Positions 1-64,000 of a stretch of DNA of 64,000 nucleotides are shown piece after piece. The stretch is from Gari tellinella. Lineage: Eukaryota; Mollusca; Bivalvia; Cardiida; Psammobiidae. Below the pieces are notes generated by a model, which was not told the DNA's origin, searched no databases, and worked only from the letters and a program-made list of their open reading frames with translations. The first letter of the stretch is position 1; each line of letters opens with the position of its first letter. Both the position numbers and the translations under genes were made by a program. The stretch lies in assembly GCA_922989275.2 (NCBI GenBank), contig OV277861.1:15524540-15588539 (forward strand), given 5' to 3'.

Positions 1-117
1 ACGATTCCAAACAGATGTCACAGGACAGGATTAGATAGAGAAATCAGAGATTAAATGTATTTTAAAGTTTTGAGTTACGACACATTTTGTCGTAAGATGT
101 TTTATGAAACGGGCCCC
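1..117. repeat. right half of a GGGCCCGTTT foldback element
   Basis: This is the 3' arm of a palindromic element that recurs at 27658-27898, 34493-34737, 40264-40487 and 51891-52130. It runs from the central GACGATTCCAAA hairpin to the terminal GAAACGGGCCC. The left arm lies outside the window. Confidence 0.75.
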
Positions 118-300
118 AGGTGTGAAAGCATTCCACATCTATACATACGAGGCGTGTGTATAGTGTCGGTAAAAGACAGTTAAAACCAGTAAAACCTTGT
201 ATAATCAAAGACTTTAGTTGTTAGTTGTCTCGGTATGTAATTGCTGTTTTTCAGCGTGTGACAAATACTACCTCGGGGTAATCAACTGAACAGAGCAAAT

Positions 301-1746
301 ATGACCCATGTTATGTTAAAACCAGACTATACAACGACTAATTTAACTGAGCATAATGTAGTATCTGATCATCTTGATACTTGTAAACAATTAAAAGCTG
401 ACGTCAACATTACATGTCATAAACTTCCTACTATGTACTGGATACCAAAACTCCACAAAACATCATATAAGTCTCGTTTTATTGCTAATTCAAGTGCATG
501 TACTACTACTAAGCTTTCCAAACTTTTGACATCGTCTTTAATTAAAATCAAAGAACATGTTCAAAGGTATTGTGACAAGACTTACGATAATTCTGGACTT
601 AATCTGTTTTGGTCTATCAAAAACTCGAATGAAATTTTGACGAAGCTTGAACATAGAAATTACCAAGCTTGCAATATTAGTACGTATGACTTTTCAACAC
701 TATATACTACCTTACCTCATAATTTAATAAAAGCTAAACTTATACAACTTATTGAAAAGACTTTTGCCAGAGAAAGGAAACTATTTCTGGCGTGTAATAC
801 TGATCGTGCATATTTTACAAATGACACGGTTAAGCATTACACTATGTGGACTTGCACCGATGTCTGTAAGTCACTATCATTTCTTCTGGATAATATTTAT
901 GTACGTCTTGGGAGTACCATATACCGCCAAGTGATTGGTATCCCTATGGGTACAAACTGTGCGCCCCTTGTCGCAGACCTATTTTTGTACTGTTATGAGA
1001 GGGACTTTATGCTAAGTCTAAAACCTGATACACAGGCAGATATGATCGAAGCCTTTTACAACACATCGCGCTATCTAGATGATATTTTTAATATAGACAA
1101 CCCATTTTTTGATATGTTGTTTCCTTTTATTTACCCAAAAGAATTACGCCTTAATAAAACAAACGAGTCAAATTTATCGGCACCATTTTTAGATTTGGAT
1201 CTTTTAATAAATAACGGTATTGTTTCTTCTAAGATTTACGATAAACGAGATGATTTTGATTTTAGTATTGTAAACTATCCTCATCTAGATGGCGATGTTC
1301 CCCGTTCTACATCTTACGGGGTTTATATTTCACAACTTATTCGTTTTGCTAGGGCTTGTACCTCTGTTGAGGACTTCCACATTCGTAATAAAACTATTAC
1401 TGAAAAGCTTCTTAAACAGGGGTACAGATTTCATAAACTTCGTAAAACATTTTCTAAATTCTTTTATAGGAATCTTCCTCTCATTAACAAGTATAAATGT
1501 AACTTAAAGTCTTTTCTGCGGCAAGGTATTTCACATCCGGAGTTTTATGGTGATGTGATTTACAGACTTCGTAAGATTCTTGGACATATGCATTTTCAAA
1601 ACCTATTTGTGAAACGTATTAGATTTTTCCTCAAAAAAGATTATGATCCAACTATATTGCTGCGCACTTCACGTTTGGTTATCGATCAATCTACAATTGA
1701 TAACTATGCTTTCCTCTTTGGTTGTGCGACGACAGACAGGGCTTAG
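301..1746 (+). CDS. Penelope-like reverse transcriptase, 5'-truncated copy
   Basis: The open frame of 481 codons encodes the RT half of a PLE polyprotein. Only the codons from about 327 onward are element-derived; the first eight or so come from flanking DNA or the junction. Visible RT features are motif A with its aspartate (STYDFSTLY), the conserved GIPMGTNCAP block, and the catalytic YLDD box at residues 258-261 (nt 1072-1083). PLE RTs are known relatives of telomerase RT. The frame is intact to a TAG stop, but the endonuclease half is missing, so this copy cannot make a complete protein. It is nearly identical to residues 6-477 of the RT frame in copy 2. Expression from this copy is unlikely unless flanking sequence supplies a promoter. 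Confidence 0.9.
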   Translation: MTHVMLKPDYTTTNLTEHNVVSDHLDTCKQLKADVNITCHKLPTMYWIPKLHKTSYKSRFIANSSACTTTKLSKLLTSSLIKIKEHVQRYCDKTYDNSGLNLFWSIKNSNEILTKLEHRNYQACNISTYDFSTLYTTLPHNLIKAKLIQLIEKTFARERKLFLACNTDRAYFTNDTVKHYTMWTCTDVCKSLSFLLDNIYVRLGSTIYRQVIGIPMGTNCAPLVADLFLYCYERDFMLSLKPDTQADMIEAFYNTSRYLDDIFNIDNPFFDMLFPFIYPKELRLNKTNESNLSAPFLDLDLLINNGIVSSKIYDKRDDFDFSIVNYPHLDGDVPRSTSYGVYISQLIRFARACTSVEDFHIRNKTITEKLLKQGYRFHKLRKTFSKFFYRNLPLINKYKCNLKSFLRQGISHPEFYGDVIYRLRKILGHMHFQNLFVKRIRFFLKKDYDPTILLRTSRLVIDQSTIDNYAFLFGCATTDRA

Positions 1747-1810
1747 CACTACATGATGATGTATCTCTAAAGCCGTCCTTAACCGGGAGAGTTATGTCGG
1801 ATTTTCGTGC
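1746..1810 (+). promoter_or_regulatory. SECIS element (form 2) in the 3' UTR of copy 1
   Basis: This is identical to the SECIS at 5969-6033 in copy 2, which is described there. It starts on the last base of the TAG stop codon. In this truncated copy no in-frame TGA remains upstream, so it is a passenger. Confidence 0.85.
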
Positions 1811-2278
1811 TTTGGTTTTTCTCTCCCTCTCTGTCGTACCCTAAACCCTCCCATGTCTTACAGTTACTCGTGACTACAGACTATTCGCTTGAGTACAATT
1901 TGACCGTTGCCATAGTGGGTTATTTTTAACACGGGCTTGAATGTTTAATTCTTTCCCGTGTTACTAATAATCCTGTCAGAGAATTTTGTTGGATGTTTTA
2001 CATGTATTTACTTACTGTGCTGGCGGTCTTTTTGATTGTAAGGTTGTGGAACAGGGTTTATATTTTATGTACACTGTTCGTCTTTATAGGTGAATATAGG
2101 AGATAAGTGTGAGGTTGGGCGCCCCTAAACCCAGGTTTAACCCCCCAGTGATTGTTAATAATTAATTAATTTATAATTGATTATTGATTGCTACTGACCG
2201 TACCAAGGCGGGCTCCTATGTTCACTTAGCTTTATGTTTGTCTTGCGTGTTGTTTTCTATTTGGTGTGTGGATGAAGG

Positions 2279-2341
2279 AATGGTATTGCGTGTGTGTGGT
2301 TGTGTGTGTGTGTGTTTGTTATGGTATGGCTGTGTGTGTGT
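2279..2341. repeat. TG-rich microsatellite in the Naiad 3' UTR (also 6502-6564)
   Basis: TG/TGG-rich runs interrupted by TTTGTTATGGTATGG occur at the same place in both PLE copies. They belong to the element's 3' UTR and are not the insertion target. Confidence 0.75.
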
Positions 2342-2772
2342 TCTGCTTTAGAGATGGGTGTATTGTTTGTGTTGCGTTTCCTGCTTGAGTCTTCTTTCGT
2401 ATTTATTTGTTGCCACAATAGTGTTACTTGTGCCGTGTGGAGGCCGTAAAACGTCGCCCCGTACATTTAATCAATATTGTTATCATTCCTCCTGCAGGAG
2501 CGTGCACTTGTTGTACAACTCGTCTCTTTGGCTTTCTTTCTTGCACCGTATGGTAGGTCTCTATGTACCAATGGTCAGATGAGCTTCGGTATTGTACCGG
2601 TTCTTCATTAACTCTTTACTTTCTATTAAAGATAAGGTATGGCGATGAGTTGCTAACGTCGCACCAGTTACTTTTTTCACTATTGGAATTACTTTATTAT
2701 AAATTTCGAACTTTCTTTCTGTATAGTTATAGTCGATACATAGGGACAGGTGCTAACTTACTTCTCTTAAAC

Positions 2773-5700
2773 ATGGAACTTCAAACTAACAAAAGACTAA
2801 TAATACCCCTTACACCACTTAGAATGCACTCTGCGTGTTCTGTTCATATCCCTAGAAATACTACTAATTTTGCATCACTTAAGCCGTGCGTACAGCTAAC
2901 ACCACTTAAGCTCTTTTCGGCATCTTCTTTTCACATTCCATCTATTTCTATTAATAATTGTTTTCATAATGGTCATAAAGTGGTGCTTTCACCTCTTAAA
3001 TATTCTATTCAACGCAATAATTCTGTTTTATTACGACCACTGAACAAAAAACGTAGAGTGCATCCTATTATTGAAAAGTGCAATGCTAAGAGGTGATCGT
3101 GTTGCAATTATTTATCTTGCAAGTCTACTATACAATCAACAGTAAACGGTAGATTATTTAGTGTTGTCATAGATTCAGACATCAACTGACGAACTAACCA
3201 TATTGTATACGTGTTAACTTGAAAAGCACCTGGTTGTGGTATCCGGTATGTTGGGCAAACCGGTCGTCCTCTCAAAACTAGGTTTAATGAACATCTTCGT
3301 ACTTGTAGGAACAAAAAACTGAGGAACTTTCTGTATCAACATTTTCGGAAATCTGGACATGGATTAGATTTTATTACAATTCAACCTGTTGAACATATTA
3401 CGTATGATATAAATGCTACTAATAGTTTCAAATGTAAGGCTAGATTTATAACGGAATTAAAATGGATTAAAAATTTACAGACACCCTTTCCGTTAGGCTT
3501 GAATGATAATATATACCAATCTGGCAATATTTCTAAAGAACCTTCAATTGATATTTTTTCGATTTATTCTACACGAAAGCGTAAATCTAGATCGCATGGT
3601 ATTCGTATAAATGGAAATATTAAACGTAAATCACGTCAGTCGATTTCTATTACAGATTTGCATAATCTGCTGTTACATTCTGGTAAACATAAAATGCTTT
3701 CTCGGCTTTCTTCGTTGTCATTGTCGTCTTTAAAAGATATTGACGACAAGGCTGATGGAATAATTTTACGCACAGATCCTCTGTATTATACTGCAGGTTT
3801 AATACAAAGTTATACTCAGCATGTTCTTAGACCTCATATTGATTCTTTAAACGATCACAAAAGATATTTCATTAAGGTCCCTTTTATAAATAAAGGTATT
3901 GATTTCATAGATTTACAAAGTATTCTCCGTAACAAATATGTGATGAATGCTATTCCAAATTATTTCAAAAATCTTGAACCACCTATTATTTGTTATAAGT
4001 ATAATAAATCTGTTAGAGGGTTAATTTTTAACTACAATAAAATTGTTTCTGATCTTAAAATTCTCGAAAACACACCAGATACATGAGACTGTACCTCTTC
4101 TAAATTCTGTTACGCTCCAGTGGGTCATATTATAACTGGCCATTTTGATATCATTAAAGATAAACGCATTAGAGCGCTTTTGAGTAAAGGACCTAAATTT
4201 AGATTACCTGCCTTAATTGATTTCGATACTTGTCGCAATCATATTTCTGAAGCTTTGAATAAGTATAGTACCAATTGGTGCCACAGAGAACATGCTGAAA
4301 ATGACGCTCTTACTAAATGGAAAGAGTTAATTTTTGATATTATCGATACCCGGATTTCGTTCTATTTATCCAATAACCATCTTTTACCACCTAAACCTAA
4401 ATTTAACATTCGTCACTTAAAGAAGGGCATACAAGACTTTCATTCCAAATATGTACTCGTTCCTGCAGACAAAGCATCCAATAATGTGTTATTGTATGAC
4501 GATTACATTATGTTGATACTTTAAACCAGGAACTCGTGAATACCAATTCCTATACAACGACTAATTTAACTGAGCATAATGTAGTATCTGATCATCTTGA
4601 TACTTGTAAACAATTAAAAGCTGACGTCAACATTACATGTCATAAACTTCCTACTATGTACTGGATACCAAAACTCCACAAAACACCATATAAGTCTCGT
4701 TTTATTGCTAATTCAAGTACATGTACTACTACTAAGCTTTCCAAACTTTTGACATCGTCTTTAATTAAAATCAAAGAACATGTTCAAAGGTATTGTGACA
4801 AGACTTACGATAATTCTGGACTTAATCTGTTTTGGTCTATCAAAAACTCGAATGAAATTTTGACGAAGCTTGAACATAGAAATTACCAAGCTTGCAATAT
4901 TAGTACGTATGACTTTTCAACACTATATACTACCTTACCTCATAATTTAATAAAAGCTAAACTTATACAACTTATTGAAAAGACTTTTGCCAGAGAAAGG
5001 AAACTATTTCTGGCGTGTAATACTGATCGTGCATATTTTACAAATGACACGGTTAAGCATTACACTATGTGGACTTGCACCGATGTCTGTAAGTCACTAT
5101 CATTTCTTCTGGATAATATTTATGTACGTTTTGGGAGTACCATATACCGCCAAGTGATTGGTATCCCTATGGGTACAAACTGTGCGCCCCTTGTCGCAGA
5201 CCTATTTTTGTACTGTTATGAGAGGGACTTTATGCTAAGTCTAAAACCTGATACACAGGCAGATATGATCGAAGCCTTTAACAACACATCGCGCTATCTA
5301 GATGATATTTTTAATATAGACAACCCATTTTTTGATACGTTGTTTCCTTTTATTTACCCAAAAGAATTACGCCTTAATAAAACAAACGAGTCAAATTTAT
5401 CGGCACCATTTTTAGATTTGGATCTTTTAATAAATAACGGTATTGTTTCTTCTAAGATTTACGATAAACGAGATGATTTTGATTTTAGTATTGTAAACTA
5501 TCCTCATCTAGATGGCGATGTTCCCCGTTCTACATCTTACGGGGTTTATATTTCACAACTTATTCGTTTTGCTAGGGCTTGTACCTCTGTTGAGGACTTC
5601 CACATTCGTAATAAAACTATTACTGAAAAGCTTCTTAAACAGGGGTACAGATTTCATAAACTTCGTAAAACATTTTCTAAATTCTTTTATAGGAATCTTC

Positions 5701-5969
5701 CTCTCATTAACAAGTATAAATGTAACTTAAAGTCTTTTCTGCGGCAAGGTATTTCACATCCGGAGTTTTATGGTGATGTGATTTACAGACTTCGTAAGAT
5801 TCTTGGACATATGCATTTTCAAAACCTATTTGTGAAACGTATTAGATTTTTCCTCAAAAAAGATTATGATCCAACTTTATTGCTGCGCACTTCACGTTTG
5901 GTTATCGATCAATCTACAATTGATAACTATGCTTTCCTCTTTGGTTGTGCGACGACAGACAGGGCTTAG
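2773..5969 (+). CDS. Naiad PLE polyprotein: GIY-YIG endonuclease-RT, putative selenoprotein with one frameshift
   Basis: From ATG 2773 the frame runs to about 4510 with only four stops, all TGA, at 3094, 3187, 3220 and 4084 (codons 108, 139, 150 and 438). No TAA or TAG occurs in it. Domains in order: LxPLK-type repeats (residues about 8-100); Cys-rich segment and GIY-YIG endonuclease (about 108-245), with GIRYVGQTGRPL at 156, likely catalytic Glu 228 and a WIKNLQT...GLN tail; linker with U-D-C at 438-440; then RT. Near 4509-4511 the frame shifts, consistent with loss of one base, and continues at 4512-5969 with motif A Asp at 4911, GIPMGTNCAP and YLDD at 5295-5306. Each TGA replaces an expected Cys: KR-U-SCC, IN-U-RTN, LT-U-KAPGC, T-U-DC. 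Length is about 1065 codons. An upstream in-frame ATG at 2563 would add 70 residues; 2773 was chosen because the LxPLK homology begins just after it. The frameshift probably makes this particular copy inactive. Confidence 0.88.
3187..3498 (+). other. GIY-YIG endonuclease domain with two in-frame TGA (Sec) codons
   Basis: The translated pattern is U-R-T-N-H-I-V-Y-V-L-T-U-K-A-P-G-C-G-I-R, followed by YVGQTGRPLKTRF. It matches the usual PLE endonuclease layout of Cys, then N-x-V-Y-x-L-x-C-x-x-C, then the GIY-YIG core. The two TGA codons at 3187 and 3220 take the cysteine positions of what is normally a zinc-binding set. The domain ends with the E-L-K-W-I...L-Q-T-P-F-P-L-G-L-N block typical of PLE GIY-YIG domains. 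Confidence 0.85.
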
Positions 5970-6033
5970 CACTACATGATGATGTATCTCTAAAGCCGTC
6001 CTTAACCGGGAGAGTTATGTCGGATTTTCGTGC
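5969..6033 (+). promoter_or_regulatory. SECIS element (form 2), overlaps the stop codon
   Basis: Hand folding gives helix I GCAC/GUGC (5969-5972 with 6030-6033) plus two weaker pairs. The SECIS quartet is UGAU (5977-5980) against GGAU (6022-6025), with U-U, G-A, A-G and U-G pairs. Helix II is 11 bp (5981-5991 with 6011-6021) with one U-U mismatch and two G-U wobbles. An unpaired AAA lies at 5992-5994, and a CCG/CGG mini-helix (5996-5998 with 6007-6009) closes an 8-nt loop. The distance from quartet to AAA is 11 nt, within the known range. The extra mini-helix above the A-bulge makes it form 2. SECIS elements recruit SBP2/EFSec to recode UGA as selenocysteine, which matches the four in-frame UGAs upstream. 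Confidence 0.88.
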
Positions 6034-6856
6034 TTTGGTTTTTCTCTCCCTCTCTGTCGTACCCTAAACCCTCCCATGTCTTACAGTTACTCGTGACTAC
6101 AGACTATTCGCTTGAGTACAATTTGACCGTTGCCATAGTGGGTTATTTTTAACACGGGCTTGAATGTTTAATTCTTTCCCGTGTTACTAATAATCCTGTC
6201 AGAGAATTTTGTTGGATGTTTTACATGTATTTACTTACTGTGCTGGCGGTCTTTTTGATTGTAAGGTTGTGGAACAGGGTTTATATTTTATGTACACTGT
6301 TCGTCTTTATAGGTGAATATAGGAGATAAGTGTGAGGTTGGGCGCCCCTAAACCCAGGTTTAACCCCCCAGTGGTTGTTAATAATTAATTAATTTATAAT
6401 TGATTATTGATTGCTACTGACCGTACCAAGGCGGGCTCCTATGTTCACTTAGCTTTATGTTTGTCTTGCGTGTTGTTTTCTTTTTGGTGTGTGGATGAAG
6501 GAATGGTATTGCGTGTGTGTGGTTGTGTGTGTGTGTGTTTGTTATGGTATGGTTGTGTGTGTGTTCTGCTTTAGAGATGGGTGTATTGTTTGTGTTGCGT
6601 TTCCTGCTTGAGTCTTCTTTCGTATTTATTTGTTGAATTGCAAAACAATGTAGACAACGCCTAGCGTTCACATACTAGTCTCGGCTTATGATCAACCTCT
6701 ACAGTGTAGACCAGGTATGGCAGCTTAATACGGTACAATGTATGTGCACGTGAGCATCAAGTGAAGACAATGAATACCCTGGTCAGGCGCCGCGTCAGGT
6801 AGTCCAGACCCTTAACAATATATATACACACCTTATTTTATTGTAATTAGTACTTT

Positions 6857-7010
6857 AACCCTTCACTACAATGCCACCATCTGCTGTAAACAATTGTTTT
6901 CTGCTTTTATTTCTCAAATTTGAAGTTTAAATAAATGACTAAAATAATATCGTAATAAGAGTCAAACAGATTGGAATCTGATCGCGGATTTTTACGTGTA
7001 TCCAAACTGT
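6857..7010. repeat. half of a TTAA/CCCTTC MITE with degenerate palindrome
   Basis: It opens with TTAACCCTTCACTACAATG and continues with the internal sequence seen at 18834-19049 (CTGCTTTTATTTCTCAAATTT). It reaches a degraded cassette-1 arm, GAGTCAAACAGATTGGAATC, and then loses similarity. It is a truncated member of the TTAA family. Confidence 0.6.
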
Positions 7011-7263
7011 GTGCATAAACGTTGTACCCACGATGATGCGGTGAATAGTTTATATTTACTACATAAACTGTTGGATGAAAATGCGTATAGTTTATACATT
7101 TAATAATACTGTTGAGATTGGTAGACCTATGTAGACAAAGGCCATGCTTCATCTTTTGGGGATATAGGTTAGTATTCAACGTGTATCCATTTGCATAAAC
7201 GTTGTTCATATATATACGCCAAAATATCGTATGTATTGGTAGTGTCATATCTACAATAGTACG

Positions 7264-7430
7264 AACCCTTTCACTCTAAATGACGCATTAAGCGCGTTTG
7301 CAAACAGCTTTTTCCTAATCAGACACCGCGTAACGCGGCGTTTGATAAGGACCCAAACTGTTTGACACTCTTATCGATATTTAAAACTTAAATCTTAATT
7401 TAAAACTGTCTTGCAAGCGGTAAAGGGATA
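7264..7430. repeat. diverged TTAA-family MITE with cassette 1
   Basis: CCTTTCACTCTAAATGACG at the left and GCGGTAAAGGGATAA at the right are family ends. The centre holds a CAGACACCGCG/CGCGGCGTTTG palindrome. A further remnant with CTTACGCGGCGTCTGATTA lies at about 7480-7570. Confidence 0.65.
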
Positions 7431-7792
7431 AAAATCTTCCGAATGATTGGATCATTAAAGCTTAGGGTTAAATACAGCTTAAGGGTTGTTTTGACTAAGG
7501 AAATGTTGATAGGAGTGTCAAACGCCTTACGCGGCGTCTGATTAAGATAGCAAAGCCGCCTTTTGGTGTCGTTTGCAGTGAAATAGCTAATAATGCGTGG
7601 TACAATGGAGAATACCTGATTCTTTCCAACAAACTCATTCGTGTTATAAATCTCTAGTCCAATAAAAACAGGTTGAAAAACAGATCAAACGTAAATATAT
7701 ACGCGATCTAATGCATATGAGCAGTTGAAAATATATAATGTAATCAATTTATTCAGTTATCGACAATTCGATATGTGCAGTGCTTAATTTAA

Positions 7793-7998
7793 CATTTTCC
7801 CTGATGAAGCGCCTTTTAGCGCATTTAATGTTTCCCTCCACTGGATAAAATACAGTTAGTACAGTCATGAACATATATCATAAAAACGTTTTCTAAATCC
7901 TAGCAGATAGTAGCTTAAAACAGGTTGAAAGTAAAGCAGAATGCTTTAAGTGGTCACTTGTTTTCAAAACTATAAATAGGATATGTAGTAATGAGTGA
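7793..7998. repeat. degenerate MITE with cassette-2 half
   Basis: It contains AAGCGCCTTTTAGCGC and TCATGAACATATATCAT near the left, then AACAGGTTGAAAGTAAAGC without its mirror arm. It is similar in order to 11461-11711 and 28574-28796. Confidence 0.6.
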
Positions 7999-8920
7999 AG
8001 GGTGTATCAACCCCATAAGCGAAATGTTCAAATCATCTTACTTTTTTCATTCATATTTATTTTGGAAGAATTGTTTATGATAAATGAAAAAATCGAAAAA
8101 CAATCATATGTTGGTGTGCATTGTTTTTGCACTACGGCAATTTGGAAAAGATGTGTCAAAATCGGATGTTTTCTCAAATTTTGTCAATTTAAAGTATACG
8201 CTTCAGAAAAATATATTTTAAATAAAAATAAACATGTTCATTTTATTTTGATTATGTATATCATGTTTATGGAGTATTTTCACATAAAGAAACTAAATCA
8301 AGACCAAACAGGCACAATATTTGACAAATATGAATATCTGAATCAACAACATTGTTTTTATGGGTATTGATATTTATTTTAAAGGAAAAAAAACCTTTTT
8401 AATGAAAAATGGAAACAATTAAAAAAAAATATATTTTTTAACTTTTTCTTATACTGTACCAGATGAAAACCCATACGAATGCAATTAAAATATGGAAAGC
8501 ATTTGATAGGCAAGGTTGAATTATTAAAAAGGAGTTATCTCCCTTTACAAAAATTACAAAAAAGTACCACATCAATACTATTTTGAGCTTCATAAGTTCA
8601 CATTTAGTGCTTATTGTGTCTTTAATTAGTTTTTCCATGGGGAAATATTACCATAGACATGGGATTGTAATACAAACCAAATTACCATCAATGATGTTTG
8701 TTTTCATTTGAAATAGAGTTTATTGAAGCGGTTCTTAAAAAAAGACAACATAAGAAAAATCAAATTCTAATCAGACACACCTTTTAAAAATGGCCGTAGA
8801 GCCAAAAGTTGTACACCAATATATAATCTTTTTCTATTTTTCCATTCACCGTAACACAATTATGATAGAGTATTTTATATACTTTGAACATTTCTCAAAT
8901 TCATGAGTTTAATACACCCT
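7999..8920. repeat. AT-rich 0.9-kb element with terminal inverted repeats
   Basis: The left end AGGGTGTATCAACC and, further in, AGCGAAATGTTCAAA match the reverse complement of the right end (GAACATTTCTCAAATTC then TTAATACACCCT). The interior is very AT-rich and has no credible gene. The 122-codon and 66-codon open frames inside it lack coding character. I could not fix a target-site duplication. Confidence 0.5.
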
Positions 8921-11038
8921 TATGCGACATCACCACCCCTTTATATAATATAATTGAGTTAACCAGGGACTTCTTTGACCTCTCGGAATCAGCAATTTGC
9001 ACATTGCGTTCAACATTTTAATCTACGTGTGAGTGAAGTCAATACTTTATTTGACAATTAAAGGGTATGAAATTATGAATTACGAATATCTATCAATTCC
9101 AAATGTCAATATGTTCTCGTATCCAGGGCTGGTCAGGGGTTTTATGAATATTGTGAGAATTGAGGCATATTTAGAAGTGCCACTTATCTCCTGATCTGAC
9201 ACAGCGTAACCCAAACAGTTTGACCACACCCATTTCAATATTCTTACGTCCAAAAACTTAAAATTGTATTTGACAAATAAAAGAAGACGACGCATGCTTA
9301 TAGCTAAATGACGTCACGGTAGTTAAACGTTAATCCGATAGCCATATACGTTCAAGGCAAATGCAGCTTACACATGTCATAGCACATGATTATGTCAGAT
9401 GGTATTAAAAAAAATATATACTCAGCTAAAAAAAGTAGCCACTTTTGTAACCTAAATAATCATGGTCTCATACATAAACTGTATTTATTTATTCTACAGA
9501 TAGGGGCACACGAAATGCAATCATTGTGGCTAAATAAGTGGCACATTGTATTGAAATTAAAGGCATATAACTCTATTCCTTGAAAAAGAAATGTTTGCTT
9601 ACAAAGGTTTTTCATAGAAGAGAAACATGCTGCTTATATTCAGCAGCTAGACCATTTTCTTAAACAAAGTAAAAATCACATTATACTTTCATTCATCACC
9701 ATATCCACGGTGTTATAAAGACTAGAAGGTTTATGATATCAAATTACCTCCCATTGAATTGAAATAATAATGAAATTTTAGTGCTTCATTTTCGTCACAT
9801 GTGTCGTTTAATCTGACTGATTTTACTGGAATATATTGGTGAACGTATGAGCCTTTAAAATTTCAAACAAAACTGGAGTTGATAAGGTACTTTAAAATAT
9901 ATGAAGCTTTAAAATTTACTTAATGTAAAGTAAATGTAAAACGTTGGTACTTTCGTTTTTGGCTGAGTAATACATCGACTTAATTTGAAACGGGATTATC
10001 CGCTTTACGTTGAAAGGGCAAATGAGTTAATGTATAACTATGCTACAGCCATCCTCAAGGAAGTGCGTGATTGATTTTATAGACTGTATCCGCTGATGCG
10101 ACAGTGCTGTGGGTGTATTGAACATTGTTACAGTTCAATACTCAATATACGCACTGCAATAAATCAGCTGTATCTATGCCAGTGGTAAAATGCCACCAGG
10201 ACGGTATCACAATTACTTTCTTGTGCAAATACAGTTTAAATCACCTTCAGAGTACATGTGATCGTAACGGGTGGCCATCAAACGGATACAATATTTAACT
10301 CTAATGGCATTTACCATACCACGTGTTTCACTGAGAGTATGACACCTAAGTTTCATAGTGCAAGGAAATGTTTAGCTTTTTAAATTATTGACTGAAGAAA
10401 ATATTTAAACAGGTAAGTTCCAATTCATATATATGACTAACTGAGGACTAAATTTCGATTTAAGACATATATTCAATGTGTCAATATACACGTTTTGCAT
10501 TTATGACTGTTTAGCAATGAAATGATGTGTATGTATTTCACGTATACCTAATTTAACATAGACTTTTTAAATCGATAAAAAATAGTCTAGGTAGGGTGCA
10601 AGGGAAACTAATGTAAGGTAGCATTGTTGCAGTCTATTCAACAACGCAGTAGATAAGACGTTATTATTTACCGCTTTAACGAAATTAAACACTAACGCAA
10701 TACAATATAACACAGACAATGTCAAAATTGATTTTGATGAAGGAAGCACAACCATATTCCAAATAGGGAATTAAATTATATAATTTTCTCTCTTTATTGT
10801 TCGAATCCATGGGTTTATCAAATATTTTTTTTGTCTAAATGCATGTCACATGTTTGTCACATGCATTCAGCAATATGACTAGTATAAGTCGAACTTTAAG
10901 AATATGGTAATTTTATAAAAAAAAAATTGTTTTTATAAATATTGACGATTCATTTTTTTCTGCTCGACAAACAGTTAGCATATCGTTAAAAACTAGATGA
11001 GTAATCAAAATACTCGATTTCTAATATGTTTCATAGTA
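8921..11038. other. 2.1-kb stretch without a recognisable gene
   Basis: AT-rich intergenic DNA. The only structures seen are a worn cassette-1 remnant at about 9180-9245 (CTGATCTGACACAGCGTAAC, then CAAACAGTTTGACC) and a small hairpin GTATTGAAC/GTTCAATAC at about 10112-10142. No exon with credible splice sites was found. Confidence 0.5.
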
Positions 11039-11391
11039 CAGTGCTCATTCTATACAACGGCCTTCCCAACAACGATCATCGCTTGCTGTTCTTCCCCTGA
11101 ACAAGACAATTATCCCCAACCTATTCCCTGCTGCAATTTTGTCTGCTTAAAAGTGTAGTCTGCTGTTTTCTCAAAGTTATATTATTGACATTTTGACAGA
11201 AAAAATCTAATGACGAGTGACAAACAGCTTGAATCAAGATCAGACGCCGCGTTACACGGCGTCTGATTTAGATTCATGCTGTTTGCTAATGTAAGCCAAT
11301 TTCCCTCCCTATAATGAATCCTCCAAACAATGCACGCAACTTGTGTCTCCCATTGGGTGACGTTGTAGAGAGGGAGCGCTGTATTTGCAAT
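11039..11391. repeat. family B MITE (CAGTGCTC ends, TA target)
   Basis: TA-flanked (11037-11038 and 11392-11393). Ends are CAGTGCTCATTCTATACAAC and GTTGTAGAGAGGGAGCGCTG. The core is the AACAGCTTGAATC...GATCAGACGCCGCG palindrome (cassette 1) centred near 11252. TA duplication and CAGT ends fit a mariner-like MITE. Confidence 0.8.
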
Positions 11392-11460
11392 GAATATGAT
11401 AAGTTTTAGCACAAACATGTTTATTGGAAAAACAATACGTTCTACAGTATTACAGATGGG

Positions 11461-11711
11461 TTAACCCTTTCCCCAATGGGAGCGACTTTTAGCGCATTTT
11501 ATTTATTCATCCGCCTAAGAAATAGTTCCAATTTAATCAGTCATAAATATCTATTATAGGGAATATGTTTTATATTCTAGCACATGATAGCTTAAAGCAG
11601 GCTGAAAGTAAAGCAGAATGCGCCTTAAGGCGCATTCTGCTTTACTTTCAACCTGCTTTAAGAAGTCACCTATATTCAATAATAGAAATAGACTATCAGG
11701 TAAAGGGTTAA
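11461..11711. repeat. TTAA-flanked MITE with cassette 2
   Basis: It starts TTAACCCTTTCCCC and ends GGTAAAGGGTTAA. TTAA plus CCC ends are the piggyBac-type signature. The core is a near-perfect palindrome, CTTAAAGCAGGCTGAAAGT and so on, centred on GCGCCTTAAGGCGC. Confidence 0.8.
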
Positions 11712-12318
11712 TAAACACTTTAGTGCAAAGGTGGAATATGCATCACTGTCAAACATAAAACTTTGTACATAACTAAATAAAATCCACATTTCCAATATCT
11801 ATATACAGTATATCTTTTCTGCATAGAGTATTCCCTTGTATAACAGTGATAGCCATGTCTTTTCAAAGATAGTCAACCAACGCAAATTCCAGAGTATTTT
11901 ATGTCGTTGGTTGTTTTAATTTTGACCTTTGGATAATCATTATCCGTATAAACAGCATACATGAGTTTGTTGAACGAGTTAATGCCTCGATTGGCTAAGT
12001 AGCAGTTATGTTAATTTTATTTAGATTAACCAAAATATATTCCGCAGTAACCCGTTTGTTTTGGTTTTCTTTACACGAAAATTCTTTTAACCGATTTATA
12101 CCCGTCGCCGACAAATTGCAAAATTGAACTAGATTAAGTAAAAAACAGAATTATTGTGTTAAAGTCTCAGAAGTGAACAGATTATTCTTCTTTGCATAAA
12201 TTGGTCTGCTGTATGGACAATCATTATAGTGTCCTTAGAACTCTCATGTATATCTCTAGTGCAATATTACCGTAAACACAACAATTGGGGTCCATTGTAA
12301 AATGTAGGCAGAAACAGT
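11712..12318. other. intergenic stretch, nothing recognised
   Basis: No repeat family member, RNA gene or plausible exon was seen here. Confidence 0.4.
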
Positions 12319-12565
12319 TTAACCCTTTCACTTCAAATTTTTCCATGAGTTTTTTGCTCCATCACCGTTTCATAGTCGTCTGCTTCAATGTTTTTGTTTG
12401 CAAGATCGTTTCAAAGTAATATTCAGTGTAGTATGACTTAAAACATGTCGACACGAGTGTCAATCAGTTTGGATCCTGACCAGTCGCCGCGTTACGCGGC
12501 GTCTGATCAGAATTCAAACTGTTTGCAAACACGCTTTCAATCGTCATTGAGAGTGCAATGGTTAA
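12319..12565. repeat. TTAA-flanked MITE with cassette 1
   Basis: TTAACCCTTTCAC at the left and GCAATGGTTAA at the right. The core is CAGTTTGGATCCTGACCAG with its mirror arm, closed by GCCGCGTTACGCGGC. Confidence 0.8.
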
Positions 12566-13149
12566 TACAGTTTTAAAGATTTACTATTTGATCTGTCATT
12601 TCTTTGTAATGATGTACGATTCACAGAAGGAAGCTCGAGATAAGTTGATGTTTAATCCAGTGAGTAATTAATACTTATCGTGAGGTGCTTTATCAGGATT
12701 AGACGGTTTTCCATGAATAATGTTGCCTTGAAAGTTTTCTATTCTGATGAGTTATAGTTTAACTCAAGCTAATAGACATATTGGAAACAACTCCGAAGTA
12801 GCATTTACATCCATGAAATAATGGGAATGATTTCCTTTACCTTGTAGAGAAGCATATACGAAATATTTACAAACAGTGTACATGTGATGAATTTGCCCTA
12901 TGTAATCAATGAATATTCTAGCCAGCGGACATATATAGAAGCTCTCTGGTCGATGTCTGCACTGTTTGTTAAATGATATATATTGTAAAAACTAACAAAT
13001 ATGAATATCAATTAAGTCTAGACGTGGAATGGTCCATGAAGTTACAATGGACATTGCAACATCTTTTGACTAGTATCAACCCCTTAACTGCATTACTCTG
13101 AATACAATGGCGAATCATAACATTGTTAATTGTGTAGTTTTGGATTTCA
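12566..13149. other. intergenic stretch, nothing recognised
   Basis: No exon, RNA gene or family member was identified. Confidence 0.4.
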
Positions 13150-13262
13150 CAACGGAAATATTATAATATTTCAACCTCTACTGGCCTTATCAAAGAAAAT
13201 TATGTCAAAATCATGCCCATGATATTTTTTGACAAAGGCCTAAAGAGGTCGAAATATTATCT
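13150..13262. repeat. inverted repeat (foldback)
   Basis: ATAATATTTCAACCTCTAC...GGCCTT on the left pairs with AAGGCC...AGAGGTCGAAATATTAT on the right. The spacer is about 45 bases. Confidence 0.5.
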
Positions 13263-14431
13263 TTCGATTTCGTAGGAGATTTCACCATTCCTTACCATTT
13301 AAACGCAAACGAAATGCAAACACAATACACTTAAATGTAGAAAATGACAACCTTTTGCAATTTCTTATCTTTTTTAATCTAATTTTGAAATAGTTGGGAT
13401 ATTGATGAAACCCAAGTAGTCCGGGAGTCAAGGGGTTTAACGTGGAAATGCCGGATGAACTTTTTTTCTCTGCAGTTTTCAATAGTCAAGGGGGTCCTTA
13501 TTAAGATTCAAGAGGGTGCTCGGTGATATCCCTTGAGCATTTCTCAAAATATGCTAATTAAGTCCGCCATTACTGAAATTCCGTTTATTGGCTGTAACAC
13601 ATTTATTATACACGGTAACCTCCTACAAAAGGTGTCTACACCTATGTTTTCAGGGTCTACGAACATTATAAGCACATCAGTTTTGCATTTTAATGACTCG
13701 CACTCGACAAATTACATCAATTACGCTAATGCTAATTATGTCTGCCATTACTGAAATTCCGTTTATTGGCTGTAATACATTTATTATACATGGTAACCTC
13801 CTGAAGGTGTCTACACCTATGTTTTTAGGGTCTACAAACATTATAAACACATCAGTTTTGCATTTTAATGACTCGCACTCGACTAATTACATCAATTATG
13901 CTAATTAGGTCTGAGATCATTAAAGAAATCAAGCTTATTTGGATACTGCTGGAAATATTTGACCTAATGCCATAATGTAAATGTCAATTCCTATATTGTC
14001 AAAAACTGTCTTTCAAACAATACGATAATAGTATTAATTGCATTCTTAAGGTGATTAAGATGCCATATTAGGTATTGCTGCTAAGGCAAATGGTTGAACT
14101 ACTTTACTCGGGGCATTGTTATGTCACCTGGATGGTGTACAAACTGCACGGAACTTGAATGATTCTGGATGAGCGATCGGACTAGATGAAGGGTTATGTA
14201 TATACCTAAATCTAGTTGTAACCCATATTTGGATCTAGACCAGTTGGCGGATGCGAAAAGATTACAGTTTCATAAACAAGATTTTATAAATAATCAATGT
14301 TTGTATCTTCATGGACTGCCTTCTGTAGGATCACGTCGCCTCAGAAGTCCTGTCTCAGTTAATTGCTAACATTGTATTGGAACTTTGGTTGTGAATATAA
14401 ATAATATGTTGCCCATTTTGTTAAGATTTTG

Positions 14432-14551
14432 TGATGCCCAGGTTGCTAAGGGCTATGATGAACAATTGATATTATGTGTTGCCCACTTTGCTAAGGGCTT
14501 TGATGAACAATTGACATTATGTGTTGCCCACTTTGCTAAGGGCTTTGATGA
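14432..14551. repeat. 45-bp tandem repeat, about 2.7 units
   Basis: Units begin at 14432, 14477 and 14522 with TGTTGCCCACTTTGCTAAGG. Because 45 is a multiple of three, they read open on both strands and give spurious ORFs. Confidence 0.85.
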
Positions 14552-14796
14552 AGCTATTTGTGCTTTTTGGGGTCTGCCATGTACTGTTGCGGCGACCCGG
14601 TTCATGTATGTAAATGAAAGCCGCAGCCAAATATTGGCCATATTCATCTAATTAAACATAAACATTATTCATACAGGTTTTTGTTTGCTTTATGCATCCT
14701 TCGATAATTGGATATGTGTATGTGTATATTATGTTCACTTATCACGGTAAAGGGTAGTAAATGTTTAGCTCCTCGGCCTTTTATTGAATATTCATG

Positions 14797-16560
14797 AATA
14801 TGGCGAATGCAAATCAATTCAGCTCAAAAGCTGAAACCGTCTTGGACAAGTGTTGTCTCTGTCAAACAACAAAAAGAAGGAATCTCTAAAAAAAAAAAAA
14901 AAAAAAAGCCTGGAAGTCAGGAAAACGATAGCTATGAAATGATTGCTACAAACATTGTGTGCAATTCAAGATCATTGATCAACCAACTCCCATTTCATAT
15001 AGCGAATTGACCCAGGGTAAGCCTCGACAGGCAATGACAATGGGAGTAGACCAACGACTGAACGAGTGTGCCTGTAACCTAACTAATGGTAAGCTCCTGT
15101 CTATACTTAGTTATGGTGATGCTGTGACACAAGAGCTGAATTATCACAAGTCATGTTTGACAACACTGTACAATATGGAATTGGCTTATTTGTCATCGAT
15201 TGAAACACAGGAAAGTTCTGATACACATGAAAAACAAGTTTTTTCTACTTGTGTTCTCAGAGCTCGTGCCATTCATAATGGATACAAAATTGAGCGTAAC
15301 AGGTCCTCTTGTATTTCATCTTAAGTAATACTTGTGTGGTGTGACAATGTTTATGAAATGACTTGAGCAGTTTACGAATGAAACCCAACCAAGAACAGAT
15401 GTTCACTTGAAAAGACTGAAATAAAGATAGTTAGCTGAAATTCCTGACGTGGAAGCCCACAGTAGCGGAAATAGTGCTACTCGCCCAGTTCTATCTAAAA
15501 CAGTCCATTTATTCTGAAACTGTGGTACTCAGTAAGGCAGCAACAACTCTTCTCAAGTCAATGCTTAAACACAAGTGCTCCGTTGATGGCAGGTTAAATG
15601 ATTTGTATACATGCTAGAACATGGAGTTGAGGTGAAGTAGCAAACTCAACCTGGAGCTTGAAAAAAAGATTCCGCAATGACACAGCTCCTGCAATACAAC
15701 TGTCATTCTAAGCACAGAGGAGCTTCCACGTTCATACATTATAAAGACCTCGAGCCACCATTTTCATGTTTTATTGGAACGTCTGTTTATTGGAAGACTC
15801 GAAGGAGCGCGCTTGTAGAATTGCTACATGAGAATGGACTCTCTATTCCGTACAACAGAGTGCTCGAAATCTCAGCCCAGTTGGGCAATGCTGCACAGTC
15901 AAGTCCACAATTCAACTACTGGTTCATTAAACTGACTAGTCTTTCAGTGATAAGGTCGTTTCGAGCTAATTTCAAGCTCAAATGCCAAGCATTAGCGACA
16001 TTGATACCTTTCTTCTTCTCAAACAACAACGTCCACTATGCATGTTGGCTACCGGTGCAAATGAAAGACATGCTTACCTTAGATGTGACGCATTCTAACG
16101 AGAACCAGGCATTTCAGGACGGGAAATTTGTTGTGTTAAATCGAAGCGATCTTTCTCTGCAATAGCATTCGGCTAACCCCATGAGCAGGCTTTTGCTTTA
16201 AGAAGATGGATGGTAGCTGGACCTGAAGTTTCACGCAGCACTTCATGGACATATCAAACGGGCTGCTTACCAAGCAGGAAGCATATGGGGAGAATGTTTA
16301 GAACCGTTAATGAAAACTGCAAGCCCTGTCGATTGGGGATGGACAAGGCAAAGCAACGTGTGGAGGGTTCACTGGACCTCAATGGCACCAATAGCAGAGA
16401 GCTGCAAACAGCTGACAAATTGCGGGTGCAAGAAGCAATGCATTGGGCACTGCAAATGCTACAAATATTGACTTGCTTGTACATGTACATAACTGTGCAG
16501 CTCCAAATGGGAAACATAGCATGATCATTTGACTTCAGCTTAAGTAAATTGCTTCGGAAA
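14797..16560 (+). pseudogene. decayed multi-copy invertebrate gene with Cys-rich C-terminus
   Basis: Pieces in different frames collinearly cover one protein. They are a KCCLCQ knuckle (about 14840), then QRLNECACNLTNGKLLS...YHKSCLTTLYN (14959-15324), a segment with CFIGTSVYWKTRRSALVELL and GLSIPYNRVLEIS (15677-15900), NNVHYACWLPVQMKDML (about 16025-16075), RRWMVAGPEVSR (about 16205), and a DWGW...CGCKKQCIGHCKCYK tail (about 16336-16470). From memory, this order matches a large uncharacterised protein family, often repeated in cnidarian and mollusc genomes. Its function is not known to me. At least four frame changes, internal stops and an A-tract at about 14887-14907 show it is dead. It sits between the inverted arms of the 4.4-kb element, so it may be that element's former gene. 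Confidence 0.7.
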
Positions 16561-16609
16561 CAAAGTTTTGTGATAGAAAATGTACCAGAAATTCATATTT
16601 ACGGTGTTC

Positions 16610-17190
16610 GAACAGGTTTTGGCGGCCGTTTTGGAAAATAGCCGCCATCTTGGTTTTTCTACATAAGTCGTTGTTTATCAGGAAGATCATATCACATGTT
16701 TTTTGTTGATTTTTAAATAAGTGCCATTTTTCTGAAGTGAAAATTATTTTTAAGGTTGGTTAACTTGAACTATCCCTCAGTGGCGGCCATCTTGGAAAAT
16801 GGCCACCATATTGACTTTTTCCGATGGCTATCGACAGATTTGAGGTAAGCACATCTTGGTGGACATTTATGCTTGCTTCACCAAGGGCACCATTTTTGCA
16901 CTAAAAGCTCCGCTTCTTAGTTATCAACAAAAACTGTAGCATTTCATTACTAAAATATACTACACACATATGTGGAAAAAAAACCCGCAAAATACGCCTC
17001 TTTTGCGGCAATTTGAATAATTTCTTGATTAAAAGAGATTTTATTATGAATTTAAAGTTCAATAATCATATATGTATGTGTTTCGAATACATCTGAGGCA
17101 TATTTAAATTATTTAATGGAAAATAGTACCAACAACTGAGTCCTAAGTGATATTTCGTATTTTGGTAGCCATCTTGGACGCCATGTTGAA
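16610..17190. other. spacer with three CCATCTTGG motifs
   Basis: GCCGCCATCTTGG (about 16650), GGCGGCCATCTTGG (about 16785) and GTAGCCATCTTGG (about 17165) recur within 530 bases. The motif resembles the vertebrate YY1 site. No gene was recognised. Confidence 0.4.
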
Positions 17191-17870
17191 TTGCGATGTT
17201 GTCCCAAGCTTTGCTTACTGCATCAACAGGATTCATAATCTTCAGACTTAGACTAACAGTGTGTTATATAGAAACATATGTTTACAGGCGAGGACCAGTT
17301 GACCGTCTTAAACGGTCTGATATTTGGAGATATAACAAAAAACCCTGAATTTCAGTAATGGCCGACCTCATTTGCATAATTTGCATAAGTTGCATATGTC
17401 CAAAACATTTAATTTTCTGAAATGATGGGTTTATCATGTTCGTTGACCCTGATAACCTGGTTACAGACACCAATTTCATCATGGTAGGATGCATACTAAT
17501 TGACATATGGCCAAATAACGGAATTTCAATAATGGCGGACCTCATTTGCATAATTTGCATTAGTTGCATTTGTTCAAAACATTTAATTTATGAAATGATG
17601 GGTTTATCATGTTTGTAGACCCTGATAACCTGGTTATAGACACCAGTTTCATCATGGTAGGGTGCATACTAATTGACATATGGCCAAATAACGGAATTTC
17701 AGTAATGGCGGGCTTAATTAGCATATTTTGAGAAATGCTCAAGGGATATCACCGGGCACCCTCTTTGATCTTGATGAGGACATCCTAGACTATTGAAAAC
17801 TGCAGAGAAAAAAAGTTCATCCGGCATTTCCAGGTTCAGCTAAATATCGGCCTTTGACTCCCGGACTAAA

Positions 17871-18833
17871 GGATACATGGCTTCTAATATATTCAATAGA
17901 GCATGGCTTTGGAACGGTTATGACTTATGAAAACTTCGAAATTCTAAATTGTATAACTGCTGTGACAGTTCTATTTAAATACGACTTAATGCACTTTAGA
18001 CGCACATTTAGTTTATATAGTTGCTTGACAAATGTGATAAGATGTTCAATATTTTATAAAGCCAAATGGGTTATACATTAGATCCCCTCTATTTCAATAA
18101 TCGCAATTAATACACGAAGTTATGCTTAATGCTAATGTCTAATGAAAACGCTGAACAATCGTTTAAAAGCTTTCTGTCTACTTCTTTGGCATATGTTTTA
18201 AAGAATTAACTCATATGTCATTTACATACAATTTTCTAGTGAAGAGAATACCAGTCCTATACAAACATCTTAGACCTTGATCAGATGGTTCCCATTTGGG
18301 TGTTTTCATTTTGAAATATATTGTATACTTTAATAGTTAAACGTGCTACACTTAGTTGAAAAATGGTATACTCCCGGGATCATTGAGTTCATACAATCGT
18401 TACGTGTTGAAGGTTGCAATCCAGGGGTGTTCTGGTACCGGTAGCCTTTAAAAGAAACGCCTTTAATGTGCTACCTGTAAATTCATTCTGTATAAAACAT
18501 GTTGTTTAAAGTAAACTTAAATGATTCATTTTCTGGTATGTTCAAACAGATGTTGTTAAGTGAGTATATTCTTTCTTTAGCAGCTGAATGAACCCAACTT
18601 CATTATCTACTTCAAAATTCTGATAAGAAGCAGTCATATATAAAACAACACTTACGACAAAGATCGTCATTTTCGATAAGGACATGACGGAAGAAGGCCC
18701 TTATCTGATACAAACCTCAAGTCATATAAATACTCATTAGTCTCCAGAACATCAAACGACTGGCTAATTAATGAACTACATCTTTACTGATGGTAACAAT
18801 GTGGCTGCGGGATATAAACTGATAATACTTCTT
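17871..18833. other. 0.96-kb stretch, nothing recognised
   Basis: AT-rich, with no family member or plausible exon seen. Confidence 0.4.
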
Positions 18834-19049
18834 TTAACCCCTTCACTGCAATGACGTCATCAATTTTAAACAGTTGTCGTCTGCTTGTATTTCTAAAATT
18901 TAAATATTACGTATTTTTGCTTTATAATTATTTAATTGAGTTTCAAATAGTTTGGATTCTGATCAGACGCCGCGTGACGCGGCGTCTGATCAGGACCCAA
19001 ACGTTTTCAAATAACTATTGTACTCGGGGTAAGGCAGTGAAGGGTTTAA
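18834..19049. repeat. TTAA-flanked MITE with cassette 1 (well preserved)
   Basis: TTAACCCCTTCACTGCAATG at the left, GGCAGTGAAGGGTTTAA at the right. The core is TTTGGATTCTGATCAGACG with its mirror, closed by CCGCGTGACGCGG. This copy is a good reference for the family. Confidence 0.85.
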
Positions 19050-19299
19050 AGCTTAGGTCTGATTGATTCTTTCTTTGAAGTTTGCTGTTTCCGAAAAGAA
19101 CATAATACATTGGCACGATCTGCATAATACAGCAGTCGTTAATTGTACAATGTATACATCTAATCAAAATAATTTTGTTTCAACCCACAATTAAAGCTAA
19201 TATGCTGAGTCCTGTAACTATATTTGGTCTTACTGATTGGAAATTACCTTTCTGCACGTTCTGTGCTTGTCGTCTGCAGCGAAAATTAATCGTGAGGTT

Positions 19300-19690
19300 G
19301 CTACCCCTTCACCGCCATGGTGTCGTCTGCTTCAATATTGTCTTCTGCAAAAGGATTTTAAAGCATGATGTAAAGTAGTAAGACTTAATTAATATTGACA
19401 CGAGTGTCAAACAGCTTGAATGATGATCAGAATCCGCGTCTTATCGTCATCCAAACTGTTGTAGAGTAGATTTTATGCGACTCATGCGCCGAATGGGTAA
19501 AATGCGTTTGCTCGCAGCGTGTATAAGGTACCCCAATTCACTACATTGCCCGAGTTGTGATACGAAGCGCCTGATTAGCATCTAAACATTACGATATTAC
19601 TTTAGTCAATTTATCTAATATTTATATTTGAAATTAAAGCAGACGACAATCGTTTAGGGACAGATGACGTCATGGCAATGGAGGGGTTAC
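19300..19690. repeat. degraded TTAA-family MITEs, two overlapping remnants
   Basis: CTACCCCTTCACCGCCATGG and GTCGTCTGCTTCAATATTG start one copy. CAAACAGCTTGAATGATGA is a worn core arm. GACGTCATGGCAATGGAGG near 19670-19685 is the end of another. Confidence 0.6.
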
Positions 19691-20142
19691 TTTAGCCTAA
19701 TGATTGCACGGTTTTTGTGGGTGTGTCCTTGGACACATCCACAGTGTAGTTCAGGAAAAATCTCCAGACGGGGCTGAACAATACATCGAAGCATTTAGCA
19801 GGGGGTGCTAAATAGCAGCTTCCGGATTACGCCGATTTTGTGAGCTTGGGCGGCTAAAAATAAAGGGCAATGTAAATGAGTCTGTGTGTTATTTACTATG
19901 GCCTTACACCTGGTGAACCCGATTTTCATTTGAAATTTGGATCTAAAACGTTCTAACTTAATCAATGAAAAGGATATTGACAAGTAGTTGTTAAACAAGG
20001 AAAGTATATAAATAGTTTCCTTACGCGCAGGAATACAAAAGCCAACCAAGATTATGTGAGGTCAACACCTGTTTATTTCACGCTGGTACCCGAATCGACC
20101 CAGGGTCTGACAATAAAACCTGGTACCATTTACCTAGGCACA

Positions 20143-20362
20143 TGTCAACGCTTAGGCTCCGATGATGTCGTCTGCTTCAAAATTGTCGTCTGCAAAGTTT
20201 ATTTTAATTTAGATTTATACATTTTCAAGTAAAAAAACCTAATGAAGAGTGTCATTTTTAACAATTTGGATCCAGACCAGACACCTCGTAACGCGGTGTC
20301 TGATCTGGATCTAAACTGTTTGCGAAAATCAATAAAGTCGCGACCAGCAGGCAAAGGGTTAA
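20143..20362. repeat. TTAA-family MITE with cassette 1
   Basis: The left end is worn. The core is CAATTTGGATCCAGACCAG with its mirror, and the right end is AGCAGGCAAAGGGTTAA. The interior matches 27530-27650. Confidence 0.7.
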
Positions 20363-20417
20363 GAATGCGGCGCGGCTTACATCAGACACAGAATAATTCC
20401 GTGCCTCAGTAAATTGA

Positions 20418-20925
20418 CTCTCGGTGCGATTTTACAGTTTAGATTCAGATGAATATTAACCTTCTGCACGTTACGGGCGATTTCGTGACTGTTGCTGCAA
20501 ATAGTTTGGATCCAGTTCAGATCGTGATAAGAACTGTTTGACACTCGGTGCGATTTTAAAGTTCGGATCCAGATGAATATTTTCCTTCTGCACGTTACGT
20601 CGAATTCCTGATAATGGCTGCAAATAGTTTGGACCCAGACTAGATCGTGATACGATGTGTTTGGCACTCGGTGCGATTTTAGTTTGGATCCAGATGAATA
20701 TTTACCTTCAGCATGTTACGGTCGATTTTGTGATTATTGCTACAAACAGTTTGGGTCCAGATCAGATCGTGATACGAACTGTTTGACACTCTGTGCGATT
20801 TTAGTTTCGATCCAAATGACTGCACGCTACGAGCGAATTCATGATTATTGCTGCAAATAGTTTGGATCCAGATCAAATCGTGATACGTACTGTTTGACCA
20901 ATCGGGTGCGATTTATAAAGATATA
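20418..20925. repeat. tandem array of about 120-bp units derived from cassette 1
   Basis: Units start at the CTCGGTGCGATTTTA motif near 20420, 20544, 20665, 20784 and 20903, spaced 118-124 bp. Each carries TTTGGATCCAGATGAATAT and a second GATCAGATCGTGATACGAA block, i.e. arms of the cassette without the GCCGCG hairpin. Further worn units lie at about 21420-21690. Confidence 0.75.
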
Positions 20926-22495
20926 AAATCAAAGTACTGTAGTACTGCAGGCTCGGACTTTCAGTTTAATGTAGAACAAAGTAATGCAGAAAGCTAATTA
21001 TGGAGTTTCTGCATTACCATTGCCATGCAGTAACCTGCAGCGCTTAAAGACCCTAAAGAATTTTGTAATGTGAATGTCTTATAATGCATCGTATACTATG
21101 GCTACTAGGTGAATGTTTATTACAAGGGAGTAAATACGGTGTTTAAATCACCACAGGTACAGACTCAGGATCCTGAGTTTAACTCAGTGCTGCTACTACA
21201 CGGTTTATCTGATAGTGATGTATCCAGCAACTGAAGCTCCGTTGGATAGCATATGTAAACCCCGTATGACAGGATTTGTTTGTTGGGGGAGCTAGACTCG
21301 CACAAATATTTTTCTTAAGGATTCGATATAGGCTCTCCGAGCCAAAAAAAACCCCAATTTTCCAGAGTGATTATTTTGTACAATCATTTTTTTGCAAATA
21401 TTTTAGATCGAGATGCGATCTGGTACAACTGCTTTACACTCGGATGCTATTTTATGTTGATATGAAATGCATTACAATCCACTAAGACGAAATTTGCAGA
21501 CGAGGCTTTCATACTTGATCAAGGAGAAGGCTAACTCAATTTGGAAGTATGATTATTGTTGGAAATAGTTTTAATCAAAACGATTATTAACCTTATACAC
21601 GACACCACGAATTCATTATTACTGTTGCAAATAGTTTGCATCCAGATTAGATCTGGATAAACTGTTTGACACTCTGCATGCTATTTTATGACGAAATACA
21701 ATGCACAAAAATCACTCGTGTAGAAACATTAACTTTTAATTGCATCATGTATAAGCCAGCTCTCTTAATCACAAATTAACACCTCTGCATTTAAAAGTGT
21801 TTTAATTATCAAATACTTATCGAGTATTAGTTACAGACAGTAAAGATTGCAATGGGTGTCATTATGATATCTACTTAACTCGCTGGAATACATTTTTATA
21901 CATCAGAGTGTTAGCAGTGTGAACCAAGATCTCGCGTAACGCTGCGTCTAATCAATATCCCAACTGTTCGACATATTTTAGATCAGACAATGTCATTATT
22001 ACATTCCATACATTACATTAAATTGTTGTTTTGACAGTTTGCAGCTAAAAATAGTTTGTTTTTTCTCAATTAAAAATATTTCTGTCTGAAACCATGTACA
22101 AAGCCATGAGCTTAGATATTTGACAGAACACTTCATTAGCAGGTTCATCAGCAAGCTATTTTAAATTATGTCCTTGGGGTGATAATGATCCCATCCCAGG
22201 GGTCATGTGCCCGTTTTCTGGGTTTTCCCAGGTGAGCGATATTTAGGCCCACATGGGCTTTTTTTCAAACTTTGAAAGCTTACTGTAAATATGCCATTCA
22301 CTCTCTCTTTATCGACTACTTTTTTCATCCTTTAACAAGGACACACCCACTTCAGTACTTTCAGTGCTTTGATTATATGTTTCTAAGGTTGTCAGGGAAA
22401 CTTGAAGGCTTTAACTTCCAATACTTGTCTTTTAAACGTTTTAGCAACAAATTGTTAACGGTGCAATTTAAACATTTACGAGTGTCACAGTAGAA
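20926..22495. other. 1.6-kb stretch with worn array units only
   Basis: Contains two worn units (about 21420-21690) and a half cassette at about 21930-21975 (CTCGCGTAACGCTGCGTCTA). No gene was recognised. Confidence 0.45.
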
Positions 22496-22692
22496 TTAAC
22501 CCCTTCACTGCCTTACCCCGAGTACACTAGTAATTTGAAAACAGTTTGGATCCTGACCAGACGCCGCGTAAAAACTTGTTTTACACTCATTTCAACATTT
22601 TATTAATCAAAATAACTAAATATTTAATTTAAGAAATAAAAGAAGACGACAATTGTTTAAAATTGATGACGTCATGGCAGTGAAGGGGTTAA
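22496..22692. repeat. TTAA-flanked MITE, right cassette arm deleted
   Basis: TTAACCCCTTCACTGCCTTA and GCAGTGAAGGGGTTAA ends are intact. The core keeps only TTTGGATCCTGACCAGACG before it breaks, so the palindrome is lost. Confidence 0.75.
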
Positions 22693-22854
22693 AGCTTAAT
22701 GAAGTAACCCTTCTAAGACAGAATAAGCGTATTACGCTGTACATGGCGTTTTCTGTTAAAACTTTGTTCTCTCAATTATTCCTGTCGGGCTGCCTTAAAT
22801 TGGCTATAAAAAACCAAAAGATTTTCAAATGTTCATTTTTTTCAAGCGCGATTA

Positions 22855-22978
22855 CTTAAAGCAGGTTGAAATTAAAGCAGAATGCGCATTCTGCTTTACT
22901 TTCAGCCTACTTTAAACTATCATCTGCTAGGATAGAAAGCCGGAGATTCTGGAAATATCAGGAGAAATGGTAGCCCTG
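22855..22978. repeat. partial CAGGGCTGCC-type MITE with cassette 2
   Basis: Holds the AAAGCAGGTTGAAATTAAAGC palindrome and a right flank GAGAAATGGTAGCCCTG, the end of the 6-bp-duplication family. The left end is missing. Confidence 0.65.
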
Positions 22979-23164
22979 TCTACGTTGAGTCACTACATGT
23001 ATGATATTCTCAACGTCTGCTCTAGCTCCAAATAGTTTGCAAAGGCCAGTAATCTTTTACTTTACCCAAGCTATTATTATTTTTTCGAGCATACAAATGC
23101 GAGTATTTTCTTTTGTTAATCAGATGAAAGGTATGTTCAAAGAATTAGATTCCAAGTGCAGTTA

Positions 23165-23370
23165 ACAGTAAAACCTATCTTTGATTACCACTTAATTGTG
23201 TTAATTATCATGTGTGTAAGGCAGGTGGCTGTTTTAAGCATGGTTAATGTAAAATAGAAATCTGTATAAGAAGATTTCTGTTTTAAATTCACCTTGCTTT
23301 TAGGCTGTCACCTGCCTTTTATGCAGTCATTTCGCCTTATTTAAGTAGTCGCAACAGAGAGGTTGTATTG
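23165..23370. repeat. family H MITE (CAGTAAAACC ends)
   Basis: CAGTAAAACCTATC at the left and AGAGAGGTTGTATTG before TA at the right. The central palindrome (AGGCAGGTGGC...AGAAATC/GATTTCT...GTCACCTGCC) is a diverged relative of cassette 2. Confidence 0.6.
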
Positions 23371-23433
23371 TACGATATTCTAGCTGCAGCCATAACTATT
23401 CAAAGCACGACCGTTAGGATTAAGTAAGGGGTA

Positions 23434-23490
23434 TCGTTTAGTTACTGATATATCGGAGCCCAAGAGGCTCCGATATATAAGTAACTAAAA
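23434..23490. repeat. short perfect hairpin
   Basis: TTAGTTACTGATATATCGG and its mirror flank a short GAGCCCAAGAGGCTC centre. Confidence 0.65.
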
Positions 23491-24060
23491 TATATCACTG
23501 TTGTCACCATCTGTCACAAAGAATCATAATCTAGTAACAAATTACATGCTCTACTGAAAATCCGCTACAGCTATAGATAAGTCAACCAGAGCCTTAATGA
23601 GCATTGTCAGTTCTTAGATAAGATGAAACAATGTGTTTACACAATGAGTTAATAATCATGTAGTGGGAGGGTATCCAGATCTGTAGCTCCTACATGTAGC
23701 ATTTGTTCTGGTGTCAACCAGAACCTATATTGGTTCATAATTGATTGTGTTTGCTTTTGATTGTTTCATTTAGCTTGTAATATAAGGTAGCAGACTACAA
23801 GTTCAAGCAAAATAGTCACAACATGTAACCCGATATACTGTCTTTCTGTAGCTATCCAATGATGTAATAGCAACCAACCGAAAAATTAATTGTTTCTTTT
23901 CCGACCGTATGCTGTCAGTCTAATCTTTTTCGGCGGAGCTGACTGTTTTCTATTTAGACACACTTTAATATTTGGCCACACATTTCAACCAATGATATTT
24001 GATCAGAAATTTAGAATTAAGAGCACCTGTTGAAACTGAATAGTCTGATTGGATAGTAGC
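23491..24060. other. intergenic stretch, nothing recognised
   Basis: No exon, RNA gene or family member was identified. Confidence 0.4.
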
Positions 24061-24251
24061 CAGGGCTCCAGATAAGGGAATTGTTTCAAAACTTAAAATC
24101 TTTATTTGTGCATTAAACCCTGTGGTGTCACTATACATATGAATTGTCTCTTCAAGACAATCAAAATGAGTGGTAATACCATAGGGTTTGGTGCTAAAAG
24201 AGGTGAAAAAATGTGATTTGTTTAGTTTACTCACTCTTATCTGGAGCCCTG
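24061..24251. repeat. 191-bp MITE with CAGGGCTCCAGATAAG ends
   Basis: The left end CAGGGCTCCAGATAAG is matched exactly by CTTATCTGGAGCCCTG at the right. The body is itself partly palindromic (ACCCTGTGGTGTCAC.../...GTGGTAATACCATAGGGT). A worn second copy is at about 29441-29570. Confidence 0.8.
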
Positions 24252-25205
24252 TAGGCTGGTTTATGTCCCATTACAGTTTTACATGATGTGGACTGTGGGT
24301 GTAAAATTTAGAGATACAGGCTGTCTGTTTACTACACTAGGCCACAGAATTGACAAAATTATGCTATGATCTGAAATCTATTTATAGATATACAGAGGAA
24401 GCTAGGTGTTTCATAATTGTTTACAACCAATTTGTATTAATTGTTAACTATTTGTACACATTTGCCATACATTAAAAGCAATATTTTATATATGAATAGG
24501 CTCAAGTGAGTTAAACACAATTGTGTTGTTTCATCATTATTTACAAGAGTGAAGTACAGTAGATTGTTGTATCTGTACATTTGTGTATGCTATAGTTTGT
24601 TTCAAGAAACTCTATGAATGGAACAATAGATTAATGTGAGGATCTCCTACCAGTAGCTAGGATATGAGTTAAATTATTGTTTTGTTTTGCATTTCTGTAC
24701 ATGATAGTTTTGCATTTTAAATAAAAGTTACTGTTTCAATTGAATACTTGTATTTTTTGCTTTTCAATCCAAGATATATATTCTTTGAAAACCTCAATTT
24801 AATTCAATTTTGCACACCCATCTATATAGCCTTAGTTCAACCACTCATTCCGCCGAATATCTTTTTTAAAGATATTTCTTGTTATAATTAGAAATTTATT
24901 AAGAGGTCAGATAAGCATGTGCTTGAGCAGTATGGAAATTTAGCAGTTCACCACATTATCGCTCATAGACGTGAATGTTGCATATATGGTGACAATGTCC
25001 GTTTGATGTATCTCTGTAAGTTTCTTCGGTGATAAATACGTATAACTTCCGCTGAACCTGATACTATTCTCATTGATTCATTCCAACTATCAAATTGTTA
25101 TTATCACCATTGGTGAATGTTAAATATTCTTTAAAGTTAAACATGTAGGTACATTTAAAATGTCATTACTTTCAAATGAACGCGTTTTTGTTAAATAACT
25201 TATTT
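24252..25205. other. 0.95-kb stretch, nothing recognised
   Basis: AT-rich. An AATAAA occurs near 24719, but no exon leading to it was identified. Confidence 0.4.
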
Positions 25206-25206
25206 C

Positions 25207-25540
25207 AGTGACAAACAGTTTTGAGTCAGAACAGACACCATGTTACAGTGGAGAATCTGTTATTCTTTCCCGTTTAAACGCAAACGTACGCAAACGCAAA
25301 GCACTAAAACGTAGAAAAGAACAACTTTTGGACAATTTTGATAATTCTTGTTTATCTTGGTGGCAAACAGTTTGGAGCCTGATCAGACGCCGGGTTACCC
25401 GGCGTCTGATCTGGCTCCAAACTGTTTGCACTGCAAATAATAGTTTTAGCGTAAACGCGTTTATTGGGAAAGAATAACAGATTCTCCACTGTACCTTGTG
25501 GCTGATCATATTTCAAACTGTTTGCCACCAAGGTTAAAAT
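25207..25540. repeat. older cassette-1 palindrome split by a family A MITE
   Basis: CAAACAGTTTTGAGTCAGAA at the left and GATCATATTTCAAACTGTTTG at the right are the two arms of one worn palindrome. They are separated by the TA-flanked MITE at 25246-25491. Confidence 0.7.
25246..25491. repeat. family A MITE (CAGTGGAGAATCTG ends, TA target)
   Basis: TA at 25244-25245 and 25492-25493. Ends are CAGTGGAGAATCTGTTATTC and its mirror, followed by CGTTTAAACGC/GCGTAAACGCG. The core is TTTGGAGCCTGATCAGACGC with a GGGTTACCC tip. Mariner-like. Confidence 0.85.
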
Positions 25541-26227
25541 ATGGAAAGTGTCGTTCGCTGAATTACCCACCGTTCCATTACGTAGGTCCAATGTTATAAA
25601 GCATTTGTGTTGAGTGTGAAATTGTTCTAAAGCAATTGATTTGTCAGATTTCAGCTTGGACCCAGGTATGGTGATGTCATTGATGATTTATTTAACGATT
25701 TACGAATGCATTTTCAAACACTCACTTTATTATTTAGGTTGGTCTTGTCATTTCGATTTAAAAAATAAGAACAAACCATTGTTTCCATTTTTCTTTATGG
25801 TTTAAATGGATTAAATGTGATAGGTATGACAGTGTTGTTGACTAGAAACGTTTTATACTGAATGACACATGTACGTACTTCGATTTATTTATATGGTAAA
25901 TGTATATTTTTTAATTATATGTATAATTCTAACGGCACATTGTCGATATTATTTAATTCTTATTACATAATAGTATGCAACAACAATCTATATTTTAAAT
26001 TCACATGTCCGGAAACGATATTTTTTCCTCATAACTGGTTGTTACTCAACGAACGGGTGCCAATCACAATTCTTTACGAGCCAGATTAAAGTCCGAACCA
26101 CACAGCGCCTGATCAGGCTTAACTGTCTTTGAATAATCAGATACAAAATAGTATCCATGTTACATAAGACGCCATTTTTTCATTTGCGACTGTGTTATTG
26201 TTTAAGAAAGCCGTAGTCAATACTATG
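25541..26227. other. intergenic stretch, nothing recognised
   Basis: AT-rich; the short open frames lack coding character. Confidence 0.4.
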
Positions 26228-26481
26228 CAGGGCTGCCATTTCTCCGGATTTTTCCTAAATCTCCGGATTTTTTCCGAGTTCATGGTAGCTTAAAGCAGGC
26301 TGAAAGTAAAGCAGAATGCGCCATAAGGCGCATTCTGCTTTACTTACAGCCTGCTTTTAGTAGTCACATGTCAACAAAACAAGAAACGGCTATGGGGTAA
26401 AGGTACGATTCGTAAATTCGCACTTGAAAAATGCAAATTTGGAAATCTTAGGATTTTTCATGTTAACTTATGGCAGCCCTG
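26228..26481. repeat. CAGGGCTGCCAT MITE with cassette 2 and 6-bp duplication
   Basis: Ends CAGGGCTGCCATTTCTCCGG and TTATGGCAGCCCTG. The flanks ACTATG (26222-26227 and 26482-26487) are identical, so the target duplication is 6 bp. The core is the AAAGCAGGCTGAAAGTAAAGC palindrome. Confidence 0.85.
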
Positions 26482-26487
26482 ACTATG

Positions 26488-27253
26488 TCATTTACCAGTA
26501 TGCTAGTATTATTTCAAAAATCGCTTTTGTTGCGTTCGTTTGAACGTTGCATTACCATTAATATAGACTTTTGATTGTAGTGATGTTTTATCCAGTAGTT
26601 TTTCAACAATTGTTGAGTGGTCTAAATATTGGTGATGTTCCTGTTTGTAGATGTTAGAAATGACTTCAACTGGCACAATAATGTGATTTCATCGGCATCC
26701 AGCTTTAGTGCTTTTTTATTTAGAATTTTAAATAGTACCCGAGCAATAATTGTTTTATTGATACCTGGTATTTTATAAAATCTGACACACGTCCTTTGTA
26801 AACAGAACTAGGAATTAATTCCTAGAAACTATTTAGATAGATTTACATGGATGAAAGTCGGCGTCATCGATCAGTGGCATTCCCTGCCTTTTATTCTAAG
26901 CTTGACAAATATATATGTCTCAATTGCGTGTCAAGTGACACTAAAGCATGTACCCTTAGAGTGAATATGTCTACATTTTGCATCGAAAGAAATCAGAAGT
27001 TTTGTAATGTTATTCCCCAGTGTCAAAACTTCAGTAGACAGCAATCATAGTATATCAAATTCAAACAAAACAATACGTCAACGTTTCGCAAAATTTTGCT
27101 ACTCAATGACAATATAAGGCAACACACAATGTAAATAATATGGTAAGTGTCCGCTCAATTGTCATTTAATTTTCTTTCTTCTGTGAAAATGACTAAAATC
27201 TTAACAATTGTAGACAAAAAACATAAATAACACGAGACTCAGTTGTTGCCACC
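26488..27253. other. 0.77-kb stretch, nothing recognised
   Basis: A 67-codon frame at 26847-27050 was inspected. It shows no domain and has no supporting splice context. Confidence 0.4.
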
Positions 27254-27255
27254 TA

Positions 27256-27499
27256 CAGTGGAGAATCTGTTATTCGTTCCCGTTTAAACGCAAACGTACG
27301 CAAACGCAAAGCGCTAAAACGTAGAAAAGATTTTTTTGGACAATTCTGATAACTCATGTTTATATTGGTGGTAAACAATTTGGAGCCAGATCAGACGCCG
27401 GGTTACCCGGCGTCTGATTTGGCTCCAAACTATTTGTAAAAGGAAAACTAGTTTTAGCGTAAACGCGTTTATCGGGAAAGAATAACGTTTTCTCCACTG
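27256..27499. repeat. family A MITE
   Basis: TA-flanked. CAGTGGAGAATCTGTTATTC at the left; the right end reads AACGTTTTCTCCACTG. The core has a GGGTTACCC tip. Confidence 0.85.
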
Positions 27500-27529
27500 T
27501 ATTTGCTGCACGAATCTTTATTGACACAG

Positions 27530-27985
27530 ATCCTAATGTGCGGTGACATTGTCTGCTTTGAAATTGTTGTCTGCAAAAATTATTAAAATTTCGATTTATA
27601 CATTGTTTAGGTAAAGAAACCTAAAGACGAGTGTCAAACAGTTTGGATCCAGATCAGGGGCCCGTTTCATAAAACTTCGTACGACAAAAACGGTCGTAAG
27701 TCAAAACTTAAAAATACATTTAATTTCTGATTTCTCTATCCAATCCTGTCTTGTGACATCTCTTTGGAATCGTCTTTTCAAGACGATTCCAAAAAGATGC
27801 CACAAGACAGGATTAGATTAAGAAATAAATAATAATTGAGACTTTTATAATCTGACTTACGACAACATTTGTCGTACGAAGTTTTATGAAACGGGCCCCA
27901 GACCCCGCGTTACGCTACGTCTGATTGGGATTTTATACTGTTTTCAACAATCACTAAAGTGTCGAGCAGCAGGCAAAGGGTTACG
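27530..27985. repeat. TTAA-family MITE split by a foldback insertion
   Basis: The left half runs through CAGTTTGGATCCAGATCAG (to 27657). The right half resumes at ACCCCGCGTTACGC (27902) and ends AGCAGGCAAAGGGTTA. The inserted element is 27658-27898. Confidence 0.8.
27658..27898. repeat. GGGCCCGTTT foldback element, nested
   Basis: Mirror arms start GGGCCCGTTTCATAAAACTT and end with the reverse complement. The centre is GAATCGTC/GACGATTC. CAG flanks both sides (27655-27657 and 27899-27901) inside the host MITE. Confidence 0.85.
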
Positions 27986-28573
27986 ATTCATATCACATAT
28001 CATATACATATCACTTACATTGTTTCACACCCACCAGGTACTTTTATTGAAGTGAAGTAAAGAGGTGAGTATCCATCATTTACATGCTTTAGCAAGGGGA
28101 TGCGTTAGACGATATTCAGCACTTTATCATATTAGAACATTAAGTCATGTTACAGTTTGGCAATGTCAAAGAATATGTGCAAAGCGGTAACATGCACGTT
28201 TAAGCTGATCTGCTTTTTGTTGTCAATTATGGAACATGTGCTTAACAGTTATGAAATGCAAACCCGAAGCCTAATAAGGAGTTCAACTGTTTGACACCCG
28301 CGCAACCTACAATTTTTAGTAAATTTTCTTTTTTACTGTCTATACACCTTTTCTAGTTCTTCTTTTTTGATGGTACATACTTAGTATATAATCATACGAC
28401 TACATCAAATCACTGACACATACATATGCTTAAGCCTTTGACTTACTAATGTAGTTACTGTTGTTCCGACGCCATCTGATCAGAGTATGCATTGTCTGTT
28501 GTACTACTATACTTTTGAAGTCGTTTTATAAACAGCTTCAGAAGTCCATATGAAACAATCAGCATCAAACATG
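27986..28573. other. intergenic stretch, nothing recognised
   Basis: A short worn cassette arm near 28285 (TTCAACTGTTTGACACC) is the only structure seen. Confidence 0.4.
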
Positions 28574-28796
28574 TCCCTTTACCTGATAGCCTATTTCTAG
28601 TTTTGAAGGTAGGTGACCACTTAAAGCAGGTTGAAAGTAAAGCAGAATGCGCCTTAAGGCGCATTCTGCTTAATTTAAGAATATAGAAATATTCCCTATA
28701 CTATATATTCATGACTGATTAAATTGGAACTATTTTCTTCAGCGGAGGAATAAATAATATGCGCTAAAAGACGCTTCTTTGGGGGGAAAGGGTTAA
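28574..28796. repeat. TTAA-family MITE with cassette 2
   Basis: The left end CCCTTTACCTGATAGCC is worn. The core is AAAGCAGGTTGAAAGTAAAGC around GCGCCTTAAGGCGC; the right end is GGGGAAAGGGTTAA. The right cassette arm is partly deleted. Confidence 0.75.
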
Positions 28797-30027
28797 GACA
28801 CGTGGCTGTTCAGGGCATTGTACCTCAAAGCATATTTGAACCAAGTGATATATATCAGATAATATATATATACTGTCTGGATCATATGAGCATGGACATG
28901 ACAAGTATCTATATTCGTTTTTTTCTTGGAGCTTTCGTCACATACATGCAAGTACTTCACTTCCAAAATCCAAACCGTTTGACACGCATTACGAAAGTAC
29001 ACTTGACCTTTAGTTTCAATTAGAGAAATAGAACAGACACAGTTATTTACACCTAGTGGCGTGATAGCAGCGAAGGGCTAAACACTTACATATATTTGAC
29101 TAGATGATTTGTATGTGTGTCTATAACAGAAATCTATATGTAGAAACATTTGTTTGTTTATCAGGTTTGTTTTCAGTGAAACATATTTTATTTACTCTGA
29201 ATATACATGCATCTGGGTCGTCCTTTATAATATACGAGTGATTGTTTAATTGTATAAGAATGTGCTATAATTTTCCAAACTCTTTACTACACCTCAAATG
29301 TTCTGGTACTGGCAGTCAGTTTGACTAACGGGCAAAAGTCGATAAACAATGCGGGTATTATTGCTTCACACTGTTGGAAACATGTCGATGTTTACACCTC
29401 CAGGGGAGTAAACCAAACAAATCCAACATTTTCTCATTTATTTTACTACCAAATCCTATGGTTTCTTCGAGACGATTCTAATGAGTAGTGACACCACAGG
29501 GTTTAAAGTAGAAATGAAGATTTTAGCTTTTGAAACACTCCCCTTATCTGGAACCCTGAACCTCTTAGCTAAAATGCATCAAATAAATATTTTGGGATAT
29601 AAAAATAGTGGTTAAGCAACTTAACCGGTAGAGCATCATTGTATTATTCTAGCAAGACTTCGAGCGACGCTACATAAAGTAAACACAAACTGGTAGTGGT
29701 TCGGTGGCTGTTTCGTTATCATTTCAACGCAACGTTACACATTGCTAATAACCCGACTTCATTAAGTAACCATTTCCGTACAAATACAATTTAAATGCAA
29801 ATATTTGAATTTGATGCAGACAAGGAAGGCTATATTGCGAGAATGATTGAAAACCTTTGAAACGATTTGTACAAACGAGTATGGCACGTTTCATGGTCGC
29901 CTTGTAACAAAAACAGTCAACCCTGGTTTAAACGACCACTCTTGGGACCTGACAATTGCGGTATCTTAATCAAGATGAGAGTTTGTACTGATTAGAAACT
30001 AGGCAAAGTTCACCAGCATCTCGCATG
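28797..30027. other. 1.2-kb stretch, nothing firm
   Basis: A worn relative of the 24061 MITE lies at about 29441-29570. The open frames at 28793-29023 on both strands overlap and lack coding character. Confidence 0.4.
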
Positions 30028-30029
30028 TA

Positions 30030-30266
30030 CAGTGGAGAATCTGTTATTCTTTCCCGTTTAAACGCAAACGAAACGCAAACGCAAAGTACTAACACGTAGA
30101 AAAGAACAATTTTGGGACAATTCTGATAACTCATGTTTATATTGGTGGCAAATAGTTTGGAGCCAGATCAGACGTAACCCGGCGTTTGATCTGGCTCCAA
30201 ACTATTTGTAAAAAATAGTTTTAGCGTAAACGCGTTTATCGGGAAAGAATAACAGATTCTCCACTG
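30030..30266. repeat. family A MITE
   Basis: TA-flanked, CAGTGGAGAATCTG ends on both sides. The left half of the GCCGGG tip is lost, leaving GATCAGACGTAACCCGGCG. Confidence 0.85.
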
Positions 30267-30268
30267 TA

Positions 30269-31299
30269 TTTCATGTGAAACGATTTTGAACGCACAACTC
30301 TTGTGTGAAAAAAACGCTGTATAAAACGGGTATAATAATAATATTTTAATAAAAATAAAAATAATATGTGTATTGGACTGTATATGATACAGGCTTATTA
30401 TATGCTTGTCAAACATAAATATGTCGGACATTAAAATAAAGACTCCTTCGGTTAAACCAGTTTACTAAACCTCTATACAATATATTAAGTATGTTTAACA
30501 CCATATTAATAATACTTGTATCATGAAATATTGTTTTAAATCAAGTAGACATTAGAACACTTGCCGCCGGCGAAATAATTTATACCTTGACCTAAATGTA
30601 CACATATATGTACCTGTAGAATAGCATTTGGTTGACGTTTCTACAAATTCTCCTGGGAATGGCCATCGAGTCTTTTCGTTTTTTTCAAGCAGTTTGTCGA
30701 AAATATTAAGTTCTAACAAAGTTATCCTAGTCACAATCATTGTTTAGCGCATTATTGCAAAACAGGTTCAAATTTGCGGTTCACTAAGCATCAAAAACTG
30801 CAGGATACCCATTTGATGTTACGGTAGTTTTTTCTATGAATATTAGTTATATTTTTATTTTACGATGCCTGATTGGTCGTACAGAAGGTTTGCTATTTAA
30901 CATAAATGAATGTTGATAACTTAAGGGTTTGCGTCTTACTTCGACTAATTCTACTTTCATAGCGTTCGAACGCATATGTCTACTTTTGTCATTAGCAAAA
31001 ATAAGAAATGTTAATGTTGAATAATTGAGATTTTTGACAGTTAAACCTTTCAAAATGAAATGAAATTTTATTTGTTTTAAAAATCAGACATAAACAGATA
31101 TATTCATTAACAAATTTTAGAAATGTTACTTTTTAAGAAGTTATTACATCAAAACACAATGTCTGAAAAATGTGTTATGTTCCAGTGTCCTCGAAGAGGG
31201 GTCATTTAAGTTCATGTTGTTATTTACTGAGTTTAGAGATCTTAGCGTGCATTATACCATCATTTAGGCATTGGAATCCTCTATAAAATGATATATCGC
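30269..31299. other. 1-kb stretch, nothing recognised
   Basis: AT-rich, with no family member or plausible exon seen. Confidence 0.4.
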
Positions 31300-31463
31300 A
31301 CATGCATTTAGCACTATATACATGGAAGTTATTGATCAAGTATCATTTCTTTTTTAACTACCCTCGTATTGTATACGGTATTTGGCAGTGTAGACCAAAC
31401 TCAGATACAGAACATGGTATAACAACGATTATGCTGCAATGTAATAAGGCTGGTTTTGACATG

Positions 31464-33307
31464 AACAGAACAGAACAGAACATAATTTTATTCAGATTTG
31501 TACAAAGTACATCATCTTAGTCACATAGTAAATTCACAAACATATAACATCACGTGACAATAGTGAGGATGAATACATAAGTTAATTTTCATTGAAAGAA
31601 TGTCTTAATTTAAGAGCTTCTCTAATATATATAACTAAATTATACAAAACATGCTTATTTGATGATTTCATTAGTTCAATAAATTTAAACATAGAAGGTC
31701 TTTGAAAAAAGTATTTATTTAGATATTTTACTCTCAAGTCAACAAAACGAGGGCAGACGCATATGAAATGGAATTCGTCTTCTATGTCCCGAGAATTGCA
31801 GAGTAAACAGATTCGTTCATTCCGAATTAACCTATTCTGTGCAAATCTACCAGTTTGAATTCTAAGGGAATGCGAGGACAATCTAATTCTAGAAAAACTA
31901 CATCTTAGCGAGTAAGGTAAAATATCCAAATAACCTTCATAATCAATACTACTTTTCAGAAACTTATAAGTGTCTAAAACAGGACTACTATTGACTGAAA
32001 CATGCCACTGCTGTATAAAGTTATCGATAACTCTCTGTTTAAAAACATAAGGAAATGTCTTGATATTCAACTGATCTGAATTATAAAATGCAAATCCAAA
32101 ACCATAATTATTCAAAAGATTTTTAACGCTCGCAACCCAAGTTTTCTTCCCCGCTTCACAGTCAATGATCCCCTGTTGATACATTGATTTAATTATAATA
32201 TTCTCATTATTATTAGCTAATTTTAGCCAATACTTAATAATACTTACATAGCGTGATACATATAAAGTATAACGCCCCAATTCACCGTATACAGCATTTG
32301 AACTCGTGTTTAACCTTACACCGAGTAATCTCTTACAAAATTTCAAATGAATTCTTTCAATTTCCTTTGATTTTCCAAAACCCCATATCTCCGAGCTATA
32401 TCCTAAAATAGAGCCAACAAAGGAATCAAACAACTGGCACAGAATGTTGGGCTTTAGCTTAACTTTTTTGCAGTTATATAACAATAAATTTAATGCTTTT
32501 AAAGATTTTCCAATTAAATGTTCTTGATTTTTGGAAAAGTTACCACTGTAATTAAATACAGTACCCAAATAATTAAAATCATCAACCAAATCAATTAGTT
32601 TACCATTGTATGTCCAGGTTTCATTTCTTCGTGGTTTACCTCTTTTTCTGAACACCATAATTTTGGTTTTCTCTGTATTTACCTCCAAGCCCCAGGTATT
32701 ACAATAAGTGTATAATAAATCTAGATATTTTTGTAATTCTTCAACACTGTTAGCTAAAATTGCCATATCATCAGCAAATAACAATAAAATCAATACAATA
32801 TCATCAAACAATAAACCTGAATTAATTTCATCTTGTAGAAATAGCTCTAAGTCATCCATGAATAGAGAAACCAAGACAGGAGATATTACCTCCCCTTGCC
32901 TCAATCCAACTGCATATTCAAAATAATCAGAATAACTATTACAGTGTTTCACGCACGACTTAACTTTTTTGTACATGTCCCTAAGAATACACAGTAATTT
33001 CCCTTGAATACCTGTCCTGTAAAGCTTATACCAAAGTGCATTCCTATTAATGCTATCAAAACATTTCTTTAGGTCTACAAAACACACATACAATCTTTTG
33101 TTTTCATTTAGATATTTCTGTACAATAGAAGTAAGTATAAACATCGCATCAACAGTTGAATGTCCTTTTTTAAAGCCAAACTGGGCATCGGAGATTTTAT
33201 TGTTCTGTACACAAAAGGATTCAATTCTATTGTTCAGTATAGTGGTAAATAATTTTGACATACAGCTGACTAAAGTAATGCCTCTATAATTATCCGTGCA
33301 ACTCTTG
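31464..33307 (-). mobile_element. 5'-truncated LINE (non-LTR retrotransposon)
   Basis: On the minus strand the element runs from 33307 to 31464. It has an RT ORF, a short 3' UTR with AATAAA (about 31487-31492) and a (TTCTG)n tail of about four units at 31464-31482. It is flanked by CATG at 31460-31463 and 33308-33311, a likely 4-bp target duplication. The upstream endonuclease part is absent. It interrupts a MITE that is uninterrupted at about 42229-42503. Confidence 0.88.
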
Positions 33308-33315
33308 CATGGCAC
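31582..33315 (-). CDS. LINE reverse transcriptase ORF, 5'-truncated but open
   Basis: The 577-codon frame is open, and its first codons (M-P) come from the flanking DNA, not the element. Visible RT blocks are NYRGITLVS at residues 9-17, QFGFKKGHSTVDAMF at 45-59, motif A VDLKKCFDSIN with Asp 81, GLRQGEVISPVL at 137-148 and the catalytic FADD at 180-183. A C-terminal C-x2-C-x9-H-x4-C knuckle (CLLCNS...HFICVC) follows the thumb region. The set is typical of CR1/Jockey-like LINE proteins; I cannot name the clade with certainty. The intact frame implies a recent insertion, but loss of the N-terminal endonuclease means it is not autonomous. Confidence 0.88.
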   Translation of the reverse strand: MPCKSCTDNYRGITLVSCMSKLFTTILNNRIESFCVQNNKISDAQFGFKKGHSTVDAMFILTSIVQKYLNENKRLYVCFVDLKKCFDSINRNALWYKLYRTGIQGKLLCILRDMYKKVKSCVKHCNSYSDYFEYAVGLRQGEVISPVLVSLFMDDLELFLQDEINSGLLFDDIVLILLLFADDMAILANSVEELQKYLDLLYTYCNTWGLEVNTEKTKIMVFRKRGKPRRNETWTYNGKLIDLVDDFNYLGTVFNYSGNFSKNQEHLIGKSLKALNLLLYNCKKVKLKPNILCQLFDSFVGSILGYSSEIWGFGKSKEIERIHLKFCKRLLGVRLNTSSNAVYGELGRYTLYVSRYVSIIKYWLKLANNNENIIIKSMYQQGIIDCEAGKKTWVASVKNLLNNYGFGFAFYNSDQLNIKTFPYVFKQRVIDNFIQQWHVSVNSSPVLDTYKFLKSSIDYEGYLDILPYSLRCSFSRIRLSSHSLRIQTGRFAQNRLIRNERICLLCNSRDIEDEFHFICVCPRFVDLRVKYLNKYFFQRPSMFKFIELMKSSNKHVLYNLVIYIREALKLRHSFNEN

Positions 33316-33429
33316 GGCTCATTTGTAATTTCTTCCATAGAAGCGGTTAAAAGAGCAATTATTTATTCGCCATCTCATCTAAAGAGGTAACTGTTTGTAC
33401 ATGTACTTTGACCATACCCATTTAAGAGG

Positions 33430-33540
33430 CATGTAATTTTGTCATGCATATTTAAAGCAGGCTGAAAGTAAAGTAGCTTTTTGTTTCACTCATAGTTTAC
33501 TTTAAGCAACCGTCTGTCTTTATCATTTGAAAAGGGATAT
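33430..33540. repeat. worn cassette-2 remnant
   Basis: TTTAAAGCAGGCTGAAAGT and a damaged mirror CATAGTTTACTTTAAGC remain. Confidence 0.55.
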
Positions 33541-33655
33541 AGGGAAAATAGTTGATTAAAAGTTGCCAGTGTTTAGAATAGGATATTTGTCGTAGTAATT
33601 TTTGTTTGTTTTTTGTTTTGTTTTGTTCAAACAATTGTTTAATCAGAATATATTA

Positions 33656-33778
33656 CAGTGGAGAAAACGTTATTCTTTCCCAATAAATGCGTTTACGCTA
33701 AAACTTTTATTTTCACTGCAAACAGTTTGGAGCCAGATCAGACGCCGGGTAACCCGGCGTCTGATCAGGCTCCAAACT
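33656..33778. repeat. family A MITE, right third replaced by a T-tract
   Basis: A TA-flanked CAGTGGAGAAAACG left end and intact cassette-1 core (GCCGGGTAACCCGGC) end abruptly in a 28-bp polypyrimidine run (33779-33806). The right arm is missing. Confidence 0.8.
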
Positions 33779-33956
33779 TTTTTTTTTTTTTTCTTTTTTT
33801 TTTTTTAACACTTTATTTTCTCCGTAATAGGTGCTGGCAGGTCGGAGAGCCATCCTGTTCAGCACCGTACAATATGCTGTCGTAGTAATGGTTAACTTCA
33901 ATATCGTCTCATTTCAAAGGCAACAATATTTGTTTTACAACCTCCAGCAAACAGTA

Positions 33957-34127
33957 CAGACAACTCTCTATTTTGCCCACTAAAACGAAGGCTAATTGAC
34001 TGAATAAAACACATGTGACAGCTTAAACCAAGGTAAACGTAAATACGTTCACCTTGCTTAAAGCTATCACTTGCTTTAAACACATGATAAATACAAACTT
34101 ACGTGATCGTAATAGAGGGTTTTAGCT
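33957..34127. repeat. family H MITE
   Basis: TA-CAGACAACTCTCTATT at the left, AATAGAGGGTTTTAGC-TA at the right. The core GTGACAGCTTAAACCAAGG has its mirror arm. Confidence 0.65.
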
Positions 34128-34492
34128 ATATGTAGAACGCACTTGCTTATCGCAGTGACACATCTTGGTAACTGGTTCCGTGACTTGTAGATTAGTTCGA
34201 TTTTTATGACCTACGTAGCACTGATGCATCGCAACATTTAAGTGCGCTATTACAATTTTCCGTGTATGTATTTGTGACGTCCCTTCTTGATTATCACTGT
34301 AACTGATAATACCTGTTCTTGTGTGTGCTGTGCATGAATCATTTAAAGTAGCTATGATTTTGATTTTATTTAAAAAATACATACGTACACATCAAATCTT
34401 AATGTTACAAGCGACCACTTGACCAAAACCTTTTGATAGAAGTATGACTAAGTGACATGTTAACAATTGGTACATGAAACGATAAACATTGG

Positions 34493-34737
34493 GGGCCTGT
34501 CTTACGAAACGTCGTACCACAAAAAATATTATTGTTGTAAGTCAGATTCTAAAATTCTCAATTCTTTATTTATTTCTCGATCTAATCCTATCTTGTGACA
34601 TCTCTTTGGAAATGTCTTAAAATAACGATTCCAAAGATATTATACAAGACAGGATTAGATGGAGAAATCAGATATTAGATTTAAAAGTTTTGACTTAGGA
34701 CCGTTTTTGTCGGACGACGTTTCGTAAGACGGGTCCC
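34493..34737. repeat. GGGCCCGTTT-type foldback element (diverged)
   Basis: GGGCCTGTCTTACGAAAC at the left and GTTTCGTAAGACGGGTCCC at the right. The centre is TTTGGAAATGTC/ACGATTCCAAA. Confidence 0.8.
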
Positions 34738-35084
34738 ATGTTTATATAGCAGCAATGCCTTATTGTTATCTTATTATAGACATCGCTATTGCTTAAAGAC
34801 TTTTCCTCAGTCCATTGAGGGACCACCACCCCATTGTTCTGGAGGTGTCAATGTACCTTTCAAAGCATGTGCAACACAATCTCAGTTTACTTGGTGAGGT
34901 CCAGATTATACTCATGCTCTAGTGATTTTCAATGGTTATTTCTAACCAAACTATCAAATATAAAGGTAGAGTCTCACACGAGAAGCTTCAATGGTACTTT
35001 GCTAGCGACATGTCCATAAGATCCATGATTTTTGCAAGGAAATTGTCTGGCAAGGCGAAATGATCGAAAGGTCATCTAGGGCTG

Positions 35085-35425
35085 TCTTTAACCCCTCTCA
35101 CTGCCATGGCATCTACAGCTTTAAAAACATGCCGTCTGCCTTAATTGATCAAATGCTGAACTATTTTAACTTTAGAAAATATATAATTGAGTGTCAAACA
35201 ATTTGGACCCTGATCAACCGCGTAACGCAGCCTTTTGTCGGGATGCCTTTGTAACACAATACTGTTTTTCGGCAGTTTGCATAATAAAACGCCTTTATCT
35301 TTTTCAAATTATCCGATTCTTGATCAGACACCGATCACTCGAAATAAGGCATTTACTTCGTAATACAGTCACATTGACCTTCCTGAACGGTATTTGTTAT
35401 GGCGAAACTCCATTGCAATGAAACC
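35085..35425. repeat. worn TTAA-family MITE
   Basis: TAACCCCTCTCACTGCCATGG opens it; CAAACAATTTGGACCCTGATC is a core arm. The rest is scrambled, with another CTTGATCAGACACCG arm near 35322. Confidence 0.55.
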
Positions 35426-35517
35426 CGTTGACGTCATTGGTTGCGTCCTTTATTACCATTACCATATTTAACACATTACCCCATAGTTTAGTTTCAGTTT
35501 TAAAATTGCATGGCTGT

Positions 35518-36014
35518 TTAATCCTTTACCCTATAGCCTGTTACTAGCTTTATAAACAGGTGAGTACTTTCAACAAGTTGAAATTAAAGCATGCTGCGCC
35601 TTAAGGCACATTATGTTGTACTTTCAGCCTGCTTTAAGCCACCAATTACTAGGAAACAGAAAATATTTCTTTTGGTAAATGTTTACGAAAATAACATTTG
35701 GAACTATATTTTCAGTGGAGGAATCAATTAAATGCTCTTAACCCTTTACCAAATAGGCTCCTTCTAGATTTGAAAATAGGTGACTAATTACAGCAGGTTG
35801 AAAGTAAAGCAGAATGTGCCTTACGGCACATTCTGCTTTACTTTCAGCCTGCTTTAAGCTACCACCTGATAGAATAAAAAAAAATCCTAATGATACATAT
35901 TCATGACTGTATAAATTGGAACTATTTTCTTCAGCGGAGGATTTAACTGAATGCGCTAAAAGGCGCTTCTATGAGGTAAAGGGTTAAAGCCGTTTCTATG
36001 GAGGAATGGGTCAA
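35518..36014. repeat. TTAA-family MITE with a sister copy inserted in it
   Basis: The outer copy runs from TTAATCCTTTACCC through its cassette-2 core to AATGCTC (35737). It resumes after 35987 as AGCCGTTTCTATGGAGG and ends near GGGTCAA. The inner copy fills the TTAA in between. Confidence 0.78.
35738..35987. repeat. TTAA-flanked MITE with cassette 2 (inner copy)
   Basis: TTAA at 35738-35741 and 35984-35987, ends CCCTTTACCAAATAGG and GAGGTAAAGGG. The core palindrome is centred on GTGCCTTACGGCAC. Confidence 0.85.
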
Positions 36015-36733
36015 ATCGGCCTGAAAGTAAAGCACATTATCCTTTTTATGGCTTCTGATTACGTTTAGCACGATGATGGACGAACTTTTGCTACGACTCT
36101 TTACCCAGGTGTACATATAGAGGTATCAAAATTTATCACATAAACGTGCAAAATATAGAGGGCCGTAAAAATCGTACGGCCCACTGGGCATATATTTTAT
36201 ACTAATTTTGGAATCACCAAAATACTGTACTTCTACGCCGACTGTAAATCAGTAAAGAGAATCTAGACAAACTTTGATCACCACTAGGTATTGAAACATT
36301 CCCAAGTGTCCTAGAAACATTATTCCGAGCAGTCCCGCAAACTCAGGCTGCAAATCAGGCTGCATAGAGCTCTAGTATTAACAGTGATTCAGATTGTTTT
36401 TCAAATTCAGACGTTACAATGATAATGACGTCATGTTGCTCTAACGACGTTATTTTGAAAACGAAACTAGATTCTAAATATCAACTGATCATATTTAGTC
36501 AATTACAGTAATTTTTAAATTAAATATTAATTTAAAATTGAATATGGTATCAGAGAAGTCTTTTCACAGCACATTGATGTTGATTTTCTTTATTTTAGTT
36601 TGATAGGTGTTTTTCATTACGGATGAATACAACCGAATAACGCCTATGACGATTCGTTTCCTAAGAGCCGAGGGCAAAAGTGAAAGTAAGACCGTTCGGA
36701 TTTTCGTGTCATTTTGGTGTTTATGTGATAAAT
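36015..36733. other. 0.7-kb stretch, nothing recognised
   Basis: No family member, RNA gene or plausible exon was seen. Confidence 0.4.
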
Positions 36734-36879
36734 AGGATATCAAATTCGTGTGTGTTCAGTCGTGAATTTATTGAACTCGTTGGATAAAATGATATGTTGC
36801 TCGCCAAGGCTCGCAACATATGATTTTATCCAACTCGTTCAATAAATTCACGACTGAACACACACTCATTCAATATCCT
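36734..36879. repeat. 146-bp inverted repeat with about 70-bp arms
   Basis: Arms start AGGATAT, continue TGTGTTCAGTCGTGAATTTA and GTTGGATAAAAT, and close on GCTCGCCAAGGCTCGC. Mirror identity is about 90 percent by eye. No flanking duplication was fixed. Confidence 0.75.
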
Positions 36880-36914
36880 CTATGTATTGCACGATACGTC
36901 AAAACGCGCTCTTC

Positions 36915-37164
36915 TTAACTCTTTCCTCCCTAAAACTTTAAATGGAAAATTCCAGTTTCCATTTTAGTCTAGTCCATTTCTGACTTGTATGGGTTGTTTT
37001 GTCAATGTTTGGCATTATGACAAACAGTGAAGACCCTGATCAGAGGGCTCCTTTCGGAGCCCTCTGATCTGGGTCTTCACTGTTTGCATAGGACAAGTGT
37101 ACTATTCACATGTACAATGTTTGAGAAGCACGCATATATGCGGGACTAGGGTTCAAAGGGTTAA
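36915..37164. repeat. family E MITE (TTAA, CTCTTTCC ends)
   Basis: TTAACTCTTTCCTCCC at the left, TTCAAAGGGTTAA at the right. The core AACAGTGAAGACCCTGATC closes on GAGGGCTCC/GGAGCCCTC. A second copy of the same 250-bp length is at 61078-61327. Confidence 0.85.
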
Positions 37165-37324
37165 GGAACACGGCGTCGTAGTATTTGTTGACTATCAGAA
37201 TATGTGAAACGTCGGGTTTATGCATTTTCTGACAAATGATCATTACATGCGACAAACAGCTTGGAATAAGATCAAACGTCGAGATACTCAACAATAAATA
37301 TGTGATATTAACTGTTTGAAAACA

Positions 37325-37646
37325 CAGTGCTCATTCCCTACAACAACAACTAATTGGAGGCAAAGATTCCGTGTGATGTTCGGAGGGAGTTGTTAAAGGG
37401 AGGAATAATATCCTGAAAGTGCTTAAAACGACTATGCTAACTTTTTCAAACAGCTTGAATCCAGATCAGATGCCGTATTACGCGGCGTCTGATCTGGAAT
37501 CAAACTGTTTGCCACTAGTAAATGAATGTTTACCTGTCAAAATGTCCAATGTGTAACTTTGAGATGACGATATTTGAGAATAGCGGCAAGCGTCGTTGTA
37601 AGGAAGGACTCAATGTTCGGAAGGCCGTTGTAGGGAGGGAGCACTG
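37325..37646. repeat. family B MITE
   Basis: CAGTGCTCATTCCCTACAAC at the left and GTTGTAGGGAGGGAGCACTG at the right. Core AACAGCTTGAATCCAGATC with its mirror and a GCCGTATTACGCGGC tip. A loose half of another copy lies just upstream (about 37255-37320). Confidence 0.8.
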
Positions 37647-39044
37647 TACGAATAAAACCACACTTAGCGTGACTTGTGTTGAGTCCGACAAAACTGTTGA
37701 CACTGATTTAGGAAGATAGCGCTGTTACCTTTCTAATTAATACACTTAACCATTATTGTGTTTAACTAAACTTGCAAACACCTTTGACCATGGCAAGATA
37801 CTAGTTGACAAACAGCCGACGTATATTCTAAACCTTCGACGATCGTATTGATAGCCATGAGTTCAACATAAAGGTTAAAGCTAAATCCATTCACAAACGA
37901 CACGCTTTAAGCAGACTATGATACCGCAGGACAATGCTAATTAATGTATTAAGTTTTCTAATACGGACATTTATTGCTACAAACGTGTTTTATTCATTTA
38001 AGAAGAGAAATCAGTGCGTGACAATTTATTATTCATGAGGTATCAACATAGTGGTGACATTTACTACTAATTAGTGATCTTAGTAAATGATGAGGCCAAA
38101 ACAAAATTTACCGGTTTCCTATTATATGCCCAAAAACATTATGGACGGACGGTCGGAAAATCTGTTTTTTCTTTCATTCTTTTTAACACATACAATAATA
38201 AATTTAATTTTCTGGTTAAGTATTTTATATAATTATATTCTTATATGAAATTATAAGAAAGACTTTAATTATGCAGAAGACTTGGCCATACATAAATCAA
38301 AGTCTGAATAACTTGAGAGTGACCAATAATATGTTTTCTTTTTGAAATTCAGAAATGAATATTTTATTTGTTATGGCAGGTGGTCTCCTAAAGAAATGTG
38401 AACGTACAGTAGGGAGCCTTTACGTTTGTTTTCTGATGTAGTTTCATTTTGCTCATTTATGCGTGAGGGCTTGGACTAAATAACGGGGGTTATGGACTCC
38501 ACGTGGACTCACCCTTCAATCATTTTTTAAACGAAATAGCGTTAGTCGCCAGTGTTATATTAATACCGAAGTTGCCCCAAATCCGGGACTATTTTTTTGC
38601 ATAATTCAAGCTGACACACAAACGCGATTTTCTTTCATTCATCTTTTTTTCACTCGTTTTTGTTTTTTATCATTTACTTGATACTAGATCAAAATATGAT
38701 CCAATCTGTGATTAATAATTTAGTTTTGATTTGCAGAATGATTCAAATAATTAGGGAGCTATTTCTTCTATCGGACTATTTGAAGACCTGATCAAACAAA
38801 ACAGTACGAAATAACAACAACAAAGCTGAGATCTGAGATTGTAATGCAAAGAGTCGCCAAGCCAAGGCTTTGTGACTCAAAAACCCATAGAAATATCCAT
38901 TGAAATTGATGAGTTTATGGGTAGGTCCCATTACCAAAATTACCTTTAAAATCTAAACTGGTATGGTTGTTGATCAATATATATATCAAAACGGCACAGT
39001 AGTGACTTACATTTTGATAGATGGAATTAATTAAGTTTTTTAAA
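37647..39044. other. 1.4-kb stretch, nothing recognised
   Basis: AT-rich. No exon, RNA gene or repeat family member was identified. Confidence 0.4.
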
Positions 39045-39207
39045 TGTGTTGTTGGCATGTCACAAGTGTCAATGAAATGTGTTGTTGGCATGTCACAAGT
39101 GTCAATGAAATGTGTTGTTGGCATGTCACAAGTGTCAATGAAATGTGTTGTTGGCATGTCACAAGTGTCAATGAAATGTGTTGTTGGCATGTTGAATGTG
39201 TCAATGG
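39045..39207. repeat. 33-bp minisatellite, 4 perfect and 1 decayed unit
   Basis: Units start at 39045, 39078, 39111, 39144 and 39177 with TGTGTTGTTGGCATGTCAC. Being a multiple of three, it is open on both strands (11-residue repeats MKCVVGMSQVS and MPTTHFIDTCD). These are not considered real proteins. Confidence 0.92.
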
Positions 39208-40263
39208 TTAATTAACTAGCAGATCGTATCTGCAAGGAAGGTACTTTATGCCATATTTAGAGCAAATTTTACTTAGATATTTGCTAAATCGTATCTAGCA
39301 ATCATTTTTAAAAACATGTTAAACGTCTCTAAATTAGCTTTTTAAACAATTAAATGGATGAAAATTTCTATTAAACGTTCCTCAATAATGTATGTCACAT
39401 GCGCTGCAAAAATGACCGACATTCACCGATGCATGCTTCGAAAATTGGAAAAAGAAGTTTAGGGTCGGAGGGAAAAACTAGGGTCGGTCGGGCTACCGGA
39501 AACGCGTGTAATGTTTTATTTTGCCTAATGTTTTGCCTGTTAATGCCGTCAATACTGACATTTGAAAATAGTTTGGATCCTGATCATACTCTTCGTAACG
39601 TGGTGTCTAAAGTTTTTCGTATAGGGGCGGCCATCTACATGTACATGTATACGTAACGTGACTGTCCATACGGGATATTTTACTGTCGATGAAAACCTAT
39701 GAATTTCTTGTTTGTTACAATGATTCGAGGGGAATTCTGATTTGATCGGAACCTAAAGTGTATATCTATGGAATTGTATGACTGTTATGCTCGATATTGA
39801 CGTCTTAAATATTGTACAGTAGTAGAATTTGCTATATCGGCACAGGACTCGCCCGTGTCCTTACGTCAGAACATCGGCCTTTTCAGTCGCAGATGCAGTT
39901 ACTATTGAAATCGCACGATTACAGTTAATTTCATGATATGACGTTATGGAAGGTTATTATGTTAGCTAGACAGAAATGCAACAAAAGTGTTTTTTCATTA
40001 ATTGTTATTCACGATATTACACGTTTTGTTGAGGTAGGGCGAGAGAAAACTGAAAATCAGTTGCATCCCTTGTCTCTTCATATACCTTTTGTCACAAGTA
40101 TTTTGAAATGTATCGTGTCGGGTCCCTGTGACATATAGTGCCTGTTAAAGTACGATTGATATCTAATCAAAAGCCGCCACACTGTGCATCGGATAATGCT
40201 TCAAACATCATGTCTAAATATCTAAAGGCAAATTGTACTTTAACATGTAGACATTCGTATCTG
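39208..40263. other. 1-kb stretch with one worn cassette arm
   Basis: AATAGTTTGGATCCTGATC at about 39565-39585 is a lone cassette-1 arm. Nothing else was recognised. Confidence 0.45.
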
Positions 40264-40487
40264 GGGCCCGTTTCATAAAACATCTTAAGTCAAAACATTA
40301 AAAAACATTTAATCTCTGATTTCTCTATCTAATCCTGCCTTGTAACATCTTTTTGGAATCGTCTTTTCAAGACGATTCCAAAATGATGTCACAAGACAGG
40401 ATTAGTTGGAGAAATAAATAATAATTGATACTTTTATAATCTGACTTACGACAACATTTGTCGTAAGAAGTTTTATGAAACGGGCCC
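40264..40487. repeat. GGGCCCGTTT foldback element
   Basis: GGGCCCGTTTCATAAAACAT and its mirror. The centre is GAATCGTCTTTTCAAGACGATTC. Flanks read CTG and CAG. Confidence 0.85.
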
Positions 40488-40812
40488 CAGGACAATTGTA
40501 GTACTATTAAGCGACACGTTTCTGTCTTTGACATGTGTTGATAACCTAAATGCGCCGATGGCCTCAATCATATGCTAATGCTTTATCATAAACAGAAAAG
40601 GTCATTGGTGACATTTCCCCAGTGCTTCACTACCATGGTATTGACGGGAGTTTAAGAAATATTTATGAATGGAATATAGAGCTAATTAGTACGCATGATT
40701 GGTTATTCTATTCATGTTGTACTGCACTTTTAATATATTGTGTATATTACCACGAATTATATTAAAACATTTCTGTTATCAAAAAAGAGATTTTTTATAA
40801 TTTAATTTGATC

Positions 40813-41057
40813 TTAACCCTTTCACTCTCAACGACGTTTGAAAGCGCGGTTGCAAACGTTTGGATCCTGATCAGACGCCGCGTCACGCGGCGTCTGATCA
40901 GGATCAAAACTGCTTGACACTCGTAACGATATGTTTTAAGTCATACTACTTTGAGTCTTACTTTAAAACGTTCTTGCAAACAATAAAAATGAAGCAGACG
41001 ACAATAAAACGGTAAAGGGGTAAAATCTCACGAACAATTTGGTAGTGAAAGGGTTAA
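40813..41057. repeat. TTAA-flanked MITE with cassette 1
   Basis: TTAACCCTTTCACTCTCAACG at the left, GTGAAAGGGTTAA at the right. Core GTTTGGATCCTGATCAGACG with tip CCGCGTCACGCGG. The core is off-centre, near the left end. Confidence 0.85.
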
Positions 41058-41452
41058 CTAGTAGCAACGACTCAGCTTCTTATTTTCCGAAGGGGTACAT
41101 TGTAATACACTTGTTCTGACATTGAACTACGGGTATGTTCGACTCGACCTTGAGCTGGACTTACCGGTAAATGTTACATTCAAGGGAATGCGTTTAACGA
41201 TATAACTATATTCTGTTTGTCTAATATGTCTATATTTACATGACCTTTTCATTTAGTGGTATATAGTTTCAACCACTTGGTATCCAATTGTAATTATTAT
41301 TGTATCCTTTCCAAACCTTATCTGAACAAACGATCATACAAATACAAAAGAAATACCATTCCAAGACAGCATCAACACTATTAAACGAGTGTGTGTAGAA
41401 TTCCCAATGCGCATTCGCAGCCATTAAGTACATATAACAAGCCTTCTTTCTA

Positions 41453-41810
41453 CAGTACTCCCTCTCTACAACGGCCCTCTCAACAACGACTCCCTCCTTA
41501 CAACGGCCCTTGCCGAAATTCCCCAAACAGGACAATCATATCTAAAGATTTTATTGATGCAATAGCGTCTGCTTAAAATTGTGGTCTGCTGTTTTTCTGA
41601 AAGTGACATAATGGACATTGTGACAGAAAATAAATTAATGACGAGTGGCAAACAGCTTGAATCCAGATCAGACGCCGCGTTACGCGGCGTCTGATCTGGA
41701 TTGAAGCTGTTTGCAAATGTAAACTAAGTTCCCTCTCTACAACGACTCCCTCCGAACAACGAACATATATTTTGTCTCCCAGTGGATGTCGTTGTAGAGA
41801 GGGAGCGCTG
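41453..41810. repeat. family B MITE, best copy
   Basis: TA at 41451-41452 and 41811-41812. Ends CAGTACTCCCTCTCTACAAC and GTTGTAGAGAGGGAGCGCTG. The core is a complete cassette-1 palindrome with tip CGCGTTACGCG. Confidence 0.88.
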
Positions 41811-42228
41811 TAATACAAACAAAATAGAAACAGCTTTATTGTCTGTGTCAGTTTTCCGCACGATGATTAACGCCCACGGGAAATACGTTTTTGAAAATAA
41901 AATATCTTGATAGGTCAGGTAAGGGACATGTTTATCTGTAAATATTCCTTATAGTCAGGTAATTTTGCGACACTCTCTGCTAAGTCTTCAAATGAATGTT
42001 CAATACATTAAGTCTATATTGGTTGGACAATAAAGAAGGCGTATTTCGTACCCGCTTAAACCAAAATAACTTAAAAGCAATGCAATATAATATTAAACAT
42101 TTTAGGTTCTTGAAGCGGTTGACGATTTCTGAAAGTGTTAGAGGCTAACAGTTAGCACCCGCATATTTGTTTTCACGCGAAACAAGTGTACCGGGACAGG
42201 GAAGAATAAAGTATTCCACACTGTCAAA
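41811..42228. other. intergenic stretch, nothing recognised
   Basis: No feature could be supported. Confidence 0.4.
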
Positions 42229-42503
42229 TATATATGAGCCATGCCATGACACAACCTGCCTTATTGCATCGCAAACAGTGTATATCTAGGCCAGAAGCCG
42301 CATCTCAGACGCGGCGGCTGATCTTGATATACCCTGTTGGACACCCACAAGTACCTAAAGCATTTAATTTAGCTGTTTTATATTTGATCCTTGGCAGTGT
42401 CGATCAAACTCATATACAGAGCCTGGGATACAAAATAACGGTGCTTGGTCTGTATAATGTTGCAATGCAATAAGACAGGTTTGTCATGGCACGGCTCATA
42501 TAT
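42229..42503. repeat. MITE with GAGCCATGCCATGACA ends
   Basis: TATATGAGCCATGCCATGACA at the left is mirrored by TGTCATGGCACGGCTCATATA at the right. The middle holds a worn AACAGTGTATATC...GATATACCCTGTT palindrome. The same family is split by the LINE at 31464-33307, and a fragment lies near 49120-49135. Confidence 0.78.
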
Positions 42504-42771
42504 TTATATCATCTGTTATTTCATGCAGCATTTATATTGTGCTTACAGAAGTTCCGTGTATAGCTTTTTTGTAAACATACGTGAAACGTAATACATAAAG
42601 AAAACATTGTATCTACATTAGTTGCAAGCACAATTTGATTGAATGTAACTGAAACGTTATAACATATGAACCTCCATATGATCGCGACATTTAAAACACG
42701 TTTGCCGCTTTATTGTGTTAGAAAACCGACAACTAGATGACGAATTTACTTAAGGAATTACTCGTTCGCTG

Positions 42772-43060
42772 TTTCATACAAAAGTGTGACCAGGTTGTTT
42801 TTCATACCACTATGAATACAATAAATGTTCCGAATTATTCTTTATAATTTAATATCACTACTGAATTTAAGAAAGTAGCTAAATAGAGAATCAGACAGTA
42901 GTGTTCATTATTTAACACGTTTAAAACGTAGGATGTAGTCCCTCCGCAATATCTATTTTCCGCCAAAACGTGACGTTTTTTTTGTCGTAACGTGGTCGTC
43001 AATGTCGTCATTTGGCGTCCTGCTTCATGCAACGCTTGTGGAGAGCAGTTGGACTAAGAG
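42772..43060. repeat. repeat shared with 55600-56600
   Basis: GTGACCAGGTTGTTTTTCATACC and AAATGACGACATTGACG (minus strand), joined to GCATGAAGCAGGACGCC (minus), recur in the 56-kb block. This copy lacks the foldback insertion present there and so gives the empty site. Confidence 0.65.
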
Positions 43061-43300
43061 AAAGTAGTCCCGACAAGGCGTGGCGTTGATTTTTTTTCAT
43101 GGGGCTATGAAAAAATATTACAGCCAATCATAGCTTACCAAAAGTAATGAAACAAGCAATATTAAATAATAACAACATAATTATAAAAAGGTATTGATGT
43201 AAAAAATAAAACCAGGTTTTATTGAGCAAGAGGATTGATACTTTATTATTGACATGTAATTCAGCAGATGGAACAACATTGGATTATATTCGGTTGTATT

Positions 43301-43522
43301 TTAACCCTTTCGAAGCCGGAGTCGCATAAAGTCGACTTTGCAAACTGTTTGGATCCAGATCAGCGGCGTCTGATCAGGACCCAAACTATTTGAGACACTC
43401 ATATGGATATGTCATAAGTCATAATACCTTATATCTAACTTTGAAACGATTTTGCAGCCGACAGTATTTAAGTAGACGACACTATTGCTGTGAAGGGGTG
43501 AAAACCTCACCCAAAGGGTTAA
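43301..43522. repeat. TTAA-flanked MITE, cassette 1 with shortened tip
   Basis: TTAACCCTTTCGAAGCC and CCAAAGGGTTAA ends. The core lacks the left half of the GCCGCG tip. Confidence 0.8.
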
Positions 43523-43679
43523 TGGCATATGTCTACTTTATCCTCGACATAATGGGTACAAGGTATACTTAATAACAGACATCGCCATATGAACACTATC
43601 ATAATTGTGTAGCAATTTATAAGCATGTGTGGGGACAACAAAAAGTTCCGGTTAACAGGAGTTTCCAGTTTAGAGGGAT

Positions 43680-43944
43680 TTTAAACTATTACCAAATAGC
43701 TTGTTTCTAGTATAGGAGATAGCTGACCACTAAAAGCAGGTTGAAAGTAAAGCAGAATGCGCCTTAAGGCTTTAAATAATTCCCTAAATACGAAACTGGT
43801 TCAAATGTATGCAGTAATGAATATGCATCATAAGAAACATTTCATTTATCCTAGCAGATTGAAACTTTAAGCAGACTGAAAGTAAAGAAAAGCGTGCAAT
43901 TAGGCGCCATCTAAAACAAGAAACGGGCTGTAGAGTAATCGTTT
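43680..43944. repeat. degraded pair of cassette-2 remnants
   Basis: AAAGCAGGTTGAAAGTAAAGC stops after GCGCCTTAAGGC. A second ACTTTAAGCAGACTGAAAGT follows at about 43865. Confidence 0.6.
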
Positions 43945-43970
43945 AAAGAAATCATCAAATAGATTACTTG

Positions 43971-44382
43971 CGGTCCGTCTAAAGACCCCAAACCTCCCCA
44001 AACTTATCCAAACTTATACAGAAAAACCACTTTTAAAAGCAAGTTTTTTTTATAACTCTAGCATATTGTAGCTTAAAGCAGGCGCATTCTGCTTTACTTT
44101 CAACCTGCTTTAAGAGACTACGTGTCTTCAAAACCAGGAACAGGCTATTAGGATAGTGAGTTAATATTTAGAGGTAACTGTGTAAAGTGATCTTAAGTTT
44201 TGTTCGAGTTGTTCCCCTTGAAAAGAAAAACATCGAATATTTAATTTTAAATTAACATTTTTTCAATGTTTTAGCTTAAATTTGCCATTTATAAGCTCTT
44301 TTTGATTAGATATTAAGGAATTTAAGTGGTTTGGATTGTTTTTAAGTGCTTTAGGGAGGATTGGGGTCTTTAGACGGACCCG
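43971..44382. repeat. hAT-like MITE with cassette-2 fragment
   Basis: Ends CGGTCCGTCTAAAGACCCC and GGGGTCTTTAGACGGACCCG are mirror images save one G. An 8-bp duplication ATTACTTG flanks it (43963-43970 and 44383-44390). The inside carries AGCTTAAAGCAGG, then GCGCATTCTGCTTTACTTTC. Confidence 0.85.
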
Positions 44383-44477
44383 ATTACTTGTCTAGAGATA
44401 TGTGTGGAATAAGCAGGAGCAACACAATACCAGAACGGGAGTATATCATTCAATACAAATATGTACAGTTGATAATG

Positions 44478-44702
44478 CGTTTTTCGTTGAAATTCCATGT
44501 TAAACGCAAACGAAAGGCAAACGCAATGCAAATAAATGTAGAAAATTACGACTATTTGACACTTTTGAAGGTTCTTTTTAATCTGCATGACAATCAGTTT
44601 GTAGACTGGTCGGACGCCGGCGTCTGATTTTGTGCCAAAGTGTTGGCAGTGGAAATAATAGATTTAGCGTAAACGCGTTTATTTGGAAAGAATAACGTTT
44701 TC
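44478..44702. repeat. diverged family A MITE
   Basis: AAACGCAAACGAAAGGCAAACG, a shortened GGACGCCGGCGTCTGAT core and AGCGTAAACGCGTTTATTTGG are in family A order. Confidence 0.7.
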
Positions 44703-44870
44703 TGTATCCATTACAAGGTTACAACGTTGACTGTACCCATTACAAGGAATAAGCATATTGGATATGAATACCTTAGGATCTGAAGTATGACTCCCACGGT
44801 AAAAGATGATAATGGTTTATCACTTTTTTCAATGCCGCTGTAAGCCGTTTGTCTGATGTCGTGACATATA

Positions 44871-45063
44871 CAGTAAAACTTCTCTTATTCGTCTACCAAA
44901 TAAAGGCTAATTAATTGTTAAAAAGACAAGTGACAGCATAAAGCAAGGTGACAGGAAAACAGAAAGCTTTCTATTTTACTTTCACCTAACTGTAAGCAGT
45001 CACCTGTCATGAGCATATTGTACGTAAAGATAGATTAGTGGTAGCAATAGAGTGATTTTACTG
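44871..45063. repeat. family H MITE
   Basis: TA-flanked. CAGTAAAACTTCTCTTATTC at the left, GAGTGATTTTACTG at the right. Core GTGACAGCATAAAGCAAGG with mirror CCTAACTGTAAGCAGTCAC. Confidence 0.75.
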
Positions 45064-45168
45064 TACAGTATTCTGATAACCTAATGAAAATAAGGCCGGA
45101 ATTCAAGCCGTGCTTCTATTCTTTTTGTACGCTGCAATGCATTAAGCAAATGGGGATAACTGTTCTTA

Positions 45169-45414
45169 CAGTGGAGAATCTGTTATTCTTTCCCGTTTAA
45201 ACGCAAACTTACGCAAACGCAAAGCACTAAAACGTAGAAAAGAACAACTTTTGGACAATTCTGATAATTCTTGTTTATCTTGGTGGCAAACAATTTGGAG
45301 CCTGATCAGACGCCGGGTTACCCGGCGTCTGATCAGGCTCCAAACTGTTTGCACTGCAAATAATAGTTTTAGCGTAAACGCGTTTATTGGGAAAGAATAA
45401 CAGATTCTCCACTG
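45169..45414. repeat. family A MITE, best copy
   Basis: TA at 45167-45168 and 45415-45416. Complete CAGTGGAGAATCTG ends and an unbroken cassette-1 palindrome with tip CCGGGTTACCCGG. Confidence 0.9.
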
Positions 45415-45416
45415 TA

Positions 45417-45994
45417 ACAGGTTTGATGGAGATAAGTGCCGAGTGACTTCGTATCTTATCTAGAGCCAAACTAGCTAACACTCTGTTGATAATTCCTGAT
45501 AAAAATTACAAAATAACTTTGCTAATTGCTGCCGATGGCCAATTGTAAGGATTCAGATAACTTAACATGCTAAATCTTAGAGGACACATCCGCAGTTGGT
45601 AATCCGTATAAGCTGATCCTGTTTGTCTGCTTCCAATGCTCAGCATGTACACCCACGGGCTAATTCATTAGGAACGACGATTCACGTCTATGCCTTGTCA
45701 TTTACATTAAATTCATGAAACTTAAAACTACTCGCGGATATGGGATGTTTGCATGTGCCATGACCCACTTCCTAATCGCCGTAAATGCAACTTATTTGAG
45801 TCCGTTTTTTTTATTATGTTACAATATATATCAAAATGACGAACATTGGAAACTCTAATCAGACTGTTCCTTAGGAGACCACTCAACTGGGTATTCACTG
45901 CGTGCATAGAAATGTTGTTACGTTTATTGACTGGCACTATTAGTATCGAACATGCCCCGTGAACCTTCTGGAGATTATATTTAGCAAAAGAGAA
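45417..45994. other. intergenic stretch, nothing recognised
   Basis: No feature could be supported. Confidence 0.4.
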
Positions 45995-46361
45995 CAGTGC
46001 TCCCTCCCTACAACCGCACTCTGAACAACAATTCCCTCCTTTCAACAACGCTTGCCGCTGTTCCCCAAACAAGACAATTATTTCCAACATTTCCACGATT
46101 GAAATATCGCCATCTAAAAATAATATTGTCGTGTGCTGTTTTTCTCAAAGTCAAATTAGTGACATTTTGACAGTAAGAAACATAATGACCGGTGACAAAC
46201 AGCTTGAAATAAGATATTTCGCCGCCGTACGTTGCGTGTGATCTGGATTCAAGCTGTTTGCAAATGTAAGCCAATTTCCCTCCATATAACAACTCACTCC
46301 GAACAACACACACACTCTTTGTCACCCTGTTAGTATTGTTGTACATAGAAAGGGAGCACTG
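45995..46361. repeat. family B MITE, diverged core
   Basis: CAGTGCTCCCTCCCTACAAC and AAGGGAGCACTG ends. The core has lost the regular GCCGCG tip. Confidence 0.75.
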
Positions 46362-46469
46362 TATTTTGCAATGTAATAAGTATGCCTCAAACTGTCTAGG
46401 TTGCAATCATGAGCTTCACAAAGGTCAACTTGGGAATATAGAAATACATAACCGCTATTACTTCTCATT

Positions 46470-46659
46470 TTAACCCTTTGCCTGCTGGTCGCGACTTTAC
46501 TGATTTTTGCAAACAGTTTGGATCATGATCAGACGCCGCGCAACGCGTTTGACGCTCTTCTTAAGGTTTCTTCACTTAAAAAATGTATCAATCTAGATTT
46601 AGATGTTTTTGCAGACGGCAATTTCGAAGCAGACGATATTACCGCAGGATAAGGGTTAA
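46470..46659. repeat. TTAA-flanked MITE, right core arm deleted
   Basis: TTAACCCTTTGCCTGCTGG and GGATAAGGGTTAA ends. The core arm AACAGTTTGGATCATGATC is left without its mirror. Confidence 0.75.
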
Positions 46660-46789
46660 CGAAACAAAATGCTATATCGCTTATATAAATAGAATAACAA
46701 ATGAAAGCAAACCTTTCTCGTCGGCAATATTTTTAATTTCGATTTAACCCTTTCACTAACGATATTTGACGTCTGCTTTAACGCTTTAT

Positions 46790-46925
46790 CGCAATAGAAT
46801 CGACCGATTAGTCGAAACTTGGCTCCAAGGTCATAAAGCTTTGGAGTTGAGTTTTAAGTCGTTTTCAAGCATTTCATTGGTCAGATTTGAGACTAAATCC
46901 TGTTGTCTTCACTAATATTTCAATA
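46790..46925. repeat. half of the 48314-48450 palindrome family
   Basis: CTCCAAGGTCATAAAGCTTTGG, GAGTTGAGTTTTAAGTCG and ATTTCATTGGTCAGAT follow the order of one arm at 48314-48380. Confidence 0.6.
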
Positions 46926-47135
46926 TTTCCTTTAAAGCCGGAGACTGCAAACATGTAGTTCGAATGTCAATTAATTTGGATCCAAATCAGGCCTGGCAGT
47001 ATTTTGAATAAATGTGTAAATACACGTACCTGCTAGTTACGCTGTGCCACTATTTAAAGAGTTCAATCATATAGTATTCATATAAATTTAACTGCTTTAG
47101 ATTTGCAGCACCCGTTTAAAAATTATTAAACTACT

Positions 47136-47396
47136 CGAGTGCTCCCTCTCTACAACACCATTCAATGGGAGACAGAGAGTGTGTCTGTTGTTCGGCGGGA
47201 GTTTTTATAGGTAGTTGTAATAGGTCGGAATTTGCAAACAGCTTGAATCCAGATCAGACGCCGCGTAACGCGCGTATGTGAAAAACAGCAGACGGAAATC
47301 AAAAGCAGACGATATTGAAGCCGTGAAACGGTTGGACATAATGGTTGTATTTTGGAACAGCGACACGGAGGGCCACTGTGGGGAGAGAGCAATGTG
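47136..47396. repeat. rearranged family B MITE
   Basis: GTGCTCCCTCTCTACAACACC at the left, with the core AACAGCTTGAATCCAGATC and GCCGCGTAACGCG. The right end is worn. Confidence 0.65.
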
Positions 47397-48313
47397 TTAT
47401 TTAAAATATCTAAACTGTTAACCAAATTGTACAATAGCAAACACTTTTGGTACGTACCGGACATAGGGTAAATCCGGTGTTTCATAATGGCGGTATCTCG
47501 TATTAAACTGCATGACTATTTTTTCTGTTTTATTTTGCAAACGATTTGTTTTAATCACACCATGGTAATGTCTAAAACCACGGTTGACAGCCCATTGTAA
47601 AGGTCATTTAGTGGGTGGTTAAATGTGATAAAACGTTGGGTGAACACTAATTGCTTCCTACGTAATAAATGTTTAAACCAGACTTGTAAATGTCAGTTTT
47701 TCATATCATTGCCCAACTGAGGATTTGCTTATTACAAAAGAGGACATAAAAGTAATCACCATATTGATTATGATAACAAGAACACTATAGGCGTAGCCCG
47801 TTAGTCTGAAACATATATATGAAGAGCGTTGCAGTATTATAACAAAGTTTAACCCTTTTACTGCGTTTTTTCCCCACAATTGTAATCCTGTCACAGACCA
47901 ATATGAAACTTGCTTATTATTAGCGTCTCCAAAATTTTGAAATTCTAACTGTAGAGATATTGATAAAACTGTCCAGCAATTTGGAATCCTAATCAGATGC
48001 CGCGTTATATAGATATGTTGAAAATGGCGGCAAAGTGCATAGGAAGCACAGTTTATATATCTAAACGTAAAAAAGGTACTGATCGGTCGGTCATACACTT
48101 TGACAAACGGAAGGACTCAATTAATATATGAATTAAAAAGCAATTTTAAGTTGACGAACCCATTCTTGAGAAAAAACAGCTTTGGAAACATTAACCAGTT
48201 AATTGGATGACGATGTCTCATTAAAATAGTTATAGCTACTTGATACCCTATGCCATTGTGATGGTTTGCTTAAAAATCAGAGTGATCCATTTATCATCAT
48301 TGACATCAGGGTC
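47397..48313. other. 0.9-kb stretch with a worn TTAA-family remnant
   Basis: TTTAACCCTTTTACTGCG at about 47848 and CAGCAATTTGGAATCCTAATC at about 47972 are traces of one MITE. No gene was recognised. Confidence 0.45.
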
Positions 48314-48450
48314 CAAGGTTATAAGCTGGTGAGTTGAGTCTGAAATCGTTCACAAGAATTTGATTGGTCAGATGTGAGCCTCGGCTCACATCTGACCAAT
48401 CAAATGCTTGAAAACTCACTCAAACTCAACTCAAACGCTTTATAACCTTG
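48314..48450. repeat. 137-bp inverted repeat
   Basis: CAAGGTTATAA at the left mirrors TTATAACCTTG at the right. The inner arms TTGATTGGTCAGATGTGAGC are perfect, with a CTCG centre. Confidence 0.75.
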
Positions 48451-49715
48451 AACGCTGTACGTATTATTCACAATACATGTACCTGTCAAGTAAACATTTA
48501 GACCATGCAAGCAACCGGGGAGAATGGAGTCTAAGATCAAAGGACCTCGACAGTAGCCCTCTGATTAAGTATGTACTGATTGTCAGTTTTTGTAAACACT
48601 GCAGAAACAACTGTAACTAGTAAAATGGACCCTACGTGTTAAAACCACTGGAGATGTCTCTTTGAATTGTTGGTGCCTGTTAGTTAAATCAAACTTCCAA
48701 GGTAATGGTTTTATATCACAAATATAACATATCCAGTATCAGTGGTATACGCTTTTTTTATCTTTGCAACTAGAAAAGGTGTGATATGTTCCATTGAGTA
48801 TTATACACATGTATCCGTGTTTCATTTTTTTCTCTTTTATCGTTTGTCAAATTCCGCTATACTGGCTCCAAAATAATGAGGAATCTCGGTTACATCTACT
48901 GTTTATCTAAACAACATTTACAGCATTTCCGCGTAGTTTCAAGTTACATTTGGGAAATCTGAAAATAGATCTTTTTAATAAAATGAGTCGCGCCAAGAGA
49001 ACACCAGATGTATTGCATTGAAAACAGGGTATATCCAGTCGGTCTATTACTACCGGTATCTTACGCCTTGGCAATTGTAGATTTTGAGCAGACATCGAAA
49101 GTGCAATAAACCTGGAATTATCATGGCACGGCTTACATTTATGAAACTATTTTTACATTCTTTAACAGCGACATTTCTTTGTCCCTTTTTTGGTAGATAA
49201 TAAATAAATAAAAGAATGTTTTTGTTTCCAGTCAGAAAAACATATATTAGTCATTGAATCATAAATTAAAATATGTTAAATTTTAAATTAATAAACTCTA
49301 TCAGATTAATTAAATACTTTCTTTTGGCTGATACATGTTTTGTTCAGTTTAGATTTTAATTTGATTATATGTGCCTTATGAATAGTTATGTAACTTTTGA
49401 AATATTTGTTTCCTGTTTAAAAAAATATAAATTTGCAATTGAGACCGTATTAGTACACTATCCTGATCAAACGCCAAATTACCCGGCCTTTGAGCTGCCT
49501 GAAACATTTTTGCAATTTACATGCTTGCTCTAATACAAACGAATTCCCTGAGAGACATGTCATACTTGCAGCGGTTCCAGGGCTTCCTTGTCATAGGGAT
49601 GTTTTTGTTCATTTGACGGAGATTATCATACCTGTCAAGGAAGCAAAGTCGTTATTTTTATCCTTCGCAGCGAATTGCAGTAGCCGATATCATGTTCCTC
49701 ATAGGCGCTGTATGA
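48451..49715. other. 1.27-kb stretch, nothing firm
   Basis: A fragment of the 42229 MITE (ATCATGGCACGGCTTACAT, about 49118) is present. No credible exon was found. Confidence 0.4.
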
Positions 49716-49721
49716 CATGTT

Positions 49722-49977
49722 CATGGCTGCAATAAGTTTACATGAAAAATACTAAGATTTCCAAATTTGCATTTTTCAAGTGCGAAATTACGAATCGTAC
49801 CTTTACCCTATAGCCTGTTTCTAGTTTTGTTGACACGTTACTACTTAAAGCAGGCTGGAAGTAAAGCAGAATGCGCCTTATGGCGCATTCTGCTTTACTT
49901 TCACCCTGTTTTAAGCTACATGTTCTAGAAAAGAAAATCCGAAGATTTAGGAAAAGTCCGGAGAAATGGCTGCCCTG
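49722..49977. repeat. CAGGGCTGCC MITE (inverted) with cassette 2 and 6-bp duplication
   Basis: The right end reads GAGAAATGGCTGCCCTG; the left end CATGGCTGCAATAAG is worn. CATGTT flanks both sides (49716-49721 and 49978-49983). The core palindrome is complete around GCGCCTTATGGCGC. Confidence 0.82.
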
Positions 49978-49983
49978 CATGTT

Positions 49984-51266
49984 CAGTGTCGGAGAGCCGT
50001 AGACATAACTCATTCTCTGAATAACTAGAGATGTGTATTTAAACACTTGTACATGTATAATGGAAGACTTAAATTCTATTCACAGCCTTGTACTAATTGC
50101 ATGTTTTTAATCGCGATCTCTTTCCAAAAACGTTTGTCTTGTACTCCTCTCTGCCAAGTTGAAAATGCAGCTAAGTTCTTCTTAAACTTCAAACAATTTG
50201 AAATCCAGAGAATGGTACTTCTACACGAAGTAATTTATATACACAACCCCGTCGCTATCCATTATTCTTAAAGATGACCCACAACTAGGTTATGATTTAA
50301 ATGTTGAACATGTCGAGGCTGTTAAACAGTATATTCAAAATATAATGTGTTTTAAAGGAAATCGATACGTTTGCTGTATACAGGAGATCTAAAACATGTT
50401 TTAATCTGCCTATCTTTTGGGTTTATGTTTTCCCCTTTTCCATGTGTCAATCCTCATGTCAATACTGTTAATAGGTTGAATCTTAATCCTAGTATGATTG
50501 TTTTGGTCTAAATCTCAATTAAGCATTCACTATTATCATTATGTTTATGGATACTCCAAACATTTCGTTCAGTTGGTGAGTTCTCTATTGAAGAACAATT
50601 AAACTATTCGTGAGTATTTGGACAGGTTGCGTCTGGGTGTGTATGTCTTCTGCATTATTTAAAAAATATCGTAGATTTACTTAATGCAACGACACGAACC
50701 CGTATGACCCTTTCCTATATCGCTTTCTCCCAGTGTTGTTGAACAGATGTAGAACAAAATTGTGAAATACTTACATAAGATGATTACAATTTTTGTTATG
50801 GCATATTTTTTTATGCGATACATGTATGTGATTTTATAGTTATAGATAGAACATGTTTATATACAATAAAGCAAAGAATAAACACAATAAGCTAGTAAGC
50901 TTTCGTGATATTCCTTAACATTTTGTATATTTGTGAAAATTAATGTATATATTTGAAATAAATTGTTTTTAAACCGAACTCATTCACTCACAAAAGCCTT
51001 TATTATTATGAATAATGTCGTTTCCGCTGTATATCATATGTTTACATGTAGTTAGTTTACTGAAGGCGAAACGTCTTGCAAAATGTACTCAGAGAAGTTA
51101 GCCGTAGTGTTGTGCAGTGATTACTTTTTCATTTTCCTGACTATTTTTTGACAACGATAGCTTTGTATTTTTATTCCAGATTATCTAAGTACTAATTAAG
51201 TATATACGCATTCTTAACAGATATTGTACCAGTGAATAGTAGACATGTCTTATACTAATTGTAATT
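49984..51266. other. 1.28-kb stretch, nothing recognised
   Basis: AT-rich. A 74-codon frame at 50047-50271 was inspected and shows no domain. Confidence 0.4.
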
Positions 51267-51873
51267 AGTGCTCCCTCCCTACTTATCTCCTTACATAATG
51301 CTTTACCGCTGTTTCCTAAGACAATTATATCTACCCGTTTCGCTGTTGCAATATCGTGTGCTTCCAATTGTCGTCTGCTGCTTTTTCTCAAAAATACATA
51401 TTGGATATTTTGACAAAAAGTTATGATGGCGAGTGTAACACAGCTTGAATCCAGATCAAACGCCGCGATATGCGGCGTCTGATCTGGATTGAAGGCGTTT
51501 GCATGTAAGTCAAATCGAGCTCAGCACTCTTAGGGCATTAATTCCGCTTCCTCAAAAGACTCGCTCAAAAACAACACACACATTCGTTGATTCTTATATG
51601 CTGTTCTTGTAGAGAGGTACAGTGGAGAATCTGTTATTCTTTCCCAATAAACGCGTTTACGCTAAAACTATTATTTGCAGTGCAAACAGTTTGGAGCCAG
51701 ATCAGACGCCGGGTAACCCGGCGTCTGATCAGGCTCCGAACTGTTTGCCACCAAGATAAACATGAATTATCAGAATTGTAAAAAAGTTGTACTTTTCTAC
51801 GTTTTAGTGCTTTGCGTTTGCGTACGTTTGCGTTTAAACGGGAAAGAATAACAGATTCTCCACTGTATCACTG
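51267..51873. repeat. family B MITE with a family A MITE inside
   Basis: The left part (AGTGCTCCCTCCCTAC, core AACAGCTTGAATCCAGATC) reaches TGTAGAGAGG. The right end resumes after the insert as TCACTG-TA. Confidence 0.75.
51620..51865. repeat. family A MITE, nested, opposite orientation
   Basis: TA at 51618-51619 and 51866-51867, complete CAGTGGAGAATCTG ends, core tip CCGGGTAACCCGG. Confidence 0.88.
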
Positions 51874-51890
51874 TATATCATGATTATCTG

Positions 51891-52130
51891 GGGCCCGTTT
51901 CATAAAACTTCGTACGACAAATGTTGTTGTAAGTCAGATTATAAAAGTCTCAATATTTTTTATTTCTCCATCTAATCCAGTCTTGTGACATCTTTTTGGA
52001 ATCGTCTTGAAAAGACGATTCCAAAAATATGTCACAAGACCGGATTGAATAGAGAAATAAGAAATTAAATTCATTTTAAAGTTTTGACTTACGATCGATT
52101 TTTTCGTACGAAGTTTTATGAAACGGGCCC
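51891..52130. repeat. GGGCCCGTTT foldback element
   Basis: Complete mirror arms around GGAATCGTCTTGAAAAGACG. Flanks CTG and CAG. Confidence 0.85.
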
Positions 52131-52132
52131 CA

Positions 52133-52856
52133 GGCTCCTATGTGAGTCCTCTTATATTATATTAAATTAATTACCAGTTTGCGGAATTTTGTAAAAACAA
52201 ATAATATCTAGTTCAAGTGTGACTGATATTAGACAAACTCACATATTATGTCTTTCTAAACAAACACTTACCTGTAGTTATGCAAACCGTATTATTCTCC
52301 GTCGACAACTGTAAGCATTAGTTGTTCGGAGTCATCGCTCGGCGGAATGGCAACTCTTTACCCATTCTCATGCTCAGCCACTTCTAAAGAAATTTGCAAA
52401 TCGTTAAGATAATTAGACTAACTGTTTTGTCACAAGTATACACATTTCTCTCAACTATATCTTACCATGAACTTTAGAAATGTGAAACAATGCCACATAC
52501 TAACTTACCAAGATAACTAGAACTTAGTGTATTATAAAGATAAAACATTGGCACTTCATAACATTACAGTATGGATTCGTTCGACAAAAACTAGGTCGAG
52601 TTATTGAATTTTAACTAAAGAACTACTGTAGGTACAACTTATAACGATTGCGAGATATCGAGATTCGCCTGTTTTATATTGTAGACTACTTCTCAGAAAA
52701 TCTTTCTTTACAATATTTTTAATGACAACAAGAAACAGTCTACTATATATCATGTATCGTATACTATTTAATCATTGCCATTAATTTGCCCCCGGCATTC
52801 ATGCTGTTTTCCGTTTCAGGAATAATGAGTATTATGTGGTACGTATAATTGTATTT
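52133..52856. other. 0.7-kb stretch, nothing recognised
   Basis: No feature could be supported. Confidence 0.4.
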
Positions 52857-52858
52857 TA

Positions 52859-53067
52859 CAGAAAGACCTCTCTATTACGACCACTAAAATGAAGGCTAAT
52901 TGATTGTAAAGAAGACAGATGACAAATTAAAGCAAGATGACAGTAAAACTGAAAGCTCCTAGATGAGCTTTCTGTTTTACTGTCACATTGCTCTAAGGAG
53001 AGACCTGTCTTAAACAACAGTCTAAAGAGTATCACACTTTAATGGTCGTTATAGAGAGGTTTTACTC
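52859..53067. repeat. family H MITE, best copy
   Basis: TA-flanked. ACCTCTCTATTACGACCAC at the left, TGGTCGTTATAGAGAGGTTT at the right. Core AAAGCAAGATGACAGTAAAAC with its mirror. Confidence 0.8.
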
Positions 53068-53252
53068 TAGTTGTAATTATAAGTCTTTATTACCGGCTAT
53101 AAGACGATATACAGAACATTAACATGGCATTGACATTTCCCTATGAACTTTTCAACAGTCAAAACTCGACACTTCGAGCTGGCCTAAGTCGAACGTATCG
53201 GTACATACATGTATATGTCATACGTTGAATTTCGATAACTTGATAACTCGCT

Positions 53253-53448
53253 TTACCCTTTCTACTATTAATGACGTTTTTAAGCGCGTTTGCAAACAGT
53301 TTGGGTCCTGATCAGACTGATCAGGACCCAAACTATTTGACACACTTATCGATATTTATTAAGTTAAACAACCTAAAACTCTTAATTTGACAAGCGTCTT
53401 GCAGACAACAATATTAAAGAAGAAGACAAAAAAGCGGTGAAGGGGTAA
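53253..53448. repeat. TTAA-family MITE with minimal cassette 1
   Basis: TTTACCCTTTCTAC and GGTGAAGGGGTAAA ends. The core TTTGGGTCCTGATCAGAC is followed at once by its mirror, with no GCCGCG tip. Confidence 0.75.
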
Positions 53449-54059
53449 ATATCTCCCGATTATTTGATCATATAGAAGTTTTAAAGCATTCGTACATTTA
53501 AAGTTAAAACGCGCTTGGACTATTTGTTTACTTTGCTTACTATGTAAGTGAGTTTGAGATATCATGGTTTAACTGCATATTGATTGAGGGAAATGAGTTC
53601 CAACCCATTGTTGTCAAAACCAAACGAAACACGTATCTTGATGGTCATACTCTAGGTACAGTAGAAGATAGGTTAACGAGGGTCAATCACTATTAGGCAT
53701 TATCTTGGAATCTACATAAGTATAAAATTGCCATGTGTGATACATCATTGAAATGTGCGTTTTCTTTCGGCTACAGCATTGCATACTACTTTGATAACAA
53801 CACTTCGTTGTGCAAAATAGGCATCAACGTGGGTCAGTCATAGGCATTGGTCGTATTTGCTACTGAAAGTTATTATATTTTTATATCATATGGCTTAGAA
53901 AACGTTTTCATTTTTGTTTTCTTTACTTTCATGAATCTTTTTATTGCATTCCGTTTTTTGTTAAACTCGAAAGAATAACATGGTCCCAACTGGACTTATA
54001 TATAATACAATTTAATGTAGCAACATATTGGTTCTTGAAGATGTTAACGACTGAAAAAC
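53449..54059. other. 0.6-kb stretch, nothing recognised
   Basis: No feature could be supported. Confidence 0.4.
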
Positions 54060-54197
54060 CATTGATCAAAGTCTAAATGGCAAACAGTTTGGAACCCGAT
54101 CAGACGCCGAGATGTAAACGTCTGATCGCTCTACAAACTGTTGGAAATAGATTTAATGGTTTAGTGAAAACGAAAAAGTAACGTCTTCTCCACTATA
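54060..54197. repeat. family A remnant, right half
   Basis: CAAACAGTTTGGAACCCGATC, a damaged tip, then AGTAACGTCTTCTCCACTATA. Confidence 0.6.
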
Positions 54198-54569
54198 AAT
54201 AAAATTGTATCCAAAGATTAAACATAAATTTCCTCAGTAATTACAGGAAGGAAAGAATATAGACACCTATAAACTAATCTTTTTTTGCAGTCACGTTTAT
54301 CATCGGTAATTGTTATGTTTTTGTCAGAGTTTTCATAAAGTTTCCTTTTATTTCCCCTTGTTTCTTTGTATTAAAGATGAAATGTAACCCTACCGTTGAC
54401 TACATCTTGTCTTTACCAAAGAAACGCGTTTATACTGCATTCCAAAAGTTAGTGATTAATGCAAATGATTTAGAATCAAATCGTGATTATATAGATTTAC
54501 CCGACGTCTGGCTAGAATGTACATTGTCAAACAATCAGATGTAAAAAAAGCAAATAACATATTTGTCAT

Positions 54570-54795
54570 TAGAGTGAAAGATATGTTTTTCCCGTTTACA
54601 TGCAAACAAAAGGCAAATGCAACCAATAGAATGCAGAAAAATACATTCGTTTTTAATTTTAATGCTATATTTTAATATGAGAGGCAACCAGTTTGGAGCC
54701 AGACCAGACCGGCGTCTCATTTGACCCTTAACCTTGTGCAATGGAAAACATTATTTAAACATAAACGCGTTTTGGGGGAAAATATAACGTTTTAT
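54570..54795. repeat. diverged family A MITE
   Basis: GCAAACAAAAGGCAAATGC, AGTTTGGAGCCAGACCAGAC and ATAAACGCGTTTTGGGGGAA follow family A order. The CAGTGGAG ends are lost. Confidence 0.6.
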
Positions 54796-54796
54796 T

Positions 54797-55186
54797 TATG
54801 CTTTTCGGTAGATTACCGGGAAAAAAGCAGTGGATTATCACTTGATAATCCCACTGATTCAAGCAGTGGGATTACCGTCGCATGTGCTTCTTTTATGAAT
54901 TGTCCCCGTAGGGCTCCCCAAGAATCGAAGTCAATCGTGTCTTACCGTTCAATTTCGGCAGCCCGATTTGTCGCGAATCACTCAACGGAAGAACACAAAT
55001 CCAAGATCGGAAGTAACGACGTTATTCCGATGACGTCAAATCAATAAATCAGTGACGTCATCGTGCGAGAAACTTTTTCGAAAAATGTGTTCGATATAAA
55101 CTTGGGGCTTAACACGGGATAAATAATGTACGTTCGCTTTCAATTGTCGAACACTTTCCTTTAAAAAGTGGCTAAAAAGCATAAAT
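54797..55186. other. 0.4-kb GC-richer stretch with two TGACGTCA-type sites
   Basis: TGACGTCAAATC (about 55031) and GTGACGTCATCG (about 55051) are CRE-like palindromes. It could be a promoter fragment, but no gene was found next to it. The 108-codon frame across it shows no domain. Confidence 0.35.
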
Positions 55187-55317
55187 AAATAGAATAACTG
55201 TATTTTTTCAGTGTAAGATTGAAATAATGAATTGAGTGAATATCAGACGTTATTTTTTCACGAGTCTGATGTTCACGAAAAATCTTTCACTCGAAAAAAC
55301 AGTTATCCTCTATTCCT
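55187..55317. repeat. inverted repeat
   Basis: ATAGAATAACTGTATTTTTTC at the left mirrors GAAAAAACAGTTATCCTCTAT at the right. The inner part ATATCAGAC/GTCTGATGT is also paired. Confidence 0.6.
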
Positions 55318-55599
55318 TTACTGTACATGTATATCGTGTTTGCTGTGGTAGATGTATCAGACAATTAGTCATGCAAGTGACATAAACTTTCGTTTATCTT
55401 CCCTAGCTCTATAAAACTACATTCACTCATGATGTAATATGTAACTGTCACATCTGGCTTAGAAAAAGTACCATATTGTTATCCTTATTTATTGGAATTT
55501 TACTAAAAGTTTCAGCCAACAATACTTAATATTGAATAGTCTAAGTTATAAAACTGAATGTAATTGACCTAGGTTTCTGTAAGATTAAGGCATAGAATG

Positions 55600-56600
55600 T
55601 AAAATGACGTCATTGAAGATGACGTTTCTACAAAAAAAAACACTCGCGTTTCGCGGTAAATATATAAAGCGGAGAGACTACAACCGACGGCTTAAAAGTG
55701 TAAAATTATTAGGTATAACAAAAACCCTGTCACACTGTGGGAAACCGTGAAGCGTTTTCATACAAAACAGTGACCAGGTTTTCCCCATACCACCATGCAC
55801 ACAATAAATAACCGAAATATTCCTTAAATGATTATATCAAAAATCTTAAAAAATTTTACTGATAACATCAACTGTTTTATCAATTCATCTGAAAATGACT
55901 TTTTGTTGCCACCATCATACATATTTGACATTTCGCAATAATTTAATATTGTTTGCTTTCATTACGTTTGGTTAACCGCTATTGGCTGTAAAGTGTTGTT
56001 CGTAATCCCATGAACAAACATTGAATAAGACCATAAGGTCCAACTGCAACAGTTCTCCACAAGCACTGCATGAAGCAGGGGACCGTTTTACTAAACTACT
56101 TACGCAAAAGTTTTGCGTAAGTCGAAATTTTAAATTTTAGTTTACATTTTTAAAAGCGCGTCCTCTGATCTGGCTATTTGCTGTTTGCAAACGTTTATGA
56201 TCGAAAAAAAAAGAGTGAAACGATTTTGACTTACGCAAATTTTTTTTGCGTAAGTTGTTTAGTAAAACGGGCCCCAGGACACCAAATGACGTCATTGGCG
56301 ATGACGTGACTTCAAAACAATGTTACGATTTGGCGGTCAATTTATAAGGCAGAATGACTACAAGCTACGGCTTAAAAGTGTTAAATAATGAGCACTTATT
56401 TCAGATTCTCTATTTGATTTATTTCTTAAATGCAGTACAATAAGTAATATATCGAATAATTCCTTAAATGCAGTATAATATTATGTACTATAAGTAATAT
56501 TTCAAATACTTTTTGGGTTCATAGAGTAATGAAAAAATTACCAGTCACACTTACCAGGTTTTTTTCATACACAAACAATATTCGATATACTTCTGAAGTA
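55600..56600. repeat. two tandem copies of a dispersed repeat, one holding a foldback insertion
   Basis: AATGACGTCATTG...GATGACG and CTACGGCTTAAAAGTGTTAAA occur near 55602-55705 and again at 56286-56385. ACCAGGTTTTCCCCATACC follows. The family also lies at 42772-43060. Confidence 0.65.
56079..56274. repeat. foldback element with TTACGCAAA arms
   Basis: GGGACCGTTTTACTAAACT at the left mirrors GTTTAGTAAAACGGGCCC at the right. CAG flanks both sides (56076-56078 and 56275-56277). It has the same end style as the GGGCCCGTTT elements but a different interior. Confidence 0.78.
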
Positions 56601-57411
56601 ACTATATTGTTAAATTAAAAAGCTAAATACTGTGTATTTGAATATCGTTTTCATCGACAAACATCAATACATTTATTTACATTCTTTTTGTTGAAACGTT
56701 TACATAAAACCAGACAAACACCATTGTTGACACATTTAAATATATAAACCTTGTTCCTTCAATACATCACAATAGTAATTTCAAATTCTATAAACATGCA
56801 TGTGTCATTTGTATATTGTTACAACGTCCTGGTTTAGATCGTTTAAGATAACAATATAGAATTGCACGATACATCTTAACATCCGCTAAAGATATGCTTT
56901 TTAAATAATGCATCATCCATAAAAATAGTACATGTAGATTTCAAGAAAATACCAAAGAACCCTCGTACTCTAGCTGGGATCAATCGACACTAGCAATTGT
57001 TCTCGACCGAAGATTATACCATGAACTATGGGTATGAACGATTTAAGCGAGTCCTTCTTAGCGAGGTACGATTGTAAACGACTCCATTTGGCTCGTATGA
57101 CAACTAGTTTATTTGCCAAACAGTATGTGTTCTCCATTCTAATAAAAGACTATATATTTGTATATTTCAATAAACAATTATTCAATGTTTTCTGAATTTT
57201 AACATTAAACTATCTATGACATACAACGCATACGCACGCAATATTTACCAATACAACATACGGTGCATTCACATATCATTCATAATACTCACCTCCCAAG
57301 TGTACGACCTCGTTCATATTATGCAACAGAAAAAAATAAAACAATTGACAAAGATACTGTTGCATGGCTGAGTTCTGATTTCAACCTTTACAACTCAAGA
57401 TATTACAAGTT
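56601..57411. other. 0.8-kb stretch, nothing recognised
   Basis: AT-rich; no feature could be supported. Confidence 0.4.
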
Positions 57412-57646
57412 CAGGGCTGTCATATCTCCGGATTTTTTAAAAAAAAAATCTCGGATATAGGTGTCAAACAGTTGGATCTTGATCAGACGCCGCGTTTCGC
57501 GGCGTCTGATCTGGATCTAAGCTGTTTGCATAATTATGTTAATGTCATAAGGCCTGGCAGCTAAAGGGTTAAAAGTACGTTTCCTAAAATCGCGCTTGAA
57601 AATTTGGAAACTTTATGATTTTTATGAGCAAATTATGGTAGCCCTG
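57412..57646. repeat. CAGGGCTG MITE carrying cassette 1 instead of cassette 2
   Basis: Ends CAGGGCTGTCATATCTCCGG and TTATGGTAGCCCTG belong to the 6-bp family, and the inner right flank (TTTGGAAACTTTATGATTTTT) matches it too. The core is GTTGGATCTTGATCAGACG with a CCGCGTTTCGCGG tip. Confidence 0.82.
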
Positions 57647-57816
57647 CTAGATCTATATCTAACTCTACATTACAAATAGTTTGGATAAAGCTAGTAACGC
57701 GTTATTTCGTTAGGGTCCAAACTGTTTGATAGTTCTTCGGTCAAATTCCTTTAAAATGATACTTTAAAAAAAAGTGTGGGCAACACATTTCAAAAACTTG
57801 AATATTTTCACTGTTT

Positions 57817-58053
57817 CAGGGCTGCCATTTGTCCGGATTTTTCCTAAATCTTAGGATATTTTTCTTGTTCATGGTAGCTTAACGCAGGTTGAAAGTAAAG
57901 CAGAATGCGCCTTAATCCAGCCTGATTTAAGTAGTCACGCGTCAACAAATTAAGAAACAGGCGTTTGGGTAAAGGTACGATTTGTAAACTTATACTTGAA
58001 AAATGCAAATTAGGAAATCTTAGGAATGTTCATGTCAACTTATGGCAGCCCTG
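57817..58053. repeat. CAGGGCTGCCAT MITE with damaged cassette 2
   Basis: Ends CAGGGCTGCCATTTGTCCGG and TTATGGCAGCCCTG. CTGTTT is duplicated at 57811-57816 and 58054-58059. The right core arm is partly deleted. Confidence 0.82.
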
Positions 58054-58149
58054 CTGTTTGCTTATGTCTACTTTTGTAGAATATAGTATTAAATGGGTTT
58101 ATATCAGTTCTGTTTTATTTCTGCTTACGGCCAATAGTCGTCGTACAAA

Positions 58150-58330
58150 TACAATGTTAACATTACCCCGAGTTAATGGTTAAATGAAAACATGTTGGAC
58201 CCTGATCAGACTCGTCATGTGATCAGGATCCTAACTGTTTGACATACTTCAGATTTTTAATTTTAAATTTTAGAAATAAAGGCATACAGCAATGGTTAAA
58301 CATTGATGACGTAAATGTAGTGATAATATC
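58150..58330. repeat. worn TTAA-family MITE
   Basis: TACCCCGAGTTAATGG, then TTGGACCCTGATCAGACTCG with mirror GTGATCAGGATCCTAACTG, and TTGATGACGTAAATGTAGTG at the right. Confidence 0.65.
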
Positions 58331-58946
58331 ATCTGTTTGTATTATTTGCAGGCAAAGGATTGCTGGAAAGGTGTGATGACTTCGCCTGTGGATCACGTGT
58401 CACTGACAAAACAATTAAGTGAAATCGAGCGATTTGTTCGTGCGTGTGCCTAATCACTTTATGCGAAAAAATGAAATGAATGAAACGCGTGATTTTTTAA
58501 CATTACTTTTTACCAAGAACGATATGCTCATTGTTATTAACCATGGATACATTGAACAGCCAATAATGATCAAAATGCGTGAAAACCGAGTTGTGGAGAC
58601 GATTAATCAACCGATCATCAATGTAATTCAAGCCATGACTATGATGTGTGAAATATTTCCAACAATGACTGCATAGTTACGTTGTTACCATGGCAATTTA
58701 TTCTCAATGCAAACATTAAATGTACTGAGTCTCAGTCTTAAACAGGTCGTGTTTTTCTAAGGAGATAGTCTTCCATTTGAATGTTTGAGTAACTACAGTA
58801 CTACGTCAGTAATAGGCAGTTAACATATCAGTGGACAATCTAAATTGCATCTCATCTTTTAACCATTACATTTTTCCAAAGCATTCCTGTATAGTGAATC
58901 AGGGCACAATCTTATACTATATATACATACATAAGTAGCCATCATC
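58331..58946 (+). promoter_or_regulatory. possible promoter/5' UTR region upstream of the 58947 exon
   Basis: MITE-free and less AT-rich than its surroundings, with an E-box CACGTG near 58395. An 85-codon frame at 58419-58676 starts at GTG and shows no domain. No TATA box or initiator could be fixed. This is a positional inference only. Confidence 0.3.
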
Positions 58947-59303
58947 ATGTTCGTCCGTAAAGGTACTATACGGAAAAGTCGCGGCGGATCGAACAGGAGA
59001 TCTACACGGCGACCAGGGAGTACAACTAGCAGCCGAAAGTCTCACATATTTGACGACCCATCGTCTACAGGGTCTTCAAGCCACAGGCTTGGTATTAATG
59101 GGGACATGTGCGCTACGAAATCAGCTTCAGCGAACTCTTTACGTCTTGCTCAGAACGGGGACGTGTTATCATGCCATTCCGCCGAACACGTTGATGAGAT
59201 GACGGGCTTTGGACATCATTCACACATAATAGAGGAGATGAAAAGTAATGGCGAACACCTATCTAAACCTTCCCCGGCACGAAGTGTGGCCAACACTATT
59301 GTT
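58947..59303 (+). CDS. probable first coding exon of an unrecognised host gene
   Basis: ATG at 58947 opens 119 codons that end exactly at a strong splice donor, GTT|GTAAGT (intron from 59304), in phase 0. Reading past the donor adds only 18 residues of poor character. The peptide is basic and Ser/Arg-rich at the start (GTIRKSRGGSNRRSTRRPGS), then polar with a His/Glu stretch (HVDEMTGFGHHSHIIEEMKS). It has no signal peptide, membrane segment or known domain, so it looks like a disordered cytosolic N-terminus. Codon usage is more GC-rich than the surrounding DNA and it overlaps no repeat. The rest of the gene must lie beyond an intron that extends past the window end. I do not recognise the family. 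Confidence 0.5.
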
Positions 59304-59589
59304 GTAAGTTATTCTTCCTTCATTTACGTTCGTGCTCAGTGTTGTTGCATGGTTATCTAACTTGTTCTTCATGTGTTTTGCATATGAGGTTTTCGCCGAC
59401 GTAAATTGCAGTTACAGGGAGAGTTCATTGCATCATCAAGACATCATATGGATTTGTACAATATACATTAATATTTCCCACACGTTCTTAGAATACATAC
59501 GCCAATAATATTCTATACCCTATAGCGTCCTTTAACGTTAGTCCAACAAACTTAAAAACATCTGGATCAATATCAGATGCCTATTTACA

Positions 59590-59780
59590 TATATTGTTCC
59601 CTCTCAACAACAGCCCTCTGAACAACGGTTCCCTCCCTACAACAACGCTTGCGGGACAATTATATCCTACCTTTTCACGGCTGCTGTTTTTCTCTTAATT
59701 TACATATTGGACATTTTGATAGAAAAAAAAACATGTAGACGAGTGACAAACAGCTTGAATTAAGATCAGACGTATGGTAA
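59590..59780. repeat. family B MITE, left half
   Basis: TCCCTCTCAACAACAGCCC, CCCTCCCTACAACAACGCTTG and GTGACAAACAGCTTGAAT in family order. It breaks off in the core. Confidence 0.65.
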
Positions 59781-60114
59781 GTAAGCAAATTTCGGAATAT
59801 ATCTTTGTCTATTTATCTTGTACGTCTCTCATATAAATATAAAGTGAAACTCGTCTTGAATCCCACTGATGGAATAGCTAGGCCACATAAACAGTAAATT
59901 ATTGGTATATAAGTACAATCGGTACCCATCTTTCTCGATAATTTACAGTCTAATAAACAGTCCTACTTACACAACGACGTGACTAAAATTACAGATAATA
60001 ACGCTAAGGAGATGACATTACATTACAGCTTATTATGTTGAATTGTCGACTGCTTCAAATAAATCGTAAACAATTGGTTTGAATTATTTTGTCATGTGAA
60101 GAAAAGTTGGATGT

Positions 60115-60195
60115 GAGTGACAGACAGTTTGGATCGAGATCATACTGTACGACGCTTAACGTGGCGGCTGATCTGAATCCCAACTGTTTTCAAAT
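60115..60195. repeat. worn cassette-1 palindrome
   Basis: GACAGTTTGGATCGAGATC at the left, GCGGCTGATCTGAATCCCAAC at the right. Confidence 0.6.
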
Positions 60196-60221
60196 GTGAG
60201 TCTCACTCAACATGATTCTGA

Positions 60222-60441
60222 TTAACCCATTTGTACCCACAATCCCATATATGGGACATAGGCAAACAGTGTAGACTCTGATCAGACGCCACATTATGCG
60301 GCGTCTGATCAGAGTCTACACTGTTTGCTGATAGGAATTTCAATATAAGACAAAATAAAAATGAATATTTTGACCAGGCACCCCTTGGATAATAATCCAA
60401 TATATAAACATGGAAGACTCCACTGGGCGTAAATGGGTTAA
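60222..60441. repeat. TTAA-flanked MITE (CCCATTTG ends), family G
   Basis: TTAACCCATTTGTACCCAC at the left and TGGGCGTAAATGGGTTAA at the right. Core AACAGTGTAGACTCTGATC with its mirror and a GCCACATTATGCGGC tip. Confidence 0.82.
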
Positions 60442-61077
60442 TGATTCCACTTTCGTAGTACCGTCTGCTTTATATATGCCATCGTCCTCTTGGATACTTA
60501 TGAAATGTGCGTATAGTGTAGCACGACTGAAGAAATCTAAATGCAAGTGCCAATTAGCTTAGGTGCTGACCAGACTTTGTATCTGGGCTGACAATTAAAG
60601 TTGGCGTATGACCAAAAAGGCCCTTGCTAAATGATGCAATGAAACGTCGATAAACAGAACTCTTAAGTGCATTCTATGCTGGCAACTGTTCACAGATGTA
60701 CGAAATTTTGACTAGCAGTGCAGACCCTGTCCATACGACTCCTTTAGCAGCCCTCTGATCAGAGTCTACACTTTTTATGTTTTTTATCATAGGCAAACTC
60801 ATAATATAAACATAGACTGGTCGTTTTTAAAAGGTGATAACGTCAGCTCTATGGCTTATGAATTATGCAATATTGAACATTATGAAGAACAACAATGTTT
60901 TCAGAAACAAGCACGTATAACTGAAATATGCAAACAAATTGTATACAGAAATGTATATTTAAGGAAACGTAGAGGTAATCCAAATGAAAATCATTTCTAA
61001 ATCAAGAATAGAAAATAATGCAGAAAAAATTGTTTTGTTTTACCGTACCTTTAGCAACCGCCTGTACGGAAATTATT

Positions 61078-61327
61078 TTAACTCTTTCCTCCCTGAAACT
61101 TTAAATGGACAATTCCAGTTTCCATTTTAGAGTAGTCCATTTCTGACTTTTAAGGGTTGATTTTGTCCATGTTTGGCATTGTGACAAACAGTGAAGACCC
61201 TGATCAGAGGGCTCCTTTTGGAGCCCTCTGATCTGGGTCTTCACTGTTTGCATATGACATGTGTACTATTCACACGTACATTGTTTGAAAAGCACGCCTA
61301 TATGCGGGACTAGGGTTCAAAGAGTTA
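61078..61327. repeat. family E MITE, second copy
   Basis: Same 250-bp length and order as 36915-37164: TTAACTCTTTCCTCCC, core AACAGTGAAGACCCTGATC with tip GAGGGCTCCTTTTGGAGCC, end TTCAAAGAGTTAA. Confidence 0.85.
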
Positions 61328-62290
61328 ATACAGGTCTCCCTGCAATATAAAAATATATTCCATGCAATCATTTTATACAACAAATTCAAATTAAATGCGT
61401 TTTAACAGATGACATTGCTATTTATGATTCGTAGGGTGCATTCCATTATTTATATATTTATTAACCATAAACTTGCCGACCAATTATTTTTTTCACGAGA
61501 TTAATATCATTCTCTTATTTGTAGAAGAAGTTTGTTTACAAAAGCCTTCGTTGCATGCGATTAGAAAGATAAATGATAAGTACTACAAACTCTCAGTAAA
61601 ATCAAACAATCTATCTAGTTTAACAGGGTACCGCCCTTGGCTATAGAAGGGATTCAAAATTTAAGACTTCTTCCTTGAATTGAAAGGAGTTTGAAATCAC
61701 ATCCATGCATATTCTCCCTGTCAATTTAATACCAAAACGAGCTTCATCTGTCAGTACCAAATGCATTTAATCACAGACAATTATAGGATATAAAGCCCAC
61801 TGGAATCAATGAACCATTGTATTTGAATGTCTTCTGACTTTACCATTGGCCTGCCCATCGCAATTTGACTCGTATTTGCAATCAGTTTAGATCAAAATCA
61901 GACGCCGCTAACGCGGTGTCTGATCTTGATCTCAGCTGTTTGGCACTCGTCTGAATTTTTATTCTATTGAACATGCATATATTTTTATTTGTAAACTTTC
62001 CAGACAAGAATTTTAGAGCATAATATAGTATGATGAGAGAAGGAGTAGCACATCACGCATGTTCTGCTGTTTATGTGGCTATGTTCCGTACTTAACGGAA
62101 TGTTTTCCCAAATTTATCACAACAAATATTTAATTACACAATAAAACACCTCTCTTAAGTACTATGTATGCATTTGGGAAAGCTAAATAGAGCATCGTTT
62201 AAAAAGAGACAACACAAATGCCATGTTTAGACATGGAGATATTAACAGTTATCTACACACATTGTGCATTTATAGTAGAGGGCATTTAAA
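61328..62290. other. about 1-kb stretch with one cassette-1 palindrome
   Basis: At 61875-61945 there is CAGTTTAGATCAAAATCAG with its mirror GATCTTGATCTCAGCTG, lacking family ends. Nothing else was recognised. Confidence 0.45.
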
Positions 62291-62299
62291 AAATTTGGG

Positions 62300-63720
62300 G
62301 GAAAAAAATGCACAGAAATGATTTTTGTGTTTTCATATGCTCCAATATGTACCGAATGACAGAAAAAAGGTCTAGAAAAATCAAACGATGCGAAATATGA
62401 TTTTTTTGGGGTAAAATGATTGAATTGATAAACGAAAATGATAATTTTTGGAATTTCAATACTGTGACCCTGGGTATTATTATAAAGGCTTCAAATCTAC
62501 AAATTAGACTGGCAGTTATATCCACTGCGGAATAGTACTAATTAGTATATATAAAACTTTCAAAAATGGTTCTTTTTGGGTGAAAATCATGAAAATATTA
62601 AACAAAACCCCAATTTTTGGAGATTTTAGTAGAGCTTCCCTGGTGTCAAACATCCAAATAAAGGAAAAGGTGCACAGAAATAGTTTTTGTGTTTTCATAT
62701 GGTAGAGCATGTACCAAATAACCGAAGAAAATTGTAGGAAAATCAAACTATGCGAAATATATTTTTTGAGGCAAAATTGTTGAAATAATAAATGAAAACG
62801 CCATTTTTAGGGATTTCAGTACTGTGTCGCTGGTTATCATTATAAAAGCTCCAAATTTACAGGTAAGATACTTATACATCTCTATTGTGAAATAGTGCTA
62901 TTAAGGATAGCTAAAACTTTGAAAAATGAATTTTGGGGTAAAATTGTTGAAATAATAAATGAAAACGCGAATTTTTGGGATTTCCCTACTGTGAACGTGG
63001 ATATCAATATAAATACACCAAATATGCAGGTTAGACTAAAAATCATTTTTACTGTGTAATGGTACTAGTAAGGATAAATAAAACATTCAAAAAACTGTTT
63101 TTTTGGGTTAAATTGTCAAAATATTAAACCAAAATCACCAATTTTGGGGATTTTCGTAGACAATCCCTGCCATCAAAGTCAAAAGTGATTTATGTGTTAT
63201 CATATGCTTTAATATGTACAAACTAATAGAAAAATCATCTAGGAAAATCATACAATACCAAATATGGTGTTTTGGGGTAAAATCGTTGAAAAATAAAATG
63301 TAAATGAGCTTTTTCGGGATTTTACTACTGTGATGGTGGCTATTAAAATAAAAGCTCCAAATCTACATGTTAAACAAATATTCAATTGCGCTGTGGAATG
63401 GTACTGATAAAGATGAATAAACTGTCAAAAAACTGATTATGCAGTAAAGTTGTTATAATAATTAAACAAAAAAACACCAATTTTCGAGAATTTAGCAGAG
63501 ATCTCCTGACCTGAACATTCAAAATTAAGCCTTATAAGCAAATAAAGGGAAAGTATTGAGAATTGATTTATATGTTTTAGTATGTTTCAATATTTATTAA
63601 ATAACAGCAAAATAAAGGAAACTCCAACAAAGCCAAATATGACTTTTCGGGGTAAACTGGTTAAAAAAATTAGTTTAAATTTGAATTTTTGTAATGTCCA
63701 CAATATGGCTTTAGATATAA
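62300..63720. repeat. diverged AT-rich tandem array
   Basis: The motif CACAGAAATxxTTTTTGTG recurs at about 62311 and 62672 (361 bp apart). GGTAAAATxGTTGAAAxAATAAA recurs near 62410, 62770, 62937, 63278 and 63649. ATATTAAAC...CCAATTTTxGGGATTTT recurs near 62596, 63121 and 63455. The pattern suggests a higher-order unit of about 350-520 bp built from two related halves, strongly diverged. Confidence 0.7.
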
Positions 63721-64000
63721 ATGTAAAAGCTTCAAATTTACAGGTAAGACACATTATACTTTGTACTGTAGGCTATACTCACTCTGATTTGGGTCCTCAA
63801 ATGATATATATTCTTGTTCCGCATACAATTAGGGTTAAGTAACACAATAAGGGTTAAATTACAGCATTTTGACAATTAAACCAGTGTACTAGCTTAGAGG
63901 CAGCATTTAAAATGCCGCTTGTCAAATCAGAGTGTGTACTGATAGTAGACAATAAGCACCACAAAACGAATATTGAATGTTATTGACCTGGTGATATATA

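Follow-up and report, generated by a model that had tools for sequence, protein, structure and literature searches.

The window, the whole 64,000-nucleotide stretch of Gari tellinella DNA that was analyzed, carries a tandem of a retroelement on its forward (+) strand. The full unit is 4223 bp long (positions 2413 to 6635), with bounds taken from the tandem repeat spacing of 4223, and is preceded head to tail by a 5′-truncated copy (327 to 2412) that retains most of the reverse transcriptase (RT) and the 3′ untranslated region (UTR), an arrangement that is pLTR-like. The truncated copy is 99.57% identical to positions 4550 to 6635 over 2086 nt, and the differences between the two copies comprise six nonsynonymous, no synonymous, and three UTR changes. 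Within the full unit, a coding stretch at 2773 to 4485 encodes an N-terminal region, a GIY-YIG endonuclease (EN), and a CxC linker, with four TGA and no TAA or TAG codons. It is followed by an 11-nt frameshift zone (4486 to 4496) and by the RT (4500 to 5966), which has no TGA and ends at the stop codon TAG (5967 to 5969). The EN is thus N-terminal to the RT, and in the window copy the two sit in different frames.

A Pfam match placed the GIY-YIG catalytic domain at 3199 to 3354 (protein residues 213 to 264). Structural comparison with VIA-align matched residues 211 to 318 to I-TevI, the stronger of two I-TevI matches; Foldseek alone returned nothing with an E value under 0.001, and its top match was I-TevI at an E value of 0.62. 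A similarity search with the RT gave 3729 proteins with an E value of ≤0.001, of which the best 120 were listed, and some ORFs similar to the window RT carry Pfam PF00078/PF26215. A Pfam scan of the window RT itself gave no match, nor did a PDB sequence search using the RT alignment. Taken together, the N-terminal GIY-YIG domain, the CxC linker, the RT, and the pLTR-like tandem fit a Naiad-type (N-terminal EN+) Penelope-like element (PLE). Canonical Penelope/Poseidon PLEs, such as the Anolis PAc element, share the PLE RT and the GIY-YIG EN, but in the portion of text available for that element (PMC11167929) the EN lies at the C terminus and there is a hammerhead ribozyme, whereas the EN of the window element is N-terminal. 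No hammerhead ribozyme was matched by Rfam near the element up to an E value of 5 or in the 64 kb up to an E value of 2, a miss that is no proof of absence. No microsatellite was seen in the short flanks of the element, at this one insertion.

Other repeats occupy the window. A palindromic family of foldback or MITE-like form has copies about 78 to 91% alike at 27650 to 27902, 40261 to 40491, 51888 to 52134, and 1 to 124, the last of which sits just upstream of the PLE tandem. A near-perfect hairpin at 49835 to 49925 (z −11.2) gave an Rfam mir-26 match below threshold and is probably not a microRNA gene but a foldback element, because it is one of an inverted-repeat family of which the window holds several copies. 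An interspersed repeat at 25241 to 25496, 45167 to 45416, and 51615 to 51870 occurs in inverted orientation, and the 97% likeness of its copies suggests recent activity. On the reverse (−) strand, a 577-amino-acid ORF (31582 to 33315) that is open in the ordinary code matches RVT_1 (E value of 5e-37) and probably encodes a LINE-type reverse transcriptase. Tandem arrays of about 175-bp and 173-bp repeats, at 13439 to 13905 and 17347 to 17836, overlap an inverted repeat pair (82%).

The initial annotation of this DNA had reported a PLE endonuclease frame, starting at 2563, with four TGA codons and no TAA or TAG. The pattern of stops was confirmed, as was the open run, which extends for 653 codons from 2563 to 4521 before a TAA at 4522 and contains TGA only at 3094, 3187, 3220, and 4084. 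The five other frames over the same stretch hold 31 to 85 stops each, of mixed types. The start did not stand. Judging by the alignments, the 2563 start is merely mechanical, because the homology to relatives begins near the ATG at 2773; homologs align from residues 67 (P0044), 78 (P0030), and 108 (P0033) of the 2563 frame.

Residues at the TGA sites were compared in a Cys-type set of 20 rows, consisting of P0176 to P0194 (19 of the 35 proteins from a search with a Cys-type query) and P0053. TGA could not appear in these rows, because a Cys-type query found them as ORFs without stops. In most rows a single ORF spans both EN and RT, with P0181, P0188, P0192 to P0194, and P0053 being partial, and the set excludes P0195 to P0210, which align over 10 to 28% of the query and resemble canonical PLEs. 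Counts were taken from a MAFFT alignment, ungapped rows only. Cysteine was found at site 1 (3094 to 3096; residue 178, the second Cys of a Cx4Cx2C motif) in 17/17 rows, at site 2 (3187 to 3189; residue 209) in 18/18, at site 3 (3220 to 3222; residue 220) in 19/19, and at site 4 (4084 to 4086; residue 508, the first Cys of the CxC linker motif) in 20/20. We conclude that, as originally proposed, all four TGA codons of the EN frame lie at Cys positions.

The sites belong to recognizable motifs. Sites 1 and 2 fall in a Cx4Cx2C...C cluster, site 3 in the CCHH-type site of the GIY-YIG domain, and site 4 in the CxC linker, which reads U508-x-C510 in the window and has both C508 and C510 in 20/20 Cys-type relatives. 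We take the CCHH motif of the window endonuclease to be U220, C225, H260, and H266, with site 3 presumably its first ligand. In Cys-type relatives the four CCHH positions are C in 19/19, C in 19/19, H in 20/20, and H in 15/20 (C in the other 5).

The earlier count of four TGA codons holds for the EN frame, but the total is five, as a TGA at 4497 to 4499, in the RT frame at the RT start, had been overlooked. Its position is Cys in 20/20 Cys-type relatives. Eleven bases separate AATAAT (4480 to 4485) from this TGA, where relatives have four codons in an NN-x4-site spacing. On this comparison, TGA 4497 is predicted to be a fifth Cys/Sec site, with a one-base shift just before it, between 4486 and 4496. 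The ORFs of 38 of the 54 EN relatives end immediately before site 5, and 17 ORFs (from the EN set plus the best 120 of 3729 in the RT set) read through it, 10 with C and 7 with W. A programmed frameshift at 4486 to 4496 was considered and rejected: the shift looks like a lesion, because the 17 relatives read the junction in a single frame. P0041 and P0030 also look frame-shifted near the EN/RT junction, with details that differ, and the 17 others do not. The one-base shift separates the EN and RT frames, and therefore the window copy is broken. We conclude that the window copy as it stands cannot make a joined EN+RT protein.

A copy already broken by a frameshift might simply be decayed, its stops being ordinary nonsense mutations that are TGA by chance, and several codons can become TGA by a single substitution. 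The distribution of the codons argues otherwise. Under a decay model of single substitutions in which ~30% of stops are TGA, the probability that 4/4 stops would be TGA is about 0.008, and under random single-step routes the probability that 4/4 TGA would fall at the eight conserved Cys codons (8/72 routes) is about 1.5e-4. The EN half contains 19 Cys/TGA codons, 8 of them in columns that are 88 to 100% Cys in Cys-type relatives and 11 in columns that are at most 12% Cys; all four TGA codons are among the 8 of 19 (P = 0.018), and no codon at the unconserved positions is TGA. Conserved cysteines that remain Cys in the window copy are 173, 181, 225, and 510. Moreover, relatives show W, C, or an ORF end at these sites, and a SECIS is present (both described below). 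We conclude that random decay is a poor fit, in agreement with the initial annotation, and we regard it as extremely improbable.

In relatives beyond the Cys-type set, several of the sites appear as tryptophan. Gene calling under genetic code 4 renders TGA as W; TGA codons of the EN half were inspected at the DNA level in the window copy alone, and W in relatives is known from proteins. Relatives bearing W at sites 2 to 5 have an identity of about 41 to 66%. P0030, P0033, and P0045 have W at sites 2, 3, and 4 (P0033 also at site 5), P0044 has W at sites 2 and 3, and P0046, P0047, P0136, P0142, and P0169 have W at sites 4 and 5. Site 2 is W in 5/5 code-4 relatives. At site 1, by comparison, 5/5 code-4 relatives covering the site have Cys, which leaves the window as the one sequence in which TGA was observed at site 1. 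Among eight EN relatives covering site 3 there were 4 W, 3 C, and 1 L, the L belonging to the degenerate relative P0052 (K in another alignment). Site 4 was C in 39 and W in 8 of 47 covering EN relatives, and four further ORFs stop just before it.

Counts from BLASTP were less clean than those from MAFFT. In the Cys-type query search set, site 1 gave 28 C, 1 F, and 1 V. Site 5 gave 2 W, 1 C, and 1 D in the EN search set; 9 C, 4 W, and 1 I in the RT search set (best 120 of 3729); and 13 C, 2 D, and 1 S in the Cys-type query search set, such that D, I, or S occurred in five proteins altogether. The odd letters were provisionally taken as alignment edges or canonical PLEs. Cys/Sec conservation in relatives, on which the original proposal depended, was found at the protein level: the sites hold Cys, W, or an ORF end, with few exceptions. 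We conclude that W at sites 2 to 5 in relatives is probably TGA read by table 4 and that the set of Sec sites seems to vary among relatives.

A tree of site 4 (62 rows) placed U508 in 7/62 rows with four changes, three of which are forced by supported branches. The tree is biased, because ORFs with TGA at 508 are shortened and leave the length range of the search. Subject to that bias in ORF length, Cys and Sec appear to have been exchanged repeatedly at site 4, with at least three changes.

Open frames alone do not distinguish Sec from a reassigned UGA, because table-4-like gene calls yield long ORFs in relatives. Such ORFs would be consistent with UGA being read as something other than Sec, by a reassigned code or by generic readthrough (e.g., as Trp). 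In Cys-type relatives, however, all five sites are Cys and not Trp. Moreover, the EN frame uses four TGG codons for Trp, the RT stop is TAG, and a SECIS of canonical form lies at the end of the ORF. We consider non-Sec decoding of these codons to be very improbable.

The SECIS-like element is of type 2 and spans 5968 to 6034, with AUGA at 5976 to 5979, an AAA apex at 5992 to 5994, and GA at 6023 to 6024. Rfam RF00031 (SECIS_1) matches it end to end with 30.2 bits (E value of 0.0077 in 7.5 kb), which falls below the gathering score of 35. The upstream truncated copy carries a duplicate at 1745 to 1811 (+ strand; RF00031, 30.2 bits), and the two are the sole SECIS matches over the 64-kb window up to an E value of 2. 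The predicted fold consists of helix I, an internal loop in which AUGA faces GA, an 11-pair stem with one mismatch, the AAA apex, and a small extra stem; its energy is not exceptional (z −1.46, with 16/200 shuffles as good). A grammar of the canonical SECIS form, composed after the window SECIS had been seen, matched only two sites across both strands of the 64 kb, at the same place in both copies, and one site in 20 resampled 64-kb sequences scanned on one strand each.

The SECIS overlaps the end of the ORF, an unusual detail of this element. The Rfam match begins inside the stop codon TAG, and the next in-frame stop is the TAA at 5991, that is, the apical UAAA of the SECIS. One relative, P0137 (95% identity over 300 residues), is without a stop at the TAG position and has a tail of 14 residues, exactly long enough to reach the TAA. 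Tails were surveyed in 122 RT ORFs (the best 120 of 3729 plus P0046 and P0047), of which 87 had a recognizable tail. Within this survey, 41 tails stop after six residues, as in the window, and 36 reach tail position 10. Met and then a residue whose codon begins with A were found from position 10 in 28/36 (27 tails of length 14 and 1 of length 12), and the 8 tails of length 10 have no Met there. All 27 of the 14-residue tails, which represent 14 distinct sequences with many near-copies, place Met at the AUGA position and then Met, Thr, or Asn, and AUGA is therefore forced in the DNA. We conclude from these proteins that some members of the family seem to use the 5′ strand of the SECIS as coding sequence and to draw its apex from the stop codon.

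A scan of genome contigs found two relative loci, both Naiad-like sequences in bacterial contigs. The first, L001 (824 to 3817 of a Flavobacteriales metagenome-assembled genome [MAG] contig), encodes P0176 and shares its domain order with the window element, with 27% identity in the EN and 35% in the RT. It differs in having Cys codons at all five sites (read as DNA), an uninterrupted 997-amino-acid ORF, and no SECIS match by Rfam up to an E value of 1. The second, L002 (near 6001 to 6486 of a Bathymodiolus mussel symbiont MAG contig), is a fragment with TGT at site 5. Both probably stem from animal DNA that ended up in the bins. Scans of IMG/VR with the EN, the EN alignment, the RT, and the RT alignment found no relative.

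We conclude that the element is very probably a Naiad-type PLE in which a single ORF encodes a selenoprotein, with Sec inserted at UGA codons via a SECIS at the ORF end. In the mechanism that we propose, the RNA would be translated with Sec at five UGAs through that SECIS, and the protein would then nick DNA via the GIY-YIG domain and copy its own RNA by target-primed reverse transcription, as is suggested by its family. Of this picture, the codons, the Cys sites, the domains, and the SECIS-like sequence were observed, whereas Sec incorporation, metal binding, and mobility are predicted. The full EN+RT protein would be made only when all five UGAs are decoded, because every UGA precedes the RT core. 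After the UGAs, the RT frame has its first Met at 4656; unless that codon serves as an internal start, production of the RT should require Sec decoding.

The position of all UGAs before the RT core, and the provision of one SECIS for five sites, could also indicate that the UGAs act mainly as regulated stops, with most translation ending early and rare Sec readthrough limiting RT output. Processivity is low when UGAs are many, which would suit such a role. Regulated stopping nonetheless leaves the strict Cys conservation at every site unexplained, and it is compatible with Sec insertion rather than an exclusive alternative to it. As the main role of the UGAs we think it very unlikely. If the element encodes a selenoprotein as we propose, Sec at the likely metal-site cysteines may either be chemistry that is tolerated and maintained by purifying selection or serve a redox role. 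A more speculative extension, which we hold only tentatively and think rather doubtful, is a selenium-gated retrotransposon in which Sec takes the place of some of the strictly conserved Cys in each putative metal site (178/209, 220, 508, and site 5), the RT needs five Sec decodings, and the SECIS lies inside the ORF end.

Several UGAs are decoded in one mRNA in multi-Sec proteins of the Selenoprotein P type. Multi-UGA decoding would be common to both systems, but those proteins are unrelated to the window element, in which Sec would stand in for cysteines of a mobile element that putatively bind metal. Selenoprotein Naiads were reportedly described in clams and spiders by Craig, Yushenova, Rodriguez, and Arkhipova in 2021. 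A literature search by title and abstract start found no paper on Sec in PLEs, Craig et al. 2021 being outside its reach. The Naiad clade, including the selenoprotein Naiads, shares with the window element the GIY-YIG domain before the RT, the CxC linker, the pLTR-like tandem, and multiple Sec at Cys positions. Consistent with the original proposal of a multi-Sec PLE of a known class, the element combines an N-terminal GIY-YIG, a CxC linker, and TGA codons at Cys sites, to which a SECIS-like element can now be added. We conclude that selenoprotein Naiads were already reported and that the window element adds a well-supported further member to this known invertebrate family.

Mobile elements that require selenium are rare. 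The locus offers a clean set of parts for tests: five Cys/Sec sites, for which a Cys-type control exists, a compact SECIS that runs across the ORF end, and a family whose members seem to vary in their Sec sites. It opens the questions of why Sec replaces structural, probably metal-binding, cysteines, whether, with a SECIS in place, the change from Cys to Sec acts as a ratchet, and whether transposition may be controlled by the selenium supply of the host.
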